Of a stretch of 64,000 nt of DNA, positions 1 through 64,000 are shown piece by piece. The stretch's first letter is position 1, and every line of letters starts with the position of its first letter. Made by a program: the position numbers and the translations under genes. The notes below the pieces were generated by a model. That model worked only from the letters and a program-made list of their open reading frames with translations, had not been told where the DNA came from and made no database searches. Location of the stretch: assembly GCA_028284065.1 (NCBI GenBank), contig JANQSJ010000007.1, forward strand, positions 62,001 through 126,000, given 5' to 3'. This stretch comes from Parvularculaceae bacterium (GTDB lineage Bacteria > Pseudomonadota > Alphaproteobacteria > Caulobacterales > Parvularculaceae).

Positions 1-180
1 ATCAACGCCGGGCAGGGAAGCGACCGGTTCGCGCACGCCCTCGCCCTCGCGCAATATTACAGGCCAGACAAGGTCGGCAGGCGACAGACGGTTTTCCGCA
101 ACCAGGCGCCGCGACCAGTCGGCCGCTCGTGTCCGGCGCATTCGCGTGCGCGGAAAAGTGCCGTTCGGGATCGCCGCCAT
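1..180 (-). CDS. hemB: Delta-aminolevulinic acid dehydratase (porphobilinogen synthase), 5' end only
   Basis: The reverse strand reads through 60 codons without a stop and leaves the window. Residues about 23-40 (RRLVAENRLSPADLVWP) and 41-60 (a run ending REPVASLPGVD) are the hallmark N-terminal region of HemB, which condenses two 5-aminolevulinate molecules to porphobilinogen in heme synthesis. The ATG at 180 is preceded by AGGA at a good ribosome-binding distance. The catalytic lysines and metal site lie outside the window. The divergent neighbour is a MarR regulator, a pairing seen in other alphaproteobacteria. The family call rests on recognising the N-terminal block and is strong despite the truncation by the window edge. 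Confidence 0.9.
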   Translation of the reverse strand, partial: MAAIPNGTFPRTRMRRTRAADWSRRLVAENRLSPADLVWPVILREGEGVREPVASLPGVD

Positions 181-346
181 ATGTCGTCCTCGCTTGTTTT
201 CCGCCGCCGTCGACGGCCGCCTCTGCGCCGTTCGCGGCCCCGGATGTCAATCATGGGGCGCAAATTGCGCGCCTGCATTTAAGGGGCCTTTTAGACAATG
301 CCGCTACATCTGCGAAGAATTGTGAGCATTTGTAGAGGCGTAGGTA

Positions 347-877
347 ATGGCGGCGGTGGAAAAGGCACTTGCTTCGGGCGTGATTGGGGCCGGAGAAAAG
401 TCGGAGCGCGATCCGGATGCGTTGCGGGCGTCTTACCTGCAGCTTCTCCATCTCGTGGAGCGGCTGCATCGGCAATTGCTCGATGTCATCAAGGACGAGC
501 TTGAAAGGCTTGGCCAGACAGACATCAATTCAGTTCAGGCGCTGCTGCTTTATAATATCGGCGACGCCGAACTAACGCCCGGCGAACTGCGCTCGCGCGG
601 CCACTATCTTGGCTCCAACGTCTCCTACAACCTGAAGCAGCTCATCGATAAGGGCTATATCCGCGAACAGCGCTCGGACACGGACCGGCGCTCCAAGCGG
701 GTGTCGCTGACCGCCGGCGGCGCCCACGTTCGCGACAAGCTCTCGGAGCTGTTCGAGCGCCAGCTGGGCTCGGTGGAGCAGGTTGGCGGCGTCGATCTGA
801 GCCTGATCGATCAGACCAACAAGGCGCTTAAGCGGCTGGAACGTTTCTGGGCCGACCAGGTTCGCTATCGCCTGTAG
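347..877 (+). CDS. MarR-family winged-helix regulator, LdtR-like
   Basis: This 176-residue protein has a helical N-terminal dimerisation region (about 25-55) and a winged helix at about 56-125, including the wing segment EQRSDTDRRSKRVSLTAGG that is typical of MarR proteins. MarR proteins are dimeric DNA-binding repressors whose binding is relieved by small ligands. The long N-terminal lead and the place beside hemB resemble the alphaproteobacterial LdtR/PetP branch, which controls cell-envelope or stress genes, but no L,D-transpeptidase gene is present here to support that role. The gene ends at a clear intrinsic terminator. The target genes and ligand cannot be read from the sequence. Confidence 0.85.
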   Translation: MAAVEKALASGVIGAGEKSERDPDALRASYLQLLHLVERLHRQLLDVIKDELERLGQTDINSVQALLLYNIGDAELTPGELRSRGHYLGSNVSYNLKQLIDKGYIREQRSDTDRRSKRVSLTAGGAHVRDKLSELFERQLGSVEQVGGVDLSLIDQTNKALKRLERFWADQVRYRL

Positions 878-901
878 CCCGTGGGGCCGCCACCATCAGC
901 C

Positions 902-943
902 AAAAAAAACCGCCGCGGGCACTAAGCGCCGCGGCGTTTTTTT
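902..943. terminator. Bidirectional intrinsic terminator between marR and mucR
   Basis: An 8-bp GC stem (CGCCGCGG at 911-918 with CCGCGGCG at 929-936) is flanked by eight A on the left and seven T on the right. It can therefore end transcription of the MarR gene on the plus strand and of mucR on the minus strand. The two genes converge on it. Confidence 0.9.
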
Positions 944-999
944 GCGTCTGGCGACCGGCGCGCTAAGCGCCTTCCAAGGTCGCCAATTGAAGGCGCGGC

Positions 1000-1476
1000 C
1001 TAGGCCTTCCGGGGGCGACCGCGCTTCTTCGTGGTCTTTTTGGCCGCTCGCTTCCGCGAAGGCGCGCCGGCGGTGCGGCCGAGGCCGATTTCCTTGGCGA
1101 ATTGCGAGCGCCGCTTGGCGTAGTTCGGCGCGACCATCGGGTAGTCTGCCGGCAATCCCCATTTGCGCCTGTAGTCCTCGGGCGACATGTCGTACTGAGT
1201 GCGCAAATAGCGCTTCAGCATCTTTAGCTTCTTCCCGTCTTCAAGGCAGATGACGTGTTCAGGCGTCACAGACTTTGAGATCGGCACCGCCGGCTGCTGA
1301 TTTCCGGCATAAGCAGTGCCGCCGGCGGCGAGCGCGCGGATGGCGTCATGAATTTCCTGAAGCAAAGCCGGAAGCTTGTCCGCATTAATTGAGTTATTAC
1401 TCACGAACGCTGAGACAATGTCCGTCGTCAAATGCAGTGTTTCCGTTGAACCTATTTCCTTGTCGGAATTCGCCAT
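1000..1476 (-). CDS. mucR: MucR/Ros-family transcriptional regulator with a degenerate zinc finger
   Basis: This 158-residue protein matches the Ros/MucR family through CLEDGKKLKMLKRYL (77-91), MSPEDYRRKWGLPADYPMVA and FAKEIGLG. Family members are nucleoid-associated-like repressors of envelope, exopolysaccharide and cell-cycle genes in alphaproteobacteria. In the Ros Cys2His2 finger the ligands would fall at 77, 80, 90 and 94/95. Here only Cys77 remains: position 80 is Asp (as in many MucR proteins), 90 is Tyr and 94-95 are Gln-Tyr, so zinc binding looks lost. The C-terminus is Lys/Arg rich and ends in KKRGRPRKA, an AT-hook-like RGRP. A 0.7-kb non-coding gap lies upstream. Confidence 0.92.
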   Translation of the reverse strand: MANSDKEIGSTETLHLTTDIVSAFVSNNSINADKLPALLQEIHDAIRALAAGGTAYAGNQQPAVPISKSVTPEHVICLEDGKKLKMLKRYLRTQYDMSPEDYRRKWGLPADYPMVAPNYAKRRSQFAKEIGLGRTAGAPSRKRAAKKTTKKRGRPRKA

Positions 1477-1508
1477 CTCATACTCCTCAAATAAATGCGG
1501 CTAGTCTC

Positions 1509-2038
1509 GTCGACTACAAATGCAGGGGGACTGCGCCTTTCCGCCGGGCGGCGTTTGATTGGAAAAGAAGGCGACAAGCATTAGTCGACAGGAAGGAATT
1601 TCCGCTGCTAAAGACGTTCAGATTGGAAATCAAGAAAAAAAACCGGTTTGTTGGGCTTCGCACTGTATAAAACGTGAATCTGGCGGCAACTCCGCACCGA
1701 CTCAACGAAAATTTCGCAGTGGACGCAAAAAATGGGGAAAAGCTTGCGCCGCGGAGACATGCCCCATGTCATGCGGATTTTGCAATGATAAGGCAATAAT
1801 GTAGCGTCGACTAAAGTGTATTGTGTACCGTTCGCAACTAACCGTCGAGGATTACTTGAAGGAGCGGTTCCTGCGCATGCGATGAAGACAAATCGCATGC
1901 CGACTTGGCGCAATACTAAGGGAATGACGTTCAGCGGCCGCAAGGTCGCAGTGGATCCTTATTGGGCCGCATTGCGGCGGCGTTGCAACGCAGGTAGATA
2001 CTCGCAAAGTCACGTGAAGCGCATGCGCAATAGTCGAC
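1509..2038. repeat. Four dispersed copies of TAGTCGAC (two per strand)
   Basis: The octamer TAGTCGAC occurs on the plus strand at 1582-1589 and 2031-2038. Its complement GTCGACTA occurs at 1509-1516 and 1806-1813. Chance would give far fewer than one copy in a stretch this size. The core GTCGAC is a palindrome, so these may be protein-binding sites. The binding protein is unknown; MucR autoregulation is one possibility. Confidence 0.6.
1875..1900. repeat. 9-bp inverted repeat (GCATGCGAT ... ATCGCATGC)
   Basis: GCATGCGAT at 1875-1883 and ATCGCATGC at 1892-1900 are perfect complements around an 8-nt spacer. The element could be an operator or an RNA hairpin. No gene starts immediately beside it. 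Confidence 0.5.
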
Positions 2039-2132
2039 GGCCACGTTCGATCTGCGGCGCGGAGCTTTCTCATTGAAGCGTGATGCGCGGAGCCGACCAG
2101 CATACTCCCGCGCCACAAGCCAGGCCCTGACG

Positions 2133-2164
2133 CCAGATCCCCGGTTGGGCGCCGCGGGGTCTGG
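2133..2164 (+). promoter_or_regulatory. Stem-loop in the glyA leader
   Basis: CCAGA(T)CCCCG at 2133-2143 pairs with CGGGGTCTGG at 2155-2164 with one bulged T, 47 bp upstream of the glyA start. It has no T-tract. It may be a leader structure, but I cannot assign it to a known riboswitch class. Confidence 0.4.
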
Positions 2165-2211
2165 GATCAGCGACTACGCCTAGAATTGCAGGCTAGAAGG
2201 GATAGATACCG

Positions 2212-3501
2212 ATGAGCGCCACTCAGCCGTCGATCAGCGGCGACTTTTTCGATGACGACCTGGCCGTAGCCGACCCGGCGGCGGCCGATATCCTCGCGCG
2301 CGAGTTGCGGCGCCAGCAAGACCAGATAGAGCTCATCGCCTCGGAAAACATTGTCTCCCGCGCGGTTCTGGAGGCCCAAGGCTCAGCGCTCACGAACAAA
2401 TACGCCGAAGGATACCCGGGCAAGCGGTATTATGGCGGCTGCGAGGTCGTCGACGAAATCGAGCGTCTCGCCATCTCACGCGCTAAGACGCTTTTCGGCG
2501 CGGAGGAGGCGATCGTCCAGCCGCATTCCGGCAGCCAGGCGAACCAGGCGGTCTTCATGGCCCTGATGAAACCGGGCGACCGGTTTATGGGCATGGACCT
2601 CGCGGCAGGCGGGCACCTGACCCATGGGGGCAGGGCGAACCAGTCGGGCAAATGGTTCGACCCCGTCCATTACGGCGTGCGCGAAGATGACGGGCTCATC
2701 GACTATGACGCCGTCGCGCGGCTCGCCGAAGAAACCCGCCCGAAGGTGATGATTGCAGGCGGCAGCGCCTATTCCCGCGTTATCGACTTCGCGCGCTTTC
2801 GTGAAATCGCCGACGCCGTCGACGCGAAGCTTATGGTCGATATGGCGCATTTCGCGGGGCTTGTCGCGGGCAAGGCGTATCCGTCGCCCGTTCCGTATGC
2901 GGATGTGGTGACGACGACGACGCACAAGACCTTGCGGGGCCCGCGCGGCGGCCTCGTGCTGACGAATGATCCGGACTTAGCCAAAAAAGTGCGTTCCGCG
3001 CTTTTCCCGGGCATACAGGGCGGCCCGCTGATGCATGTCATTGCGGCAAAAGCGGTCGCCTTCGGCGAAGCCTTGCGGCCCGAATTCGCCGATTACGCCC
3101 GCGCCGTCATCGCGAACGCCCAGGCGATGGCCGCAGCGCTTGTGGACGCCGGCTATGCGATCGTCTCCGGCGGCACGGAGTCGCATCTGGCGCTTGTCGA
3201 TCTCAGGCCCAAGGGCGTTAAGGGAAATGCGGCCGAGGTGAGCCTGGAGAATGCCCTCATCACCTGCAACAAGAACGGCGTGCCGTTCGACCCGGAAAAG
3301 CCGGCCGTCACGTCCGGCGTCCGGATCGGTTCGCCTGCATGCACGACCCGCGGGTTTGGCGTCGCGGAGTTCCGCGAGGTAGGCGTCCTGATGGCGGAGG
3401 TGCTCGACGCGCTCGCCGCCGACGCCGACATCGCGGCCGCGGAAGCAAGCGTCGCCGAGCGCGCGCGCCGCCTGACGGCGCGCTTCCCGATTTACGCCTG
3501 A
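2212..3501 (+). CDS. glyA: Serine hydroxymethyltransferase
   Basis: This 429-residue protein converts serine and tetrahydrofolate to glycine and 5,10-methylene-tetrahydrofolate in the cytoplasm. It shows the family landmarks in order: [12 protein letters not shown] (38-49), [16 protein letters not shown] (61-76), [10 protein letters not shown], the [13 protein letters not shown] block and the PLP-binding [14 protein letters not shown] with Lys239. Length is normal for bacterial GlyA. The ATG follows AAGGGA at a good distance. It heads a same-strand run with nrdR, nusB and thiL. The soxBDAG operon about 50 kb away also produces glycine and methylene-THF, so the two link metabolically. Confidence 0.98.
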
Positions 3502-3530
3502 GCCGCGGACGATCCCGGTCGGAGAGAGCG

Positions 3531-3989
3531 ATGCGTTGTCCTTTCTGCGGCTGCAATGAAACGCAGGTCAAAGACTCACGCGGCGCCGAGGACGGGTCCA
3601 CGATCCGGCGCCGGCGCCAGTGTTCGGCCTGCGGCGGCCGCTTCACGACTTTTGAGCGCATTCAGCTGCAGGAGCTTGTCGTTGTGAAGAGCAGCGGCAA
3701 GCGAGCGCCGTTCGATCGCGACAAGCTGATGCGGTCGGTCTCGATCGCGCTTCGAAAGCGCGACGTTGACCCGGAACGCGTCGATCAGATGATAAGCGGC
3801 GTCGTGCGCCGCCTGGAGACAAGCGGCGAGACCGAAGTCTCCAGCAAGAAGATCGGCGAAATGGTGATGGAGGGCCTCGCGGGACTCGATGACGTCGCCT
3901 ATGTGCGGTACGCGTCCGTTTACAAGAACTTCCGAGAGGCGAAAGACTTCGAGCAGTTTCTTGGCGGCCTTGACGAGCCCGAGGCGTAG
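3531..3989 (+). CDS. nrdR: Transcriptional repressor NrdR
   Basis: This 152-residue regulator of ribonucleotide reductase genes begins MRCPFCG with zinc ligands Cys3, Cys6, Cys31 and Cys34, followed by the basic DNA-binding stretch [21 protein letters not shown]. An ATP-cone domain runs from about 49 to 139 and senses dATP/ATP. The start at 3531 is chosen because GGAGAGAG lies just upstream and the protein then begins with the canonical zinc ribbon. It follows glyA by 29 bp, the usual alphaproteobacterial order. No ribE or ribH gene lies between nrdR and nusB, although riboflavin genes often occupy this place. Confidence 0.98.
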
Positions 3990-4040
3990 CCCCGCCGCCG
4001 CCATCGTTTTCGCGGGCTGGCGGCTGACAGGAGAAGCGAC

Positions 4041-4517
4041 ATGGCCGATGCGGCCGCCAATCGACGCACCATGGCGCGGCTCGCCGCCGTCCAGGCGCTT
4101 TACCAGATGGAGAAAGCGCAGACCGGCGTCGACACTGTCGTTCTGGAGTTTCGCGCCCATCGTCTGGGCGGCGACGTCGACGGCGTCGCCCTTCAGGATG
4201 CGGATGACGCTTTCTTCGAGGACGCCGTGCGCGGGGTCGTCCGCATGCAGGAGCGGCTTGATCCGTACATTGAGCGCCGCCTCGCCGATGGATGGCGCCT
4301 GTCGCGGCTTGATGCGACGGCGCGCGCCATTCTGCGGGCCGGGCTCTATGAGTTGTCGAACCGCGCGGACGTTCCGGCCGCGGTCGTGATCGACGAATAC
4401 GTCGAGATCGCTAAATCCTTCTTCGATGAGAAAGAGACGCGCTTCATCAACGGCGTTCTCGACGCCGCCGCGCGCGAGTTGCGCGCTGACGAGACCGCCG
4501 GCCTGGCGCGAGGTTGA
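4041..4517 (+). CDS. nusB: Transcription antitermination protein NusB
   Basis: This 158-residue all-helical protein works with NusE (S10) on boxA RNA in rRNA antitermination. Recognisable segments are [12 protein letters not shown] near the N-terminus, the central [20 protein letters not shown] and the C-terminal [27 protein letters not shown], all characteristic of NusB. An AGGAGA ribosome-binding site precedes the ATG. It lies between nrdR and thiL on the same strand, with a gap of 51 bp upstream and 30 bp downstream, and is probably cotranscribed. Confidence 0.96.
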
Positions 4518-4547
4518 AGATGCGGGAATAAAAGCGCGGGGCTGACC

Positions 4548-5540
4548 ATGGCCGAAGGCGAATTCGATCTCATTCGGCGGCTGTTCGCGCCGCTGGCCGC
4601 GCGCGAGCCTGGCGCGTTCGGGCTAGAAGACGATGTCGCCGTCCTCCTCGATACGGATTTTGTGGTCACCAAGGACCTTCTCGTCGCCGGCGTTCATTTT
4701 CCGGATACGGAACGGCGCGACGTCGTTGCGCGCAAGGCCCTGCGCGTCAATCTCTCCGACCTCGCCGCGAAAGGGGCGAAGCCGTTCGGCTATTTTCTGG
4801 GATGCGTTTGGCCGAGCGATGCGCAGTACGCCGAGATTGCTGCGTTTGCCGATGGCCTGAAAAAGGACCAGGACGCGTTCAGGTGCGCGCTTCTCGGCGG
4901 CGACACTACGCGCCACGGCGCGGCCGGCGCGCCGTTGACCGTCTCGGTGACCATGGTCGGCCTCGGCCCCCGGGACGGCGTCCTGCGGCGCAACGGCGCG
5001 AAGCCTGGGGATGACATATACGTCACTGGAACCATTGGCGACGCGGGGCTTGGCCTCATGGCGGCGCAGGGCGAGGCTCGCTTTCCGACGGAGGATGGCG
5101 GCGCGCTCCTCGACCGGTTGCAGCTGCCCAGCCCGCGGCTCGCCTTCGGCGGTGCGCTTGCGGGCGTCGGGCGTGCGGCGATCGACGTGTCGGACGGGCT
5201 TTTAGCTGACGCGGGCCACATCGCCGAGATGAGCGGGGTCGCTATCGATGTTGACGCCGCGCGCATTCCTTTGTCCTCGCCGGCGGCGCGATGGCGCGAC
5301 GCCCAGGATGACGCCGCCGCCGCCACAGGGTTTCTTGCGACGGCGGGGGACGATTACGAGATTCTTTTCGCCGCGCCGCCGGAGCGCCGGCGCGCGGTGG
5401 AGATGGCGCGCCAGGTCACGAAGACCCAGGTCACGAAAATCGGCGTGGCCAGAAGCGGGCGCGGCGTTCGCCTCCTCAGCGAAACAGGGTCGGAAGTCGC
5501 CGCGTCGCGCGCCGGCTACGATCATTTTGGCGAGAATTGA
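4548..5540 (+). CDS. thiL: Thiamine-monophosphate kinase
   Basis: This 330-residue ATP-dependent kinase phosphorylates thiamine monophosphate to thiamine diphosphate, the active cofactor. It has the AIRS/ThiL fold with GLEDDVAVL near residue 25 (metal and ATP binding, usually GxGDDAAxL), KALRVNLSDLAAKGAKP, LLGGDTTRH and the AIDVSDGLLADAGHIAEMSG block. Length is normal. It closes the glyA-nrdR-nusB-thiL run; the nusB-thiL pairing is widespread in proteobacteria. The sequence upstream of the start has only a weak ribosome-binding site. Confidence 0.96.
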   Translation: MAEGEFDLIRRLFAPLAAREPGAFGLEDDVAVLLDTDFVVTKDLLVAGVHFPDTERRDVVARKALRVNLSDLAAKGAKPFGYFLGCVWPSDAQYAEIAAFADGLKKDQDAFRCALLGGDTTRHGAAGAPLTVSVTMVGLGPRDGVLRRNGAKPGDDIYVTGTIGDAGLGLMAAQGEARFPTEDGGALLDRLQLPSPRLAFGGALAGVGRAAIDVSDGLLADAGHIAEMSGVAIDVDAARIPLSSPAARWRDAQDDAAAATGFLATAGDDYEILFAAPPERRRAVEMARQVTKTQVTKIGVARSGRGVRLLSETGSEVAASRAGYDHFGEN

Positions 5541-5682
5541 CGCGGCTACCGCTTACAAGCGCGCCAGCGATCCAACGGCGTCAGGCTTCCCGCGTTGTAT
5601 CGGCCTCGTCGGAAACAAGGACTCCTGGGGGCTCTGTTAACGTCGGCCGAGCATCTTGAGCGTCATCAAGGCGCGTCGCGCG

Positions 5683-6426
5683 TCACCCAGGGTCGATACC
5701 AAGAAAGGTGACGGTGAACGTGGCGGTGTCGATTGCGCCATGCAGAATGACCAGGGGCCAAAGGTTGCGCTTCATCAACAGAAAAGCCGTCCCGAGCGCA
5801 ACGCCGATGGCCCCGGTGATTATGAATCCGCGCAGACCCTGATAATAAATATGTCCGCTTCCGAACAATAATGCGGATAACGCCACCGCCAGCAGCGCGC
5901 CGAGCGGCGCGCCCTCGAACAAGGATGTCAGTCGGGTCACAAGATATCCCCTGAAGAACATCTCCTCGCCAAAGGCGGCGGCGGTCCAGACGATGCCTAG
6001 CCACAAGAGGTACAGCGCCAGATTACCCTCGACGTTGCCGAACCTTTCCTCGACGCCCGAAGGCGGCGTCGTAAGGAAATCGATTTCGTAACGTTCCGCG
6101 AGAAGCAGGATGGGCGCCGCAGCGGCCGCAAAAAGGGCGAGCGTAAAGAGAACCTGTGGCGGAATAAGAAGTTTCGCGCGCAACGCGTTCAATCGGACAA
6201 GCCCGAAGTCCCGCCAGGAAAGCCCGTTGCGGCGGAAGTAGACCGTCAACAAGGCGATCAGAATATAGAGCGATAAAGGACCCGCATAGCGCCATGCGAC
6301 GACCGCCAACGCCTGTTTCAGGAGGAGCGCAAGGCCGACAAAACCAGCGATCTCCAACGCGAGGCGCGCGCGGGACGAAGAGGGGCTGGTCGGCGAGTGT
6401 CCGGTCATCCGGCTATTCTGCCGCAA
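5683..6426 (-). CDS. CPBP-family intramembrane metalloprotease
   Basis: This 247-residue membrane protein has several hydrophobic helices and the CPBP (Abi, Rce1-like) motifs. These are EEMFFRG with Glu154, Glu155 and Arg159, then GSGHIYY with His192, and LVILHGAID with His229 and Asp233. Such proteins cleave within or near the membrane in prenyl-protein processing, bacteriocin self-immunity or regulation. An alternative start is Met7. It sits 7 bp downstream of an AraC regulator on the same strand, so the two are probably one operon under that regulator. The substrate cannot be inferred. Confidence 0.9.
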   Translation of the reverse strand: MRQNSRMTGHSPTSPSSSRARLALEIAGFVGLALLLKQALAVVAWRYAGPLSLYILIALLTVYFRRNGLSWRDFGLVRLNALRAKLLIPPQVLFTLALFAAAAAPILLLAERYEIDFLTTPPSGVEERFGNVEGNLALYLLWLGIVWTAAAFGEEMFFRGYLVTRLTSLFEGAPLGALLAVALSALLFGSGHIYYQGLRGFIITGAIGVALGTAFLLMKRNLWPLVILHGAIDTATFTVTFLGIDPG

Positions 6427-6433
6427 ACGCGCC

Positions 6434-7285
6434 TTATCCGTATTGAATGATCTTGCGCCACCGGTTCGGCGTTAGTCCGTAAGCCTTCTTGAACTGCCGT
6501 GTCATGTGGCTTTGATCGCTAAACCCGGCCGCTGACGCCGCTGCGGCGATTGTCTCTCCGTCGCGAATCATCGCCCTTGCGCGCTCCAGTCGACGCATCG
6601 TCAGATAGCGATAAGGGCTGGCGCCGAATGCGGCTCTGAAGTCCCTTGATAAGGCGAAGCGTTCCCGGCCCGTCGCCAGCTCCAAATCATCTAGCGAAAA
6701 AGACTCAGCGATAGATGCGTCGATATAGGCTTTCGCCCTTGTCGCGGCGTCAACGTCGCGCACCTTCGCCTGTTTTGTCTCGCCAGCCGCCCGACAAAGA
6801 GAAATGACGAGGTCGAACAACTTGTCTTCTCGTTCGAGCGTCGAAAGCGGATGGTTCATGTCCGCCAACAACGTTTGGACTGCGCGGATCAGCGCCGGAT
6901 TTGTCGATATGCCATCCTTGACGAAGGGCAGCGGCGCATCGTGAAGCAACGCTCGAATGGTTGCTGGCTGGATATAGATCGAACGATAGGAAAACGGCAT
7001 ATCGTCGCCCGCGCGGCCGTCATGCACTTCATCAGGGAAAAGAACAAAAATCTGACCTGGATACGAAGCCCTTTTCGCGCCTCGATAATCGAATGTTTGA
7101 ATGCCGCTTAGTGTGACGCCGACGACGTAATCGTCGTGCCGATGGGGCGCAAAGGCGCGACCGGAAAAGCTAGCTTCGATCCTCGTGATTTGTGTCATTC
7201 TCTCTAGCTCCTCGCCAATGAGGTCAAAGCCCCGGCGCTCAAAGTGGCGCAACTTGAGCATCGACTCCATGGCCACAACCGGCAT
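6434..7285 (-). CDS. AraC-family transcriptional regulator
   Basis: The N-terminal cupin-like sensor includes FAPHRHDDYVVGVTLSG, and the C-terminal double helix-turn-helix includes SLDDLELATGRERFALSRDFRAAFG and AAAASAAGFSDQSHMTRQFKKAYGLTPNRWR, the diagnostic AraC signature. The protein is 283 residues from this start. Met30 at 7198 has a much better ribosome-binding site (GAGGAG 6-8 bp upstream) and would give 254 residues, a typical length. It probably regulates the CPBP protease gene 7 bp downstream and possibly itself. The ligand is unknown. Confidence 0.93.
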   Translation of the reverse strand: MPVVAMESMLKLRHFERRGFDLIGEELERMTQITRIEASFSGRAFAPHRHDDYVVGVTLSGIQTFDYRGAKRASYPGQIFVLFPDEVHDGRAGDDMPFSYRSIYIQPATIRALLHDAPLPFVKDGISTNPALIRAVQTLLADMNHPLSTLEREDKLFDLVISLCRAAGETKQAKVRDVDAATRAKAYIDASIAESFSLDDLELATGRERFALSRDFRAAFGASPYRYLTMRRLERARAMIRDGETIAAAASAAGFSDQSHMTRQFKKAYGLTPNRWRKIIQYG

Positions 7286-7606
7286 CGCGTTGGTTCAAAA
7301 TCAGAAAGCGGCGATCGGCTAAACCCGGCGTTCGAGGAAGGCGAGCAGATCGCCGAAGCGGCAGAGCAGTCAACGCCGCAAGCAACAGATTCAGACGACA
7401 AATCGGCTCCCAAAACAGCCGCAAACCATCGCCGGATCATCTGAAGCGCCATGACGAAATTTGCCGCCTGATTCAGAATGCAAGGGATCGGGCGGCGCGT
7501 TAAAAAACTTTCGGCGCGGACGTAACTGAGGAGCTTAAATATGCTCCCGGACTTGTGGTGAATACGATGTTTCGGCCTAGCATGGCCCGCACTCTCTGCG
7601 AGTACA

Positions 7607-7860
7607 TTGCTCAGTTACCGTCGCCGGCCCGTAGCTCTGGGGCGCAGGAATTCGCTGGATGCGGGATCAAAGGGCGGCGGCAAGGGCGCGGCTGTCGCCT
7701 TGGCTCTGTTCAGACGCCCAAGCCAATCTATGTCGATCCTCAAGCGCGGGGCGCTTTGGTTCTTGGCCGCATCGCCGATCATAAGATCACTCGCCTCGAC
7801 GACCTCCTCCCATGGGATTACGCTTCACAAGCAGCGTATCTGAAGCCGCGCAGGGGCGTT
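7607..7860 (+). pseudogene. Decayed IS66-family transposase C-terminus, frameshifted
   Basis: Two plus-strand reading frames together reproduce the end of an IS66 TnpC transposase. From about 7629 one frame reads RPVALGRRNSLDAGSKGGGK, matching the family block RPVALGRKNWLFAGSxxGG. After a frameshift near 7710 the next frame reads YVDPQARGALVLGRIADHK then ITRLDDLLPWDYA, matching the IS66 C-terminal segment that ends in the LLPW motif. The rest of the element is gone, and no catalytic DDE residues or ends are visible. The relic marks an old insertion next to the AT-rich glycosyltransferase gene. Confidence 0.8.
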
Positions 7861-8067
7861 ATGATCCGTTCGACGGACGGCCGCGATCATTGATTTCCAT
7901 CCCTTAAGAGTTTGGAAATCTGGAAGTAGCTGCATTAACTGCGCGCTGTGATGTTTTCAGTCGCTAAGCAATGGAACTCAATCGACCTTATGGCCGTCGC
8001 ACGCGATTCGTGCTGAGCTAGCCCATGTTTCGGTTGCTTTTACTGTTTGTTATCCGAATAACTCAAA

Positions 8068-9555
8068 ATGCGCATGAAATTCTTGAAATGGCGACCCAAG
8101 TCGTCGCTGCTCGATCCCGAGCGTTACTTGAAACTACCTCTTGATCGCACTGCCTTATTTGGCATTGCTCTCATTCTAGGCCTGTTTTTTCTGCTCCGCA
8201 TACCTCCGAGCGACGGACGTATTATTGTTAGCGATGAATGGATTCCAATTCGCGTCTCTGAAGCCATGGCGACGCGGTCGGATCTTGATCCCAACTGGCG
8301 GTTGTCAAAAGTGCCTCAAGGATTTCGATATGATCAGTATAACTTCTATGGCTATATCGTGTTGGGGCATGGCTTTATCCAACTCGGTAAAGCGCTTGGG
8401 TCTGATCCACTGATAACTCTGCGGGCAATGAACCTGTTGCTGCAGCTAGTGGCCGCCTTTGGGATATTCATGGCGGTCTACCGTGTTTCTCATTCCAAAA
8501 TTGCGGGGTTCTTTGGCGCTGGCTCGTTTACTCTTGCCCCGATGGTGGTCCAAGACGCCGCGATCGCACGGCCGGAAAGCCTTCTCTATGCAATCGCCGC
8601 GATGATTGTGTGGGCGGGTGTATCAGATCTGCGTCGGCGGCAAAAAACACTGATCATAGTTGGACTTGCAACGGCGGGTGTGACTGTGAAGTTTACGTTC
8701 GCGGTTGTGGCTGTGCCGTTTTTGGCGGTTACGCTAATCTTGCAACGTGCGCGATCTGCTGCAGGCGTTTTGCTAGACTTTCTTGCTTGCGCCATGGTCT
8801 CGCTACTGATGCTATTTGTCATTGCGCCATACGCAGTATTAAAGCCGCAGGTAACTTGGAACGGCATCCAGTACCTATTGACGCAGTATGCTGGGCGGCA
8901 TGTCCCACACTCATTGCCGGAGCATACTTATTTGGGACAACTTCTCTGGATTTCCGAGTATTTTCTATCTTTCTTCTTCTTGCTTTTTATAGTTTCATTT
9001 GTTGGGTTTCTTTACGGAAATCAAAGCTATAAGAGAATTATAGTTATCTGCTCATTACCCTTTTTTATATTGGTATTTTACTTTGCATCGAAGTCGGTCT
9101 TTTTTGAAAGAAACTTCGCTCATGTTCTGCCTGGATTGATTGTGGCGTCCTCGGTAGCGTTCGCGGCTCTTGCTGGGCGTGTTTCGCAATGGAGGAGGTT
9201 GGTTATCGGCGTCGTCACGCTGGCTCAATTGGCTATATGGGCAACGCCGGTCGCCATGATGACCATGCAAGAAAGGCGCAAATCTCTTGATGGGTTCGTG
9301 GAGCGCGTCGGGTTGGAAGGATACGTCTATCTCGACCGGTCGGTCACGCTGGGGCGAAGCATACCAGAGGGTTGCGGAAGGTACGCAGCAGAACGATTTA
9401 ATGATGCGTATACGGCGCAATTTGTAAATTTGATGAGGGAGTCGGGCTTTGTCCAGAAGGCGCATTACAGGTCGCCATTTAGCCGTTTGCCGATGAGCAC
9501 CCTACATGTTTACCTCGCAAGCGATTGGATCTTTCTCGAAAAAACGTGTAACTGA
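8068..9555 (+). CDS. GT-C type membrane glycosyltransferase (PMT/ArnT-like)
   Basis: This 495-residue protein has about ten hydrophobic segments. A first loop after helix 1 carries Asp56-Glu57 (IIVSDEWIP), resembling the acidic catalytic motif of GT-C enzymes that use polyprenyl-phosphate sugars. QYNFYGYIVLGHG and ARPESLLYA are also typical of the family. It likely transfers a sugar to a lipid or protein on the periplasmic face. Base composition is clearly more AT-rich than the neighbours, no partner glycosylation gene is next to it, and an IS66 relic lies upstream, so horizontal acquisition is likely. The substrate is unknown. Confidence 0.75.
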   Translation: MRMKFLKWRPKSSLLDPERYLKLPLDRTALFGIALILGLFFLLRIPPSDGRIIVSDEWIPIRVSEAMATRSDLDPNWRLSKVPQGFRYDQYNFYGYIVLGHGFIQLGKALGSDPLITLRAMNLLLQLVAAFGIFMAVYRVSHSKIAGFFGAGSFTLAPMVVQDAAIARPESLLYAIAAMIVWAGVSDLRRRQKTLIIVGLATAGVTVKFTFAVVAVPFLAVTLILQRARSAAGVLLDFLACAMVSLLMLFVIAPYAVLKPQVTWNGIQYLLTQYAGRHVPHSLPEHTYLGQLLWISEYFLSFFFLLFIVSFVGFLYGNQSYKRIIVICSLPFFILVFYFASKSVFFERNFAHVLPGLIVASSVAFAALAGRVSQWRRLVIGVVTLAQLAIWATPVAMMTMQERRKSLDGFVERVGLEGYVYLDRSVTLGRSIPEGCGRYAAERFNDAYTAQFVNLMRESGFVQKAHYRSPFSRLPMSTLHVYLASDWIFLEKTCN

Positions 9556-10083
9556 GTGCGTTTTCAAGTCGCCGACAAATAGTAGCCACTGATCATCTTG
9601 GTTTTGCGATGCAGCCCATCTATCGATGGGTCTCTTTGCCACCGGCGCGTTTTTGCGTTGGTTGGTCCATTTAGGGCGGCGTGCAATCTGGAGGTTTCTG
9701 AGCGTTGTCCGGACCGCCGCGGCTGAATTCTGTTCTAGAGGAGGCGTCTGGAGCGGTCCTGACGTCAAATGCGACCCTCGTTAGATGGGTCGGGTACAGC
9801 CATGTGGGCGTTCGCCAACTGGACCGCGCCGCAATGCGAACGCCATTCGGTCGGGGACGGTCGCCAGCCTGCGATTTTGTTGGTGGTAATGATCTTGCCC
9901 TTCATAGCGGGCTAACGTGCACAACACTAAGACCGGAAACCCTTGCCACTCCGCATTACCGACAAGGACCGACTCGTCGCAGTTTGGCGGCAGATAGATC
10001 GGCTACGTTATCCGAGATGCTATCCAGTCAGAAAAATCGCCGCTGAGAGTTTGGCGGAACAGGCTATTCGCCATTGATTTTGA
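9556..10083. other. Intergenic region after the glycosyltransferase, no supported gene
   Basis: This 528-bp stretch contains only short frames with no recognisable protein features. It follows the AT-richer glycosyltransferase gene and ends at the tRNA-like sequence. It may be eroded remains of the same acquired segment. Confidence 0.5.
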
Positions 10084-10199
10084 TGGTCGGCGCAGCGGGA
10101 TTTGAACCCCGCGCGCGCCCATCAGGCGCGCGAGCATTTTGTAATCGTGGGTGAGATGACCTCTGTTGCGGCAGGACGCTGTCCGATTAACCCGCGCCG
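10084..10199 (-). pseudogene. tRNA-like sequence or decayed tRNA with CCA end
   Basis: Read on the minus strand, it starts with CGGCGCG, which pairs with TGCGCCG before ACCA at the other end to form a 7-bp acceptor stem. A T-arm reading GCGGG-G-TTCAAAT-CCCGC has one extra G. Its last 25 nt match the end of the adjacent tRNA-Pro(GGG) at 22 positions. The body is 116 nt, too long for a tRNA. It has a strong 8-bp hairpin (CGCGCGCC/GGCGCGCG) where a variable arm would lie, and no obvious anticodon arm. It is either a disrupted tandem tRNA or a structured RNA with a tRNA-like end. Confidence 0.55.
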
Positions 10200-10200
10200 A

Positions 10201-10277
<77 letters not shown>

Positions 10278-10461
10278 ACAGGCGAGGACGTATAGGGCCG
10301 ATTGCGCGCCGCCGCAATCGGCGATGGTCGGCTGCAAAATGTCCCGGCTCAGGCGGTTCTAGATCATCGGACGATTAATCGACATCGCCCAATCATCTGG
10401 TTTCCTTAGCTGTCGCGCCGGGTAATGCGAAAAACCGGACTCCACTTTCTCGCCCGGCGCT

Positions 10462-10965
10462 CTAGGCCGGGCCCGCATCATCGACGGCATCCAGCGCCCG
10501 GACCGTTTCATCGAGCGCCGACTTCGCCGTCTCAAGGCGACCCAGAACGCCGCGCAGCCGGTCGGCGACCGCGCCGGCGTCGGTGGGGAGGGGGCGCGCG
10601 GCTTCGTCTGCGGCGGGCGTCGCGCCGGCGATGCTGTCGTCCTCTTCGTCAAGGGGCGGCCGCAACTCAACGGGAAGGCCGGCCGCCGCCATGCGCCCGA
10701 GCTCCGCGACGTACTTGGCGCCGTTCTCTTTGAAGATTTTTTGCACGCCCTTCGTGGTGTAACGCTCGTCATAGAGAAGGACGCGCACGCCGCGGAGGAG
10801 ATCGAGATCAATGGGGCGGTAATAGCGCCGTCCGCCGGCCCGGCGCATTGGTCGGATCTGGCCGAATACTTCTTCCCAGTGGCGCAGCACATGCTGCGGG
10901 ACATCCACTTCCTCAGCGGCCTCGCTGATGGTCCGGAACGCGTCGGCTGATTTTGTCACCGCCAT
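10462..10965 (-). CDS. MerR-family transcriptional regulator
   Basis: This 167-residue protein has an N-terminal MerR winged helix at about 10-80, seen in [22 protein letters not shown], the [16 protein letters not shown] wing and [16 protein letters not shown]. An acidic, low-complexity region and a short helical C-terminus follow. No metal-binding cysteines are present, so it is not a metal sensor of the classical type. It lies downstream of ihfA on the same strand, a very common alphaproteobacterial arrangement (plsX-fabH-ihfA-merR), and upstream of tRNA-Pro. The regulated genes are not known from the sequence. Confidence 0.92.
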
Positions 10966-11235
10966 TGGAGCACCGCCATTAGTTCAGCGTCCTTCAACAT
11001 CCTTCACAGGCTTGTCGCCATAAACGCGCCGATGAGGCGCGGCGGTGCCTGACATCAAATACTGGCGCGGTTTGCGGCTAATGCAAATGGCCTAGGCCGC
11101 CCAATGTAGTCCTGGCGCGAATTCCGCTTTTGGAAACGCGCCAAGCTAGACGGTTCATTCGCTATCGCATTCTGGTCGGACGAGACCGCGCGCCGGCCTC
11201 CGGCCGCGCTTTCGCCGCTTTAGGGCTTGCCGGCG

Positions 11236-11562
11236 CTATTCGGCCGCATGGCTTGCGTGCCCGTCGACGAGCCCCTGATTGATCCGGTCCTTCAGGACGT
11301 TTGACGCGCGGAACGAGATGACGCGCCGCGGCGTGATCGGCACCTCCTCGCCGGTTTTAGGATTACGTCCCATACGCATTTTCTTTTCACGGATGGAAAA
11401 CGTGCCAAACGAAGAGATCTTCACCTGCTCGCCTCGCTCAAGCGATGCGCAGATCTCCTCCACAATTCGCTCCACGAAAACCGAGGATTCCTGGCGCGAT
11501 ATGCCTATGGATCGGTAGATTGCGTCGGTGAGATCAGCGCGCGTGACCGTCGCTTGCGACAT
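11236..11562 (-). CDS. ihfA: Integration host factor subunit alpha
   Basis: This 108-residue HU/IHF-family protein contains the canonical run [18 protein letters not shown] followed by [13 protein letters not shown], the DNA-intercalating beta arm with its proline, and [17 protein letters not shown]. With the beta subunit encoded elsewhere it forms a heterodimer that bends DNA at specific sites for recombination, replication and transcription. The C-terminus is slightly longer than in E. coli. It sits between fabH and merR on the same strand, with 168 bp separating it from fabH. Confidence 0.96.
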
Positions 11563-11730
11563 GGCGACTTCACTCCATTCACTTATGTTGACTAGCCCTC
11601 ACGCGCTTTTCTTAAGCGTTTAGGGTTTCGTCGGTCAACAATTGCGCGCGGTGCGGCGGCGCAATGCGCCAGTTCAATTTGCTGGCGCCCCCTTGCGCCG
11701 CGACCGACAAGCGAGCCGATGCGCCACGCA

Positions 11731-12711
11731 TCAGGCGCGTAGGAGAGCCGCGCCCCAGGTGAGGCCGCCGCCAAGTCCCTCGATCATAACGAGGTCGCCG
11801 TCTTTTATCCGTCCGTCGCCGCGCGCAGCCGCATAGGCGAGGGGGATCGACGCTGCGGACGTATTGCCCTGACGGGCAATGGTCGAGACGACGCGGTCGC
11901 GCCGCAAACCCAGTTTTTCCACAACGCCATTCAGGATGCGCTCGTTCGCCTGGTGCGGCACGAACCAGTCAACGTCCGCCGGCGCGATCCCCGCGCGCTC
12001 TGCGACGGCAATCATCGCCGAAGAAATCCGCTCCACCGCCTGCCGGAAAAGTCGGTTGCCCTGCATGCGCACATGCCCTGCAGTTCCGGTGCTCGAGACG
12101 CCGCCATCCACATGGAGGAGGTCGACGAGGCGCCCGTCGGTCAGGATTTCCGCAGCTATAAGCCCCCGCTCGTTCAGCGCCTCGCCGCCGCTCGCCGGAC
12201 GCGCTTCAAGCACCACTGCGCCAGCTCCGTCGCCGAAGAGGACGCAGGTCGCCCGGTCGGTCCAGTCGACGATGCGGGAGAATGTCTCCGCGCCGATGAC
12301 GAGCGCGCGCTTGTAGCCGCCCGCGCGAAGAAAGTTGTCGGCGGTCGTCAGGGCAAAGACGAAACCGGAGCAGACCGCCTGAATGTCGAAGGCGGTCCCG
12401 GCGCCCGCATTTAGTTTCGCCTGAACGATGGCGGCGGTCGCGGGAAAGGTCTTGTCCGGCGTCGTCGTCGCCACGATGATGAGATCAAGGTCAGTAGGGC
12501 GCAGTTTCGCATCGGCGAGCGCCGCCTCGCCGGCGCGCGCGGCGAGATCGGAGGTCAACTCATCAGCCGCCGCGATCCGCCGCTCGCGAATGCCGGTTCG
12601 CTCGCGAATCCACTCGTCGCTCGTGTCGACGGTCTTTGAGATTTCGTCATTCGTCAGCACGCGTTCGGGCAGATAGCCGCCGCAGCCGATAACGACCGAC
12701 GTCACTGTCAT
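11731..12711 (-). CDS. fabH: 3-oxoacyl-[acyl-carrier-protein] synthase III
   Basis: This 326-residue thiolase-fold enzyme condenses acetyl-CoA with malonyl-ACP to start fatty-acid synthesis. The catalytic triad is visible: Cys114 in IQAVCSGFVFAL, His253 in WFVPHQANERIL and Asn283 in QGNTSAASIP. Length and order are normal for FabH. Its ATG overlaps the plsX stop codon in ATGA, which implies translational coupling with the upstream gene. It belongs to the DUF177-plsX-fabH lipid operon. Confidence 0.97.
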   Translation of the reverse strand: MTVTSVVIGCGGYLPERVLTNDEISKTVDTSDEWIRERTGIRERRIAAADELTSDLAARAGEAALADAKLRPTDLDLIIVATTTPDKTFPATAAIVQAKLNAGAGTAFDIQAVCSGFVFALTTADNFLRAGGYKRALVIGAETFSRIVDWTDRATCVLFGDGAGAVVLEARPASGGEALNERGLIAAEILTDGRLVDLLHVDGGVSSTGTAGHVRMQGNRLFRQAVERISSAMIAVAERAGIAPADVDWFVPHQANERILNGVVEKLGLRRDRVVSTIARQGNTSAASIPLAYAAARGDGRIKDGDLVMIEGLGGGLTWGAALLRA

Positions 12712-13799
12712 ATGGCGGCTTTCATCTCGCCGTCGGCGGCGCCGTCCGACGCCGCCGCTTCGCCGGGCTCAAGCTCGGCGATGCGTCCGAAGACCCGCGC
12801 CACCGTGCCCTCGATTTCCTTGTGGAAACCCTTGCCGCAAAGCGCCGCCGCCATCTTAATGGCGCTTGCGACGCCCGCCGCGTCTGCGCCGCCATGGCTC
12901 TTCACCACCGATCCGTTGACGCCCAGAAAAACGCCCCCGTTGACGGATGACGGATCGATGCGCCGCTTCAGCGCGCTAAGCTCGCGGATCATCAGGAGCG
13001 CGCCGAGTTTTGACAGGAGGGAGCCGCTGAGCGCTTCCTTCAGCCAGCCCCCGACGAGCCGCGCCGCGCCTTCTGCGGATTTGAGCGCCACATTGCCGGT
13101 GAAGCCGTCCGTCACAACCACGTCAACGGCACCCTCCGAAATGTCATTGCCTTCAACGAAGCCTTCGAACGCCATTTCCGGATCGCACTTGCGCAAGTGC
13201 GTCGCCGCGCGCCTGATGAGCTCATGGCCCTTCTGGTCTTCCGATCCGACATTCAGGAGGCCCACGGTCGGCTTCTCCTTACCCGTCAGGATACGGAAAA
13301 ATGCCTCGCCCATGATCGCGAAATTGACGAGCTGGCCCTCGTCCGCCTCGACATTGGCGCCGACGTCTAGGACGACGACGCGGCCGCGCGGCGTCGGCCA
13401 GAGCGCGGAGATGGCCGGCCGTTCAACGCCCTCGATCATGCCAAGCTGGCGACGCGCCACGGCCATCAGCGCGCCGGTGTTCCCCGCCGACACAACCGCC
13501 TCGGCGCCGCCGCCGGCGACCGCGCTGACGGCCGCCCACATGGACGTATCCCGCCCGCGGCGCAGCACATGCATGGGCTTGTCGGTCATCTTCACCGCAT
13601 TTTCGGCGTGTTCTATCCGCGCGTCGGAAAGCGGCGCATGGGCGCCGACAAGCGGCGCCAGCTCGGCGCGGTCGCCGAAGAACGTAATCGACGCGGACAG
13701 CCCTTCGGCGATCGCCCGCGCGGCGCCGGCGACTATCGGCGCAGGGCCGCCGTCGCCGCCCATCGCGTCGAGGGCGAGGCGCGGCTTTTCATCGTTCAT
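12708..13799 (-). CDS. plsX: Phosphate acyltransferase PlsX
   Basis: This 363-residue enzyme makes acyl-phosphate from acyl-ACP for phospholipid synthesis. Landmarks are LALDAMGGDGGP near the N-terminus, SAGNTGALMAVA, LDVGANVEADEGQLVNFA, DGFTGNVALKSAEG and the C-terminal GGVFLGVNGSVVKSHGGAD. The start at 13799 is chosen because MNDEKPRLALDAMGGD is the standard PlsX beginning; a longer frame upstream is not conserved in type. The stop overlaps the fabH start by four bases. In E. coli rpmF lies just upstream of plsX; here a DUF177 gene does and rpmF is absent. Confidence 0.97.
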   Translation of the reverse strand: MNDEKPRLALDAMGGDGGPAPIVAGAARAIAEGLSASITFFGDRAELAPLVGAHAPLSDARIEHAENAVKMTDKPMHVLRRGRDTSMWAAVSAVAGGGAEAVVSAGNTGALMAVARRQLGMIEGVERPAISALWPTPRGRVVVLDVGANVEADEGQLVNFAIMGEAFFRILTGKEKPTVGLLNVGSEDQKGHELIRRAATHLRKCDPEMAFEGFVEGNDISEGAVDVVVTDGFTGNVALKSAEGAARLVGGWLKEALSGSLLSKLGALLMIRELSALKRRIDPSSVNGGVFLGVNGSVVKSHGGADAAGVASAIKMAAALCGKGFHKEIEGTVARVFGRIAELEPGEAAASDGAADGEMKAAI

Positions 13800-13885
13800 G
13801 CGCGCAGTGATCAAACGAACGGTCCTCGGCTGTCGCGGGCGTCGTCCCGCGGGCGCGTTAGCGTTAGGCGAGACCGGCGACGAGT

Positions 13886-14461
13886 TCAATCGCCGTCGGG
13901 CTTTGCGGCCATCATCTCCTTGAGCGCCGCGAACGGCCGATGGCGGCCATTCCCCGCGGTCTCATCGGCAGCGGTTTCGTCGCCTGGCGCGGGTTCGGGC
14001 GCCGCGTCGGGCGCGCGCGGGAAGGGGGTCATCGCGAGCGCCGCCTGCTGGACGAGGATTTCAGCGACGTCGAGACGCCCGTCCACCAGAAACGGCGGTC
14101 CGAGCAGATCGACATCCTCCGCGGAACGCTCGTCCTCTTCGGTCAGCTCCGCCGTTAGCCGCAGGTTTATTCCATCGTCAATGACTTCCTCAGCGGCCGC
14201 AAGCGTCACCGCGCAGGGGCGCACGAGGCGAGCTGCGACGCGGCCCTCAGCGACGACATCCCCGCCCTTGCGCGACAGCCGCACAAGGCCAGAAAATGCC
14301 TTCACCTCGTCAACGCCTAGGCGCTGTGCGATCGCCGCGCGCATTTGCTCGTCAGCTTCGAAATGCGCCTCCCTCGGCGCCGTCTCCAGCGCCGCCGCAG
14401 GGATTGCGGTCGACGCGGATGGGGTTGTTGAGGCCGCTTCGCCTTGCCTTGGGTCAGCCAT
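13886..14461 (-). CDS. DUF177/YceD-family protein
   Basis: This 191-residue cytoplasmic protein has the YceD/DUF177 pattern: FSGLVRLSRKGGDVVAEGRVAARLVRPCAVTL in the middle (about 60-90) and an acidic region around residue 120 ahead of DLLGPPFLVDGRLDVAEILVQQAALAMTPFPR. In other bacteria and plants the family is linked to 23S rRNA or large-subunit protein accumulation. It overlaps the upstream bc1-chaperone gene by 8 bp and precedes plsX, as DUF177 commonly does. One cysteine is present in place of the usual two, so metal binding is not expected. Confidence 0.88.
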   Translation of the reverse strand: MADPRQGEAASTTPSASTAIPAAALETAPREAHFEADEQMRAAIAQRLGVDEVKAFSGLVRLSRKGGDVVAEGRVAARLVRPCAVTLAAAEEVIDDGINLRLTAELTEEDERSAEDVDLLGPPFLVDGRLDVAEILVQQAALAMTPFPRAPDAAPEPAPGDETAADETAGNGRHRPFAALKEMMAAKPDGD

Positions 14462-15044
14462 CGCCGCGACGCTCTTCCGTCAGCGCTTCAGTCTCGCCGG
14501 CCTTACCGGGGGACAAATAGGGGGGAAACTCGATCGCGCCGGTCCTCAGCGCCGCTAAGGTCTGGTCGCGCAGGGCCGCGTTCGCCCGCTTCAAATAGGC
14601 GGCGAAGTGCGTCGCGCCGCCCGTCGCGCCGCCCGCCTCGCCATAGATGTTGCGTTGCACAGCATCGGTCAGCGCCGCGTCGTCGCCAGCGTCTAGGGCG
14701 GCGTCATACGCGCCGGCCCGTCCGTAGAACCCCTCCGCCATTTTTCGAATCTTCTTGCCTACAGTCAGATCGCCAACGCCCAACTCGCGCAGTTCATTAT
14801 CCATGTCGTCAAAAAACGCGTCGAATACCTTCTGACTGAAGCCTTTCGCGGCCTCGCCCTCGGCTCTCAGGCGACGCAGCGCAATCAGCATGTGGGCGGC
14901 CAGCACCTCAAAGCGCCCGGTCGGAGTGTCGTCGACGCCCCAGACGCGAAACGGCTCCGGTCTGCGCGACGCCTCGACGATCGCCAGGTAAAGGGCGCGC
15001 GCGGTCTCGCGCTCCGGGTCTTTTCTTAAAAATCGAAGGATCAT
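14454..15044 (-). CDS. Ubiquinol-cytochrome c chaperone (CBP3/UQCC1-like)
   Basis: This 196-residue protein belongs to the Cbp3/UQCC family that assists cytochrome b assembly into the bc1 complex. It shows family features such as ETARALYLAIVEASRRPEPFRVWGVDDTPTGRFEVLAAHMLIALRRL (about residues 12-56), then FDAFFDDMDNELRELGVGDLTVGKKIRKMAEGFYGRAGAYDAAL. The start at 15044 (MILRFLRKDPER) is preferred over an upstream ATG because it begins the conserved part. It opens a four-gene minus-strand run with DUF177, plsX and fabH, and is divergent from bamE. Confidence 0.9.
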   Translation of the reverse strand: MILRFLRKDPERETARALYLAIVEASRRPEPFRVWGVDDTPTGRFEVLAAHMLIALRRLRAEGEAAKGFSQKVFDAFFDDMDNELRELGVGDLTVGKKIRKMAEGFYGRAGAYDAALDAGDDAALTDAVQRNIYGEAGGATGGATHFAAYLKRANAALRDQTLAALRTGAIEFPPYLSPGKAGETEALTEERRGDG

Positions 15045-15137
15045 AAAAGGACCTTGGCGCGGGGGCGGATGGCCATTGCCGGCGGCTTGCAATGATAGCG
15101 GCCGTCGCGATTGCCGTCAGGTAGTAGGCCTTTGAGG

Positions 15138-15653
15138 ATGTATCAAGAAATGACCTTCCCGCTGCGGCAGAAGCGGCATCGCCTGATGCGTGTTGGGATT
15201 GCGGCTTGCATTGCCGCGTTGAGCGGCGAGGCCTGCGTCTCTGTGCGCACAAGCCACGGCTATATTCTGGAGCGCGGCGAAACGGCGCTCAGCGCCCGCG
15301 AAGGCATCGACACCAAGGAGAGCATCATCGCCAAATATGGCGAACCTTCCATGCGCTCCACGTTTGACGACAACGCTTGGTATTATCTCGCCAATCGCGA
15401 CGAAGCGCGCGCCTTCTTCCGGCCCGAGATTACCCAGCAGCAGGTCGTCGCGTTCAGGTTTGACGACGCCGGCGTCGTGCAGGCGGTCGAGGAGCTCGAC
15501 CTGTCCAATAGCGTCAAACTGAGCCTTATTTCGGACACGACGCCGAGCCGCGGCAAGGAGCTCGGGTTCTGGGAACAGCTGCTTGGCAATGTCGGCCGGC
15601 TTCCAGCCGCAGGCGCTGGCGGTCCGGGACCCGGCGGCGGACCGGGACCGTAA
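15138..15653 (+). CDS. bamE: Outer-membrane assembly factor BamE (SmpA/OmlA domain)
   Basis: The mature part carries the SmpA/OmlA fold: HGYILERGETALSAREGIDTKESIIAKYGEPS, WYYLANRDE and VVAFRFDDAGVVQAVEELDLSN. BamE is a lipoprotein of the beta-barrel assembly complex at the outer membrane. The protein is 171 residues from the ATG at 15138; other in-frame ATGs exist at 15111 and 15150. The N-terminal hydrophobic segment ends LSGEACVSV, which is a poor lipobox, so lipidation is not certain. The C-terminus is a Gly/Pro-rich tail. It is divergent from the bc1-chaperone gene. Confidence 0.88.
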   Translation: MYQEMTFPLRQKRHRLMRVGIAACIAALSGEACVSVRTSHGYILERGETALSAREGIDTKESIIAKYGEPSMRSTFDDNAWYYLANRDEARAFFRPEITQQQVVAFRFDDAGVVQAVEELDLSNSVKLSLISDTTPSRGKELGFWEQLLGNVGRLPAAGAGGPGPGGGPGP

Positions 15654-15658
15654 GCGTT

Positions 15659-16525
15659 CTATCCTGACGCCGCCGCCTTTTGGGCGCTCGCCGCGTCATC
15701 GTCCGCGCCTTTCGGACCGTCTTCATCGGACCCGTCTTCCTTGGCGCCGTTTCGCCCGCGCTCGTCCAGGATCGCCTTGTAGGCTCGATTGACGAGCTGC
15801 GTCGCCTGAACGGCGGCGCGCTGGCGCTCCTCGTCGTCGCCATGATGGGCGTCGGGATGCACCGCCTTTATCCGCGCCTTGTAGGCCGCCTTGATCTCCT
15901 CAAGGCTGGCGTCGGGGGAGACGCGCAGGATCTTGTAGGGGGCGTTGCGCCGAGTTTCTTTCCGCTCCGTTTCGCCGGCCGCCGAGAACTCCTCGTCGCT
16001 TTCGGGGTCTTCTTCGGGCGCATCGGCGGCGTCTGCGTCAATGTCAGGGTCTTCGTCGCCGCCGCCTGGGCTTTCTTCAGCCGACGGCTCCTTTTCCTCG
16101 GCCTTGTCCTCTGGCGCGGCCGCTTCCGACTGTGGTTCCTCAGGCCCGTCATCAGGGGCGTCCGCCGCCTCGACGTCCGCTTCAGGTTGCGCGTCGTCTG
16201 CAGGGTCAGTTTCAGAAGCGTCGGCCGCAGTCGCGTCGTCCCCTGAGGCATCAGCGTCCGGCTGCGCCGCCGTGGTCTCCGGGTCCCCGTCGGCGGCCTC
16301 GTCAAAAGTTTCGCGCATCGAGGCGATCGACGACTTCGCGACGATGAGCGTGCCGCCATCGTCCGCGCGCTTTACGGGTATAAACGCGCGCATGTCGTTC
16401 ATAAGATCGATCAAGCGCTCGTCATATTTAAGGAAAACGAAACCGGCGAATTCCTCGCCTGACGCCAGGCGCACGGTGACCGCGGCCTGCCGCTTCGACC
16501 GGACATTCGCGCCTTTTTGGAACAT
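15659..16525 (-). CDS. J-domain protein with long acidic linker
   Basis: This 288-residue protein has three parts. Residues 1-73 form a small beta-rich domain (VTVRLASGEEFAGFVFLKYDERLIDLMND) of a DUF6812-like type. Residues about 74-188 are a very acidic Ala/Asp/Glu/Pro linker. Residues about 195-255 are a J-domain with the essential His-Pro-Asp at 223-225 and a final KAILDERGR. It should stimulate an Hsp70 ATPase and is cytoplasmic. It has neither the zinc-finger nor the substrate domain of DnaJ. It converges with bamE, 5 bp apart. The partner and client are unknown. Confidence 0.88.
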   Translation of the reverse strand: MFQKGANVRSKRQAAVTVRLASGEEFAGFVFLKYDERLIDLMNDMRAFIPVKRADDGGTLIVAKSSIASMRETFDEAADGDPETTAAQPDADASGDDATAADASETDPADDAQPEADVEAADAPDDGPEEPQSEAAAPEDKAEEKEPSAEESPGGGDEDPDIDADAADAPEEDPESDEEFSAAGETERKETRRNAPYKILRVSPDASLEEIKAAYKARIKAVHPDAHHGDDEERQRAAVQATQLVNRAYKAILDERGRNGAKEDGSDEDGPKGADDDAASAQKAAASG

Positions 16526-16569
16526 GCCGCCTTAACGCCTGAGAGACGCCAGACATTAGCCAATCGACA

Positions 16570-16800
16570 TTACCGAAGCGTTTCGGCCTTTGCCGTTTGG
16601 GCTTTCGGCGGCGCGCCCATCCATTCGAGAAGGCGTTTGAGGGGGAACGTCCAGGCGATTCCGGCGACCGCGAAGTAAACAAGCTGCGCGGCCCAGTGGC
16701 GCGGGACGAAGTCGGCGAGGGCGATCGCCGCCAGCACATACGCGCCTAGATAGGGGAGGATAAGAAAAACACCGAGAAGTTTCTTAACGCGCGGCTGCAT
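16570..16800 (-). CDS. DUF2842 small membrane protein
   Basis: This 76-residue protein has two predicted transmembrane helices (about 9-29 and 38-55) with the family pattern RHWAAQLVYFAVAGIAWTFPLKRLLEWM. DUF2842 occurs mainly in alphaproteobacteria and is often next to ctaA/COX15, as here, where it is divergent from ctaA. Its function is not established; a role around respiratory-complex biogenesis is inference from position only. Confidence 0.88.
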   Translation of the reverse strand: MQPRVKKLLGVFLILPYLGAYVLAAIALADFVPRHWAAQLVYFAVAGIAWTFPLKRLLEWMGAPPKAQTAKAETLR

Positions 16801-16989
16801 GGGCGCTCCGCTGTGATGCCTCGCATCCGAAAAACGCTCGGACCGTCAATTTTCTGCTCTGGCTCCTAGCATGGCCCGAAATCGCCGTCATCGCCGCTAG
16901 GGCCGTGCGCGACGTCATGACCGGCGGCGATGCGCTGGTCCAACGCCGCCGGTCGGTCTACATGCAGCGCCTATGACTTCGGTAAGAAG

Positions 16990-18066
16990 ATGACGTCGAC
17001 CAGCGACTTCATGCTCGCCGCCGCGGACCGGCCGGGTCCCGCGTTTCAGCGGCCGGTGGCGGTTTGGCTCTTTGCGCTGACGGCGCTTGTGGCGGCGATG
17101 GTGCTGTTGGGCGGGGCGACGCGCCTTACTGATTCCGGCCTTTCGATCACTGAATGGGCGCCGGTCACCGGCGCATTGCCGCCCTTCGGCGAAGCCGCGT
17201 GGCGCGCCGAGTTCGAGAAATACAAGCAGATCCCGGAATACGGATTCGTGAATTGGGGCATGAGCCTTGCCGAGTTCAAAACCATCTATTGGTGGGAATG
17301 GGCGCACCGGCTGATGGGAAGGGTCATCGGCCTCGCGGCCCTCCTGCCGCTGATCTTTTTCGCCGCGCGCGGCGCGATTTCGCGGTCGCTCGGCCTGAAG
17401 CTCGCTGGCGTCGTCGTGCTGATCGGGGCCCAGGGCGCGCTCGGGTGGTGGATGGTCGCCTCGGGGCTCACCGAACGCGTTGATGTCAGCCAGTACCGGC
17501 TTGCCGCGCACCTCGGGCTCGCGGTCGCGCTTTTCGGACTGCTTTTGTGGCTGGCGCTCGACTATTCGAATAAGCGGCGGGCCAAACCACTAAAGCTTGC
17601 GCCCTGGGCGGCGACGCTCAGCCTTGCCGTCTACGGACAAATTATCCTCGGCGCCTTCGTGGCGGGCCTGCGCGCCGGCGGCGATTATAACACATGGCCG
17701 CTGATGGATGGCGCGCTTGTGCCCGTGGGTTATTTCGCCGAGGGCCCGCGGTTCCTAGACCTCTTCGAAACCGTCGCCGCGACCCAGTTCAATCACCGGC
17801 TCGGCGCGTACCTCGTGGCCGCCGCGGCAGTCGCCTTCTGGCTCGCTGCGCGGCGCAGCGACATCGCGCCTGTTGCGCGCGCGCTGGCGCTCGCCGTCGC
17901 CGCGCAGGCGGTCCTCGGAATTGTCACGGTGCTGAATGCGACGCCTATCGCGTTGGGCTTAGCTCATCAGGCAGGCGCGCTCTTCGTATTCGCGACCGCA
18001 GTCACCGCATTTTACGGTTGCGTTGGCGAGATATCGATGCGGAAGCCGTCGTCTTCCTCTGGCTGA
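16990..18066 (+). CDS. ctaA: Heme A synthase (COX15/CtaA)
   Basis: This 358-residue polytopic membrane protein oxidises heme O to heme A for aa3-type cytochrome oxidase. It shows the eight-helix COX15 pattern and conserved elements GGATRLTDSGLSITEWAPVTG, TIYWWEWAHRLMGR with a heme-ligand His, SQYRLAAHLG, GAFVAGLRAGGDYNTWPLMDG and FNHRLGAY. The start at 16990 (MTSTSDF) gives a normal length. An upstream in-frame ATG at 16930 is possible but its peptide is not conserved in type. The last 55 bp overlap the 3' end of the convergent lipoprotein gene. Confidence 0.95.
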   Translation: MTSTSDFMLAAADRPGPAFQRPVAVWLFALTALVAAMVLLGGATRLTDSGLSITEWAPVTGALPPFGEAAWRAEFEKYKQIPEYGFVNWGMSLAEFKTIYWWEWAHRLMGRVIGLAALLPLIFFAARGAISRSLGLKLAGVVVLIGAQGALGWWMVASGLTERVDVSQYRLAAHLGLAVALFGLLLWLALDYSNKRRAKPLKLAPWAATLSLAVYGQIILGAFVAGLRAGGDYNTWPLMDGALVPVGYFAEGPRFLDLFETVAATQFNHRLGAYLVAAAAVAFWLAARRSDIAPVARALALAVAAQAVLGIVTVLNATPIALGLAHQAGALFVFATAVTAFYGCVGEISMRKPSSSSG

Positions 18067-19208
18067 GGCGCGCGCGGATTGACGCCGGCGCCAATGGGCA
18101 GCGACAGTCGGTTCGCCGCGGCGTTCCAGGGTACGATATTGGCCCCGTTGCCGGCGCCGAGCGCGATCGCGCCGTCGCGATAGACGCCGCCATAATTGCC
18201 GACGCCGATCGCCATGGCCGTCGCGGCCTCGACCGCGGGATAGTCAAACGAGGCGGCGAGGGCGATAGCGCCGAGCGCCGCGCCGTCCGCGGCGCGGATC
18301 AGCGAGACGACGCCATTATCGGACATAACCGCGAGGATGGGACCGTCTTCAGGCGTCCAGGGCGCAGCCGCTGCGTCATCTGACTGCGTTTCCGTATCGA
18401 GATCGTCAGTCCGGGTTGTTTTCACCATGAGGCCGATGGCGCGCGCGCCCATGCCCCCCGCAATCCGGCTTTCCCCGGTCACGATGTCGCCGTCGCCGGT
18501 GAGGAAATAGACCGCGCCGTCGGTGGGATTGATAATGCAATCACGCGCGCGGGCGGGCGCTGCGGCTGTGGTCGATAGATCGATTGCGATGTCGGCGCCG
18601 GCGCCCGAAATCCTGATCGCCGCGGCGCCGCCGGGCCCGACGACGAAGCCGCGCGCCGCCGCGGGGTCGCTCAGGTCTTGCGCAAGGCATACGCCCGTCG
18701 CTCCGGCGGCGAGATCGCTCTTTACTTGCGCCGCGATCGTCATTTCCTGAGTGATGTTGTCGATCGCGGCGACAAACAGATCGCGGGCGCCGCCGTCGAC
18801 GCCCACGACGACGCCTTGGTCGCCGAGATAGGCGATGTCGATGGCGTCGGCGCGCGCGCTGAGCGTCCCGGCGTCAGCCCCGGTCTCGACGACGACCGCA
18901 CGAAGGCCGTCTTCGCCGGCGACCACGACAAGGCTCGCGAAGGCGAGCGTCGGGTGCCGCCAGAAGCCGATATCAAGGACGGCGTCGTCGCCCGGCGCAA
19001 AGCGATCGGTCACCGGAATTTCGACCGGGACTGAGGGCGCGTCGTCCAACGCAATGGCGTCGTCGTCGGCTTCTGATCCCATGCCGGCGGCTTCCGAGGG
19101 GTCATCGCGCGGCGCTGTCGGGAGGATTTCGGCAAGCTGGTCGCACCCCGCGAGCGCCGCAGCGGCCAGGAAACAGGCGACTGAATAGCTTAGACGAAGA
19201 CGTTTCAT
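18012..19208 (-). CDS. Lipoprotein, phytase-like beta-propeller
   Basis: This 398-residue protein has a clear lipoprotein signal ending LAGC (Cys22), so it is exported and lipidated. The mature part is Ala/Asp/Gly rich, with repeats of about 50-60 residues and segments such as DAIDIAYLGDQGVVVGVDGGARDLFVAAI and DCIINPTDGAVYFLTGDGDIVTGE. These resemble a six-bladed, phytase-like beta-propeller, but catalytic residues cannot be confirmed by eye. Its 3' end overlaps the ctaA end by 55 bp in antisense. A 28-bp inverted repeat lies about 150 bp upstream. The function is unassigned. Confidence 0.75.
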   Translation of the reverse strand: MKRLRLSYSVACFLAAAALAGCDQLAEILPTAPRDDPSEAAGMGSEADDDAIALDDAPSVPVEIPVTDRFAPGDDAVLDIGFWRHPTLAFASLVVVAGEDGLRAVVVETGADAGTLSARADAIDIAYLGDQGVVVGVDGGARDLFVAAIDNITQEMTIAAQVKSDLAAGATGVCLAQDLSDPAAARGFVVGPGGAAAIRISGAGADIAIDLSTTAAAPARARDCIINPTDGAVYFLTGDGDIVTGESRIAGGMGARAIGLMVKTTRTDDLDTETQSDDAAAAPWTPEDGPILAVMSDNGVVSLIRAADGAALGAIALAASFDYPAVEAATAMAIGVGNYGGVYRDGAIALGAGNGANIVPWNAAANRLSLPIGAGVNPRAPQPEEDDGFRIDISPTQP

Positions 19209-19361
19209 GGCTTTTCATCCGGAACGGCGTTAGTGGCGACGCGCGCCCACGTGAATTCCTAGCGCGGCGGATCATAAGCGCCAAATGTGAGGGCGAACGC
19301 CGTTGAGCGGTCACGCGCGGAAGATACTGAAAGGCGCGTATCCCGCCATGTCGAGACCAAA

Positions 19362-19389
19362 ATGTCCGATAATCACATTTATCGGACAT
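19362..19389. terminator. 11-bp inverted repeat between mfd and the lipoprotein gene
   Basis: ATGTCCGATAA and TTATCGGACAT are perfect complements around a 6-nt spacer. On the minus strand the stem is followed by TTTTGG, 60 bp after the mfd stop, so it may be an intrinsic terminator. It may equally be an operator for the lipoprotein gene downstream. Confidence 0.5.
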
Positions 19390-19448
19390 AGGCGATGAGG
19401 TCACCGGGTGGCTGACGGCCCGCCTCATCTAGCGCGGGCGTCCGTAAG

Positions 19449-22400
19449 TCACGCGTCCTCTGCAATGTCGATCAAAATGTCGAGAATACGGCGGCAGCCT
19501 TTCAGGCGCGCGCGTTCGTCGGGCCAGTTCTGCTGAAAGACGAGCTTCTGGTCGGGCCGTAGCTTCAGCTCATAGGCCGACTGGCTGATATAGGCGACAA
19601 GGCCCGCCGGATTGGCGAACTCGTTCTTGCGAAAAGCGACCAAAGCGCCTTTCGGCCCTGCGTCGATTTTCTCAACGCCCGCGCTCCGGCAGCGCTCCCG
19701 GATGTCGACGATCTGCAGAAGATGATCCACTTCCGTCGGCGCCGGCCCGAACCGGTCCACAAGCTCCGCGGCGAAGGCGTCGATATCCGCCTGCTCGCGC
19801 AGATCCCCGAGGCGGTGGTAGAGCGCCATGCGGACGCTTAAATCCTCCACATAGCTTTCTGGAATGAGCACCGACGCGCCGATATTGATCTGCGGCGACC
19901 ATTGTCCGTCGTCCGCCTCGGCGCCGTCCTTCGCCTGGGCGACCGCTTCCTCCAGCATGTGCTGATAGAGTTCGACGCCCACTTCCTTGACCTGGCCGGA
20001 TTGTTCTTCGCCCAGAAGATTGCCGGCGCCGCGGATGTCGAGGTCGTGACTGGCCAGCGTAAAGCCGGCGCCCAGCGTATCGAGGGACTGCATGACCTTT
20101 AGGCGCCGCTCCGCGCCTTCGGTCATCGGAACCCGTGGGCTTGTCGTGAGATACGCATAGGCGCGCAGCTTCGAGCGCCCCACCCGGCCGCGAAGCTGAT
20201 ACAGTTGCGCAAGGCCGAAATTATCCGCCCGATGAACGATCATCGTATTGGCGGTCGGAATATCGAGGCCGCTTTCGATGATGGTCGTGGAGACAAGCAC
20301 GTCGAACTTGCCGTCATAGAAGGCGTTCATGATGTCTTCGAGCTCGCCGCCCGGCAGCTGGCCGTGCGCGATCTTGAACTTCACTTCAGGGACGCTGTCG
20401 GTCAGGAATTCCGCAATGCCGGCGAGGTCGGCGATCCGCGGCGCAACGTAGAAACTCTGTCCGCCGCGATAGTGCTCACGGAGCAGCGTCTCGCGCGCCA
20501 CCACCGGGTCGAACGGTCCGACGGTGGTGCGCACCGCGAGGCGGTCGATTGGCGGCGTTGAGATAAGCGACAGGTCGCGAATGCCGCTCATGGCGAGTTG
20601 CAGGGTCCGCGGAATAGGCGTCGCCGTCAGCGTCAGCACGTGCGTGTCGGCGCGGTACTCCTTCAGGCGTTCCTTGTGCTTCACGCCGAAGCGCTGTTCT
20701 TCATCGACGATGATAAGGCCGAGGTCGCGGAACTTTATCGATTTCGCCAGCAGCGCGTGCGTGCCGATGACGATGTCGACGCCGCCCTCCGTCAGGCCGG
20801 CGCGCGTCGCCGACGCATCCGATGCCGAGACCAGCCGCGACAGCGGCCGGACATTCAGCGGAAAGCCCTTGAACCGCTCTTCGAAATTCTTGAAGTGCTG
20901 TCGCGCCAGCAGCGTCGTCGGCGCGATGAGCGCCACCTGCCGCCCGGTCATGGCGACAATGAATGCGGCGCGGAGCGCCACTTCTGTTTTGCCGAAGCCG
21001 ACATCGCCGCACACGAGCCGATCCATCGGCCGCCCTTTGCTGAGATCCTCGATGACGTCGGCGATGGCGTTCTCCTGGTCCTCGGTCTCCGTATACGGAA
21101 AGCGGGCGCAGAATTCGTCATAGGTTCCGGTTTGCGGCGCGATGGCGCCGGTTTCCTTCAGCGCCCGCTTGGCGGCGATCGCAATTAGCTGCTCGGCGAG
21201 CATGCGGACGCGTTCGCGCATCTTCGCCTTGCGCCCCTGCCAGGCCGCGCCGCCGAGCCTGTCGAGCGGCGTAGACGGATCGTCCGCCCCGAACCGCGAC
21301 AGGAGATCGATGTTCTCCACCGGGAGGAACAGCTTGTCGCCGCCATGGTATTCAAGCTGCAGGCAGTCATGCGGCGCGCCTTGAACGTCGAGCGCCTTAA
21401 GACCCAGATACCGCCCGACGCCATGGTCAACGTGAACGATGAGATCGCCCACATCGAGGCTCGATGCTTCGGTGAGGAAGTTCTCCGCACGCTTCTTGCG
21501 GCCTCGCCGGACGAGGCGGTCGCCGAGAATATCCTGCTCGGAAATGAACGCGGCGTCGGCGGTCTCAAATCCTCTGTCGAGGCCGAGGACGATGACCGCG
21601 GCGCGGGCGTCGGCGCCTTCAGCGTCCCGCCAGGACTCGAAGACCTTAAGGTTCTTCAGTCCGTGATCGGACAGGACCGACGCCATGCGATCCGCCGATC
21701 CCGCAGACCAGCACGAAATGAACGTCTTCTTGCCGGCATCCTCCAGATCGCCGATGTGATCGATCACCGCATCGAAGACATTGACGCCGTCGGCGGCCCG
21801 TTCCGCAGCGAAGGCGCGCCCGACCTTCGCGCCGAACGAAAACGCGCGACGCCCTTCCGGCGCGGCGAAAGGCGTTATTTGCCGCGTGACGCGTCCGCCC
21901 AGCGTCTCGGACCACCCCTCTTCATTGAAATAGAGCAATTCCGGCGGCAGCGGCCGATAGGCGGGCGCGCTGAATTCGCCGACTTTTTTCGGATCGTGCG
22001 CCTCCAGTTCATCCGCTCGCGCCGCGTAATAGTCGGCAATGGTGGCGAAGCGCGCCGCGGCCGCATCGTCGCTTTGATGGGCGCGAAAGATGAGCGCGCC
22101 TGGCGCTAGGAAATCGAACAGGGTCGCCGAGCCGCCATAGAAAAGCGGCAGCCAGTGCTCCATCCCGGCGTACTTGCGCCCGGCGCTCACCGCTTCATAG
22201 ACGGGATCGTCTGCGGCCACGCCGAAGAGCTCCCGAAAGCCGCGGCGAAACTGCGCGATCGTCTGGTCGGTCAACAGGACTTCCGTCGCGGCGCCAAGAT
22301 CGACGCGGTCTAGCTGTCGCGTCGTCGTCTGTTTCTCGGGGTCAAACGCGCGCACCGATTCCAGCGTATCGCCAAAAAAGTCGAGCCGAAGGGGCTCCTC

Positions 22401-22961
22401 CGCTCCCGGAGGAAAGATGTCGATAAGCCCGCCGCGGATGGCGAACTCGCCGGGCTCGCGCACCGTGCTCGCGCGCGCATAGCCGTTCGCCGCGAGATAG
22501 GCGGAGATCTTGTCCATCTCCACCTGCGCGCCCGGCCGCGCGGAGAACGCCGCCGCGGCGACGACGTCCTTTGGCGGCGTCCGCTGGGTCGCCGCGTTCA
22601 CTGTCGTCGTCAGGATCAGCGGCGAGCGGTCGTCTTCGGCGCGGCCCGCAAGCCAGGAAAGCGCCGCCATCCGCGCCGAGGACACCGAGGCCGTTGGCGA
22701 TGCGCGGTCATAGGGCAGGCAGTCCCAGGCGGGATAGTCGAGGACCGGAACCTCAGGCGCGAAAAAGCCGAGCGCCGCGGCGGCCGCAGTCGCCTCGCCC
22801 GCGTCCCTTGCGAGGTAGACGATGACCCCGCCCCTCGCCCGTGCGGCCTCCGCCACGCAGAGCGCCGCCGCGCCGTCCGGCGCGTCATGGACGGGAAACG
22901 ATCCGTCAGAGGCCCATGCGTCGCCCGCGGCCATGGTCGCAACGCCCGAAACGGTCGCCAT
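19449..22961 (-). CDS. mfd: Transcription-repair coupling factor Mfd
   Basis: This 1170-residue ATP-dependent translocase removes stalled RNA polymerase and recruits UvrA. Domains in order are a UvrB-like N-terminal module (about 1-330), the RNA-polymerase interacting domain (about 490-560, with DLIVHVDHGVGRYLGL), the RecG-like helicase with Walker A GDVGFGKTE and DEEQ box VDEEQRFGVKHKE, then helicase motif VI (QLRGRVGRS) and the C-terminal TRCF domain. Length is normal. It lies downstream of sdhE on the same strand; the alphaproteobacterial order recG / sdhE-mfd is here opened up by an inserted gene. Confidence 0.98.
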   Translation of the reverse strand: MATVSGVATMAAGDAWASDGSFPVHDAPDGAAALCVAEAARARGGVIVYLARDAGEATAAAAALGFFAPEVPVLDYPAWDCLPYDRASPTASVSSARMAALSWLAGRAEDDRSPLILTTTVNAATQRTPPKDVVAAAAFSARPGAQVEMDKISAYLAANGYARASTVREPGEFAIRGGLIDIFPPGAEEPLRLDFFGDTLESVRAFDPEKQTTTRQLDRVDLGAATEVLLTDQTIAQFRRGFRELFGVAADDPVYEAVSAGRKYAGMEHWLPLFYGGSATLFDFLAPGALIFRAHQSDDAAAARFATIADYYAARADELEAHDPKKVGEFSAPAYRPLPPELLYFNEEGWSETLGGRVTRQITPFAAPEGRRAFSFGAKVGRAFAAERAADGVNVFDAVIDHIGDLEDAGKKTFISCWSAGSADRMASVLSDHGLKNLKVFESWRDAEGADARAAVIVLGLDRGFETADAAFISEQDILGDRLVRRGRKKRAENFLTEASSLDVGDLIVHVDHGVGRYLGLKALDVQGAPHDCLQLEYHGGDKLFLPVENIDLLSRFGADDPSTPLDRLGGAAWQGRKAKMRERVRMLAEQLIAIAAKRALKETGAIAPQTGTYDEFCARFPYTETEDQENAIADVIEDLSKGRPMDRLVCGDVGFGKTEVALRAAFIVAMTGRQVALIAPTTLLARQHFKNFEERFKGFPLNVRPLSRLVSASDASATRAGLTEGGVDIVIGTHALLAKSIKFRDLGLIIVDEEQRFGVKHKERLKEYRADTHVLTLTATPIPRTLQLAMSGIRDLSLISTPPIDRLAVRTTVGPFDPVVARETLLREHYRGGQSFYVAPRIADLAGIAEFLTDSVPEVKFKIAHGQLPGGELEDIMNAFYDGKFDVLVSTTIIESGLDIPTANTMIVHRADNFGLAQLYQLRGRVGRSKLRAYAYLTTSPRVPMTEGAERRLKVMQSLDTLGAGFTLASHDLDIRGAGNLLGEEQSGQVKEVGVELYQHMLEEAVAQAKDGAEADDGQWSPQINIGASVLIPESYVEDLSVRMALYHRLGDLREQADIDAFAAELVDRFGPAPTEVDHLLQIVDIRERCRSAGVEKIDAGPKGALVAFRKNEFANPAGLVAYISQSAYELKLRPDQKLVFQQNWPDERARLKGCRRILDILIDIAEDA

Positions 22962-23112
22962 CAGCTGTCTCGCAAGAGAAGTGGATTGAGCGCGGCGGCT
23001 TAGCCCATCGCCGGCGCATTCGGCAAGGCGATGGCTTAGGGCGCATTGAAAAAGCCGGCAAAGTCTCCCGCGATCGGATACCAGGTGGGCGCCTGCCGGC
23101 GCAAAGGCCGGT

Positions 23113-23145
23113 TCGGGCTCTATCTCTTATTGGATAAGAGCCCGA
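23113..23145. promoter_or_regulatory. Hairpin between sdhE and mfd
   Basis: TCGGGCT and, after a 6-nt bulge, CTTAT pair with ATAAG-AGCCCGA around a TGG loop, giving a 12-bp bulged stem. It lacks a T-run on either strand. It may be an mRNA processing or leader structure within the sdhE-mfd transcript. Confidence 0.4.
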
Positions 23146-23224
23146 CCCATATCGTCGCGAGGAAACAAACGTCTGATTATCGGGTGCTGAGTTGATTGGC
23201 GGCCATTCTCGAACAGGCTCTTTG

Positions 23225-23515
23225 CTATTCGCCTTTCTGGCGCGGTTTGGTGATCGCCGAGACGTCGAACGCCTTCAGGCGTTCGAACACGGGCCCTGCG
23301 ATGTTGGCCGGCGCGTCGGCCTTGCCCGTCACCCAGGCGTAGACGTCGTGGTCGGACAGCGTCAGCAGGGCCTCGAATTCGTCAAGCTCCGCCGCGTTCA
23401 TGGTCGCCACATGCGCCGCCGCAAAGCCGCCGAACAGAAAGTCGGCTTCCCGAAAGCCGCGATAACGGGCGCGATAGAGAATCTTCTTGCGGCGGTCGTC
23501 GAGAACGTCGGTCAT
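23225..23515 (-). CDS. sdhE: Succinate dehydrogenase assembly factor SdhE
   Basis: This 96-residue protein promotes covalent FAD attachment to SdhA. The family motif RGxxE is present as RGFRE in ILYRARYRGFREADFLFGGF, and the C-terminal FEALLTLSDHDVYAWVTGKADAP matches the Sdh5/YgfY pattern. It is normally next to mfd and recG in alphaproteobacteria. Here mfd is downstream (263 bp away), while recG is separated by the CHAT gene. Confidence 0.93.
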   Translation of the reverse strand: MTDVLDDRRKKILYRARYRGFREADFLFGGFAAAHVATMNAAELDEFEALLTLSDHDVYAWVTGKADAPANIAGPVFERLKAFDVSAITKPRQKGE

Positions 23516-23749
23516 GGAATAAGAGGTACGCCGACTGCGCGGCCGAATCCAGCAGACCGAACGCCGCGCCCCCAGCCCGTTCTTCAGGCCAAGCGGCCTA
23601 TTGCCGATTGAGTATCCGCTAAGCGCCCAAAAGCAGACATTGGGTCTCGGCGCCTTCGCAACGAAGCCAACGCCTTAGTCAACCGGGCTTTGATTGTGCG
23701 ACTTCCGGCGCCTGGTTAGGTCGCTGGGCTTAAGAGACCAGATCAGCAT

Positions 23750-25306
23750 TCATCGCTTCGCGGGAGTTCCATATACTGAGAATCCAGCCCAGAAAGCTGG
23801 TGCGGCTTTTCCACCGGTATTCATTCTGTAATCCCTGATGACTTGGCGCAGCGCGTCTTCAGCATTATTGATATTACCATCAAGATAATCTGACGAAAAG
23901 CGTGACATAAGCAAATAGGTCGCGCGATCATTAACATCCCAGAGACTCATTACGGTTTGATCCGCGCCGGCCACGCTCCAGGCCGTCGGCAGCCCGAGAA
24001 CGGTGCCGCCCATGACCGCCCCTAATCCAGTCTGGCAAGCGCTTAGAACAACAAGCGCGCTATTCAAAAAGGGGCCATGCTCCTTTACCATCTTGAATAT
24101 GTCTTTGTCCGCCAAGACTGCTCCACCGTAAAGCCGCAAATAGTTTTCACCCCATTGCGCGGGAGAGGATTGTCCGTGGCCGGTAAAAAAGAAAATGCGC
24201 TTTCCAAATAGCGCATCGACAGTGCTCCATCTGGTGGCTTCCTGGCCGGTCAACGCCGTTACGGCGATGGACTTCCTAGTGAGGGCGTCAATATGCGCTT
24301 CGCCTTCATCTTCAGCATATGTGAGATCCCCCGTAGGATTGATGACGACCAGCGCGCCTGAGTCAGCAAACTTGCTCTTGGCTCTTCTCCTTTCTTCTCC
24401 AATCAAGCTATAGAAATCGTTCGTAACGATCACGCTTGCGTAATCCACAAGATAAGCTTCTTTGGACAAAGGCAGACTTGAAAACGAGACGTTTCCAACG
24501 TCCACGGCGGGCAACACGACGAGACGATTAATCGATCGATCAATCAGTTTTGCGCGAAATCGCATTGGCAATAGAGCCTGCGAAATCTCCAAGATAGTAT
24601 TTCTGTTTGAATCGCCAGAAGATTTTAGCCAAATGTCATTCTCAATTGCGCTTTTCACGCAATCATCAATCGCCTGTGTAGTGCTGTTTGGATTATTCTC
24701 GGGCTGGCAGTTCTGTATTATTTCTCGAACATTGGATCTTGAGACCGCTGATACAGCTAACGCCTCTCTTTGCCGAATCGACAACGGCCGGTCGGAAGAC
24801 ATCATAGCTTTCTGATTCGGCATGATTAATTCGTCTGGGGTAATCATCCAGGAGCAGAAACTTAGATGGCCTGGCGAAATCTCGTAGTCATAGACAAGGA
24901 CGGCTGTTCTCCCCGTAGAATCCAGGTTCGTTACATACTTTCTGATTGTCGATGCGTGATCCTCGGTCTCTTGGCCTTTAATTTCACGAAGATCACCGGA
25001 ACCAACTTCGAAGCGACCTGAGGAAGCGTAATTTTCCATGGCGATGTGATTGAAATACGCTTTGATTATTGCCGCCTGCAGGCCTCTTTCGCTTTGCTCG
25101 CACGTCCGCAACTCGGTCCGGCTACTCGGCGCGATCTCAGGATACAGCGTAAAATGGTCTCTATTGATTACAGGATATTGGTCGAAGCCACTTCCATGAG
25201 CGACGCCGCTGAATATCGAAAATAGAATCAAAAAAACCCTGGAAAACGTAATCAGAATTTTGCTTGCAACCGACACAACGAATAGTCTGTACACTTGAAA
25301 ATACAT
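23750..25306 (-). CDS. Secreted CHAT-domain caspase-like protease
   Basis: This 518-residue protein starts with a long hydrophobic signal sequence or anchor (residues 7-38, cleavage likely near AHG). A unique region of roughly 220 residues follows, then a CHAT domain at about 270-515. The catalytic dyad is visible as His377 in FFFTGHGQS and Cys424 in LVVLSACQTGLGA, and the typical end FWAGFSVYG is present. CHAT proteases usually carry TPR repeats; none are seen. The gene is markedly AT-rich compared with its flanks and interrupts the usual recG-sdhE neighbourhood, which indicates horizontal gain. Its substrate is unknown; no adjacent gene is an obvious partner. Confidence 0.85.
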   Translation of the reverse strand: MYFQVYRLFVVSVASKILITFSRVFLILFSIFSGVAHGSGFDQYPVINRDHFTLYPEIAPSSRTELRTCEQSERGLQAAIIKAYFNHIAMENYASSGRFEVGSGDLREIKGQETEDHASTIRKYVTNLDSTGRTAVLVYDYEISPGHLSFCSWMITPDELIMPNQKAMMSSDRPLSIRQREALAVSAVSRSNVREIIQNCQPENNPNSTTQAIDDCVKSAIENDIWLKSSGDSNRNTILEISQALLPMRFRAKLIDRSINRLVVLPAVDVGNVSFSSLPLSKEAYLVDYASVIVTNDFYSLIGEERRRAKSKFADSGALVVINPTGDLTYAEDEGEAHIDALTRKSIAVTALTGQEATRWSTVDALFGKRIFFFTGHGQSSPAQWGENYLRLYGGAVLADKDIFKMVKEHGPFLNSALVVLSACQTGLGAVMGGTVLGLPTAWSVAGADQTVMSLWDVNDRATYLLMSRFSSDYLDGNINNAEDALRQVIRDYRMNTGGKAAPAFWAGFSVYGTPAKR

Positions 25307-25604
25307 AAACAGTACGACCTTAAAGCAATCATAAGGATGAAAGAATCTCTGTAGAAAGAGTTTGCGCCAAGCATGCAGCGACGTGAGACTAACTCGACAT
25401 ACTCGGGATGCAAGTCAGAGTTTGCGGCTGATTTCGCGATTGAGCGGCAATTCGAGCGGCGTTTTCCGATATCCATTAGGGGGCCATCCTAGGCGTCTTG
25501 CGAATTCACGGCGCCGGACGCGTGAGCCGTCATCCTTTCGCGCCGCCCGCCTGTGGAGAGAGCGTTTTGGCGGCCGGCTGCGTCTCGGCGTAGAAACGTC
25601 GCCT

Positions 25605-27686
25605 ATGAGGCCATCCATCCTGCATCCCCTGTTCGCGGACGTCGTCACCCTGCCGGGCGTCGGGCCGAAGATCGCCGCCCTGATGGCGAAGGCGGCGGGA
25701 CCGCGCATCGTCGATCTGCTGCTGACGCCGCCGACGGGCCTCATCGATCGCTCGCAGCGCCCGACCGCAGCCGAGGCCGAGCCCGGCGCGCGCGTCACCA
25801 TGCGGCTGAAGGTCGATTCGCACGACCCCTCGCCCGCGAAGCGGCGCCCCTACAAGGTGCTCTGCTCGGACCCGACCGGCTTCGTCACCCTCGTCTTTTT
25901 CCACGCCCGAAGAGACTACCTCGAGAAAGTCCTGCCCGTCGGCGAGGAGCGCCTCATCAGCGGCCTGCTGGAGGATTATGGCGGGGCAAAGCAGATCGCC
26001 CATCCGGACCATATCGTCGATCCTGCGCATGCGGACGAGCTGCCGCTTTTCGAACCCGTCTACCCGCTGACCGCGGGCCTGCATCAATCGACAATGACAA
26101 AGGCGATGGGCGCAGCCTTGTCCCACGCGCCCGACCTGCCGGAGTGGCAGGAAACGACATGGCTCGCGGCGCAGCGCTGGACGGGCTGGCGGGAGGCGCT
26201 GCGGACGCTGCACCGGCCAGACGGACCGGGCGCGACGGCGCCCTCCTCGCCCGCCCGCCAGCGCCTCGCCTTTGACGAACTGCTGGCCAACCAGTTGACT
26301 CTCGCGCTCGTGCGCGCCGCCCGCCGCAAGGCGCCCGGCCGCATCCTGAAAGGCGACGGAGAGCTTCGCCGCAAAGCGGCGGCGAACCTGCCCTTCAAGC
26401 TTACCGACGCGCAGCGCGTGACGCTGAAGGAAATCAACGCGGATATGGCGTCTCCGGAGCGTATGGTGCGCCTCGTGCAGGGCGACGTCGGCTCCGGCAA
26501 GACGCTCGTTGCGTTCTTCGCCATGGTCGCCGCTGTGGAATCGGGCGCGCAGGCCGCGCTAATGGCGCCGACGGAGATTCTCGCGCATCAGCACATGAAG
26601 TCGCTCGCGCCCCTCGCCGACGCCGTTGGCGTCACGATTGAAGCGCTGACGGGCTCCGACAAGGCCGAAGCGCGCGCCGCGAAGCGGAACGGCGTCGCGA
26701 GAGGATATGTGAACATCGTCATCGGCACCCATGCGCTGTTTCAGGAGGGCGTTGAGTTTCATGATCTCGGCCTCGTCGTCGTCGACGAACAGCACCGCTT
26801 CGGCGTGCGCCAGCGCCTTGCGCTCGCCGACAAGGGCCCGCAACCCGACACGCTTGTCATGACCGCGACGCCGATACCCCGCACCCTCGCCCTCACCGCC
26901 TATGGCGACATGGACGTCAGCGCCATCCGGGAGAAACCGCCGGGCCGCAAGCCCGTCACCACACGGACGATACCGCTCGAGCGCCTGGATGAAGTGATCG
27001 CCGCCGTCGCGCGCGCCATGGACAAGGGCGAGCAGGTCTACTGGGTTTGCCCGCTGGTGGAGGAATCCGACGTTGTCGCCCTCACCGCCGCCGAGACGCG
27101 TTACGAGGAGCTGCGCGCGCGCTTCGGCGACGCCGTCGGCATCGTCCATGGCAAGATGACGAGCGCCGCCAAGGACGCCGCCATGCGCGCGTTCTACGAG
27201 GGCGCGCTGAAGCTCCTGATTGCGACCACGGTTATCGAGGTTGGCGTCGACGCGCCAAACGCCACCGCAATCGTCGTAGAGCATGCGGAGCGATTTGGCC
27301 TCGCGCAATTGCACCAGCTGCGGGGCCGCGTCGGGCGCGGCGACAAGCCGGGGGCGTGTCTTCTCCTCTACAAGAGTCCCCTCGGCGAAACGGCGAAGGC
27401 GCGGCTCTCCATCCTGCGCGAGAGCGAAGACGGGTTTCGCCTCGCCGAAGAAGACTTGCGGCTGCGGGGCGCGGGCGATCTTCTGGGCTCGGCGCAATCC
27501 GGCATGCCGCGCTTTCGCGTCGCCGATGTCTCGGTTCATGGCGAGCTTCTGAAGGCGGCGCGCGACGACGCGGAACTCATCGTGCGGAGCGATCCGAAGC
27601 TAAAATCCGAGCGCGGCCGCGCCTTGCTTACGCTCCTCCACCTCTTCGAGCGCAGCGAAGCGACGAAATTGCTTTCGGCGGGGTGA
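25605..27686 (+). CDS. recG: ATP-dependent DNA helicase RecG
   Basis: This 693-residue branch-migration helicase rescues stalled replication forks. It has the N-terminal wedge domain beginning LFADVVTLPGVGPKIAALM, Walker A GDVGSGKTLVAF, the DEQH box VVDEQHRFGVRQR, TATPIPRTL, and the C-terminal LHQLRGRVGRGDKPG motif VI. The start at 25605 (MRPSILHPLF) begins the conserved protein; the frame is open upstream but the leading 81 residues are not RecG-like. It is divergent from the CHAT gene, with a 298-bp AT-rich gap in which I see no gene. Confidence 0.97.
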   Translation: MRPSILHPLFADVVTLPGVGPKIAALMAKAAGPRIVDLLLTPPTGLIDRSQRPTAAEAEPGARVTMRLKVDSHDPSPAKRRPYKVLCSDPTGFVTLVFFHARRDYLEKVLPVGEERLISGLLEDYGGAKQIAHPDHIVDPAHADELPLFEPVYPLTAGLHQSTMTKAMGAALSHAPDLPEWQETTWLAAQRWTGWREALRTLHRPDGPGATAPSSPARQRLAFDELLANQLTLALVRAARRKAPGRILKGDGELRRKAAANLPFKLTDAQRVTLKEINADMASPERMVRLVQGDVGSGKTLVAFFAMVAAVESGAQAALMAPTEILAHQHMKSLAPLADAVGVTIEALTGSDKAEARAAKRNGVARGYVNIVIGTHALFQEGVEFHDLGLVVVDEQHRFGVRQRLALADKGPQPDTLVMTATPIPRTLALTAYGDMDVSAIREKPPGRKPVTTRTIPLERLDEVIAAVARAMDKGEQVYWVCPLVEESDVVALTAAETRYEELRARFGDAVGIVHGKMTSAAKDAAMRAFYEGALKLLIATTVIEVGVDAPNATAIVVEHAERFGLAQLHQLRGRVGRGDKPGACLLLYKSPLGETAKARLSILRESEDGFRLAEEDLRLRGAGDLLGSAQSGMPRFRVADVSVHGELLKAARDDAELIVRSDPKLKSERGRALLTLLHLFERSEATKLLSAG

Positions 27687-27841
27687 GACGCCGGCGGCCG
27701 ACGCCATTCAGTCATGAAAAGCTTCAAGCAACGACCGTCGCGTCTTGATTGACCGGGGCGTTCGCCGCGGCGTTCGACCATGGCGAGCGATCGCCGTGCA
27801 TCCTCAGCGCGCCGGTGTTGACCTGCATCGCTGACCTAAAT

Positions 27842-27859
27842 AAAACGAATATTCGTTTT
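27842..27859. promoter_or_regulatory. Perfect 18-bp palindromic operator of the TetR gene
   Basis: AAAACGAATATTCGTTTT is an exact palindrome 4 bp upstream of the GTG start of the TetR gene. TetR dimers bind such palindromes, so negative autoregulation of the TetR-CPBP pair is very likely. Confidence 0.85.
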
Positions 27860-27863
27860 TTAT

Positions 27864-28487
27864 GTGAGTGATCGCCGGATGCCTGCGCTTAGACCTGAAA
27901 CGATGGCCGAACGCCGCGCCGCGCTGCTCGCCGCTGCGACGGCGTGCTTCGCGCGAAAGGGGTTTCAGGCGACCAGCATGCGCGACATCTGCGAGGCGGC
28001 CGGCGTCAGCATTGGCGGGCTCTACTGCCATTTCCGCAGCAAGGAGGAGATCGTTCTCGCGATCGCCGCCGAGCCGCGGGATGAAGACGACCACATGTTT
28101 GACGCCGCGGGCCGCGCGGTGGCGGACGGCAAGTCGGCGTTCGAGGCGTCCTGCGATATCCTGCGCACCCTGATGACCTTCGTCGATGGAGAGGAAGGAC
28201 AAGATCGGCTGAATGGCGACATCGCCATGATGGGCGAAGCGGCGACGACGCCGGCGATCCGGGAGATCCTCGCAGGCGTCGACGCGTGCCGCATCGATGC
28301 GTTCGCCGCCCTGCTCGCGCAAGACATGAAACCTAAGGAGGCGAAGGCGCTGGCGCAGACCCTGGTGGCGACGCTCTATGGCATGATGGTTCTCAGCGCG
28401 TTTCATAACGGGTTCGACCGCGAGGCGTGCATCAACGCTCTTGAACGCCTCATGGCGACGCGGCCGAGAGAGTCTGCGGCGTCATGA
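27864..28487 (+). CDS. TetR-family transcriptional regulator
   Basis: This 207-residue protein has the TetR N-terminal helix-turn-helix at about 15-65: RRAALLAAATACFARKGFQATSMRDICEAAGVSIGGLYCHFRSKEEIVLAI. The C-terminal ligand-binding domain is helical and variable. The GTG at 27864 is just after a perfect palindromic operator and has no clear ribosome-binding site, so the transcript may be leaderless; ATGs at 27879 and 27903 are alternatives. Its stop overlaps the start of the following CPBP gene (ATGA), so the two are translationally coupled and coregulated. The inducer is unknown. Confidence 0.93.
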   Translation: MSDRRMPALRPETMAERRAALLAAATACFARKGFQATSMRDICEAAGVSIGGLYCHFRSKEEIVLAIAAEPRDEDDHMFDAAGRAVADGKSAFEASCDILRTLMTFVDGEEGQDRLNGDIAMMGEAATTPAIREILAGVDACRIDAFAALLAQDMKPKEAKALAQTLVATLYGMMVLSAFHNGFDREACINALERLMATRPRESAAS

Positions 28488-29473
28488 CTAGCGGGCCGGC
28501 GGGATGGACCGAGCTTGGTCCGGGCAGAACCTATCCTGTCCTCCCGTTTTTCATAGCGATTTTCGCTTCCTGGCTCTTGTGGATTCCCGCAGGCGCGCGC
28601 GCCGCTGGCGTCCTGCCTTTCCCATGGCCGTTTGAACTCGCATGGCTCGGCGTTTTCTCGCCGCTCGCGTTCGGCGCGTACTTCACGGCGCGGGCCGGCG
28701 GCGCGCGCGCGCTCGGTTCATTCCTCGCCCGCTTCGTGCGGTGGCGCTTTCGGGCCGTCTACTGGACCTACGCGCTGTTTGCGATCCCGGCGGCGGCGCT
28801 AGTGACCATGGCGGCCTACGCAGCGCTTGATGGCCCGCATGTCCTTCGCAAAGGGGTCGACAGCGTCATGTCAGGCGAAGCGATCGCGACCCTGATGGCG
28901 ACCAAATATGCGCCCCTGAATTATGAATCGATCGGACCCTTCGACCGGTTTTTCGCGACCATGGCGGGCTCAACGCAAGGCTTCCTTGCCGGGTTTCTCG
29001 TCCTTGCGCTGATCGATGGCGGCCTCAGCGAGGAGCCCGGGTGGCGCGGGTACGCCTATCCCATTCTCCAGGACCGCCTCGGCGCCCTGCCCGCCGCGCT
29101 CATCGTCGGCGTCGTGTGGGCGCTCTGGCACATGGGCCCACTGCAATGGAAGATACTCTTCGCGGACGGTCCTGACGCCTTCGCGGCGTTCCTGCCGGGA
29201 TACGCTCTCGCCTACGTCGTCCTCGTGTTGCCGCTGGCGGTTGTCTTTTCGTGGCTCTACGAGGGGACGCGCGGCTCGCTCCTCGTCTGCTTCGTTGTCC
29301 ACGCCGTCTACAACATGACCATTCTAGCCGCAGCAGTTCTGTATCCGGAGCGTCCGGCGAGCTATGGCGTCATCTTGTTCGTGTGGGTTTCGGCGATCGC
29401 AATCGTTGCGCGGCGCGGCTGGCGCAGGTTTGCGCGGCAAGACGACCGCGATGGCGCAGAGCCGCGCAAATGA
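28484..29473 (+). CDS. CPBP-family intramembrane metalloprotease (second copy)
   Basis: This 329-residue membrane protein has about eight hydrophobic helices and the CPBP motifs: GGLSEEPGWRGYAYP (Glu-Glu and Arg), WALWHMGPLQW (metal-binding His) and CFVVHAVYNM (second His and Asn). It is longer than the CPBP protein at 5683-6426 and not a close relative by eye. It is coupled to the TetR gene upstream through an overlapping ATGA. The regulator and palindromic operator suggest expression on demand, for example against a toxic compound or peptide; this is inference. Confidence 0.88.
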   Translation: MTSGPAGWTELGPGRTYPVLPFFIAIFASWLLWIPAGARAAGVLPFPWPFELAWLGVFSPLAFGAYFTARAGGARALGSFLARFVRWRFRAVYWTYALFAIPAAALVTMAAYAALDGPHVLRKGVDSVMSGEAIATLMATKYAPLNYESIGPFDRFFATMAGSTQGFLAGFLVLALIDGGLSEEPGWRGYAYPILQDRLGALPAALIVGVVWALWHMGPLQWKILFADGPDAFAAFLPGYALAYVVLVLPLAVVFSWLYEGTRGSLLVCFVVHAVYNMTILAAAVLYPERPASYGVILFVWVSAIAIVARRGWRRFARQDDRDGAEPRK

Positions 29474-29630
29474 TGCGCTCAGTCGGCATAGGAGCGCGTG
29501 GGCGGCTTTGAAGTTCATCGTTGATCGATTCCGCCGGCCTCTCACGGAGCGCGTCTTTCGTCGCATGCAACGAAATCTCGGGCTCGCCGTCGGATCACGA
29601 CAATGATGACCGACGGGGACTGCAGGCCGC

Positions 29631-30509
29631 CTACTCCTTTTGCGCCGCGCCTTTCTTGCGCGATTTCTCCGAACCGCCAAAGAGCCTACCCTTTGAGCGC
29701 TTTGGCGGCGGCGCTTTGACGGCGTCCTCAAGCCGCCGCACCGCGTCCTCCGGGTCTGGCGTATGGGGCATAACAAGACCGAGGGAAAAGACCGCCTTGG
29801 CCGCATCCTCCACCGTCATCGACAAGGGCTTCAGGGACGACCGCGGCACAAACAACAGGAAGCCCGAAGTGGGGTTTGGCACGGTCGGGACAAAGATGCT
29901 GGTCAGTCTCGGCTCCGCGGCAGGGACAACTTCGCCGCCTTCCTCAGGCGACGGCTCAGGCGCGGACAGGAGCTCTTTCACCTCGCCCTTGGTTTCGCCG
30001 ACCACAAATGCGATCACCCACGCGCCGGGACGCGGGTATTCGACGAGCGCCACCTCTTTGAACGAGCGCTCTGACTGCTGCAGCGCGGTTTCAAAAACGT
30101 TCTTAAAGAAACGATAGAGATTACGCACCACCGGCACGGAATCGAACAGGTCCTCGCCGGCCTTGATGAAGGCGCGCCCGACGAAGTTCTTGGCGAACGT
30201 CCCGAGGAACACGATCGCGACCATGGCGATGAAGACGCCGAAGCCTGGGATCGCCCGCGTGATGGTCTCCACATTGCTATCGCCAGCGGGCAGGAAATTC
30301 TTCACGAACGTGTCGAGCCGCGTCATCGGTCCGGTCACGAACCAATAAACGATCGCCACCGTGATGCCGATCGGCGCGACGACCACGATGCCGGCGAGGA
30401 AGCTCGACCAGATGCTGCCAAGGAAGCTCTGGCGCTGGGGCTTGATAAGATCGCGGGGGCGATCGGGCGCGCGCGCGCCCTCTTCCGGCGGATGCGGGGT
30501 CTCGGTCAT
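29631..30509 (-). CDS. DUF502 membrane protein
   Basis: This 292-residue protein has two transmembrane segments near the N-terminus (about 30-58 and 90-112) with family patterns VVVAPIGITVAIVYWFVTGP, DSVPVVRNLYRFFKNVFETALQQSERSFKEVALVEYPRPG and SIFVPTVPNPTSGFLLFVP. DUF502 is commonly found beside recG/mfd in alphaproteobacteria, and here lies 2 kb from recG with the TetR-CPBP pair in between. The C-terminal tail is Lys/Pro-rich. The biochemical role is not known. Confidence 0.9.
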   Translation of the reverse strand: MTETPHPPEEGARAPDRPRDLIKPQRQSFLGSIWSSFLAGIVVVAPIGITVAIVYWFVTGPMTRLDTFVKNFLPAGDSNVETITRAIPGFGVFIAMVAIVFLGTFAKNFVGRAFIKAGEDLFDSVPVVRNLYRFFKNVFETALQQSERSFKEVALVEYPRPGAWVIAFVVGETKGEVKELLSAPEPSPEEGGEVVPAAEPRLTSIFVPTVPNPTSGFLLFVPRSSLKPLSMTVEDAAKAVFSLGLVMPHTPDPEDAVRRLEDAVKAPPPKRSKGRLFGGSEKSRKKGAAQKE

Positions 30510-30610
30510 CTCGGCTCGCGCTTTCGCCTCACGGCGCGTTCAGGACATCGCGCCGATCCATCCAAAAAGGACATTATTTTTAATTGTCGTCGAGCCCGTT
30601 ATTCAACGAT

Positions 30611-30638
30611 CCGAATTGCGCCATCAAGCCCAATTCGG
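30611..30638. repeat. 8-bp inverted repeat upstream of the DUF3089 gene
   Basis: CCGAATTG and CAATTCGG flank a 12-nt spacer in the 276-bp gap between divergent DUF502 and DUF3089. It may be an operator or mRNA leader hairpin; no regulator is adjacent. Confidence 0.35.
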
Positions 30639-30785
30639 CGCGCTTTGCGATCAGACCGCTACAAGCGGAAAACGCCGAAGTCGCGATTTGATCGCGTCAG
30701 CGAAATGGCATTATCTGCGCGTCACCATCTTCGATTGGGCGCTTGCCCCCGCAGCAATGCGAGAGCCGGGCCCCATTAGCGGGAT

Positions 30786-32027
30786 GTGGTTGATGTCTGG
30801 AACTTGAGCCTGGAAGCTATTTGGATGGGCTGGCGCGCACCAATACTGGCGTCTCTGGCGACGGCGATCCTGCTCGCGGGCGGCGGGTCATTGCTGTTTC
30901 AGGACAATATCTCGAAATTCCTGATGAAACCGCGCGCGCCGATCCAGATCGCGCCGACGCCTGCGCCGCCCGACTATTCAGACCCGTCGAACTGGCTTTA
31001 CTGGCCAGTGAATGAGCCGCCTCGGACCGCGGACGTCTTTTATGTGCATTCCACTACCTATTATTCCGGCGATTTCTGGAATGCGCCGCTGGACGACGAA
31101 GGCGCCGCCGAGGTCCTGGCGCGCGTCGCCGCGCCGAATGAGGCGGGCCCGTTCCGACAGGTCGGACGGGTATTCGCGCCGCGATACCGCCAGGCGACCA
31201 AGGCGACGAGGTTCACCCACAAATACGACGGAAGGGCGGCCCGCGCGCTGGCGTTCGACGACGTCTCACAAGCGTTCGCTATGTTCTTGAAGGAACGCGA
31301 CGACGGGCGTCCGATCGTTCTGGTGGGCTACGGACAGGGCGCGGTTCACGTCATGGGCCTCCTGCGCGCCTATTTCGACGGCGGCGCGGCCAGCGACGAT
31401 GAGGACGCCGATTTGCGCCGTTTCCTCGCCGCCGCTTATGTGATCGATGCGCCCGCGCCGCGCGCGCTCTTCGAGACGCTCTCGACGCCGTTGCCGGTGT
31501 GCGACGGCAAGCGCGCGTTTCGCTGCGTCGTTGCGTACAGCCATTTCACGCCCGCGTTTCAGAAAGAGGCCGCCCTCGCCCGCGCGCGCGCGATCCACTG
31601 GGCTGAGGATATGTCGCTCGTCTCGCTCGCCGCGCCGTCGCTCGCCTGCGTCAACCCTATCTCCTGGCGGACGGACGGGGCGCCGGCGTCGCCGGAAGAT
31701 CATGTGGGCGCGGCGTCGGCGACAGGGCTCGGAGCGGACGCGGACCCGCCGGCGGTCGCCCGCGCGGTCGGCGCCCAGTGCGTCGATGGGGTTCTGATGG
31801 TGGACCCGCCTCGGCAGAAGTATCTGCGCCGCGCGCGATGGTTCCTTGAGAAGTGGCGCGCGCAGCCGTTCAACCTGTTTTACCATGACCTCGCGGAAAA
31901 CGCCGCGCTCCGGTCTGCGGCGCTGTCCGTCAAGCTGCGGGAAGAGGCGCAAACCCTGAAGCCTATAGACGATGCCGTAGACATCTCGGTTTCTCCTATT
32001 AAAAAAGTACCGAATAATGGCGGTTAA
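30786..32027 (+). CDS. DUF3089 alpha/beta-hydrolase-fold protein lacking the nucleophile serine
   Basis: This 413-residue protein from a GTG start has an N-terminal membrane anchor (about 17-36) and a DUF3089 domain with VFYVHSTTYYSGDFWNAPLDD, FAPRYRQAT and VVAYSHFTP. DUF3089 proteins normally carry a GHSQG nucleophile elbow; here it is VGYGQGAVH, with Gly183 where the serine is expected. It may therefore be catalytically inactive. An internal ATG at 30825 follows GGAAG and may be the true start (400 residues). It precedes galU by 26 bp on the same strand, so an envelope-related role is possible. Confidence 0.8.
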   Translation: MVDVWNLSLEAIWMGWRAPILASLATAILLAGGGSLLFQDNISKFLMKPRAPIQIAPTPAPPDYSDPSNWLYWPVNEPPRTADVFYVHSTTYYSGDFWNAPLDDEGAAEVLARVAAPNEAGPFRQVGRVFAPRYRQATKATRFTHKYDGRAARALAFDDVSQAFAMFLKERDDGRPIVLVGYGQGAVHVMGLLRAYFDGGAASDDEDADLRRFLAAAYVIDAPAPRALFETLSTPLPVCDGKRAFRCVVAYSHFTPAFQKEAALARARAIHWAEDMSLVSLAAPSLACVNPISWRTDGAPASPEDHVGAASATGLGADADPPAVARAVGAQCVDGVLMVDPPRQKYLRRARWFLEKWRAQPFNLFYHDLAENAALRSAALSVKLREEAQTLKPIDDAVDISVSPIKKVPNNGG

Positions 32028-32053
32028 GCCGCTCAATTTGATCGGAGTTTGAC

Positions 32054-32923
32054 GTGTCGCCTAAACCACTGCGGAAGGTTGTGATACCCGTCGCCGGCCT
32101 CGGCACGCGGGTGCTGCCGGCGACCAAGTCGATCCCAAAGGAGCTCCTTCCGGTCGTTGACCGGCCGTTGATCGATTACGTCGCCGAAGAAGCTCGCCGC
32201 GCCGGCCTTGCGGACCTTGTTCTCGTCACTGGCCGCGGCAAGGGCGCCATCGAGGACTATTTTGACCACGCGTTTGAGCTTGAGGAGGCGCTCAAGGGCA
32301 AACAGAAGAACGAAATCCTCAACGACGTTCTCGCGACCGTGCCGACAGCGGGAACCGTGACCTACACGCGCCAGCAGGCGCCGCTCGGCCTCGGCCATGC
32401 GGTCTGGTGCGCGCGCGAGATCGTCGGCGACGAGCCATTCGCGATCGCGCTGCCCGATGAGATTAGCGCCGGCGCGCCGGGGCTTTTGTCGGAACTCGCC
32501 GAGGCCTACGCCGAGGTCGGCGGCAACATCATCGCCGTTGAGGAAGTCCCGAACGAGGAGACGAGCAAATACGGCGTAATTTCGCCAAAGGGCCGCAGGG
32601 GCGACCTCATCGAAATCGACGGCATGGTGGAGAAGCCGAAGCCGGCGGACGCCCCGTCAAACTTCCGCATTATCGGGCGCTATGTCCTGCAGCCTGAAAT
32701 CTTCGAGCTTCTGGAAACCCAGGAACGCGGCGCCGGCGGCGAAATCCAGCTCACCGACTCGATGATGACGCTGACTGACCGGCAGCCCTTCCATGCGCGC
32801 ATCTGCGCCACGGGCATCCATGACTGCGGCTCGAAACTCGGCTGGTTAAAGGCGAACGTCGACATGGCGTTGAAACGCGATGACGTCGGGCCCGGCCTCA
32901 CGGATTTCCTGAAGTCAGTTTAG
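32054..32923 (+). CDS. galU: UTP-glucose-1-phosphate uridylyltransferase
   Basis: This 289-residue nucleotidyltransferase makes UDP-glucose for polysaccharide and glycolipid synthesis. It has the family run KVVIPVAGLGTRVLPATKSIPKELLPVVDRPLIDYVAEEA at the N-terminus, ALPDEI in the middle and the VEKPKP box. The start is GTG at 32054 with GGAG 8 bp upstream. It closely follows the DUF3089 gene. Length is normal. Confidence 0.96.
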   Translation: MSPKPLRKVVIPVAGLGTRVLPATKSIPKELLPVVDRPLIDYVAEEARRAGLADLVLVTGRGKGAIEDYFDHAFELEEALKGKQKNEILNDVLATVPTAGTVTYTRQQAPLGLGHAVWCAREIVGDEPFAIALPDEISAGAPGLLSELAEAYAEVGGNIIAVEEVPNEETSKYGVISPKGRRGDLIEIDGMVEKPKPADAPSNFRIIGRYVLQPEIFELLETQERGAGGEIQLTDSMMTLTDRQPFHARICATGIHDCGSKLGWLKANVDMALKRDDVGPGLTDFLKSV

Positions 32924-33010
32924 GCCTTTATCGCGCCAATGAACGGCCGACAGACATTTCGCCGCGCCTTTCCGCCGATCTGCGCATGACGCCGCTTTCG
33001 TAGCGCCCCC

Positions 33011-34468
33011 ATGCCTGAAAACACCGCTCCCGAGGACATCGCCGTCGTCTGGCTGCGCCATGACCTGCGGCTTGCCGATAACCCTGCGCTTGCCGCGGCC
33101 TGCGCGCAGCGCCGCTTCGTGGTCCCGGTTTACGTATGGGACGAACACGGACCATTCGCCAAGGGCGGCGCAGGCAAGTGGTGGCTGCATCATTCATTGA
33201 CGGCCTTGTCCAGAGACATCGCCGGACGGGGCGGCAAGCTCATCCTGCGTCGCGGTCGGGGCCTTGAACGCATTCTCCAGATCGTTTCGGAAGTGGGCGC
33301 AGGCCATGTCTATTGGAACCGCCGGTACGATCCAGACGGGATCGCCGAAGACACGGACCTGAAATCCCGCCTAAAGGAACAAGGCCGACGCGCGACGTCA
33401 TTCAATGCGTCGCTGCTGCGCGAACCGTGGGAGCTCGAGACGAAGACCGGCGGCTTTTTCAAGGTTTTCACGCCGTTCTGGAAGACGCTTCAGGGCGCGG
33501 GGCCGGCGAGACCAGACGAAGAGGACGCGCCTCAGCGCATCGCCGCGCCGGCGCATGCGCCGGACTCTGACGATATCGAGAGCTGGCGCCTGCTCCCGAC
33601 GCGGCCGAACTGGGCCGCGGAGTTTGCCGATCATTGGTCGCCTGGCGAGCGGGGCGCTGAGGCCCGTCTTGACGCCTTTCTCGATACCGCCGTCGACGGC
33701 TATCCGGACGATCGCAACCGTCCCGACCTTCCCGCGACGTCGCGTCTCTCGCCGTATCTCGCGTTCGGCGAAATCGGTCCCCATCAGGTGTGGCGACGGA
33801 CCATGGCGCGCATTGAGGCGCAAGACGCGCCCGCGGACGCTGCGATGAAGTTCCTCTCGGAGATCGCCTGGCGGGAATTCTCCTATAACCTTCTTTATCA
33901 CTATCCGGACATGGGCGCGGCGCCGATAAAGCCCGCCTTTGACGCCTTTCCCTGGCGCGACGACGACGACGCGTTCGAGCGTTGGACGAAGGGCGAAACA
34001 GGGGTGCCGATCGTCGACGCGGGCATGCGTCAGCTGTGGCGAACCGGCTGGATGCATAACCGCGTGCGCATGATCGTCGCGAGCTTCCTGACCAAGAACC
34101 TTCTCATCGACTGGCGCCGCGGCGAACGCTGGTTCTGGGATACGCTTGTTGACGCCGATCCTGCGAACAATGTGGCGAGTTGGCAGTGGGTGGCCGGCAG
34201 CGGCGCGGACGCGGCGCCTTACTTCCGCATCTTCAATCCGATCACGCAGAGCGAGAAATTCGATCCGAACGGCGATTACATCCGAACCTACGTCCCGGCC
34301 CTGTCGCAGCTTCCGGCAAAGGAAATCCATGCGCCGAAAGCGCCTGACGGTCCGGGCGCCGGCGGCCTGGGGCTTGATGGCGGCCCGGATTATCCCGCGC
34401 CGATGGTCGACCTGAAGGAGACCCGCGCGCGCGCGCTCAGCGCGTATGACGTCATAAAGGCCAGTTGA
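33011..34468 (+). CDS. phrB: Deoxyribodipyrimidine photolyase (cryptochrome/photolyase family)
   Basis: This 485-residue flavoprotein repairs cyclobutane pyrimidine dimers with light. The N-terminal antenna domain begins VVWLRHDLRLADNPAL; the FAD domain shows FLSEIAWREFSYNLLYHYPDMG, VPIVDAGMRQLWRTGWMHNRVRMIVASFLTKNLLIDWRRGERWFWDTLVDAD and NNVASWQWVAGSG. These are classic class-I photolyase motifs with the conserved Trp residues. The gene starts 87 bp after galU and precedes cfa. The symbol is by function, as cryptochromes are related. Confidence 0.95.
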   Translation: MPENTAPEDIAVVWLRHDLRLADNPALAAACAQRRFVVPVYVWDEHGPFAKGGAGKWWLHHSLTALSRDIAGRGGKLILRRGRGLERILQIVSEVGAGHVYWNRRYDPDGIAEDTDLKSRLKEQGRRATSFNASLLREPWELETKTGGFFKVFTPFWKTLQGAGPARPDEEDAPQRIAAPAHAPDSDDIESWRLLPTRPNWAAEFADHWSPGERGAEARLDAFLDTAVDGYPDDRNRPDLPATSRLSPYLAFGEIGPHQVWRRTMARIEAQDAPADAAMKFLSEIAWREFSYNLLYHYPDMGAAPIKPAFDAFPWRDDDDAFERWTKGETGVPIVDAGMRQLWRTGWMHNRVRMIVASFLTKNLLIDWRRGERWFWDTLVDADPANNVASWQWVAGSGADAAPYFRIFNPITQSEKFDPNGDYIRTYVPALSQLPAKEIHAPKAPDGPGAGGLGLDGGPDYPAPMVDLKETRARALSAYDVIKAS

Positions 34469-34560
34469 TGCGCCGCTCTCTTTCAGGTGAACTAGATGTT
34501 GGCGCGCTGGACGCGCCCGCTTGCCGATGGAGCCTGACCGTCCATGGAGATTGACGCCCG

Positions 34561-35778
34561 ATGACCGCAGCCCCGCCATGGCCGCCCGCCCGTCCGGGAT
34601 GGACCTCTCCGTCTTTCCAACTGCTGCGCGGCGTCGCCGGCAAGCTCCATTATGGCAGGCTGACCATCCTGTTGCCGAACGGCGCTGAACTCGCGTTCGC
34701 CGGCATGGAGGAGCTCGACAAGCATGCGGTGCTGATCGTGAAGGATTACGCCTTCGCGCGGCGCACCCTTCTCGGCGGCGATATCGGCTTCTTCGAGGCC
34801 TATGCCGCCGGCCAATGGGACAGCCCGAACCTCGCAGATTGCCTGTATCTATTTGCGCGCAATGCGGACTATATCGCCGGCGCGTTTGACGGGACGCCCA
34901 TCGCCCTCCTTGCCGGGCAGGTTCGCCATTTCCTCCGCCGCAATACAAAAGCGGGTTCGAAGAAGAACATTTCCGACCATTATGACCTCGGCAACAGCTT
35001 CTACGAAAAGTGGCTTGACCCGACGATGACCTACTCGTCGGCGCGATTTGCATCGCCCACCGACGATCTCGCCGACGGACAATTCAACAAATATCAAAGC
35101 CTCGCGCGGTTCATCGACCTGAAGCCGGATGACGCCGTTCTGGAGATCGGCAGCGGCTGGGGCGGGTTCGCCGAATTCGCCGCCAAGCATGTGGGCGCGC
35201 GCGTCACCGGCCTGACGATCTCAAAAGAACAGTATGACTATGCTCAGCGGCGCATTTTCGAGCAGGGCCTCGCTGAGCGCGTGACCTTCGAATTGAAGGA
35301 TTATCGCGACGCTGACGGCCAGTACGACAAGATTGCGTCGATCGAAATGTTCGAGGCGGTCGGCAAGGAGTATTGGCCGACCTATTTCGGAAAGGTCCGC
35401 GATATGCTGAAGCCGGGCGGCGCGGCGGGCCTGCAGGTGATCACTATCGCCGACAGGATGTTCGAGCATTATCTGAAGTCGGTCGACTTCATTCAGCGCT
35501 ATGTCTTTCCGGGCGGCGTTCTGCCGAGCCAGAGCGCCTTGCGCAAGGAAGTGGAAGGCGCGGGCCTCACCTGGCGCGATGCGGCGCATTTTGGCGATGA
35601 CTACGCCCGCACCCTCGCCGAATGGCGCGACCGATTCCTGGCGCAATGGCAGGAGATTCAGCCGCTCGGCTTCGACGAGCGTTTCAAGAAGCTCTGGGTC
35701 TTTTATCTCGCCTATTGCGAGGCGGGATTTCGCGCTAAGACGACGGACGTTCTTCAAACGGCGGTGACGCGAGCATAG
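34561..35778 (+). CDS. cfa: Cyclopropane-fatty-acyl-phospholipid synthase
   Basis: This 405-residue methyltransferase adds a methylene from S-adenosylmethionine to unsaturated phospholipid acyl chains at the membrane. It has the SAM-binding motif VLEIGSGWGGFAEFAA near residue 197 and family blocks NISDHYDLGNSFYEKWLDPTMTYSSA, IEMFEAVGKEYWPTYF, KSVDFIQRYVFPGGVLPS and YLAYCEAGF. Length is normal for Cfa. It lies between photolyase and cysK on the same strand. The product links to stress and acid tolerance in other bacteria. Confidence 0.95.
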   Translation: MTAAPPWPPARPGWTSPSFQLLRGVAGKLHYGRLTILLPNGAELAFAGMEELDKHAVLIVKDYAFARRTLLGGDIGFFEAYAAGQWDSPNLADCLYLFARNADYIAGAFDGTPIALLAGQVRHFLRRNTKAGSKKNISDHYDLGNSFYEKWLDPTMTYSSARFASPTDDLADGQFNKYQSLARFIDLKPDDAVLEIGSGWGGFAEFAAKHVGARVTGLTISKEQYDYAQRRIFEQGLAERVTFELKDYRDADGQYDKIASIEMFEAVGKEYWPTYFGKVRDMLKPGGAAGLQVITIADRMFEHYLKSVDFIQRYVFPGGVLPSQSALRKEVEGAGLTWRDAAHFGDDYARTLAEWRDRFLAQWQEIQPLGFDERFKKLWVFYLAYCEAGFRAKTTDVLQTAVTRA

Positions 35779-35804
35779 CTGATCCGCACATTAGCGGATC
35801 TAAC

Positions 35805-36848
35805 ATGACCGACACGCCACGATTTGGCCCTCCCGTCTCGCCGGGCGCCGCGGAGACCGTCCTTGATCGGATTGGCGGTACGCCGCTCGTTCGCCTGAAG
35901 CGCGCATCGGAAGAAACCGGCTGCGAGATCCTCGGCAAGGCGGAGTTCCTCAATCCCGGCCAGTCGGTGAAGGACCGCGCCGCCCTCGGCATCATTCGCG
36001 ATGCGGAGCGCCGCGGCGCGCTAAAGCCCGGCGGCACGATTGTCGAGGGCACGGCCGGCAATACCGGCATCGGCCTCGCCATGGTCGGCGCAGTGCTCGG
36101 CTACAAGGTGAAGATCGTCTTTCCACGGACGCAAAGCGTTGAGAAAAAAGAAGCGATCCGCCTCTTCGGCGCTGAGCTTATCGAGGTCGACGCGGTCCCC
36201 TACTCCGATCCCAACAACTATGTCCGCTATTCAGGGCGTCTGGCGGAGGAGCTGTACGCAACCGAACCGAACGGCGTTCTGTGGGCGAACCAGTTCGACA
36301 ATGTGGCGAATCGGGACGCCCATTACGCGACGACGGGCCCTGAAATCTGGGAGCAGACGGACGGCGCCGTCGACGCCTTCACCTGCGCCGTCGGCTCAGG
36401 CGGTACGCTCGCCGGCGTCAGCCTCGCCCTGAAGGAACGCAGGAAGGATGTCGTCTGCGCCCTCACCGACCCCGGCGGCTCGAAGCTCTATTCCTGGGTG
36501 AAAACGGGCGACCTTGCGACGGAGGGCGGCTCGATCACCGAAGGCATCGGACAGGGGCGCGTGACGGCGAACCTTGAAGGACTGTCCTTCGACGACGCCT
36601 TCCGCATTCCGGATGAGGAAGCGCTGCGTATTATTTACAGCCTGGTGCAGGAAGAAGGCCTCTGCCTGGGCGGATCGGCGGGGATCAACATCGCGGGCGC
36701 GATCCGACTCGCCAGGGAGCTCGGCCCCGGCAAGACAATCGTCACCATACTGTGCGATTACGGCCACCGCTACGCATCGAAGCTCTTCAATCCGGAGTTC
36801 CTGAGCTCCAAGGACCTGCCGACGCCGCCCTGGATGGCGGACGGTTGA
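35805..36848 (+). CDS. cysK: Cysteine synthase A (O-acetylserine sulfhydrylase)
   Basis: This 347-residue PLP enzyme makes cysteine from O-acetylserine and sulfide. Lys56 in FLNPGQSVKDRAALG is the PLP lysine, EGTAGNTGIGLAM is the substrate loop (usually TSGNTG) and GSGGTLAG binds the cofactor phosphate. It is a little longer than E. coli CysK. It starts a sulfur amino-acid group with sseA 15 bp downstream and metC about 1.6 kb further on. The altered substrate loop leaves a related activity, such as cystathionine beta-synthase type, possible. Confidence 0.9.
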   Translation: MTDTPRFGPPVSPGAAETVLDRIGGTPLVRLKRASEETGCEILGKAEFLNPGQSVKDRAALGIIRDAERRGALKPGGTIVEGTAGNTGIGLAMVGAVLGYKVKIVFPRTQSVEKKEAIRLFGAELIEVDAVPYSDPNNYVRYSGRLAEELYATEPNGVLWANQFDNVANRDAHYATTGPEIWEQTDGAVDAFTCAVGSGGTLAGVSLALKERRKDVVCALTDPGGSKLYSWVKTGDLATEGGSITEGIGQGRVTANLEGLSFDDAFRIPDEEALRIIYSLVQEEGLCLGGSAGINIAGAIRLARELGPGKTIVTILCDYGHRYASKLFNPEFLSSKDLPTPPWMADG

Positions 36849-36863
36849 GCGCGGGCGCGCGCG

Positions 36864-37739
36864 ATGAGCGATGCGGACGATGCATTTCCGCTGATTGACG
36901 CCGCCGACGCTTTCGCGTCCGTCGGAAACGGGCGCGCCGTTCTTGTCGACGCGACCTGGCGCCTCGATCAAAATGCCCCGCCGCGCCAAGGGCCTCCCTT
37001 GCCTGGGGCTGTTCGATTTGAGCTCGACGAGGTGACGGCTGAAAGCTCCGAGCTACCGCACATGGCGCCGGACCGACTGCGGCTGGCGCAATGGGCCTAT
37101 GAAGTCGGCCTCCCCTGGGGCGCGCCGGCGATCATTTACGACGATATCGGACTGTTTTCCGCGCCCCGCGTCTGGTGGACGCTGCGCCATTGCGGCTGGA
37201 CCGACGTCCGGGTCCTGAACGGCGGCCGCCCGGCCTGGATCGCCGCCGGCCTGCCACTGGAAATTTCTCCGCAAATCGGCGATCCACCTCCTGATGGGGC
37301 GCCGGATCTCTCGCCTCGCCGTAGGTTTAGCGCTGCCTCGCTCGACGACGTCAAGGCGGCCCTCCGGGAGGGCGCGCCCCGCATCCTCGACGCGCGTCCC
37401 GCGACACGTTTCGCCGGCGACGCGCCGGAGCCGCGCGGTGGCCTCAGGTCAGGCCACATGCCGGGAGCAATAAATATTCCCTATAAAGAGATATTAACGC
37501 CGGAGGGCGAGCTGCGGCCGGTCGCCGACCTTGACGGGCTTTTTTCGGGCCTGGGGCTTGGCCGTGACAGCGCGGCGATCGCTACCTGCGGTTCAGGGGT
37601 GACCGCGGCGATCATCATTCTGGCGCTGGAAGCGACTGGACGGCGCGCGCACAGCCTTTATGACGGTTCATGGGCCGAATGGGGCGCGCCGAACCCGGCC
37701 GGAGATCGTCCTGTGCGCCGCTCCGCCGGACCCCTGTGA
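36864..37739 (+). CDS. sseA: 3-mercaptopyruvate/thiosulfate sulfurtransferase (two rhodanese domains)
   Basis: This 291-residue protein has two rhodanese domains, the second with catalytic Cys242 in ATCGSGVTAA. The CGSGVTA loop is typical of mercaptopyruvate sulfurtransferases rather than thiosulfate-specific ones. The other landmarks are GAVRFELDE and SGHMPGAINIPYKE. The enzyme transfers sulfur from 3-mercaptopyruvate, a cysteine catabolite, to acceptors. It follows cysK by 15 bp, so coexpression in sulfur metabolism is likely. Confidence 0.93.
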   Translation: MSDADDAFPLIDAADAFASVGNGRAVLVDATWRLDQNAPPRQGPPLPGAVRFELDEVTAESSELPHMAPDRLRLAQWAYEVGLPWGAPAIIYDDIGLFSAPRVWWTLRHCGWTDVRVLNGGRPAWIAAGLPLEISPQIGDPPPDGAPDLSPRRRFSAASLDDVKAALREGAPRILDARPATRFAGDAPEPRGGLRSGHMPGAINIPYKEILTPEGELRPVADLDGLFSGLGLGRDSAAIATCGSGVTAAIIILALEATGRRAHSLYDGSWAEWGAPNPAGDRPVRRSAGPL

Positions 37740-37793
37740 GCATGGCCGCTTGAAGAGGTTTTTGTCTCAGGAGACGACGACAAGACGCAGACG

Positions 37794-38312
37794 ATGAAGA
37801 CAATCGATGTCACGATCACTTACCTGCGACAGACGCGGCGGCCAAACCGACGCGCCCCGCATCCGCCCGCGCATGGCGCAGCGTTGTTGCGCGTCCGCCG
37901 GCCGCCCCTGCATTTTTACCGGTATCTCTACCGATTGGTGGGCGATCAATTCCACTGGGTTAGCCGTCGCAGACTCGACGACGACCAGCTCGCCGCCATC
38001 ATCCATGACGACGACGTGCATGTATACGTTCTATTTATCGATGGCGCGCCGGCCGGTTTCTGCGAGCTCGACCATCGCGTGAGCGATGTGGTTGAAGTGA
38101 AGTTTTTCGGGCTTGCGCCCGAGCGTATCGGCCAGGGCTGGGGGGCGTACTTCCTTTGGCACTGCCTCGATATCGCCTGGAGCCTTGGCCCCGGCGAGGT
38201 GCGGCTTGAGACCTGCACTCTTGACCATCCCGCCGCGTTGCCGCTCTACCAGAAATACGGTTTTGAAGCGGTCGACATGCGCCGCGGCAAAATTGAAACG
38301 ATTGACGACTAG
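37794..38312 (+). CDS. GNAT-family N-acetyltransferase
   Basis: This 172-residue protein has the GNAT acetyl-CoA fold with VKFFGLAPERIGQGWGAYFLWHCLDIA (the Q/RxxGxG/A loop appears as RIGQGWG) and a C-terminal LPLYQKYGFEAVD, which is typical. The acceptor is unknown. The N-terminal residues up to about 35 are Arg/Pro rich and atypical. It sits between sseA and metC on the same strand and may act on a sulfur amino-acid derivative, but this is only position-based. Confidence 0.85.
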   Translation: MKTIDVTITYLRQTRRPNRRAPHPPAHGAALLRVRRPPLHFYRYLYRLVGDQFHWVSRRRLDDDQLAAIIHDDDVHVYVLFIDGAPAGFCELDHRVSDVVEVKFFGLAPERIGQGWGAYFLWHCLDIAWSLGPGEVRLETCTLDHPAALPLYQKYGFEAVDMRRGKIETIDD

Positions 38313-38450
38313 AGCGCATTCCGAAGTGTGGATACCGGTTTTCGGGTAAAGTGCGCGAAAGGAAAAGAACGATGGCGCGTTCTCGGCCCGGATAACGGCG
38401 GACATGCGCTGTTGCGGCCGGGAACGGCCAACGCGATCCTTACGGAGCTT

Positions 38451-39617
38451 ATGAAGACACCCACGAAACTTATCGCGTCCGGTCGGCCGCATGCGCGTCC
38501 GGCGCATCCTGTGAACCCGCCCGTGGAACGCGCCTCGACAATCCTCTTTCCCACCTACGACGACTATGTCGAGGGTAAGCGGCGGATCAGTTACGGGCGG
38601 CTCGGCACGTCGACGCACCGCGCGCTTGAGGAGGCGGTTAGCGTTCTGGAAGGCGGCGTTGAGACGCGTCTCGCCCCGTCCGGCCTGCAGGCTGTCATCT
38701 CCGCGATCCTCGCCTTCGTTTCGGCCGGGGACGAGGCGCTGATCACCGACGGGGCCTATGACCCGACCAGGAAGTTCGCCGACAGGTTTCTCGCCCGCTT
38801 CGGCGTCAAGGTTGTCTATTATGATCCGCTCATTGGCGCCGGCATTTCCGAATTAATCACGCCACAAACGAAAGTCATTCTCGCGGAGAGCCCAAGTTCC
38901 CTTACTTTCGAGACTCAGGACCTCCCCGCAATAACGGCGGCCGCGAGGGAACGGGACGTAAAGGTCGTCGTCGACAACACCTGGGCGGCGGGGGTTTATT
39001 TCCGGCCGATCGCGCATGGCGCCGACGTCAGCGTGCAGGCCGGCACGAAATACCTCGCCGGGCATTCCGACTGTCTCGTCGGCTCGATCACGGCCGCTGA
39101 CGAGCGTTCGGCCCGGGCCGTGTTCCGCTCGCTCCTGCAGATCGGCTCCAACGTCTCCGCGGACGATGCGGCGCTGGCGCTGCGCGGCGCGCGGACTCTC
39201 GCCGTGCGCATGCCGGTCCATGAGCAGAACGGGCTGAAGCTTGCGAAATGGCTCGGCAAGCGCTCAGAGGTCGCGCGCGTTCTGCACCCGTCCATCAAGT
39301 CGACCCCGGGTCACGCCGCATGGAAGCGCGATTTCTCAGGCTCCAGCGGCCTATTTGGCGTCGTCTTGAAGCCAACGCCGCTTCCCGCCCTGAAAGCGTT
39401 TTTCAACTCGCTGCGCCTGTTCGGCATGGGCTTTTCCTGGGGCGGCTTTGAGAGCCTTTGCATTCATGTTGAGCCGGAAGCGAATCGCACAGCGACCGAG
39501 TGGCGTGAAGAAGGCCCAACCTTGCGGTTTCATGCCGGCCTGGAGGACATTGGCGATCTTGTCGCCGATCTTGAGCGCGCATTTGAAGCGATGGCGCTCG
39601 CGAGCCGCGACGTCTGA
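38451..39617 (+). CDS. metC: Cystathionine beta-lyase (Cys/Met metabolism PLP enzyme)
   Basis: This 388-residue PLP enzyme cleaves cystathionine to homocysteine, ammonia and pyruvate in methionine synthesis. Landmarks are NPPVERASTILFPTY, ISYGRLGTSTHRALEEAVSVLEGG, VVVDNTWAAGVYFRP and the PLP lysine in VQAGTKYLAGHSD. The start at 38451 has GGAG upstream and begins the conserved protein; the longer frame is not conserved in type. The LAGHSDCLVG signature fits MetC rather than MetB. It closes the sulfur amino-acid group. Confidence 0.92.
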   Translation: MKTPTKLIASGRPHARPAHPVNPPVERASTILFPTYDDYVEGKRRISYGRLGTSTHRALEEAVSVLEGGVETRLAPSGLQAVISAILAFVSAGDEALITDGAYDPTRKFADRFLARFGVKVVYYDPLIGAGISELITPQTKVILAESPSSLTFETQDLPAITAAARERDVKVVVDNTWAAGVYFRPIAHGADVSVQAGTKYLAGHSDCLVGSITAADERSARAVFRSLLQIGSNVSADDAALALRGARTLAVRMPVHEQNGLKLAKWLGKRSEVARVLHPSIKSTPGHAAWKRDFSGSSGLFGVVLKPTPLPALKAFFNSLRLFGMGFSWGGFESLCIHVEPEANRTATEWREEGPTLRFHAGLEDIGDLVADLERAFEAMALASRDV

Positions 39618-39649
39618 TGCGACGGGGCTAAAGCGAAGGGGAATGGGAA

Positions 39650-40000
39650 ATGGCGTCTGGACAGCCGGTTGAAGAACGGCGTCGATCGGCGCGGCCAACC
39701 TTGTGCGCCGCCCTGGCGGCCTTATGCGCCTTCGGGTGCCAATCCTCTGGAAACGGAGCAAGGATCGCTGTCATTGAAACCGAGCCGCCCGGCGCGATCG
39801 TCAAGGTTGAGGGCTTCGGCGAATGCGTCTCCCCCTGCTCAATCGAGCTAGACGCGCCGCGGCGCCTGACGATCGCGAAGGCGGGATTCAAAAAGCGGGT
39901 CATGGAGATCACGCCCGGCGACCGCCGCGTCCGCGTCGATTTGGAGCTCGCCGCTCCTTCGGGCGATGTGGTTGCCGACGACCTGCCGCCGCTGGAGTAG
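39650..40000 (+). CDS. Small PEGA-like lipoprotein
   Basis: This 116-residue protein has an N-terminal hydrophobic signal ending CAFGC, a near-lipobox, followed by a short domain resembling PEGA (ETEPPGAIVKVEGFGECVSPCSIELDAPRRLTIAKAGFKKR). Two cysteines (ECVSPCS) may form a disulfide. PEGA domains are surface-exposed beta modules of uncertain role. A GGGAA ribosome-binding site lies upstream of the ATG. It precedes the convergent tRNA-Arg by 15 bp. Confidence 0.75.
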   Translation: MASGQPVEERRRSARPTLCAALAALCAFGCQSSGNGARIAVIETEPPGAIVKVEGFGECVSPCSIELDAPRRLTIAKAGFKKRVMEITPGDRRVRVDLELAAPSGDVVADDLPPLE

Positions 40001-40015
40001 CAATTCGGTTCCCCG

Positions 40016-40092
40016 TGGCGGCCCCGGCAGGACTCGAACCTGCAACCATTCGCTTAGAAGGCGAGTGCTCTATCCGGTTGAGCTACGGGGCC
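40016..40092 (-). tRNA. tRNA-Arg (anticodon TCT)
   Basis: A full 77-nt cloverleaf with encoded CCA is present: acceptor GGCCCCG/CGGGGCC, D-stem GCTC/GAGC, anticodon loop CTTCTAA (anticodon TCT, codon AGA) and T-arm GCAGG-TTCGAGT-CCTGC. One mismatch (C-A) sits at the base of the anticodon stem. Confidence 0.96.
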
Positions 40093-40112
40093 GAATGCTG
40101 AACGACGTCCGT

Positions 40113-40421
40113 TCAATGAGTCCAGGGATGGCGGCGTGAATAAGAGAAATTGTCCGCGTACGCCTTTGATTGCGGCTGGCGCGTCGAAGGCTTCATCACC
40201 TGATAGGGTATCTTGCGGCTTTCCGCATAGGCGACCGCGGCCTCAAGCGTATCGAATGTGAGATGCACCTGCCCCGCCATGTCGCTGGAGCTCGTCCAGC
40301 CCATTAGCGGATCGATGCGGCGCGCGCTTTCAGCCTCAAACTCGAGCACCCACTTCTTCGTCTTGGCGCGGCCGGACTGCATCGCCGTTTTGGAGGGCTG
40401 ATAGATTTTCGCGAGCATCAA
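40113..40421 (-). CDS. NDUFS4-like NADH dehydrogenase (complex I) accessory subunit
   Basis: This 102-residue protein matches the ETC complex I subunit conserved region of NDUFS4: AKIYQPSKTAMQSGRAKTKKWVLEFE, ARRIDPLMGWTSSSDMAGQVHLTFDTLEAAVAYAESRKIPYQV. The family is found in alphaproteobacteria and mitochondria, where NDUFS4 is a supernumerary subunit that stabilises complex I. The start may be Met1 or Met2. It lies between tRNA-Arg and tRNA-Pro(TGG), away from the nuo operon, as is usual. Confidence 0.92.
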   Translation of the reverse strand: MMLAKIYQPSKTAMQSGRAKTKKWVLEFEAESARRIDPLMGWTSSSDMAGQVHLTFDTLEAAVAYAESRKIPYQVMKPSTRQPQSKAYADNFSYSRRHPWTH

Positions 40422-40486
40422 ACCATCTAACCTTTCGGCGCCGCCGGCTTCGCAGCCATCGCATTTGCGCCAATTGCGTCATCCAA

Positions 40487-40563
<77 letters not shown>

Positions 40564-40684
40564 CGTCCACGGTCACGAAGACGACAATGTCGAGGGTAAT
40601 GGAGAACGCTCGCCATCTTGTAAAGACAATCGCGCCCGACGCGCATGGGCCGAGATGGATTCGGCGGCGCGATGCGCCTCCGCG

Positions 40685-41242
40685 TCAGTTCTCTGGGTCC
40701 GGGCGGATCTCGACGGCGGCTAACCCCTTCGGGCCGTTTGCAAATGACGCCTGCACCCGCTGGCCCTGGATAAGCTCCCCCATGCCGCAACGGCGCAACG
40801 TCTCCATATGAATAAAGATGTCTTCGGTGCCTTCGCCGCGGGTAAGAAAGCCGAAGCCCTTGGCCCGATTGAACCACTTGACTTCGACGCGAGTGAAATC
40901 GCCAGCAGGGGTCTGGGACAGCACTGGCTGCGGCGGCGTTAGAGGCGTCGCCGTGCTGTCGTCTATATCGATGACGCGTAGCGCCTGAAGACCCTTTGTG
41001 CGTCGAACGACTTCACACTCAATCGTCGCGCCCTCGCGCGCGGTGGAGCGACCGATCTGCTTGAGGCAGGTAGAGTGAATAAGGACATCGCTGCCCTGGT
41101 CATCCGGTATGATAAAGCCGTAGCCCTTGGTCGGGTCGAACCACTTTATGACGCCCCGGATGGTGAAAGCAGCTTCATCGCCAGCATCCTCGTCCGCGGA
41201 TCGTTCCGTCGGCCGGGCGCCGCTGTCGGTAATATCAGCCAT
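40685..41242 (-). CDS. Double cold-shock-domain protein
   Basis: This 185-residue protein contains two cold-shock domains. CSD1 is at about 28-92 with RNP1-like KGYGFI (39-44), and CSD2 is at about 117-180 with KGFGFL (128-133). Both also have VLIHST or IFIHME. Such tandem-CSD proteins bind single-stranded nucleic acid and occur in alphaproteobacteria. A short acidic N-terminus and an 18-residue linker are present. It is close to tRNA-Pro and has a 330-bp upstream gap. Whether it is cold-induced is unknown. Confidence 0.93.
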
Positions 41243-41572
41243 TGGCGATCCACCCCTGGAGGCTCCGCCGCGATCTTTCCGCTCTTAGCTCGTGCACCCC
41301 TCAATCCTCCCAGGAGGGCGACGCCAACGATTGATCCGCCCCGGATTCTCGCCCCCAATGCCGCTCGGGCGAGCAATCGTCTTAGTCTATGTCGTGTAGC
41401 GGCTGACTACGCGCCCCGCCGTCATATAGGCCCCCGGTCCGCAATTAATGCATGATTTAGGGTGCCTGGCAGCTATTTTTTCCCTAGTAAGTGGAAAAAT
41501 GGGATGCTTTCTTCCATTCGCAACCTTCCCAAACCTGACGCCGCGCGGCGTCAAGCGGTGCTGAACTCCACC
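41243..41572. other. Intergenic region with an 18-bp palindrome, no gene
   Basis: No coding frame here looks real. It should hold the promoter of the cold-shock gene. TGACGCCGCGCGGCGTCA (41536-41553) is a perfect palindrome just past the YbjN-like gene's end; it lacks a T-run, so it is a weak terminator candidate. Confidence 0.5.
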
Positions 41573-42031
41573 CTAGACGGAGCCCTGAGCCTGATAATCG
41601 GAAAGGAATTTCGAAATCAAAAGCAAAAACACATCGAAATCGGACTCGACATTTTCTATCGATACGCCGCCGGATGAATTCCTGTCCATCTGCAGCGCCA
41701 CGTCGCCGTCGCGATCGATGTACGCCCGGCCGAATTTCACTTCGCTATTGAATTTGCTCATGAAAGAGTGGCCGCCAAGCCCGAAATCCACATCGGACAG
41801 GTAAGTGATGTAGGAAACGTCCGCATCTGCGCCGTCGAGCCCGACGAAAATCACGCGTTCGCCGACGGTGACCGCAATCATTTTCGCTTGCACGTCCTGA
41901 ACCGAGTAGCCCTGCTGGCTCAGGGCATCCGCGATCGCCGACTTGTCGACATTCGCCGCTTGCGCGCCGGCCGTCATGGCCGCTGCGGCGCACACGGCCG
42001 CCAATCCCAGTCGAAGTCCCGCTACCGCCAT
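41573..42031 (-). CDS. YbjN-domain exported protein
   Basis: From the ATG at 42031 (GAGGGG upstream) this is a 152-residue protein with a typical signal peptide (MAVAGLRLGLAAVCAAAAMTAGAQA). It has a YbjN-like domain with ALSQQGYSVQDVQAKMIAVTVGERVIFV, YITYLSDVDFGL, KFNSEVKFGRAYIDRDGDVALQMD and FLLLISKFLSDY. It is predicted periplasmic. YbjN domains are linked to stress or sensory roles but the function is not defined. A longer frame to 42103 exists but the signal peptide supports this start. Confidence 0.8.
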   Translation of the reverse strand: MAVAGLRLGLAAVCAAAAMTAGAQAANVDKSAIADALSQQGYSVQDVQAKMIAVTVGERVIFVGLDGADADVSYITYLSDVDFGLGGHSFMSKFNSEVKFGRAYIDRDGDVALQMDRNSSGGVSIENVESDFDVFLLLISKFLSDYQAQGSV

Positions 42032-42629
42032 TGTCGAACCCCTCAAAAGCCGCCTCTCTGAATAGTTAATAGATCGAAATCTTGGTCCGAAATCAATCAT
42101 CAAGGTGGCGCCGCAGCAGCGCGCAGGACGCAGCGGTCCGCGCGCGCCCTCGCCAAAAGAAGCGGCCGCACTGCCTTCCCGGATTCAACGCTCGCCAAGT
42201 AATAGTAAACTTAAACAGTGGCTTAGAAGAATTTAGGGTGGTGATTTCAGCCCCATTTCTGAGGGAGCCGACGTAAGCTCAGGTAAACGGCGCGTCGTGC
42301 GCACGCCCCGTCGACCGCGGAGGCTTAAGATGAGGCTGCAATAGCGGCATGGCGAATAGGAGCGGACGCCTTTTAAAAGTGGCGGGCCTCCCAACGAGCC
42401 CGCGTCGGCAACTAATCCGCTAGCGTCCCAATTGTTGGCGACGGTTGCGATCGAGGCGCGCCCGGCGGCGCGTATTCGTACCGCGAAGGTAATTGCGCAA
42501 AGCGGCGTCAAAGAATGAGCGCAGAGCGCTTGGCGCCATTTCAAGGAAGCGTGCGATCATTCTGTCTGTGTCGTCTGTCCGTCATACAAGCCGCCCGCCC
42601 CCAAGCTTCGACCCCGAATCGGTGATGCG
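42032..42629. other. 598-bp intergenic region, no supported gene
   Basis: This gap lies upstream of both the YbjN-like gene (minus strand) and the PAP2 gene (plus strand). Short frames within it have no recognisable features. It should contain two divergent promoters; GCGGGCCTCCCAACGAGCCCGC-type pairing near 42381-42403 suggests a small hairpin. Confidence 0.4.
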
Positions 42630-43232
42630 ATGAAGGCCCAATTCGCCGCGTTTCTGGCTGCCATCGCCGTTATCGCCGGCGGCGCAACGCTTCTCGCCCA
42701 GGGCCCCGCGCCCGGAGACATCGCCGCAGCACGCGCGCTGCAGTCGGCGCTTGGCGACGCGCCGCAATGGGCGATATTCCTGACGCGGACAGCGAAAGCG
42801 CCGCTGGTCATGGCGACGATAGCGGTCGGCGCGGCCCTCGCGGCTGCGTCTGGAGGCCGAAGGCGTTTGGCGGCCGCGCCGGTTGCGTATGCGCTCGCCT
42901 TTGTCGCCGACAAAGCGCTGCGTCTTGTCGTGTTCGCGCCCCGTCCGGATACGGAGCTTATAGCCGTCGCAAGCGCCAGCGCGTCAAGCGGCCTGCCATC
43001 GACGTTCGGATTGGTCTACGGCGCAATATTCGGCGCTGCGTTCTGGCCAGCGCAGCGTAGCGCGCTCGGCATCTGCGCAAGCGTCGCCGCGGCGGGCCTC
43101 ATCGCCACAGGCGCGGCCGCCCGAATCGTTCTCGGCGGGCACTGGCCGAGCCAGATGGCTGCGTCCGTCGCGATCGGCCTTCTGCTCGCGCGGGCATCCA
43201 TTATCCTGATCAGCTTCCGCCGCCATACATAA
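42630..43232 (+). CDS. PAP2-superfamily membrane protein with altered active site
   Basis: This 200-residue membrane protein has six hydrophobic segments and the PAP2 motifs. Motif 1 is KALRLVVFAPRP (Lys95, Arg105-Pro106). Motif 2 is GLPSTFG, where Phe126 replaces the usual His. Motif 3 is ARIVLGGHWPSQ with Arg165 and nucleophilic His171, but Gln175 replaces Asp. It may be a weakly active or repurposed lipid phosphatase. It precedes the iron island; the Fur-like site follows its stop. Confidence 0.8.
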   Translation: MKAQFAAFLAAIAVIAGGATLLAQGPAPGDIAAARALQSALGDAPQWAIFLTRTAKAPLVMATIAVGAALAAASGGRRRLAAAPVAYALAFVADKALRLVVFAPRPDTELIAVASASASSGLPSTFGLVYGAIFGAAFWPAQRSALGICASVAAAGLIATGAAARIVLGGHWPSQMAASVAIGLLLARASIILISFRRHT

Positions 43233-43233
43233 T

Positions 43234-43252
43234 TGCGAGCGATTCTCGTTAT
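43234..43252. promoter_or_regulatory. Candidate Fur-like iron-regulatory site upstream of sufC
   Basis: TGCGAGCGATTCTCGTTAT lies 57 bp upstream of sufC and matches the site upstream of fbpA at 15 of 19 positions. It is a partial palindrome of the GCGAG...CTCGT type typical of Fur boxes in proteobacteria. Confidence 0.7.
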
Positions 43253-43309
43253 TGCTATGTCTACCGGATGGAGCGCTGACGGGAGTCAATAAGCCATGAC
43301 AACAACGCC

Positions 43310-44032
43310 ATGACAGAGGGGTTGCTGGAGCTTCGCGACGTATCCGTGTCTGTGGGCGACAAGGCGATCCTGAGAGATGTGAGCCTGACTGTCGGCGCCG
43401 GCGAAGCGCATATTCTTCTCGGGCCGAACGGGTCGGGAAAGTCATCGGTCCTTTCGGCGATCATGGGGCTCGCACCCTTTGAGGTGACCAAGGGCGACAT
43501 TCTTTATCGCGGTCAGAGCATCAAGGGCCTTGGCGTTGATGAGCGCGCGCGCGTCGGCCTCGGCATGGCGTTTCAGCGCCCGCCCACCCTTGAAGGCGTC
43601 ACGGTGGCGGAATTCGCGTCGGCGCTTGACGCGAGCGCGCGTCTCGCCACGGAGGCGGAGGCGCTCAATCTCGGCGACTTCGCCGATCGGGATCTCGTGG
43701 TCGGTTTCTCCGGCGGGGAGATCAAGCGCTGGGAAGTCCTGAAACTGTTCCTGCAGGCGCCGGATTTCCTCCTGTTCGACGAACCGGAAAGCGGCGTCGA
43801 CCTTGAGCATATCGCGGCTGTCGGGGCCGCGGTGAACCGGTTGGTGTCGGCGCCGGCGCGCGACGGCTCGAAGCGCGGCGCCCTCCTCATCACCCACACC
43901 GGCCTAATCCTGGAACATGTGCAGGCGGACATGGGCCATATTTTGAGCGGTGGACGGATTATCCACAGCGGGCCGCCGAAGGCTCTCTTCCAGCATATTC
44001 AGAAATCCGGATACGTCGCGCCGGCCGCGTGA
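43310..44032 (+). CDS. sufC: SufC-type ABC ATPase of a minimal Fe-S assembly unit
   Basis: This 240-residue soluble ATPase has Walker A GPNGSGKS (38-45), the signature FSGGE (133-137) in VGFSGGEIKRWEVLK and Walker B FLLFDEPESGVDLEH. The SGGE(I)KR and DEPESGVD forms fit SufC, which drives assembly of Fe-S clusters on the SufB scaffold. It is immediately followed by a SufB-type gene and has a Fur-like site upstream. No sufD, sufS, sufE or sufT is nearby, so the unit resembles the two-gene SufBC found in archaea more than the canonical proteobacterial suf operon. Confidence 0.88.
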   Translation: MTEGLLELRDVSVSVGDKAILRDVSLTVGAGEAHILLGPNGSGKSSVLSAIMGLAPFEVTKGDILYRGQSIKGLGVDERARVGLGMAFQRPPTLEGVTVAEFASALDASARLATEAEALNLGDFADRDLVVGFSGGEIKRWEVLKLFLQAPDFLLFDEPESGVDLEHIAAVGAAVNRLVSAPARDGSKRGALLITHTGLILEHVQADMGHILSGGRIIHSGPPKALFQHIQKSGYVAPAA

Positions 44033-44058
44033 CCGCCCCTGCGACCAAAGGAGACGGC

Positions 44059-45180
44059 ATGTCAGACGGTAAGCACGAAGCGCGCGACGGTCTTAACGCT
44101 GGCGAGGAAGCAATCCTGAGGCGCGTCGGCTATGACGGGGCGGCGGCGCGGAGCGCTACGTCCGTCCTCATTGACCACGAGCTGCGCGTCGCCGATTCGA
44201 CCCTCGACGGGGTCGAGATCATGTCCATCCAGGACGCGCTCATGCGCTATGACTGGGTGCAGAACCTGATGTTCAACCTCATCGCGCCGGACGAAAACGA
44301 GCTCCTGCGCCAGGCGGCGGAGCTTCTGCACGACCCGATCGGCCGGTTCGTCTACGTCCATGACGGCGCGAAGGTCAGCCTGCCGGTGCAGTCCTTCACG
44401 GTGCTTGAAACGCCGCAGAAACGTCAGTTCACCCATAATGTGACCGTGATTGGCAAGGGCGCCGAGGTGGAGATGATCTCCGGCGCGGCGGTGCCGGAGA
44501 ACGTGCAGGCGGGACACCATGTCTCAATAGACGAAACCTATGTGCGCGAGGGCGCGCGGTGCCGTTCGGTCTCAATCGAGACCTGGGGGCGCAATATGAC
44601 GGTCGACTCCTATTCGCGCAGCGAGATCGGCGCCGGCGCGGAGATGACGTCAAACCAGATTATGCTCGCTTCGCTGCGCCGGCATCTCTCTGACACCAAG
44701 ACCCATATCGGCGCAGATGCGAGCTGTAACGACCAGGCGATCATCTTCGCGCCCGAGGGCACCGAACGGAACTTCCAAACTGAAGTCTTTCTGACCGCGC
44801 CTGGCGCGCGCTCCGAGCATATCGCGCGCATGGTCTCCGCAGGTGGTCGCATCATCAATAACAGCCTTCTCGTGGGCGAGACGGCGGGCGTCAGCGGCTT
44901 TCTAGGGTGCGACGGACTGATGCTGTCCGACGACGGAGAAATGGTCGCAACGCCGAGCCTCAAAGCCAAAAGCGTCGAGGCGCAGTTATCACACGAGGCG
45001 TCGGTCGGCATGATCGACGCGGAGAAGCTCGCCTATCTGATGGCGTCGGGGCTGTCGGAGGATCGCGCCCGCGACCTCATCGTTCAGGGGTTCCTTCGCC
45101 TTAAGGACGAGTACGTGCCCGAAGATATGCGCGCGCGGGTCACCGAAATGATCGCGGCGGCGAAGTCCGGCGGCATGTAA
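44059..45180 (+). CDS. sufB: SufB/SufD-family scaffold protein of a minimal Fe-S assembly unit
   Basis: This 373-residue beta-helix protein is the partner of the SufC gene just upstream. The core has GAEVEMISGAAVPENVQAGHHVSIDETYVREGARCRSVSIETWG and the C-terminus AQLSHEASVGMIDAEKLAYLMASGLSEDRARDLIVQGFL (His about 312), the SufB/SufD hallmark. It is shorter than canonical SufB (about 480) and SufD (about 420), which matches archaeal-type SufB. The ATG at 44059 has GGAG upstream; a GTG at 44029 overlapping sufC is an alternative. It is probably cotranscribed with sufC and iron-regulated. Confidence 0.85.
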   Translation: MSDGKHEARDGLNAGEEAILRRVGYDGAAARSATSVLIDHELRVADSTLDGVEIMSIQDALMRYDWVQNLMFNLIAPDENELLRQAAELLHDPIGRFVYVHDGAKVSLPVQSFTVLETPQKRQFTHNVTVIGKGAEVEMISGAAVPENVQAGHHVSIDETYVREGARCRSVSIETWGRNMTVDSYSRSEIGAGAEMTSNQIMLASLRRHLSDTKTHIGADASCNDQAIIFAPEGTERNFQTEVFLTAPGARSEHIARMVSAGGRIINNSLLVGETAGVSGFLGCDGLMLSDDGEMVATPSLKAKSVEAQLSHEASVGMIDAEKLAYLMASGLSEDRARDLIVQGFLRLKDEYVPEDMRARVTEMIAAAKSGGM

Positions 45181-45240
45181 ACGCGCATGAGCCGGCGTCG
45201 GCGCCTATGAAGCGCGGGCGCCCGACCGCCAGCGCGCGCC

Positions 45241-46089
45241 CTACTCCGCCGGCAGTTCCAGCACGACTTTAGAGGTCTGCGCGATCACCTGCCCGATGGG
45301 CGCAGGACTTTCCGGCGGCACAGGCGCTTCCGGCCAAAGGCCAATCAGCGTGTCGAGCTCCGTGACGATGCCGTCGGTGCGCAGCTCGGACCCTTCAATC
45401 CGCTCGCGCGCGACGATCGCGAATCCGTACGCGTCTTGATACTCGCCGGGGTCGGAGACCGCGCCGTCGGTGATCGCCACGGTATATTCGTCGACGATCG
45501 TCTCCATCAGAAAACGAATGACGTCCGCATCCTCGCCGCCAGCGGCGCCGGACATTTCGGCGAGGTTCTTTTCCGCGGCGACCAGCATCGGCTCGACTTC
45601 GGCGGCGGGCTTGCCCTCCTCCAACGCCTTGGAGACGGTCTCGAACACGGCCGCGTCGAAGCCGAGGGCGTCGAGGCCCGCCCGTTCCGCCTCGTGCGTC
45701 TCCGACACGGGATGGAGGAGATGCTGCGAGGCCATTTGCGGCTCGCCCGCGCGGTAAAGGGCAAGGCCCGCCTTGACGTGGCCGGTCATGAAGGCGAGCC
45801 GATGCGGCAGGGGCAGCGCGCCAATCGCTTCTCCGCTCTCGCCGCCTTCACCTTCACCACCTTCGCCCTCTCCGCCTTCTCCTTCGCCGCCCTCGCCGAA
45901 GTCGTCGGCGGACAGGGGCTCCGGCGCTGTTTCCGCCGGCGCGGCGGCGATTGTCTCCTGCGCCTCCTGGGCTTCTTCGGCTGCGGTCGCGCCGACATCC
46001 TCTTCAGCCGAACCGCAGCCGGCCAGTCCCGTTCCCAAAAAGGCCGTACCCAGACCGAGCCCCGCCCAACGCTTAAGTGTCGACTTCAT
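45241..46089 (-). CDS. Acidic lipoprotein with a Gly/Glu repeat, in the iron island
   Basis: From the ATG at 46089 (AAAGG upstream) this is a 282-residue lipoprotein with lipobox LAGC. An Ala/Glu-rich region and a run of four GEGGE-type repeats follow, then a helical domain with LPLPHRLAFMTGHVKAGLALYRAGEPQMASQHLLHPVSETHE and repeated acidic helices. The domain has conserved-looking His residues and resembles iron-linked periplasmic helical proteins only loosely; I do not recognise the family. A Fur-like site lies 51 bp upstream. It is divergent from the PiuC-like gene, which suggests a role in iron handling at the envelope. Confidence 0.7.
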   Translation of the reverse strand: MKSTLKRWAGLGLGTAFLGTGLAGCGSAEEDVGATAAEEAQEAQETIAAAPAETAPEPLSADDFGEGGEGEGGEGEGGEGEGGESGEAIGALPLPHRLAFMTGHVKAGLALYRAGEPQMASQHLLHPVSETHEAERAGLDALGFDAAVFETVSKALEEGKPAAEVEPMLVAAEKNLAEMSGAAGGEDADVIRFLMETIVDEYTVAITDGAVSDPGEYQDAYGFAIVARERIEGSELRTDGIVTELDTLIGLWPEAPVPPESPAPIGQVIAQTSKVVLELPAE

Positions 46090-46139
46090 GACGCGCCTTT
46101 CTTCCCATTTGAGTGGAGTATAAAATCTTGCCGATCGGA

Positions 46140-46158
46140 TGCAAATAAGTATCACCAG
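46140..46158. promoter_or_regulatory. Candidate Fur-like site between the lipoprotein and piuC-like genes
   Basis: TGCAAATAAGTATCACCAG matches the fbpA site (47944-47962) at 11 of 19 positions, mostly in the first 15. It lies 51 bp upstream of the lipoprotein gene and 6 bp from the PiuC-like start, so it could control both divergent genes. Confidence 0.5.
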
Positions 46159-46163
46159 CAGCC

Positions 46164-46841
46164 ATGCTTCTCACCATTGCCAGCGTCCTCGATGAAAAAG
46201 ACCTGAGCCGACTGCGCGACATCGCGTCGGCGCTCACCTGGCGCGACGGCAGGGTGACGGCGGGGCGCACGGCGAAGGCCGTGAAGAGAAACGAACAGGC
46301 GGACCTGACGTCGCCGGCGGGCCGAAAATTCTCAGGCCTCGTTCTAGGCGCAATTCGGGAGCACGCCGTTGTCAAAGCGGCCGCGCGCCCGCGCGAGTTC
46401 TCGAACCTGCTTCTCAGCCGCACGAGCAATGGCGGCCACTACGGCGCCCATGTGGATAATGCGATCATGCGCAAGGGGGACGGCCGGTTTCGGACGGACC
46501 TGTCCTACACGCTGTTTCTCGCCGACCCGTCGGACTATGAGGGCGGCGAACTTATCCTCCACCACGCCGGCGTCGATCAGGCGATCAAGGGGGCGGCGGG
46601 CGACCTCGTCCTATACCCGTCATCCTGCGTGCATCAGGTGGCGCCGGTGACAAGCGGCGAGCGGACGGCCGCGGTCGGCTGGATCGAGAGTCTGATCGCC
46701 GACGAAAGCCGCCGCGATCTCCTGTTCGACCTTGAGAACCTGCGCGTGTCGCTGCGCCAGTCGTTACCCGCCCAGTCGCCGGAGCTTATTACGCTCGACA
46801 AGACCATCGCGAACCTAGTTCGCATGTGGGCGCAGCCTTAG
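46164..46841 (+). CDS. piuC: PiuC/YbiX-like Fe(II)/2-oxoglutarate oxygenase
   Basis: This 225-residue protein belongs to the PKHD-type hydroxylases. The Fe(II) triad is His96 and Asp98 in HYGAHVDNA and His157 in SSCVHQVAP; Arg167 in GERTAAVGW binds 2-oxoglutarate. Family members (PiuC, YbiX) are often iron-repressed and sit beside siderophore receptors, which agrees with this iron island. The substrate is not established. It is divergent from the lipoprotein gene and convergent with fbpA, 15 bp apart. Confidence 0.92.
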   Translation: MLLTIASVLDEKDLSRLRDIASALTWRDGRVTAGRTAKAVKRNEQADLTSPAGRKFSGLVLGAIREHAVVKAAARPREFSNLLLSRTSNGGHYGAHVDNAIMRKGDGRFRTDLSYTLFLADPSDYEGGELILHHAGVDQAIKGAAGDLVLYPSSCVHQVAPVTSGERTAAVGWIESLIADESRRDLLFDLENLRVSLRQSLPAQSPELITLDKTIANLVRMWAQP

Positions 46842-46855
46842 CTGCGCCACGTTTC

Positions 46856-47896
46856 CTAAGGCCAGCCGACGCGGTCGAATATGCGAATGGCCTCGGCCTG
46901 CTGGGCGCCGAGCTCCGCGACGTTCAGATTGTCTTCCTTGAAGTCGCCAAGCCGCTCCACCGCCGAGGACGCATCCACGCCCGCGACCGCCGGATATTCA
47001 TTATTGCCGTTCGCGAAGTAGCGCTGCGCCGAGGCGTCCGTTAGATATTCAATGAACTTGATCGCATTCTCGCGGTTCGGCGCGTTCGCCGTAACCCCAA
47101 CGCCGCTGATGTTCACATGCGTGCCGCGTCCTTCCTGGTCCGGAAAAATGACGCCGACAGCGTCGAACGCCGCTTTCATTTTCGGGTTATCCGATGCGGC
47201 GAAGCGCGCGAGGTAATAGGAATTGACCACGGAAATGCCGCATTCGCCGGCGGCGACGGCGCTGATCTGGCTCGTATCATTGCCCTGCGGTCGCCGAGCG
47301 AAATTCAGAACGACGTTCTTCGCCCATTCTTCGGCCGCCTCTGCGCCCTGATTGGCGATAACCGAGGCCAGAAGCGAGATGTTATAGATGTTCGAGGACG
47401 ATCGTACGCAGATTTTTCCGCGATGAGCGGGATCGGCGAGATCTGCATAGGTTTCCAATGGCGCCGGCGCGCCCGCTGCCTTGTTGTAGATGATGACCCG
47501 CGCGCGCTTCGATACGCCAAACCAGAGCCCGTCGGGGTGGCGCATATATGCCGGCAGCCGCTCCTCCAGCGTCGCAGACTCGACCGAGGACAATACGCCC
47601 ACCTGCTCGGCGCGCCACAGCCGACCCGCATCGACAGTGATGAGCACGTCGGCCGGGCTGAATTCGCCTTCGTTCCGTATGCGTTCGATGAGAGCGTCGG
47701 CCCCTGCCTCAAGCCGGTTGACCTTTATCCCGGTCGCCTTTGTGAAGTCATCATAGAGGGCGAGGTCGGTGTCGTAATGGCGCGACGAGTAGACATTGAC
47801 GACGCCCCCGTCGGCGGCGGCCGCGCCGCCAACCAGCGCCGCAATCGCGCCGCAAAGGCCAATAAATGGGGAGTAGAAAAGTGCGCGCATCCGCAT
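46856..47896 (-). CDS. fbpA: Ferric-iron ABC transporter substrate-binding protein
   Basis: This 346-residue periplasmic protein has a signal peptide (cleavage near AAA-DGG, about residue 28) and family signatures VVNVYSSRHYDTDLALYDDF and ECGISVVNSYYLARF with the adjacent Tyr227-Tyr228 that bind Fe(III) in FbpA/FutA proteins. It delivers iron to FbpB-FbpC. A strong Fur-like site lies 48 bp upstream. AAGGGG precedes the ATG. It is separated from fbpC by about 100 bp, so it has its own promoter. Confidence 0.95.
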   Translation of the reverse strand: MRMRALFYSPFIGLCGAIAALVGGAAAADGGVVNVYSSRHYDTDLALYDDFTKATGIKVNRLEAGADALIERIRNEGEFSPADVLITVDAGRLWRAEQVGVLSSVESATLEERLPAYMRHPDGLWFGVSKRARVIIYNKAAGAPAPLETYADLADPAHRGKICVRSSSNIYNISLLASVIANQGAEAAEEWAKNVVLNFARRPQGNDTSQISAVAAGECGISVVNSYYLARFAASDNPKMKAAFDAVGVIFPDQEGRGTHVNISGVGVTANAPNRENAIKFIEYLTDASAQRYFANGNNEYPAVAGVDASSAVERLGDFKEDNLNVAELGAQQAEAIRIFDRVGWP

Positions 47897-47943
47897 GCTG
47901 AAAGCCCCTTTAGTAGATAGCGCGACAAATGCCGACGCTCACA

Positions 47944-47962
47944 TGCGAGTGATTATCATTTT
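47944..47962. promoter_or_regulatory. Candidate Fur box upstream of fbpA
   Basis: TGCGAGTGATTATCATTTT resembles a Fur box and is 48 bp upstream of the fbpA start. It is the clearest of three related sites in this island. Confidence 0.75.
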
Positions 47963-47992
47963 GGAGCGCGCCGCCGCAACAGGCCGGGACAG

Positions 47993-49081
47993 TTACTCTC
48001 CCGCGAAGGCGAAGACTGCGCCGGGCTTCGCAGAAACCTTCACTGAGTCGCCAACCGCGAACGGCGCCTCGCGCGGCGCTTGCGCCCAGAGACGTTCGCC
48101 GGTCGGCGCGCCGACGAGCAGCTTCTGCGCCGCGCCGGCGAGACGCACGTCTTCCACCCGGACCTCACCCTCGGAGACGGGCGAAACGTCAACCGCATCA
48201 GGCCGGACAAGCAGATCGAGCGCGGCCGACACGGGCGCGGCGCCAGCCACGCATTCGGGCGCCCACAGACCGAACGGCGTCTCGACGCCGCCCGCTTGCC
48301 ATCGGCCTCGCACCGACGCTCCGCCGCCGAACATGGCGCCGACGCCAATCGAGGCAGGCGCGTCATAGATCTCAGCCGGCGCGCCGGTCTGGACGATACG
48401 CCCGTTTTCCATGACCGCGATCCGATCGGCGACCTCCATCGCTTCGTCGGGATCGTGCGTCACAAGAATGGCGATCGACTCGCGCGCCTTCAGCGCCCGC
48501 CGCGTCTCCTGGCGCAGGGCGCGGCGGCGCAGGATGTCGAGATTGGCGAAAGGCTCGTCCAGCAACAGTACCCGAGGCGCCGGGGCCAGCGCCCTGCCGA
48601 GGGCGACGCGCTGCTGCTGGCCGCCGGAAAGCGTATGCGGATAGCGCTCGCCATAGTCTTCGAGGCCCAATTGCCGAAGCACGCCTTCGATGACGGCCGC
48701 CTTGTCAGGGCGCATCTCAAGCCCAAAGCCGACATTGCGCGCGACGGTCATATGCGGAAAAAGAGCGCCCTCCTGGAACACGAGGCCAATGTCGCGCGCC
48801 TCGGGCGGCGGCGCATTCCCAGGCGTCGCCAGCGCTCCTCCGTCAAGACGAAGCTCGCCCTGCTGAAGATCGATGAGACCCGCGGCGAGGCGCAGGAGCG
48901 TCGTCTTTCCGCATCCCGACGGACCGAGCAGACAGGTAATGTCGCCCGTCTCCGCGACAAAGGACACGTCGGACACGGCGGGGCGGCCGCCATAGGCGTG
49001 CGAGATGTCAATGAATTCGAGGGCCAAGGGCCGCCTTCCAGGTTCTTGATAACCGGTCTTAATATGATACCGCTCCGCCAT
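47993..49081 (-). CDS. fbpC: Ferric-iron ABC transporter ATP-binding protein
   Basis: This ABC ATPase has Walker A GPSGCGKTT, signature LSGGQQQRVALGRAL, Walker B VLLLDEPFANLD and the H-loop VTHDPDEAM, followed by a C-terminal TOBE-like regulatory region (about 260-362). It powers the FbpB permease. The start is uncertain: ATG at 49081 (362 residues) or TTG at 49027 preceded by GGAAGG (344 residues), the latter beginning right before LEFIDISHAYGG. Its 5' end abuts the divergent fbpB. Confidence 0.92.
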   Translation of the reverse strand: MAERYHIKTGYQEPGRRPLALEFIDISHAYGGRPAVSDVSFVAETGDITCLLGPSGCGKTTLLRLAAGLIDLQQGELRLDGGALATPGNAPPPEARDIGLVFQEGALFPHMTVARNVGFGLEMRPDKAAVIEGVLRQLGLEDYGERYPHTLSGGQQQRVALGRALAPAPRVLLLDEPFANLDILRRRALRQETRRALKARESIAILVTHDPDEAMEVADRIAVMENGRIVQTGAPAEIYDAPASIGVGAMFGGGASVRGRWQAGGVETPFGLWAPECVAGAAPVSAALDLLVRPDAVDVSPVSEGEVRVEDVRLAGAAQKLLVGAPTGERLWAQAPREAPFAVGDSVKVSAKPGAVFAFAGE

Positions 49082-49102
49082 GCAAAATCCGACGCGAACC
49101 TT

Positions 49103-50740
49103 ATGACGCGGCCGCCCGCCGGCCTCGGCTGGAGCGTGGCGGCGGCGGGGGTCGCCGCCCTCGCCGCAACGCCCATTGTCGCCGTGCTGTGGTCGTTCGC
49201 AGCGGGCGGCGATGCGGCCTCGGGGCATGTCTGGACGACGGTCCTCCCGTCCTACGCGTTGAACACGCTCGCGCTTATGGCGATGGTCGGGGTCCTGTCG
49301 GCGGCGATCGGCGTCGGCGCGGCGTGGATCGTCACCGCCATGAACTTTCCGGGGCGGCGCGTCCTCTCGTTTCTCCTGCCGCTGCCGCTGGCGGCCCCGG
49401 CCTATATCATCGCTTATCTTTATACAGACCTGTTGGAGTTTTCCGGACCGGTTCAGACCGCCCTGCGCGACGCGTTCTCGCTCGGCGCCGGCGACTACTG
49501 GTTTCCGAATGTGAGAAGCCTGCCTGGCGCGGCGACAATGCTAAGCCTCGTGCTCTACCCTTATGTCTATCTCCTGTCGCGCGCCGCCTTCGCCGCGCAG
49601 AGCCGAAGCCAGTTCCAGGCTGCCCGCACGCTCGGCATGTCGCCGACGCGGGCGTTCGCGCGCGTGGCGCTCCCCGGCGCGCGGCCGGCGATCGCCGGCG
49701 GGCTCGCGCTTGTTCTGATGGAGACGCTTGCCGATTTCGGCGTCGCCGACTATTTCGCGATCCCCACCTTCAGCACCGGGATTTTCCGCGCCTGGCTCGC
49801 CATGGGCGATCGCATCGCCGCTATGAAGATCGCCGGCGTCATGCTCATTTTCGTCATCGTGCTTGTCGGCGCCGAAGCCCTCACCCGCCGCGGCGCCGTC
49901 GCCAGCGCCGACCGCCTCTCAGCGGCTCCGCCGCCCTTCACGCTGTCGCCGCTCGCAAGCGCGCTGGCGATCGCGCTGTGCTCAGCGCCCGTCCTCGCTG
50001 GCTTCGGCGTTCCGGTTGCGAGGCTCATCGCGCTGGCGATTTCAGAAGGCGACGCGCAACCCATGAACGTCCTCGCAGGGTACGCCGGCAACAGCTTACA
50101 GGTCGCCGTTCTCGCCGCCGCCGTCGCGTCGCTCGCGGCGCTCCTTCTCGCCTACGCCCAACGCAGCGTTCCAAAGGACGATGTTGGCGGCGCGTTTCTG
50201 AAGGGGGGCGTGCGCATCGCGACCCTCGGATACGCCTTGCCGGGCGCCCTCCTCGCTGTCGGACTGCTCGTCCCCCTCGGCGCCCTCGACCGCACGTTGG
50301 CGACAGTCCTTCGCGACGCGTTCGGCGTCAACTCAGGCCTCATCCTTACAGGGACAATTGCGCTCCTCACCTATGCGCTCGTGGTGCGGTTCCTCACCGT
50401 TTCCTACAACAGCGTCAGCGCCGGCCTCGCCAAGATTCCCCCGACAATGGACGCCGCGGCGCGAACGCTCGGCGCCGGACGTCTGCGGATACTTCGGACG
50501 ATTCACACGCCGCTGCTCGCGCCGAGCCTCGGGGCTGGCGCGGCGCTCGTCTTTATCGACGTGATGAGGGAGCTGCCGGCGACGCTGATCCTGCGGCCTT
50601 TCAATTTTGAAACGCTTGCGACCCGCGTCTACCGCCTTGCGTCCGACGAGCGCCTCGCTGAGGCGTCGACGGCCGCGCTCATCATCATCGCCGTCGGCCT
50701 CATACCCATCGCATTGCTGCAAAGGCGCGGCGGGACATAG
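49103..50740 (+). CDS. fbpB: Ferric-iron ABC transporter permease
   Basis: This 545-residue protein has two fused BPD-transporter domains with about twelve helices. Each half has the inner-membrane EAA-like loop (RTLGMSPTRAFARVALPGARPAIAGG in the first and RTLGAGRLRILRTIHTPLLAPSLGAG in the second) that contacts FbpC. It imports Fe(III) delivered by FbpA. An ATG at 49064 is an alternative start 13 codons upstream; neither has a strong ribosome-binding site. It is divergent from fbpC and ends 16 bp before the convergent soxG. Confidence 0.93.
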   Translation: MTRPPAGLGWSVAAAGVAALAATPIVAVLWSFAAGGDAASGHVWTTVLPSYALNTLALMAMVGVLSAAIGVGAAWIVTAMNFPGRRVLSFLLPLPLAAPAYIIAYLYTDLLEFSGPVQTALRDAFSLGAGDYWFPNVRSLPGAATMLSLVLYPYVYLLSRAAFAAQSRSQFQAARTLGMSPTRAFARVALPGARPAIAGGLALVLMETLADFGVADYFAIPTFSTGIFRAWLAMGDRIAAMKIAGVMLIFVIVLVGAEALTRRGAVASADRLSAAPPPFTLSPLASALAIALCSAPVLAGFGVPVARLIALAISEGDAQPMNVLAGYAGNSLQVAVLAAAVASLAALLLAYAQRSVPKDDVGGAFLKGGVRIATLGYALPGALLAVGLLVPLGALDRTLATVLRDAFGVNSGLILTGTIALLTYALVVRFLTVSYNSVSAGLAKIPPTMDAAARTLGAGRLRILRTIHTPLLAPSLGAGAALVFIDVMRELPATLILRPFNFETLATRVYRLASDERLAEASTAALIIIAVGLIPIALLQRRGGT

Positions 50741-50756
50741 CTGCGGGCTGTGGCCC

Positions 50757-51293
50757 TCAGGCGTCGCCCGCGGCGCGCGCGATCCATGCGCGGATATGCG
50801 CCGCATAGGAACGGTCGACGATGATCCTGAATGCGCGCGCGGCCCGCCGCTCCACATAGGCCCCGATGCCGGCGAAACGGGTGCGGGTTCCAAGGCCGAT
50901 AGGAAATGACTCTTCGTCGAGCCGCAGGGCGCAGGACCTCGCGATGACGTCCATCGACGCCTCGCCTGACACGTCAAAGATGACGCGACCGTCCGTCAGT
51001 AAAACGCCGGCGTCGGCGTCGACATCCTCGACGACGTCAAACGGGCCCGCGACAAGCCATTCGGTTCGGCCGATACGCCGCATTTCGACGCCATCCTTGC
51101 TGAGCGGTTCGCGTCCCGCCGGCGGCGCAGCGCCGAAGATCGCGGCGAACCTCTCCTCGAACCCCCTATCGCCGAAACGACCTCGGATCAGCAGAAGGCC
51201 GATGTCCATCCGTTCCCTGATGTCGACGCCATCGGACCGACGCGTCGTTTCCGCGGGCCGCTCACCGGTCAAGGCGCTCTCCATCGGGATCAA
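50757..51293 (-). CDS. soxG: Sarcosine oxidase subunit gamma
   Basis: This 178-residue protein is the gamma subunit of heterotetrameric sarcosine oxidase, seen in GRTEWLVAGP, FDVSGEASMDVIARSCALRLDEESFPIGLGTRTRFAGIGAYVERRAARAFRIIVDRSYAAHIRAWI. The pattern fits a truncated GcvT-like fold. It starts inside the end of soxA (overlap about 30 bp), which implies translational coupling. It completes the soxBDAG operon. Met4 at 51284 is an alternative start. Confidence 0.9.
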   Translation of the reverse strand: MIPMESALTGERPAETTRRSDGVDIRERMDIGLLLIRGRFGDRGFEERFAAIFGAAPPAGREPLSKDGVEMRRIGRTEWLVAGPFDVVEDVDADAGVLLTDGRVIFDVSGEASMDVIARSCALRLDEESFPIGLGTRTRFAGIGAYVERRAARAFRIIVDRSYAAHIRAWIARAAGDA

Positions 51294-54240
51294 GGAAGCA
51301 GGGGCTCACGATCTCCGCGGCGAATGTGCGTCCGTCGTCGAAGACGGCGACCGTTTCCCCCGTTCGCGCCCGTCCGGCCCGAACGCGCGCCAGCGCAATC
51401 CCGCATTGAAGCGTCGGGCTCCAATAGCTTGAGGAGACGTAGCCGCCACTGCGCCGGCCGTTCCCGTCTGCATCAACGATATGCGCGCCTACAGGCAACA
51501 CCGTCGCATTATCCGCGGCCTTCAGCCCAACGAAATGCAGGCGGTCGTTGCGCCGGGCGTCCAGCCGCATCATGGAGCGCCGGCCAATAAAGTCAGACTT
51601 CTTTGTTTTGATCGGACGCTCGAAGCCGATATCCTGCGGCAGCGTCAACCCGTCCGTATCCGCGCCCACATGAATAAACCCTTTCTCGGCGCGCATGACG
51701 AGGTTCGCCTCAATCCCATAGGGCGCGATGTCGAATTCGCCGCCAGCCTCCATCAGCGCCCGCCAGACCGCTCCGGCCGACCGCGCAGGAACGCTGATTT
51801 CGAACGCCAATTCGCCCGTGAAGCTGACGCGGGCGATGCGGGCCGACGCGTCCGCCACCCTTCCTTCCGTAAACGACATATGGTGAAACGCCTGCCGCGA
51901 CAGATCCACGTCTCGCGCGAGCTTTCCGAGAACGTCCCGCGAGAGCGGCCCTGCGAGCGCGAACGTCGCCCAGCACGTCGTCACGTTGGTTACAAATACG
52001 TCGAGATCGGTCCACTCGCATTGCAGCCACTCCTCCATCGACGCCGCCATTCGGTCCGCGCCGCCGCTGGTGGTGGAACACAGGAAATGATCTTCCGCGA
52101 GGCGAAAAAACACGCCATCATCGACAACGACGCCGTGCTCATTCGCCATGACGCCATAGCGCGCCCGGCCAATTTTCAGCGTCGACGCCGTATTCACGAA
52201 GACCCTGTCGAGAAACACTGCGGCGTCCTTTCCGCGTACGTCGATTTTACCGAGGGGCGAGGCCTCGAATAGACCAACTCTCCCACGGGTCGCCAGAATC
52301 TCCCGATTGATGGCGGCCGCTCGGGACTCGCCCTCATTTGGATAACAGGTCGGCCGCGCCCAACCGCCCCAATCCTCGAACGTCGCGCCGAGCGCCGCCT
52401 GATCGTCATGGGTCGGCAGATGGCGGATCGGATGATAGGCTGCGTCCCGCCGCCTTCCTGCGAGCGCGCCTAACGTCACCGGCTCATAGGGCGGACGGAA
52501 CTTCGTCGTTCCGACCTCGCCGATCGAAACGCCGCATGACGCGGCCATGACCGCAAAGCCATTGACGTTGCTTGTCTTGCCCTGGTCAGTCGCCATGCCG
52601 AGCGTGGTGTAGCGTTTCAGGTGCTCCACGGAGCGGTAGTTCTCGCGCGCTGCGAGATCGATGTCGCTGGTCGTGACGTCATTCTGAAAGTCCACCCACG
52701 CTTTCGCCGACGCATGCGGAAGCGGCGCGCGAAAGATGGGCGACTGTGCTTCGGCTGACGGGGCGCGCCCCGCGACATCTCGATGCGCCAAGGCGCCGCT
52801 ATCTCGCAACCGCGCGCACGCCGCTTCGGCGGCGGCGGTTCCTTCCGACAGGCAGGAGAGCAAATCATAAGCGCCATTGCATCCGCCTGCTGACCGAACG
52901 GCCTGCGCCGGCGCGTCGGGAACGAAGGCTTGTCGCGAGTCGTCGAATGCGACCCGTCCCCCCGACTGCGCGAACAAATGGACGCGGGGGCTCCATCCCG
53001 CGGACACGAGCGCAAGATCGCAATCGATGCGCTGAAGCGCCTTTTCATCGGTCGCCGTAGCGTCAAACCGCCCTACTTCGACGCCGCGGACGCGCGCCCG
53101 TCCGATGACGTTAGAGATGACGCTCCCCTGCCTGACATCAACGCCGCGGGCGGAAGCCGCCGCTGCTACGCCGCCAATGTCGCCCTCGCGAGGATCGACA
53201 ATGGTGGCGACCTCAAGCCCGGCGTCCATTAGCGCGAACGCCGTCCTGTAGGCGTGGTCATTATTGGCGAAGACGACCGCGCGGCGCCCGCAAGCGACGC
53301 CATATCGCCGGGCGTATTCGAGGACCGCCGAGGCGAGCATGACGCCCGGACGGTCATTGTTGGCGAACGCCATCGGCCGTTCAATCGCGCCCGTCGCCAG
53401 AACGACCTCGCGCGCGCGGAGCCGCCATAGTCGTTCAGCGGGCGCTGCGCCGGCGCCTGGTGACGCCGACGGCTTTATCCGCTCGCACGCCGCAAGGAAA
53501 TTATGGTCGTAATGGCCCAAGACTGTCGCGCGTTTCAGAACTCTTATCCTGTCGTGGGCGACGGCGCGCGTCGCAAGCGCAGCCGCCTGCGCACGCGCCT
53601 CAGGATTTTCATCTGTGTCCCAAAGAAGCGCCCCCCCAAGCGTCGCGCGATCGTCCGTCAGCACCACATCCACGCCGGCGTCCGCCGCCGTCACCGCCGC
53701 TGCAAGGCCTGCGGGGCCGCCGCCGACCACCAGCACGTCGCAATGCGCATGCTGGTGGTCGTAGACATCCGCGTCCGGCTCGTGCGGCGCCCGCCCGAGG
53801 CCCGCGGCGCGCCGGATAAAAGGTTCGAACGCCTCCCATCCCGGCCAGAAGAACGTCTTGTAGTAAAACCCCGCCGGCAGAAACCGCTTCAAGGCATTGT
53901 TGACCGCCCCGAAATCGACGTCGACGCTCGGCCAGGCGTTGACGCTTGACGCGGCAAGTCCTTCATAGAGCGGGATCGTCGTCGCCTTGAGGTTAGGGGT
54001 CGACCGCGCGCCATCGCCGAGCTGCACGATCCCGTTTGGCTCCTCGTTTCCAGCGGCGAGTAACCCGCGCGGGCGGTGGTATTTGAAACTGCGCCCGACG
54101 ATGTCTACGCCGGACGCGATCAGCGCGGAGGCGAGCGTGTCGCCTTCATAGCCGGAATACGCGCGGCCATTGAACGAGAACGCCACCGGCCGCTCCCGCT
54201 CGATTGCGTCGCCGCCCTCGGCCAGCCTGAAGCCGCTCAC
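51262..54240 (-). CDS. soxA: Sarcosine oxidase subunit alpha
   Basis: This 992-residue subunit has an N-terminal 2Fe-2S-like plug domain lacking cysteines (FSFNGRAYSGYEGDTLASALIASGV), an FAD/NAD domain with VVGGGPAGLAAAVTAADAG (172-190) and a C-terminal aminomethyltransferase (GcvT) domain that handles tetrahydrofolate (from about residue 610). Together with BDG it oxidises sarcosine to glycine and transfers the methyl carbon to THF. It overlaps soxD by four bases (ATGA) at its start. Confidence 0.96.
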   Translation of the reverse strand: MSGFRLAEGGDAIERERPVAFSFNGRAYSGYEGDTLASALIASGVDIVGRSFKYHRPRGLLAAGNEEPNGIVQLGDGARSTPNLKATTIPLYEGLAASSVNAWPSVDVDFGAVNNALKRFLPAGFYYKTFFWPGWEAFEPFIRRAAGLGRAPHEPDADVYDHQHAHCDVLVVGGGPAGLAAAVTAADAGVDVVLTDDRATLGGALLWDTDENPEARAQAAALATRAVAHDRIRVLKRATVLGHYDHNFLAACERIKPSASPGAGAAPAERLWRLRAREVVLATGAIERPMAFANNDRPGVMLASAVLEYARRYGVACGRRAVVFANNDHAYRTAFALMDAGLEVATIVDPREGDIGGVAAAASARGVDVRQGSVISNVIGRARVRGVEVGRFDATATDEKALQRIDCDLALVSAGWSPRVHLFAQSGGRVAFDDSRQAFVPDAPAQAVRSAGGCNGAYDLLSCLSEGTAAAEAACARLRDSGALAHRDVAGRAPSAEAQSPIFRAPLPHASAKAWVDFQNDVTTSDIDLAARENYRSVEHLKRYTTLGMATDQGKTSNVNGFAVMAASCGVSIGEVGTTKFRPPYEPVTLGALAGRRRDAAYHPIRHLPTHDDQAALGATFEDWGGWARPTCYPNEGESRAAAINREILATRGRVGLFEASPLGKIDVRGKDAAVFLDRVFVNTASTLKIGRARYGVMANEHGVVVDDGVFFRLAEDHFLCSTTSGGADRMAASMEEWLQCEWTDLDVFVTNVTTCWATFALAGPLSRDVLGKLARDVDLSRQAFHHMSFTEGRVADASARIARVSFTGELAFEISVPARSAGAVWRALMEAGGEFDIAPYGIEANLVMRAEKGFIHVGADTDGLTLPQDIGFERPIKTKKSDFIGRRSMMRLDARRNDRLHFVGLKAADNATVLPVGAHIVDADGNGRRSGGYVSSSYWSPTLQCGIALARVRAGRARTGETVAVFDDGRTFAAEIVSPCFLDPDGERLDR

Positions 54241-54521
54241 TCGACCAGTCCGTGAGGCTTAGGGTCGGTCATCTCGTAGACGGCGAGAATCTCGTGCGTC
54301 ACTGAGTTGCGCGCGACATTGAACCAGAGGCCGCAGCCATAGGCATGGACCCAACGTTCAAACTGAACGCCTTTCGTATTGTCGCGGTAGAAGAGATAAT
54401 CCGCCCACGCCTCATCGGTGACGGCATCGGGCGGGCCGGGCCGCGCGATATGGCTCTCGCCGCCGCAGCGGAATTCGGTTTCGTCTCTTGGCCCGCAGAA
54501 CGGACAAACGATGCTCAGCAA
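54237..54521 (-). CDS. soxD: Sarcosine oxidase subunit delta
   Basis: This 94-residue zinc-binding subunit starts MLSIVCPFCGPRDE. Cys6, Cys9, His59 and Cys63 fall at the positions that bind zinc in characterised SoxD. Other landmarks are HAYGCGLWFNVARNS. It overlaps soxA by four bases. It lies 12 bp after soxB. Confidence 0.96.
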   Translation of the reverse strand: MLSIVCPFCGPRDETEFRCGGESHIARPGPPDAVTDEAWADYLFYRDNTKGVQFERWVHAYGCGLWFNVARNSVTHEILAVYEMTDPKPHGLVE

Positions 54522-54533
54522 AGCTGCGGCCTC

Positions 54534-55787
54534 CTAGTGCGCGATCCCGGCGGCCGCAGCTTCGTCAATCAGCGCGCCAGTGCGAAAACGGTCAAAGCTG
54601 AACGGCGCGGCGAGTGGATGCGGCGCGTCACGGGCGATAAGATGCGCGAACGTGGCGCCGCCGCCCGGGATCGCCTTGAAGCCGCCCGTGCCCCAGCCGC
54701 AGTTCACGTAAAGGCCGTCGATCGGCGTACGGTCGATAATCGGCGTTGAATCGTGGGTGACGTCCACAATTCCCGCCCAGTGGCGCAGCAACCGCAGCCT
54801 GCTGAAGCTCGGGAAAAGGGAAACGAGGCCGGCGGCCGTCTCCTCGATAATGGGAAGGTTTCCGCGCTGCGCATATGACCCGTAAAGATCGAGCGCCGAG
54901 CCGACGACAAGTTCGCCCTTGTCCGACTGGCTGACATAGACGCCGGTGCCTGACGCCGGCGAGGCGATGACGGTGTCGAGGACCGGCTTTAACGGTTCTG
55001 AGACGAACGCCTGCAGCGCGTAGCTGTAGAGCGGCAGCCTGAAGCAGACCATGCGCGCAAGTACGGAGGAATGTCCGGCCGCGGCGAGAGCGACCCGGTC
55101 CGCCTTTACCTCGCCAAGGCGCGTGCGCACGCCCTTTATCCGTCCCGCGACGATGTCGAAGCCGACGACCTCACAATTCTGGACGATATCAACCCCGAGC
55201 GCGCTCGCGGCCCGCGCATAGCCCCAGGCGACCGCGTCATGCCGCGCGACGCCGCCGCGCTCCTGCATCAACGCGCCCCATATCGGGTGGCGGGCCTTGC
55301 GCGATACGTCGAGGGCGGGCGCGCGCGCCTTCACCTCATCGGGGGTCAGAAGCTTGGCGTCGACCCCGTTCAATAGCATCGCATTGCGAGACCGCTTCAG
55401 AAGCTCCAGATCATGTGACGAATGCGCCAGCATCATCATGCCGCGCTGACTCAACATGATGTTGTAGTTCAGCTCACGCGACAGGCCTTCATAGAGCTTC
55501 AGGGAGAAATCGTAGAAGGCGGCGCTTTCAGGGTAGAAATAATTCGATCGCACGACGGTCGTATTCCGGCCTGTATTGCCGCCGCCGATCCAGCCCTTCT
55601 CAAGGACGGCGATATTGGAGAGCCCGTGCTCCTTCGCGAGGTAGTAGGCTGTCGCGAGGCCATGCCCGCCGCCGCCGACGATAACAATGTCGTAGTCGGA
55701 CTTCAGGTCCGCGTTGCGCCAGGCGGCCGGCCAGCCGCGGTGGCCCGCAAATCCCTGCCTCAAAAGGTTCAGCGCTGAATACTTCAT
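54534..55787 (-). CDS. soxB: Sarcosine oxidase subunit beta
   Basis: This 417-residue flavoprotein carries the sarcosine-oxidising FAD and covalent FMN sites. From the ATG at 55787 it starts MKYSALNLLRQGFAGHRGWP, the typical SoxB start. The dinucleotide fold is IVGGGGHGLATAYYLAKEHG (36-55). His183 in ARHDAVAWGY is in the place of the covalent FMN histidine. VDVTHDSTPIIDRTP and NCGWGTGGFKAIPGGG are also conserved. It heads the soxBDAG operon. A longer frame to 55859 is less likely. Confidence 0.95.
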   Translation of the reverse strand: MKYSALNLLRQGFAGHRGWPAAWRNADLKSDYDIVIVGGGGHGLATAYYLAKEHGLSNIAVLEKGWIGGGNTGRNTTVVRSNYFYPESAAFYDFSLKLYEGLSRELNYNIMLSQRGMMMLAHSSHDLELLKRSRNAMLLNGVDAKLLTPDEVKARAPALDVSRKARHPIWGALMQERGGVARHDAVAWGYARAASALGVDIVQNCEVVGFDIVAGRIKGVRTRLGEVKADRVALAAAGHSSVLARMVCFRLPLYSYALQAFVSEPLKPVLDTVIASPASGTGVYVSQSDKGELVVGSALDLYGSYAQRGNLPIIEETAAGLVSLFPSFSRLRLLRHWAGIVDVTHDSTPIIDRTPIDGLYVNCGWGTGGFKAIPGGGATFAHLIARDAPHPLAAPFSFDRFRTGALIDEAAAAGIAH

Positions 55788-55874
55788 GAAGCGAGCTCTC
55801 TCCGCGCCGCCATACCATGGCGCGCTAGCAGGACGATAGCTCGCCGGGCGGACGACCATACACGGAACGCCGCA

Positions 55875-58172
55875 TCACTCCTCGGCGCCGCCCGCCAGAT
55901 GCTCCTGGAAATAGGCGCCGACGCGCTCATAGAAATACCGCCGATGGTTGGAGCCGCGGAAGGCGTGATTTGCCCCTGGCAGGAGCAGAAGATCATAAGG
56001 TTTGTTCGCGTCCGTCAGCGCATTGACCATCTTGATGGCGCCGTGGGCGGGCGTGTTTACGTCGCTCGTCTGCACAACCAGCATGAGCTTGCCTTCAAGG
56101 CGATCGACAATGGCGGCGTTACTGATCGCGGCGAGTTCTTCCTCCGTCCCTTCTAGGAGGCCGCTGAACGCTTCGGTGGCGATTGAAGACATGTCCTTGT
56201 CCATCTCCGGGACGCCCGACGCGACCCCGACCTTGTAAAAGTCCGGCGCCTGGAGAAGGCCGCGAATGGTGAAGTAGCCGCCATAAGAATGCCCGACGAT
56301 CCCCACGCGATCGATATCCATCCAGGGGCGTTCGGCCGCCGCCGCCTTTATCGCCGCCACGTGGTCCGCGATCTCGAACTGGCCGAACTCCCGGCGCGCC
56401 ATATCCTTGAACGCCTTACCGCGGCCGGGCGTGCCGCGGGCGTCAACGGCCACGACGATAAACCCGAATTCCGGGAAGTTGCGGCCAAAAAACGGATTTG
56501 GCGAATCGAAGCGGTGCGGCACGTTATTTACGAACCCCCCGCCATAAATGGAGTCGATGACAGGATAAGTCTTGGACGGATCGAAGTCCGAGGGCTTGTA
56601 AATAACGCCGTGGATGGTTGTCTCCCCATCCGCGGCGAGCGCGGAAAAATGCTCCGGAACCGGCGCGATCAAAGCCGCCCCAGGCGGACGTTTGCCGACG
56701 CTCAGGGTCTTGACGAGGTCGCCGCCGAAAGATCTCAGCTCAACGATCGGCGGATGCGCCGTCGTCGAGTATTTATCGACAAAGTACCGCCCCGAAGGAG
56801 ACAACTCGATTGCGTGCTGACCGTCCGCTTCGCTGAGGCGCACGCTTTCGCCGCCTGCAATCTCAACCGCGTGCACATGGATGTCGTAAGGACGCTCGGG
56901 GTTCGACAGCGCCGTGTAGAGGACGCGTTCGCCGTCTTGCGAAAACCCGCCGATCGACGCGACGTCAAACGGATGATCAGTCAGCGCCCTGCCCGCGCCA
57001 TCTTCAAGGCTGTGCAGATAGAGCTGGCGGAATCCGGTCTTCTCCGACACCCAAAGGAAACTCGTCCCGTCTCTCGAAAGGTGAAAATCAGGCCCGCCGC
57101 GAAAGATGAAATTCGGCGGATAGATGATGTAGGTGTCGCTCTCCTCCGTCATGATGGTCCGAACGCGGCCCGTATCCGGGTCGACAGCCAGCACCTTGAT
57201 GGTCCTCGCATCGCGACTAAGCGACGAAATTAGAAGCTCTGACGAGTCCGGCCGCCAGGTAAGCGCCGTCACATAGGTCTCCGGCTCGAATTCGACATCC
57301 CGCGCGGCGCCGGTCTCAACGTCAAAGAGCACCGCCCCAAATTTCATCGACTCGCCGACGAGAGTTGGGTACGGATAGCGCCGCACTGGCGCCGTCATGT
57401 CGAGCCAGTCGACGACCGGCGCTTTGGCGACGCCGCGTGAATCCACATAAGGAACCATGACATATCGGTCATCGGGCGACCATTTCGCGTCGTTCAGGCC
57501 CCAGTCGAAGAATTCCTCCCCACGCGGCGCGATGGATGTGCGGGCCCCCGAAGCGTTGCGCAAATGAAGGTCGTCGTCATCGAGACTGAGAACGTAGGCG
57601 CGATCCGGCGACAACTGCTCGCGCTGGTTCGGCCAGACCATGGGAAAGCTCCGCGTCGCGACCTGCGGAACGAGCGGATCAGGTCCGCCCGCGCCGAGCT
57701 CGACGACGGGCGTCAGTTCCTGAGCTTCAAGCTGATAGCGGAGCAAGCGGCCGCCATAGACGAACTCCACCGTCTCTTCGTCGACATAGGAAAATCTCTT
57801 TGGCGGAAATGGAGCCGCTTCGCCGCCTTCATCGCCAACGACGGCGAGGGCTTCCGCCTGCGCCCGGATTTCCGGTGGAAATGAAAGCGATTCCTCCTCG
57901 CCGGTCGTCGGGTCAACCAGCATGAATCGCGGCGCGCCCTTGTCGGATGCGTTGTAGACGAACCGATCTCCATCCGGCAGCCAGATCGGATCAACGCGCG
58001 CGCCGCGATAAGCGCGAGACATGCTCGTCCGCGCCCCAACCTTCGCCATGTCGACAGCCGACACGCCGGTCGACAGCCGGCTATCGCCGAGGCGGTAGCC
58101 GACAAACGTGAAGGCGACCGCCGTCGCGACAATTGCGGCAATGACAACGAGGATCTTGACGGGCCCGGGCAT
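55875..58172 (-). CDS. DPP-IV-like S9 family serine peptidase
   Basis: This 765-residue protein has an N-terminal membrane anchor (about 5-27), a DPP-IV-type beta-propeller (about 60-500) and a C-terminal alpha/beta-hydrolase peptidase domain. The catalytic triad is Ser629 in GHSYGGYF, Asp704 in TSDVNTP and His736 in GANHAF. GGGFVNNVPHRF and GTPGRGKAFKD are typical S9 segments. It removes dipeptides or acts on short peptides in the periplasm. It follows soxB (87 bp) on the same strand but is probably not functionally related. Confidence 0.92.
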   Translation of the reverse strand: MPGPVKILVVIAAIVATAVAFTFVGYRLGDSRLSTGVSAVDMAKVGARTSMSRAYRGARVDPIWLPDGDRFVYNASDKGAPRFMLVDPTTGEEESLSFPPEIRAQAEALAVVGDEGGEAAPFPPKRFSYVDEETVEFVYGGRLLRYQLEAQELTPVVELGAGGPDPLVPQVATRSFPMVWPNQREQLSPDRAYVLSLDDDDLHLRNASGARTSIAPRGEEFFDWGLNDAKWSPDDRYVMVPYVDSRGVAKAPVVDWLDMTAPVRRYPYPTLVGESMKFGAVLFDVETGAARDVEFEPETYVTALTWRPDSSELLISSLSRDARTIKVLAVDPDTGRVRTIMTEESDTYIIYPPNFIFRGGPDFHLSRDGTSFLWVSEKTGFRQLYLHSLEDGAGRALTDHPFDVASIGGFSQDGERVLYTALSNPERPYDIHVHAVEIAGGESVRLSEADGQHAIELSPSGRYFVDKYSTTAHPPIVELRSFGGDLVKTLSVGKRPPGAALIAPVPEHFSALAADGETTIHGVIYKPSDFDPSKTYPVIDSIYGGGFVNNVPHRFDSPNPFFGRNFPEFGFIVVAVDARGTPGRGKAFKDMARREFGQFEIADHVAAIKAAAAERPWMDIDRVGIVGHSYGGYFTIRGLLQAPDFYKVGVASGVPEMDKDMSSIATEAFSGLLEGTEEELAAISNAAIVDRLEGKLMLVVQTSDVNTPAHGAIKMVNALTDANKPYDLLLLPGANHAFRGSNHRRYFYERVGAYFQEHLAGGAEE

Positions 58173-58265
58173 AGAAGTAACGCGTCCTTGTTTCTGCTTG
58201 GCTGCGACTGGCGCTTTTCCGGAGCAGCCGCGAAGCGACCTTTCAACGGGCCACGAGGCCGAGGG

Positions 58266-59465
58266 TCAGACGACCCGGCGCTCCCGCAACGTCTCAATCT
58301 CCGCCGTTGAACAGCCGAGTTCGCGCAGCACTTCATCCGTATGGGCCCCGCGCGGCGGCGTCGGCGTAAATGGTTCAAGCGCCGACCTGCTCATCTCAAT
58401 TGGTTGCGAGACGAGCCTGATCTCGCCCATCTCGGGATGGTCGACCGGCGTCGCCATGCCGAGATGCCGCACCTGCGGATCGTCGAACACCTGCCGCATG
58501 TCGTAGATTGGCCCAGAGGGCACGCCCGCCTTGTTCAACGCGCTCACTAGCGCGAGCGACTCAAATGTTTTCGTCAAGGCGCTGACGGCTGCGTTGCAGG
58601 CCTCGCGGTTGGCGGTTCGGTTGAACACGGACTGGAAACGATCATCCGCGGCGAGCGCATCATCGCCGAGCACTTCGCACAGGGCGCGCCACTGCCCTTC
58701 CGTCGCGACGGCGATATTGATGCAGCCGTCCGCCGTTTCGTACACGCCCATCGGCGTCAGATAGGGGTGATCATTGCCGGCCCTCTCTGGCGGCTCGTCC
58801 ATGATCAGATAGCGCGACGCCTGAAAATCCATCATGGCGATCTGCGCCTGCAGAAGCGACGTGGCGACGCATTGTCCCTTCCCGGAGCGTTCCCGCTCCA
58901 GGAGCGCCGTCATGACGCCCATCGCGGCGAAGTGGCCCGCGCAGAGGTCCGCCATGGCGACGCCCGCCCGCATGGGCGGCGCATCTTTTTCGCCGGTGAC
59001 GCTCATCAGTCCGCCCATTCCTTGCGCGATCTGATCGTACCCTGGCCGCTTGGCGTACGGACCATCCTGACCAAAACCTGAAATGCTCGCATAGACCAGC
59101 CGCGCGTTCATCATCTTAAGGGTATCATAGTCGATCTTGAGGCGTCGCTTGACCTCCGGCCGGCCGTTTTCGATGACCACGTCGGCCGTCGCAACCAATT
59201 GATAAAAAAGCGCCAGGCCGTCCGGCTCCCTAAGATTGAGCGTGATGCACCTCTTGTTGCGGTGCAGGTTCTGAAAATCGAAATTGTGCCGCAATGCCCC
59301 CAGCGGATCGTCCGCCATGCCTTCGGGCGCCTCGATCCTGATGACGTCAGCGCCCCAGTCGGCGAAATGCCGGCAGGCGGCGGGCCCCGCCCTTATCCTT
59401 GAAACGTCGAGAACCCTGAAGGCCGACAACGGGCCGGATCTTCGCGCGTCGCCTCCGTCAGGCAT
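58266..59465 (-). CDS. CaiB/BaiF class III CoA-transferase
   Basis: This 399-residue enzyme moves CoA between carboxylic acids. It shows VLDVSRIRAGPAACRHFADWGADVIRIE, NFDFQNLHRNKRCITLNL, SISGFGQDGPYAKRPGYDQIAQGMGG and the catalytic Asp173 in GVAMADLCAG. It lies 27 bp downstream of the crotonase gene on the same strand and should activate the substrate of a small catabolic pathway. The acid used is unknown. Confidence 0.93.
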   Translation of the reverse strand: MPDGGDARRSGPLSAFRVLDVSRIRAGPAACRHFADWGADVIRIEAPEGMADDPLGALRHNFDFQNLHRNKRCITLNLREPDGLALFYQLVATADVVIENGRPEVKRRLKIDYDTLKMMNARLVYASISGFGQDGPYAKRPGYDQIAQGMGGLMSVTGEKDAPPMRAGVAMADLCAGHFAAMGVMTALLERERSGKGQCVATSLLQAQIAMMDFQASRYLIMDEPPERAGNDHPYLTPMGVYETADGCINIAVATEGQWRALCEVLGDDALAADDRFQSVFNRTANREACNAAVSALTKTFESLALVSALNKAGVPSGPIYDMRQVFDDPQVRHLGMATPVDHPEMGEIRLVSQPIEMSRSALEPFTPTPPRGAHTDEVLRELGCSTAEIETLRERRVV

Positions 59466-59492
59466 CAGGCGGCATCCTTTTTCACGCGGCCC

Positions 59493-60368
59493 TCAACGGC
59501 CCTGAAACCGGGGCTTTCTTTTCTCGAACCACGCTGTCACGCCCTCCCTGAAGTCGTTGGAGTTAATGCACTGACGAAACGCCGCGGCCGTTTTCTCCTT
59601 ATCGAGTTCGCCATAGACGATCTCGTTCATCGCCCGCTTCATGCCCTCGACCGCGAGCGGAGCCTGCAGGGCGAGTACGTCCGCCAGCTGATGAACGCGC
59701 GCCCACATCGCCTCTTCAGGCATTACCGCATCAAAGAAGCCGCAGCGCAGGAGTTCGTCCGCGGTAAACTTCTCAGACGTCAGGCACATTCGCTTGGCGG
59801 CGGAAATGCCGATCCTTGAGATGAAACGCTCAAGCCCCCGATCGTAAAAATGGATGCCGAGCCGGCTTGCCGGCAGAAACGCCTCGACGCCTTCGACGGC
59901 GAACCGGAAGTCGCACGCGAGAGCGACATCCGTCCCGCCGCCATAGACGGGGCCGTTCGCGGCGAGAATTGTCGGCAGGCGGCATTTCTCAATCGCATCG
60001 GTGAAATCGCCGAAGAAATTGACGTCGGCGTCCGCAGCGGTTCCGTTGGGCGCCGCCTGCATCGCCTCGAAGAAAACGTTTAGGTTAAATCCCGCGCTGA
60101 AAACCTTGCCGCGGCCGGTGAGAATGACGACGCGGACGTTAGGGTCTTCTTCAAACGCTTTCAGGGCGCCGGTGATCGCTTCAATGTCTTCCGGGCAAAT
60201 CCTGTTTCGCACTTCAGGCCGATTCAGCGTAATGACGCCCTTGGGGCCGTCCGTCGTGATGAGCGGCGTCGCGCCTTCGTGCGTATTGGAGCCAACATCC
60301 GTCCCAGAGGGCCCCTTGCCCTCGTTCGCTTTTCCCCGCTGCAGGTTCGCCGCCGTTGCTTCGGTCAT
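59493..60368 (-). CDS. Enoyl-CoA hydratase/isomerase-family (crotonase fold) protein
   Basis: This 291-residue protein has the crotonase oxyanion regions GKVFSAGFNLNVFF and GPVYGGGTDVALACDFRFAV. The usual catalytic Glu of hydratases in GGGxE is Asp (GGGTDVA) and the second acidic residue is not obvious, so the reaction may differ from simple hydration. A 35-residue N-terminal extension precedes the fold. It heads a two-gene unit with the CoA-transferase, and a CGCATACTATTT motif lies about 140 bp upstream. Confidence 0.9.
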   Translation of the reverse strand: MTEATAANLQRGKANEGKGPSGTDVGSNTHEGATPLITTDGPKGVITLNRPEVRNRICPEDIEAITGALKAFEEDPNVRVVILTGRGKVFSAGFNLNVFFEAMQAAPNGTAADADVNFFGDFTDAIEKCRLPTILAANGPVYGGGTDVALACDFRFAVEGVEAFLPASRLGIHFYDRGLERFISRIGISAAKRMCLTSEKFTADELLRCGFFDAVMPEEAMWARVHQLADVLALQAPLAVEGMKRAMNEIVYGELDKEKTAAAFRQCINSNDFREGVTAWFEKRKPRFQGR

Positions 60369-60505
60369 CTCATCAATCCCGTCAAAGCCGCGACCCTGTC
60401 AAAGCCGCAACGCCACGGCCACTTAATCCCAGGACGCCGTTTGCCGCGACCATCATCCGTCCGGCCAGACGGATGAAAAGCGAGGGGTCGCGCCTACGGC
60501 AAAAA

Positions 60506-60517
60506 ATCGCATACTAT
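60506..60517. promoter_or_regulatory. Candidate GntR operator (site 1)
   Basis: ATCGCATACTAT shares the CGCATRCTAWTT core with 60746 and 63656. It lies upstream of the minus-strand crotonase gene. Confidence 0.5.
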
Positions 60518-60745
60518 TTTGGTCTTCGCAATACCGAAACCTGGTCGCAACTGCGATAAGGCAGCTGAACGGTTGCGATCGATGCATGGCGGATAGCGTC
60601 GCGCGTCGGCCGGGCGGCCGCCCGGCGCAAGCCCGCCAAGACGGCCAGGCGCACCGTCGCGATCAGGTCGACGCCCCCATGGGCGCCGGGCCAGTTCGCG
60701 CGCGGATCAAATCCCGTTCCATGCGCGTCATTGGCGTTTATCGGG

Positions 60746-60759
60746 CACGCATGCTAATT
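60746..60759. promoter_or_regulatory. Candidate GntR operator (site 2)
   Basis: CACGCATGCTAATT contains the GCATGC palindrome and lies 62 bp upstream of the GntR start, so autoregulation is plausible. Confidence 0.5.
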
Positions 60760-60821
60760 CTCACGGTCTACCGTCGATGCGTATCAAGCGGCGGCGCGCT
60801 AATGTCCGCGTCTGGAGTCTG

Positions 60822-61493
60822 ATGAACGAGCAAGCCAATAGTCGAAGCACCCAGGCCGTTAAGATTGCCGACGAGGTGAAGCAGGTCATCCTGTCCGGCG
60901 AATTTCGACCCGGAGACGGCCTCAATGAACAGGCGCTCGCCGACCGCTATGGCGTTTCACGAACCCCGATACGCGAAGCGCTCAGAATGCTCGCCGCCGA
61001 AGGCGTCGTGGAGCAGGAGCCGCGCAAGCGGGCCCGCGTCGCGAGCATGCCTCTGGGGCGCGTCCTGGAGAATCTGGAGGCGCTTGCGGAAATAGAGGCG
61101 ACTTGCGCAAGACTGTCAGTGAGGCGAATGACCCCGATCGAACGGGCGGGCCTTGCGGAAATCCATCACGAGTTTTGCAGGGCGCTTGACGAGAATCCGG
61201 ACGATACGCTGACCATCAGTAATATGAACCTTCAGTTCCACGAACATCTGGTCAAGGGATGTCATAACGGGGCGCTAATCGAGGTGGCGGGACAATTGGC
61301 GGCGCGCGTCCTTTTCTATCGCGCGCAGCAGGCGGCTCAGGCGGGGCGGCTTCAGAACTCGGCAAAAGAACACGAAGCGATCCTGCGCGCAGTGCAGACG
61401 GACGATGAAGAACTCGCCTACCGACTGATGCGGGGGCACTTCGAAATCGTTGGCGGGAACATTTCCTCCCTCGTCGTCAGCGCATCGGAATAG
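60822..61493 (+). CDS. GntR-family regulator, FadR/VanR type (FCD domain)
   Basis: This 223-residue regulator has the GntR winged helix (about 10-75) with VILSGEFRPGDGLNEQALADRYGVSRTPIREALRMLAAEGVVEQEPRKRARVA, and a C-terminal FCD helical domain with FHEHLVKGCHN and KEHEAILRAVQTDDEELAYRLMRGHF, including the metal-binding histidines typical of FCD. The ATG at 60822 has GGAG 9 bp upstream; 60777 is an upstream alternative. It lies in the middle of a cluster of catabolic genes and probably represses them. The ligand is likely a small carboxylic acid. Confidence 0.94.
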   Translation: MNEQANSRSTQAVKIADEVKQVILSGEFRPGDGLNEQALADRYGVSRTPIREALRMLAAEGVVEQEPRKRARVASMPLGRVLENLEALAEIEATCARLSVRRMTPIERAGLAEIHHEFCRALDENPDDTLTISNMNLQFHEHLVKGCHNGALIEVAGQLAARVLFYRAQQAAQAGRLQNSAKEHEAILRAVQTDDEELAYRLMRGHFEIVGGNISSLVVSASE

Positions 61494-61515
61494 AGCGTGA
61501 ACAGACGATCGCCTC

Positions 61516-63576
61516 TCAACCGGGCTGATAGTCTGGTCGGCCCATAACCCAGTCCCAGATGCGGCCTTGGAGAGCGACATTGTCCTCAATGTCCTCCGGG
61601 AGAAGGAACCCCTCGCGCGACATCTCTTCGGCGCGGGCGCGGACCTCGCCCAGGAAGGCGTCCTTGCTATTGTAGAGATCCTCAATCGCCGGCCGCGGAT
61701 CGTCGAACAGCGCCTTCTCCGCCGCGGTGCGCGGAAACGGCGCGACCGCGCCGGTAAAATAATCCGTCATCGCCGTGAAGCTGTTCGGATAGTCCCAGCG
61801 GCGCCAGGGCGTGTAGGTGGCGAGCGGCGCGCGCATCTCCAGCGTCCGCACGCCTGCAATCTCGTTGCCGTCGCCGTCGACGGCGGATACGCCGCACGGA
61901 TAAGACTTCCCGAAGCGCGTCGGCGGCTCGATGTCGACAATGCCCTCATCGTGGAACCGCGCCCCATAGTCGAGCACCCATGGCTCATAAAACGCCACGT
62001 CGCCCGGACCGCCGAAGTGTCGAATGGAGGGAAACGCCATCTCTTTCGGCCGCGCTAGTTCGCTACGCTCATGGGTCGGAACCATGCTCTGCGGCGGTTC
62101 CTTGCCCTCGCGGATCCATTCCGCAAGCCGGACCACCAGCGCCCGCAGGGCGAAATGGTAATCCTGAAAGTTGCCGCGATAGATGAGGCTTTCGGGCAGA
62201 CGGGTTTCCTCCGTTGGCGGAAAGGGCGTCATCTCGACCGAATGCTGCGTCCCAGAGAAGAAGAAATGCCGCTCGTGCGCCGCCTCCTCCACATCGCCGG
62301 CGCCGTCGATTGTCGTGTGCAGGAGAGAGTTGCCGCGCGCCCAGTATTCCCAGCCCGTATTGACGTGAAAAACCAATGGCAGGTGGGCCGCGTTAGTCGT
62401 CTTGTCATATAGTCCTTCGCATCGACCCGTATGCGGATCGGTTTGCGCCGCCGCCGTGAACGGGAACATGTCAACCGGGTAAAGCGTGGCGGCGAAGTGG
62501 TTGCAGCCGGTCGTCGGCTGTCCGAAGCGTACATTGAAGCTCCCTCGCCCGGCGCCGCCCGTGTGCGGGATCATGCCGTCAAGTCCGCGCCGTCCTTCTT
62601 CGTCGCCATTGACGCCGGAATAGAGGTAGTCGAGCTGAAAGCGGCCTGTCTGCGAGCGACCGATGCTAATGGCGCACTCCACCGGAAACGGACAATCCGC
62701 AGCGTGTTTTGCGTAAGACGCCGTATCCCTGATGACGGCAAAGCCGAGACCGAGCACCGGCGGGTCTTTGGACTCGTAAACAAGCCTATAGACGCCGCCG
62801 TCAAACCCGTCGGCCTTGTAGATATAGGTCGGGTCGGGAATGACGTCGCCGTTCTCCTCGCGCGCGAAGCGCCATTGTTCGCGCGGGATGACTTCCTCCT
62901 TTTCAACCCCAGCGATTGTATTCGGCTCCTGCCGCACGAGCTTTAGATCCGGATCATCCGGGTTTGTCGCTTCGTAAGGTCGATGTCCCCACTGTCCGAG
63001 CGCGATGGTCTTCGTTGGCGCCGTCACGAGGGCGAGATTGCGCACGACGCCAGTTACGCCCTTAGCTATTGGCGCCTCGAAGTACATTTGATGCTCACTC
63101 GGCAGAACGTCGCCCTCCCAACCGACCCAGATGACCGTAAAGCCGCGCCGCATCAGCCAGCCGTCGCCGAAGACATCGATATCGTCCGGGTCGTGCGGCA
63201 TGCAACCGACCTCAAGCGGGACGCCCCCCCGTTTGCCGCCGCGCATAGTCTGCTCGATATGCTCGCGGCCCGGCGTCCAGCGGTTCAGCTTATTGAAGAG
63301 CGTTTTGTTGCCCCGGTTCACAATTTCGAAGATCGCGACATTCGCGCGATCTTCCTGATTCACCGGCTGAAGCACGTAAATGTTCGAGCGGCCCTCGACC
63401 ATGCCGCGAGCATTTCGCGGCGCCTTGTCTAGATCGACGATATTGCGATTGGCGTCAGATAACGGATCAAATTCGAAATTGGCGAAACCGCGTATCTTTT
63501 CATACGGCCCGCGCTCGCCGAATCGGGCGCCGCCCAGAATCACCGATCTTTCCACGATCTCGATATTGGATAACAT
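61516..63576 (-). CDS. Large alpha/beta hydrolase-domain protein
   Basis: This 686-residue protein has a long substrate-binding region and a hydrolase core with a nucleophile elbow IGRSQTGRF (Ser near residue 321). It resembles the alpha/beta hydrolase domain family (Abhydrolase_10-like), whose members hydrolyse esters or lactones in degradation pathways. Other landmarks are FEIVNRGNKTLFNKLNR, VWVGWEGDVLP-type WVGWEGDVLPSEHQ and HVNTGWEYWARGNSLLHT. The ATG at 63576 begins the conserved part. No signal peptide is evident. It converges with GntR and diverges from the MFS gene. Confidence 0.78.
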   Translation of the reverse strand: MLSNIEIVERSVILGGARFGERGPYEKIRGFANFEFDPLSDANRNIVDLDKAPRNARGMVEGRSNIYVLQPVNQEDRANVAIFEIVNRGNKTLFNKLNRWTPGREHIEQTMRGGKRGGVPLEVGCMPHDPDDIDVFGDGWLMRRGFTVIWVGWEGDVLPSEHQMYFEAPIAKGVTGVVRNLALVTAPTKTIALGQWGHRPYEATNPDDPDLKLVRQEPNTIAGVEKEEVIPREQWRFAREENGDVIPDPTYIYKADGFDGGVYRLVYESKDPPVLGLGFAVIRDTASYAKHAADCPFPVECAISIGRSQTGRFQLDYLYSGVNGDEEGRRGLDGMIPHTGGAGRGSFNVRFGQPTTGCNHFAATLYPVDMFPFTAAAQTDPHTGRCEGLYDKTTNAAHLPLVFHVNTGWEYWARGNSLLHTTIDGAGDVEEAAHERHFFFSGTQHSVEMTPFPPTEETRLPESLIYRGNFQDYHFALRALVVRLAEWIREGKEPPQSMVPTHERSELARPKEMAFPSIRHFGGPGDVAFYEPWVLDYGARFHDEGIVDIEPPTRFGKSYPCGVSAVDGDGNEIAGVRTLEMRAPLATYTPWRRWDYPNSFTAMTDYFTGAVAPFPRTAAEKALFDDPRPAIEDLYNSKDAFLGEVRARAEEMSREGFLLPEDIEDNVALQGRIWDWVMGRPDYQPG

Positions 63577-63655
63577 CTGAGGAGGCCTCTTGGTCGACGG
63601 CGCGGTTGCGTACGCCCGGCGCTCAAGCCTACATTTTGAGTATACCAATATCAAT

Positions 63656-63667
63656 ATCGCATGCTAT
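63656..63667. promoter_or_regulatory. Candidate GntR operator (site 3)
   Basis: ATCGCATGCTAT is the best copy of the shared motif and has near-palindromic symmetry around GCATGC. It lies between the divergent hydrolase and MFS genes and could control both. Confidence 0.6.
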
Positions 63668-63754
63668 TTGTCCGCCGGTTGGCGGTCAGTCGGACGCCTG
63701 AAGGTCCAATGCGCTATCGCCAGGCTCAACTGGCAGGCGCCGGAAGAGGTCGAA

Positions 63755-64000
63755 GTGCCAGACACAGCGCCGGACAAGCAGCAAGACCAAAGCGGGCGTC
63801 TTCGCAAGACCGATCATGCCGGGCTAGTCGCCATTGCGTGCCTTGCGATGGCGCACAAGTTCCCAATCGACCTGTCGCTTACTTATCTGCCTGCAATTCT
63901 CCGAAAGAACGGCATTGATCTGACCGACCTGTCCGGGCTTTCCCTCATCCTCATTCCGTTCTGGTTTCGCTGGGCCTGGTCGCCGCTCGTCGATCATAAT
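63755..64000 (+). CDS. MFS transporter, N-terminal part
   Basis: The frame is open from a GTG at 63755 (GGAAGAGG upstream) to the window end for 82 codons. The N-terminal helix ACLAMAHKFPIDLSLTYLPAILRKNGI and FRWAWSPLVDHN match the first helix, loop and conserved W(A/S)PLVD motif of MFS transporters of the PAT type. It is cut by the window edge. It is divergent from the hydrolase gene with a candidate GntR site in between and probably imports the substrate of the cluster. Confidence 0.75.
   Translation, partial: MPDTAPDKQQDQSGRLRKTDHAGLVAIACLAMAHKFPIDLSLTYLPAILRKNGIDLTDLSGLSLILIPFWFRWAWSPLVDHN

What the first reader, a model, noticed from the sequence alone, without database searches (positions are those of the whole stretch)
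23750..25306. Secreted stand-alone CHAT protease inserted between recG and sdhE
The gene encodes a signal peptide, a region with no known domain and a CHAT domain with an intact His377/Cys424 dyad. CHAT proteases normally act in the cytoplasm with TPR repeats or in defence systems with gasdermin or Csx29 partners; an exported, repeat-less form with no partner is unusual. The AT-rich composition and the break in a conserved recG-sdhE-mfd neighbourhood show it was acquired.
Basis: partly seen in the sequence, partly recalled or inferred. Interest (0 to 1): 0.7.

Follow-up and report, generated by a model that had tools for sequence, protein, structure and literature searches.

The report
Exported stand-alone CHAT protease gene
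A bacterium has picked up, between two housekeeping genes, a foreign gene for a caspase-like (CHAT) protease that is predicted to be exported to the cell envelope; it belongs to a small, patchy group of short exported CHAT proteins whose job is unknown, while exported CHAT proteins in general turn out to be common.

Summary
Window 23750-25306(-) is an intact 518-residue gene with a CHAT domain (E 1e-31), His377 and Cys424 in place, a signal-peptide-like N-terminus, no repeats, foreign composition (GC3 0.52 against 0.80-0.84) and no recognisable partner. It splits the divergent recG-sdhE pair: the gap is 62-123 bp in 14 relatives, including a same-genus genome, and 2089 bp here. No other genome of its family that I searched has a CHAT gene.

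Exported CHAT proteins are not unusual: at least 16 of 20 long CHAT proteins sampled from the same order, and most Bacteroidota hits, also carry signal peptides or lipoboxes. About half of the "no known domain" region is the N-terminal element of the CHAT module itself. Six other short, repeat-less relatives (Alphaproteobacteria and Bacteroidota) are all predicted exported, three of them as lipoproteins. They form one clade with this gene (support 100/97). Two N-terminal cysteines are shared by three members and both absent from four, as a disulfide would predict.

Most likely it is an accessory periplasmic cysteine protease of an undescribed short exported CHAT subfamily, perhaps for envelope conflict or stress. 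Substrate and trigger are unknown.

The parts
23750..25306 (-). CHAT gene, 518 aa, intact
25193..25306 (-). residues 1-38, signal peptide or N-terminal anchor (predicted; hydrophobic 24-36, A36-H-G38 site)
   Evidence: all six short relatives also have a signal peptide or lipobox
24953..25186 (-). residues 41-118, subfamily-specific N-terminal segment without a known domain
24587..24952 (-). residues ~119-240, N-terminal element of the CHAT module (strand pair 'TAVLVYDY...CSWMI'), shared with TPR-CHATs
23768..24586 (-). residues 241-513, CHAT domain PF12770
24176..24178 (-). His377 codon of the catalytic dyad
   Evidence: sequence; invariant
24035..24037 (-). Cys424 codon of the catalytic dyad
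   Evidence: sequence; invariant
25100..25102 (-). Cys69, putative disulfide partner of Cys151
24854..24856 (-). Cys151, putative disulfide partner of Cys69
25328..25355 (-). promoter-like site TCTACA-16-TATGAT just upstream of the CHAT start (not above chance for the region)
25318..25321 (-). AAGG, possible ribosome-binding site, 11 nt before the ATG
   Evidence: sequence
23516..25604 (.). 2089-bp interval between sdhE and recG (GC 0.51) against 62-123 bp in 14 relatives: inserted region
23225..23515 (-). sdhE (PF03937), flank
25605..27686 (+). recG, flank; the ATG at 25605 matches the relatives' starts
19449..22961 (-). mfd, flank

Best explanation
An accessory gene, acquired by horizontal transfer into the recG-sdhE intergenic region, encodes a CHAT cysteine protease (clan CD fold, His377/Cys424) that is exported and works on the periplasmic side, as a soluble or N-terminally anchored protein. 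It belongs to a small subfamily of short, repeat-less exported CHAT proteins. In TPR-CHATs the repeats hold the sensor or substrate; here that role would have to fall to the short, fast-evolving N-terminal segment, braced in three members by a disulfide. I infer that the protein is kept latent and, on an envelope event (stress, a rival's attack or phage entry), cleaves an envelope or incoming protein. Shown: the domain, the dyad residues, foreign composition, the empty site, the clade, export signals in all seven members. Inferred: protease activity, the disulfide, the periplasmic site, the conflict or stress role.
For: CHAT domain and dyad. Fold match to separase, Csx29 and gingipain (modest model, pLDDT 56). 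Export signals in all seven members, three of them lipoboxes. Cys69/Cys151 shared by three members and both absent from four; the two Bacteroidota members share another Cys pair. The seven form one clade, 100/97. Patchy distribution: 3 of 346 genomes of the order have the full-length short form. Foreign composition and empty site. One relative (G081) lies beside mobile-element primase genes. In Novosphingobium the gene overlaps by 4 bp a gene with a SLATT domain, a domain of predicted conflict systems, beside a TIR-TPR gene.
Against: No partner or conflict gene lies next to the window's copy, and no neighbour is shared among the seven. SLATT proteins of that kind occur in family members that lack CHAT, so the Novosphingobium pairing is a single case. 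PADLOC has no match for the window protein. No activity data. The window protein is the most divergent of the seven (end branch 2.01) and has lost the LPGA motif upstream of the His.
Confidence: 0.5

Rival explanations
1. Envelope signalling: the CHAT fold serves as an extracytoplasmic sensor or binding module, as in the transmembrane anti-sigma factor DdvA, and proteolysis is secondary or absent.
For: The best sequence match of the subfamily profile among solved structures is DdvA (8rot/8rw5, E 5.5e-6); it is also found by fold.
Against: No anti-sigma domain or sigma-factor gene is next to it; the dyad is strictly kept in all seven members.
Confidence: 0.2
2. It is released as an effector against competitors or another organism.
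For: Signal peptide; accessory, foreign gene; caspase-like fold.
Against: Three of seven members are predicted lipoproteins, so the subfamily is tethered to the envelope; no secretion apparatus or immunity gene adjoins; no outer-membrane export signal was seen.
Confidence: 0.1
3. Housekeeping-type envelope protein processing or quality control, carried as an optional gene.
For: No defence neighbours in most members; one relative lies next to gshA and another next to an Era-like GTPase gene.
Against: Very patchy distribution and foreign composition; absent from all 36 sampled family members.
Confidence: 0.15
4. Recently acquired cargo without present function, on its way to decay.
For: Divergent sequence, degenerate LPGA motif, composition not yet ameliorated.
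Against: 554 open codons; all catalytic and structural invariants kept.
Confidence: 0.05

Closest known systems
TPR-CHAT / Csx29 (type III-E Craspase)
   Same: CHAT fold, His/Cys dyad
   Different: no TPR, no Cas7-11 or Csx30 nearby, signal peptide present
Exported TPR-CHAT proteins of this order and of Bacteroidota (uncharacterised)
   Same: signal peptide or lipobox followed by a C-terminal CHAT module
   Different: they are longer (about 600 to over 1000 aa), mostly with helical repeats; this one has ~80 specific residues instead
DdvA, transmembrane anti-sigma factor with a CHAT domain (PDB 8rot, 8rw5)
   Same: membrane or envelope protein with a CHAT fold; nearest solved relative of the subfamily profile
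   Different: 991 aa, anti-sigma function; none of that architecture here
SAVED-CHAT and CHAT-gasdermin defence proteases
   Same: stand-alone CHAT effector logic
   Different: no SAVED domain, no recognised gasdermin or cyclase neighbour, exported
Six short exported CHATs (G081, G267, G491, Novosphingobium RL4, two Bacteroidota MAGs)
   Same: length 439-507, signal peptide or lipobox, no repeats, one clade
   Different: CHAT identity to the window protein only 25-35%, N-terminus 14-22%; different neighbours

Membership tests
CHAT domain proteins (PF12770) | match above the Pfam gathering score | tested here: met
   110 bits against cut-off 24
CHAT domain proteins (PF12770) | His/Cys catalytic dyad | tested here: met
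   His377, Cys424 invariant
CHAT domain proteins (PF12770) | proteolytic activity | not testable with these tools
   needs an assay
Short exported CHAT subfamily (defined here) | monophyly with the other short repeat-less members | tested here: met
   7-row clade 100/97 among 93 CHAT cores; the window branch is long
Short exported CHAT subfamily (defined here) | signal peptide or lipobox | tested here: met
   by simple rules only, no SignalP
Short exported CHAT subfamily (defined here) | homologous N-terminus | tested here: inconclusive
   leave-one-out profile ranks four of seven first; window rank 20, behind other CHAT proteins
TPR-CHAT / Csx29 | TPR repeats | tested here: not met
   no TPR match at E<=1
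TPR-CHAT / Csx29 | NCBIfam Csx29 model | tested here: not met
   no NCBIfam match at E<=1
Known anti-phage CHAT systems | PADLOC model match | tested here: not met
   none at E<=1
CHAT-gasdermin pair | adjacent gasdermin gene | tested here: not met
   neighbours are sdhE, mfd, recG, TetR, CAAX protease
DdvA-type anti-sigma factor | cytoplasmic anti-sigma domain plus central transmembrane helix | tested here: not met
   the only hydrophobic segment is at the very N-terminus

The most novel reading that the evidence does not exclude
The short exported CHATs are a previously undescribed family of envelope-located caspase-like proteases that carry out or gate a response to attack from the periplasmic side, working without repeats and in at least one case (Novosphingobium) with a SLATT membrane protein: a periplasmic counterpart of cytoplasmic CHAT defence proteases.
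Probability: 0.2. Interest if true: 0.75.

Novelty: new variant of a known kind. Interest (0 to 1): 0.4.

Why it matters
Experimental work on bacterial CHAT proteases that I found is nearly all on cytoplasmic defence complexes. The sequences show that many CHAT proteins are exported, and that a minimal ~450-residue exported form exists in two phyla. That gives a small, tractable protein for asking what caspase-like proteases do in the bacterial envelope.

Tried and rejected
Viral and phage collections: no relative. Rfam: nothing. Mobile-element ends: no convincing terminal or target-site repeats around 23450-25700. Single-sequence PDB search: only chance influenza haemagglutinin hits. AlphaFold2 with the sequences allowed gave mean pLDDT 56, N-terminal region unreliable, so no claim is made about the fold of residues 34-232. 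SLATT pairing as a general rule was rejected: G003, G011 and G016 carry homologues of that protein without CHAT, and in G491 the two genes are far apart. Literature searches on exported CHAT proteins found no dedicated study; the library holds open-licence papers only.

Full report
What is there. The minus-strand ORF 23750-25306 encodes 518 residues. Pfam CHAT covers residues 241-513 at E 1.4e-31, and the related separase model PF03568 is the only other match. The catalytic residues are His377 in TGHG and Cys424 in LSACQTG; both are invariant in the relatives. There is no TPR. The first 38 residues look like a signal peptide with a long n-region, or an N-terminal anchor: basic residues 7, 16 and 23, hydrophobic 24-36, A-H-G at 36-38. 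No other segment is hydrophobic enough for a membrane helix. Six of 48 window genes pass the same crude filter. It is the only CHAT gene in the 3.7-Mb genome.

How it got there. In 14 relatives of the same family or order, including a genome of the same genus (G001), recG and sdhE are divergent neighbours 62-123 bp apart. Here the interval is 2089 bp (distances worked out). The gene has GC 0.49 and GC3 0.52, against GC3 0.80-0.84 in its neighbours. None of 36 sampled family members has a relative, and a profile search of 346 genomes of the order found none in the family either. Two other family members carry different inserts at the same spot: G011 has 1394 bp at GC 0.51 with a sulfotransferase gene, G003 has 721 bp. 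So the junction takes up foreign DNA repeatedly. No end repeats or target duplication were found, and the intergenic sequence does not visibly align with that of G001, so exact borders are not known.

What it belongs to. Six other short, repeat-less CHAT proteins were found: G081 and G267 (same order, other families), G491 (same class), Novosphingobium sp. RL4, and two Bacteroidota MAGs. All carry export signals: lipoboxes in G081 (VSSC), G267 (LAAC) and Novosphingobium (LSGC), signal peptides in the rest. In a maximum-likelihood tree of 93 CHAT cores the seven form one clade (100/97), although the window row has a long branch. Cys69 and Cys151 of the window protein have counterparts in G081 and G267, while the other four lack both. 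The two Bacteroidota members share a different pair. All-or-none cysteine pairs are what a disulfide in an oxidising compartment would leave.

Correcting the premise. Exported CHAT proteins are common. Of 20 long CHAT proteins fetched from the same order, at least 16 have a signal peptide or lipobox; one was truncated, one was not resolved and two had none. Most Bacteroidota hits also have one. These counts rest on hydropathy and motif rules read by eye, not on SignalP. Among solved structures the subfamily profile matches best DdvA, described in its PDB title as a transmembrane anti-sigma factor, ahead of the Csx29 proteins. The fold search returns separases, Csx29, DdvA, gingipain and SAVED-CHAT. 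PMC11854122 notes CHAT proteins, one of them apparently transmembrane, beside type VI effector genes in Bacteroides fragilis.

The N-terminal region. Residues ~119-240 hold the strand pair 'TAVLVYDY...CSWMI' that also stands directly before the Pfam CHAT core in TPR-CHATs. In leave-one-out tests, the top decoys picked by profiles of this region among 1644 ORFs are CHAT proteins. Only residues ~41-118 are specific to the short subfamily, and even there the window protein is too divergent for a firm match.

How it may work. The best-supported reading is an exported cysteine protease that acts at the periplasmic face. Its patchy, foreign character and the mobile-element setting of the G081 copy (D5-type primase genes) point to an accessory, conflict-like or stress role. 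In Novosphingobium the gene overlaps by 4 bp a gene whose product carries a SLATT domain above the NCBIfam cut-off, with a TIR-TPR gene next door; from general knowledge SLATT proteins are predicted membrane effectors of conflict systems. This pairing is not general. Substrate, trigger and activity are unknown.

Verdict. Observation confirmed; interpretation partly supported. A real, acquired, intact gene of a small exported CHAT subfamily, which I could not find described; its being exported is not in itself unusual.

Noticed in passing
L035:3583-4976 (G011) and L034:3583-4303 (G003): The recG-sdhE junction holds other foreign inserts in two family members (a sulfotransferase gene at GC 0.51 in G011; 721 bp without a clear gene in G003), so it looks like a recurrent insertion site.
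   Followed up: partly
L097:1291-9711 (Novosphingobium sp. RL4 plasmid): TIR-TPR gene, a 662-aa gene with a SLATT domain overlapping by 4 bp an exported CHAT lipoprotein, then a Tle1-like phospholipase gene: a possible undescribed conflict locus.
   Followed up: partly
L165-L184 and L008-L025: Most long TPR-CHAT proteins in this order and in Bacteroidota carry signal peptides or lipoboxes; exported CHAT proteins seem widespread and unstudied.
   Followed up: partly
L100:2568-10073 (G081): Short CHAT lipoprotein gene downstream of D5-like and Toprim primase genes, probably an integrated mobile element.
   Followed up: partly
G000:C14:133749-134030 (L188): The window's genome has a 664-aa open frame with a weak SLATT match (29.8 bits, under the cut-off), far from the CHAT gene.
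   Followed up: no
L098:310-6191 (Gemmatirosa plasmid): Two CHAT genes in tandem, each ~1000 aa with a signal peptide, closely related to each other.
   Followed up: no

Follow-up and report, generated by a model that had tools for sequence, protein, structure and literature searches.

The two-gene SUF-like minimal system (SMS), whose founding paper is reportedly Garcia 2022, and the canonical SUF system (SufBC2D) are the closest described relatives of the gene pair studied here. In M. jannaschii and M. thermolithotrophicus, SMS holds its cluster on three SmsC cysteines (PMC12192291 and PMC12584684). The same papers describe SmsC C-terminal tails carrying from 0 to 5 cysteines (PMC12192291) and an E. 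coli SufC tail without a cysteine cluster site (PMC12584684), as in our pair. In SUF, sulfur enters at SufB Cys254 (PMC5571166). The transition from the archaeal scaffold, with its cluster on SmsC, to SUF, with its cluster at the SufB–SufD interface, is an open question. The fused SmsCB of Blastocystis has been described as an SMS outside archaea and anaerobic prokaryotes (PMC10631705), where our SMS-like pair is also found; it differs in being eukaryotic and fused, and the likeness is one of description alone. Our literature search, which covered a minority of subscription journals, returned nothing on SMS in Alphaproteobacteria or on the clade described below, and the residue pattern and distribution of this clade are novel as far as we searched.

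We analyzed a stretch of 64,000 nt from a Parvularculaceae genome, hereafter the window, and found a SufC–SufB-type pair where a sequence-only reading had placed it. Both frames were confirmed on the forward strand: the smsC-like gene (43310–44032) encodes an ABC ATPase of 240 aa and is followed, after 26 bases, by the smsB-like gene (44059–45180), encoding a beta-helix scaffold of 373 aa. The start given in the sequence-only reading, 43234, falls on a predicted Fur-type box (43233–43253). The smsB-like frame begins at the ATG at 44059, with GGAG just 5' of it, while an alternative GTG at 44029 would give a product of 383 aa. A five-codon frame at 43297–43314 (ATG ACA ACA ACG CCA TGA) overlaps the smsC start and is possibly a translation-coupled leader.

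The ATPase matched Pfam ABC_tran (5e-24) and had sufC TIGR01978 as its top NCBIfam match, at 181 bits and under the cut-off of 213. The scaffold matched PF01458 (113 bits); its best NCBIfam family was SmsB NF052511, at 145.5 bits against a cut-off of 650, and sufB scored 135.4 bits against a cut-off of 346. In a PDB sequence search, the scaffold matched M. mazei SmsB (4dn7) at 4e-53 versus 1.5e-10 for E. coli SufB. An AlphaFold2 model built with 25 clade sequences reached a pLDDT of 89.6 and aligned with 4dn7 over 365 residues (Z 48.6, rmsd 1.7 Å), followed by SufB/SufD-type chains (Z 38–43) and M. jannaschii SmsB (29). The Pfam, NCBIfam, and PDB searches thus concur on the family of the pair but not on any known subfamily. 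The "archaeal-like" character assigned earlier holds for the fold, with 4dn7 nearest, but not for the closest sequences, which are bacterial and partly plasmid-borne.

For residue counts, we used 29 of the 31 clade pairs after removing L038 (a near copy of L034) and L053 (a duplicate of L052); L097 (a copy of L096) and L098 (a clade member with the same gene as L055) were also dropped. Actinomycetota supplied ordinary SMS comparators: at 1e-50, the SMS profile picked out 31 of 198 genomes, including that of a Mycobacterium clade member, and just 19 of the remaining 30 yielded loci for use (L099–L117). These share the smsC–smsB order with the window and have about 28–34% (SmsB) and 42–50% (SmsC) identity to it; unlike the window type, they keep all cluster-ligand cysteines, and in 19/19 of these genomes the ordinary SMS SmsB is the sole SufBD protein.

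The methanogen systems (M. jannaschii 9h78, M. mazei 4dn7) resemble the window pair in the two-gene operon, the lack of SufD, the SmsB fold, and the equivalents of C284/H312/E313. In contrast, the window clade lacks the CXnCXXC ligands of SmsC and the equivalents of SmsB C145/C175 (M. thermolithotrophicus numbering). The window ATPase contains no cysteine, and the three SmsC cluster-ligand columns, representing C218 and the CxxC, hold Cys in 2/29, 0/29, and 0/29 clade members versus 20/20 each in comparators. The CxxC itself is found in 0/29 versus 20/20, and the clade tail reads mostly GYxxP (GYVAPAA at the end of the window protein) where comparators read GYxxCxxC. SmsB columns 113 and 143, the counterparts of C145 and C175 (the 113–C145 match following from the paper's description), hold Cys in none of the 29 clade members and in all 21 comparators. 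The archaeal cluster cysteines being lost, the clade probably works differently. The catalytic ABC motifs are intact in the window and kept in 29/29 clade members (Walker A lysine, Q-loop glutamine, SGGE, Walker B DE, and H-loop histidine).

Column 143 also aligns with E. coli SufB Cys254, and is Ala in the window (A143) and S, A, or D in 29/29 clade members; in this the clade differs from canonical SUF. It resembles SUF in keeping the C405/H433/E434 site of E. coli SufB, which aligns with C284/H312/E313 and is invariant in 50/50 sequences (29 clade members and 21 comparators). Equivalents of SmsB C318/H346/E347 are present in 29/29 and 21/21, respectively. Cluster binding in M. thermolithotrophicus does not depend on the SmsB residues that the window clade has retained (PMC12584684), so their retention is no proof of a cluster site there. 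One further cysteine, C168, is found in 26/29 clade members (missing in 3/29) and in no comparator. By our reading of the model, its strand (167–175) would be the next of the same sheet after 136–144, and C168 appears to have the same parity as the columns that correspond to T283 and Q285 of the tunnel; these were placed by simple offset and are approximate.

The phylogenetic trees agreed with this separation. The 29 window-type SmsB sequences formed a single clade with support of 100/99, as they did again in a reduced set of 14 (100/99), and 18 window-type SmsC sequences likewise grouped together (99/98). Ordinary SMS was separate in the trees, with support from 75/36 to 93/91, and the SufB and SufC groups each excluded the window clade at 100/100. 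The rebuilt SmsB tree omits two very long branches, a SufD and the fragment from M. jannaschii, as well as two SufB rows, and some of its SufB rows begin a set length 5' of the match and not at a start codon. When the SmsC tree was rooted with other ABC ATPases, p-AU was 0.477 for SMS, and the free tree pointed to SufC (77/91). In these trees, the window type forms a third clade beside SMS and SufB/SufC, at 99–100 support and with the root not fixed. A paralogue of canonical SufBC was rejected on the 100/100 exclusions, in agreement with the earlier expectation that the pair would not nest within the canonical proteobacterial proteins. The proposed match to SMS fared less evenly: the two-gene layout stands, but simple membership is not supported, given the lost ligand cysteines, the score far under the SmsB cut-off, and the separate clade. 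Judged by sequence, the pair differs both from ordinary SMS and from canonical SufBC. It is a real, coherent, and rare variant whose function we infer.

We found 30 relatives, 25 on genome contigs and 5 in plasmid records, mostly in Rhodobacterales and Sphingomonadales, with three in Actinomycetota. The scan took in 84,980 species, each represented by a single genome, and used two short peptide patterns only, so the 25 genomic loci are a lower bound. In addition to the two main orders, the hosts comprise Afifella, a Parvularcula MAG, an unclassified proteobacterial MAG, Mycolicibacterium, Mycobacterium, Pseudoclavibacter, and a MAG labeled Rhodopirellula. The host genera are mostly aerobes. 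Close relatives, at 54–57%, are plasmid-borne in Rhodovulum, Sphingomonas panacis, and Novosphingobium pentaromativorans, and the NCBI plasmid records label the smsB-like protein "SufD family." The two genes are adjacent in all 30 relatives.

Close to home, the smsB-like protein was absent from 60/60 sampled relatives of its own genome, two of the same genus included. Some match at ≤1e-5 was found in 59 of these (best 1.4e-18) and is taken as canonical SufB/SufD, while one genome gave none; among 384 other genomes of the class and 397 other genomes of the phylum, 0 reached 1e-22. A first single-protein scan of genome contigs gave no match, and viral contigs scanned with the clade alignment gave no relative. 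A broader scan of viral contigs returned two (L096 and L097, IMG/VR) whose SMS pair is of the ordinary CxxC type; the pair there probably belongs to host sequence flanking a prophage. Because of the patchy distribution, we consider the pair to spread horizontally as a two-gene unit. Base composition was rejected as a mark of transfer, since the GC content of the pair (0.63–0.65) equals that of its surroundings, leaving the patchy distribution as the single argument.

The pair is kept alongside a housekeeping suf operon and does not replace it. The genome has three PF01458 matches, of which two (SufB and SufD) are on contig 17 and the third, the smsB-like protein, is on contig 2. The contig 17 operon comprises iscR, iscS, sufB, sufC, sufD, sufS, a DUF59/SufT-like frame, and sufA (names assigned by eye, except for the SufB/SufD frames), confirming the main Fe–S system for which the pair was suggested to be a backup; NifU_N gave one weak match at 29.5 bits (cut-off 22). 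Canonical SufB and SufD were also found in 25/25 relatives' genomes checked, or 26/26 counting the window's own, with SufD apparently split over contigs in G791; the Rhodopirellula-labeled bin has two canonical SufB and may be mixed. Unlike methanogen SMS, the window type is a clade of its own, accessory to SUF, and hosted by aerobic genera; unlike canonical SUF, it has no SufD partner gene beside it, the genome's sufD lying in the other operon.

The absence of SufD, SufS, SufE, and SufT genes near the pair, noted earlier, held among the neighbors examined (PAP2, the lipoprotein, PiuC, and an Fbp-type ABC importer). Convergent with smsB is a predicted lipoprotein gene (45241–46092, –) with no Pfam or NCBIfam match, followed by a PiuC/YbiX-type Fe(II)/2OG dioxygenase gene (46164–46841, +). 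The iron importer reported close by proved to be an Fbp-type ABC set at 46856–50740, consisting of a periplasmic binding protein (46856–47896, –), an FbpC-type ATPase (47993–49228, –), and an FbpB-type permease with two BPD_transp_1 stretches (49079–50740, +), the starts of the latter two being provisional. Four relatives that lack smsCB have the lipoprotein–Fbp block, three of them together with PiuC, and the pair has therefore probably been added beside a pre-existing iron-uptake locus.

The box 5' of the smsC-like gene (TTGCGAGCGATTCTCGTTATT, 43233–43253, +) matches the Fur consensus at 13/19 positions, with a p value of 0.040 in 200 shuffles that is modest on its own. Our search pattern was built from this site and its Hephaestia counterparts; the zero mismatches of the window site are therefore circular, and the neighbors of other sites are the test. 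For this wider motif, the genome contains 78 sites versus 28 for the reversed control. Twelve non-sms sites had at most two mismatches (two loci with three, L165 and L174, were left out of the count), six of them starting near ExbB, FbpA, ferritin, or TonB receptors and six elsewhere. The Fur-like site of the sequence-only reading is strengthened by the motif preceding other iron genes, including fbpA in the window, where TGCGAGTGATTATCATTT (47944–47961, +; G000:C2:109944–109961) lies 5' of the binding protein gene. The predicted box thus places the window pair apparently under iron control; its role as an iron-starvation backup is one that we infer.

Across the loci, the Fur consensus reached p ≤ 0.05 in 6/30 upstream regions scored (about 1.5 expected) and IdeR in only 2/30, both of them mycobacterial loci (16/19 and 14/19), so iron control is not general across the clade. 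FNR boxes showed no enrichment in the upstream regions scored. Hephaestia has 7 Fur-type sites and 0 in the control; the palindrome TTGCGAATGATTCGCAA precedes smsC, and five of the six other sites flank ferritin, an Rrf2 regulator, an ECF sigma factor, and TonB receptors, the Rrf2 site being about 1.3 kb from the SufB core match of the same genome. Sphingobium CECT 9361 has 14 sites and 6 in the control; seven of the non-sms sites were inspected, and two of these lie beside a TonB receptor gene and an iron/manganese superoxide dismutase gene. In two sphingomonads, Fur-type boxes adjoin the gene of a small conserved protein that has no Pfam match (L136 914–1351, –; L137 1524–2189, +) and is once divergent from smsC.

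Five Sphingobium-group loci have a different motif, CTACGTAACCTTACAGAT, in common, about 70 bases 5' of smsC (L036 7135, L037 7154, L049 8136, L050 1315, and L051 8132), which speaks for a signal other than iron. In L036 it is found again, with two mismatches, between two universal-stress-protein genes, and several of the loci have a PAS histidine kinase and a LuxR-type response regulator nearby. These sites look like a response-regulator regulon, and a hypoxia role for the Sphingobium pair is our guess from this context.

At a probability of roughly 0.5, we read the pair as a horizontally spread accessory Fe–S scaffold, iron-controlled here and assembling its cluster at the SmsB interface. 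By analogy, the complex would contain two copies each of the SmsB-like beta-helix protein and the SmsC-like ATPase. The unit would move between genomes horizontally, as its scattered hosts suggest, and in the window's genome the box indicates that iron shortage probably raises the pair through Fur. As the clade is without the SmsC cluster ligands, assembly would most likely take place at the SmsB–SmsB interface, on C284 with H312/E313, the equivalent of SufB C405/H433/E434, and ATP hydrolysis by the intact ATPase may open that interface, as in SUF. With the Cys254 equivalent lost, sulfur cannot enter by the Cys254 route; it might arrive as sulfide or, speculatively, through the clade-specific C168, which could lie one rung further in on the sheet of the Cys254 equivalent and share the parity of tunnel-lining residues. 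The residue roles behind this proposal are those given for SUF and SMS in PMC5571166, PMC12192291, and PMC12584684.

The SufB and SufD present in 26/26 pair-bearing genomes also suggest that the pair could plug into the resident SUF system, the SmsB-like protein replacing SufB or SufD in mixed complexes, as part of an iron-starvation set of variant subunits, and using chromosomal SufS, SufE, and SufA. Its interface residues C284/H312/E313 are those used by SUF, and in Hephaestia a similar Fur-type box occurs also by the Rrf2 gene near the suf genes. We nevertheless think this unlikely: the entry point for SufE-delivered sulfur is lost in 29/29 clade members, an ATPase of its own accompanies the pair in 30/30 relatives, and the distance to SufB/SufC in the trees is large.

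The loss of most of the conserved SMS scaffold cysteines, the iron-linked promoters or neighbors at several loci, and the uneven promoter types would also fit a repurposed fold, in which an ATP-driven beta-helix complex builds no cluster but keeps iron or sulfide in store, passes either of them on, or has a regulatory role. Retention of the ABC motifs and the C/H/E triad in 29/29, for which such a function has no obvious need, makes this distinctly improbable. An unchanged SMS from anaerobes, binding its cluster on SmsC through other residues, has in its favor the fold, the closest solved relative, and the fact that cysteine-free tails are not unheard of (0 to 5 C-terminal cysteines in PMC12192291), but is very doubtful against the cysteine-poor SmsC of the clade, with none in the window and ligand columns at 2, 0, and 0 of 29 versus 20/20, and the separate clade at 99–100 support.

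The accessory-scaffold reading can be extended, more tentatively, to a third lineage of SufB/SufC type, distinct from both SMS and SUF, that would be derived from SMS and lack SufD. In it, as in SUF but in parallel, the exposed SmsC site would have been lost in favor of assembly in the buried SmsB interface, and sulfur entry would have shifted by one rung to C168, the system spreading in aerobes as an accessory whose inducer would be iron shortage or, for Sphingobium, a different stress signal. A clade without the SmsC site yet also without a SufD partner separates two steps of the transition from the archaeal scaffold to SUF, and because Rhodovulum and Sphingobium, among other hosts, can be cultured, these steps are amenable to study. 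The clade would further mean that SMS-like scaffolds extend beyond anaerobes.

Across the loci of relatives, whose neighbors are only partly annotated, the sole widely recurring frames were smsC, smsB, and their antisense frames. In the closest relative (L039, 70%), the pair lies between frames read as prfB and a haloperoxidase. On the Rhodovulum plasmids (L034, L035, and L038), a Crp/Fnr regulator, pseudoazurin (annotated in L038), and NnrS precede the pair, with Fur and metal ABC genes further upstream. In Boseongicola (L042), an RNA ligase gene (PF09414) is found at 10967–11686, a short way 3' of smsB.
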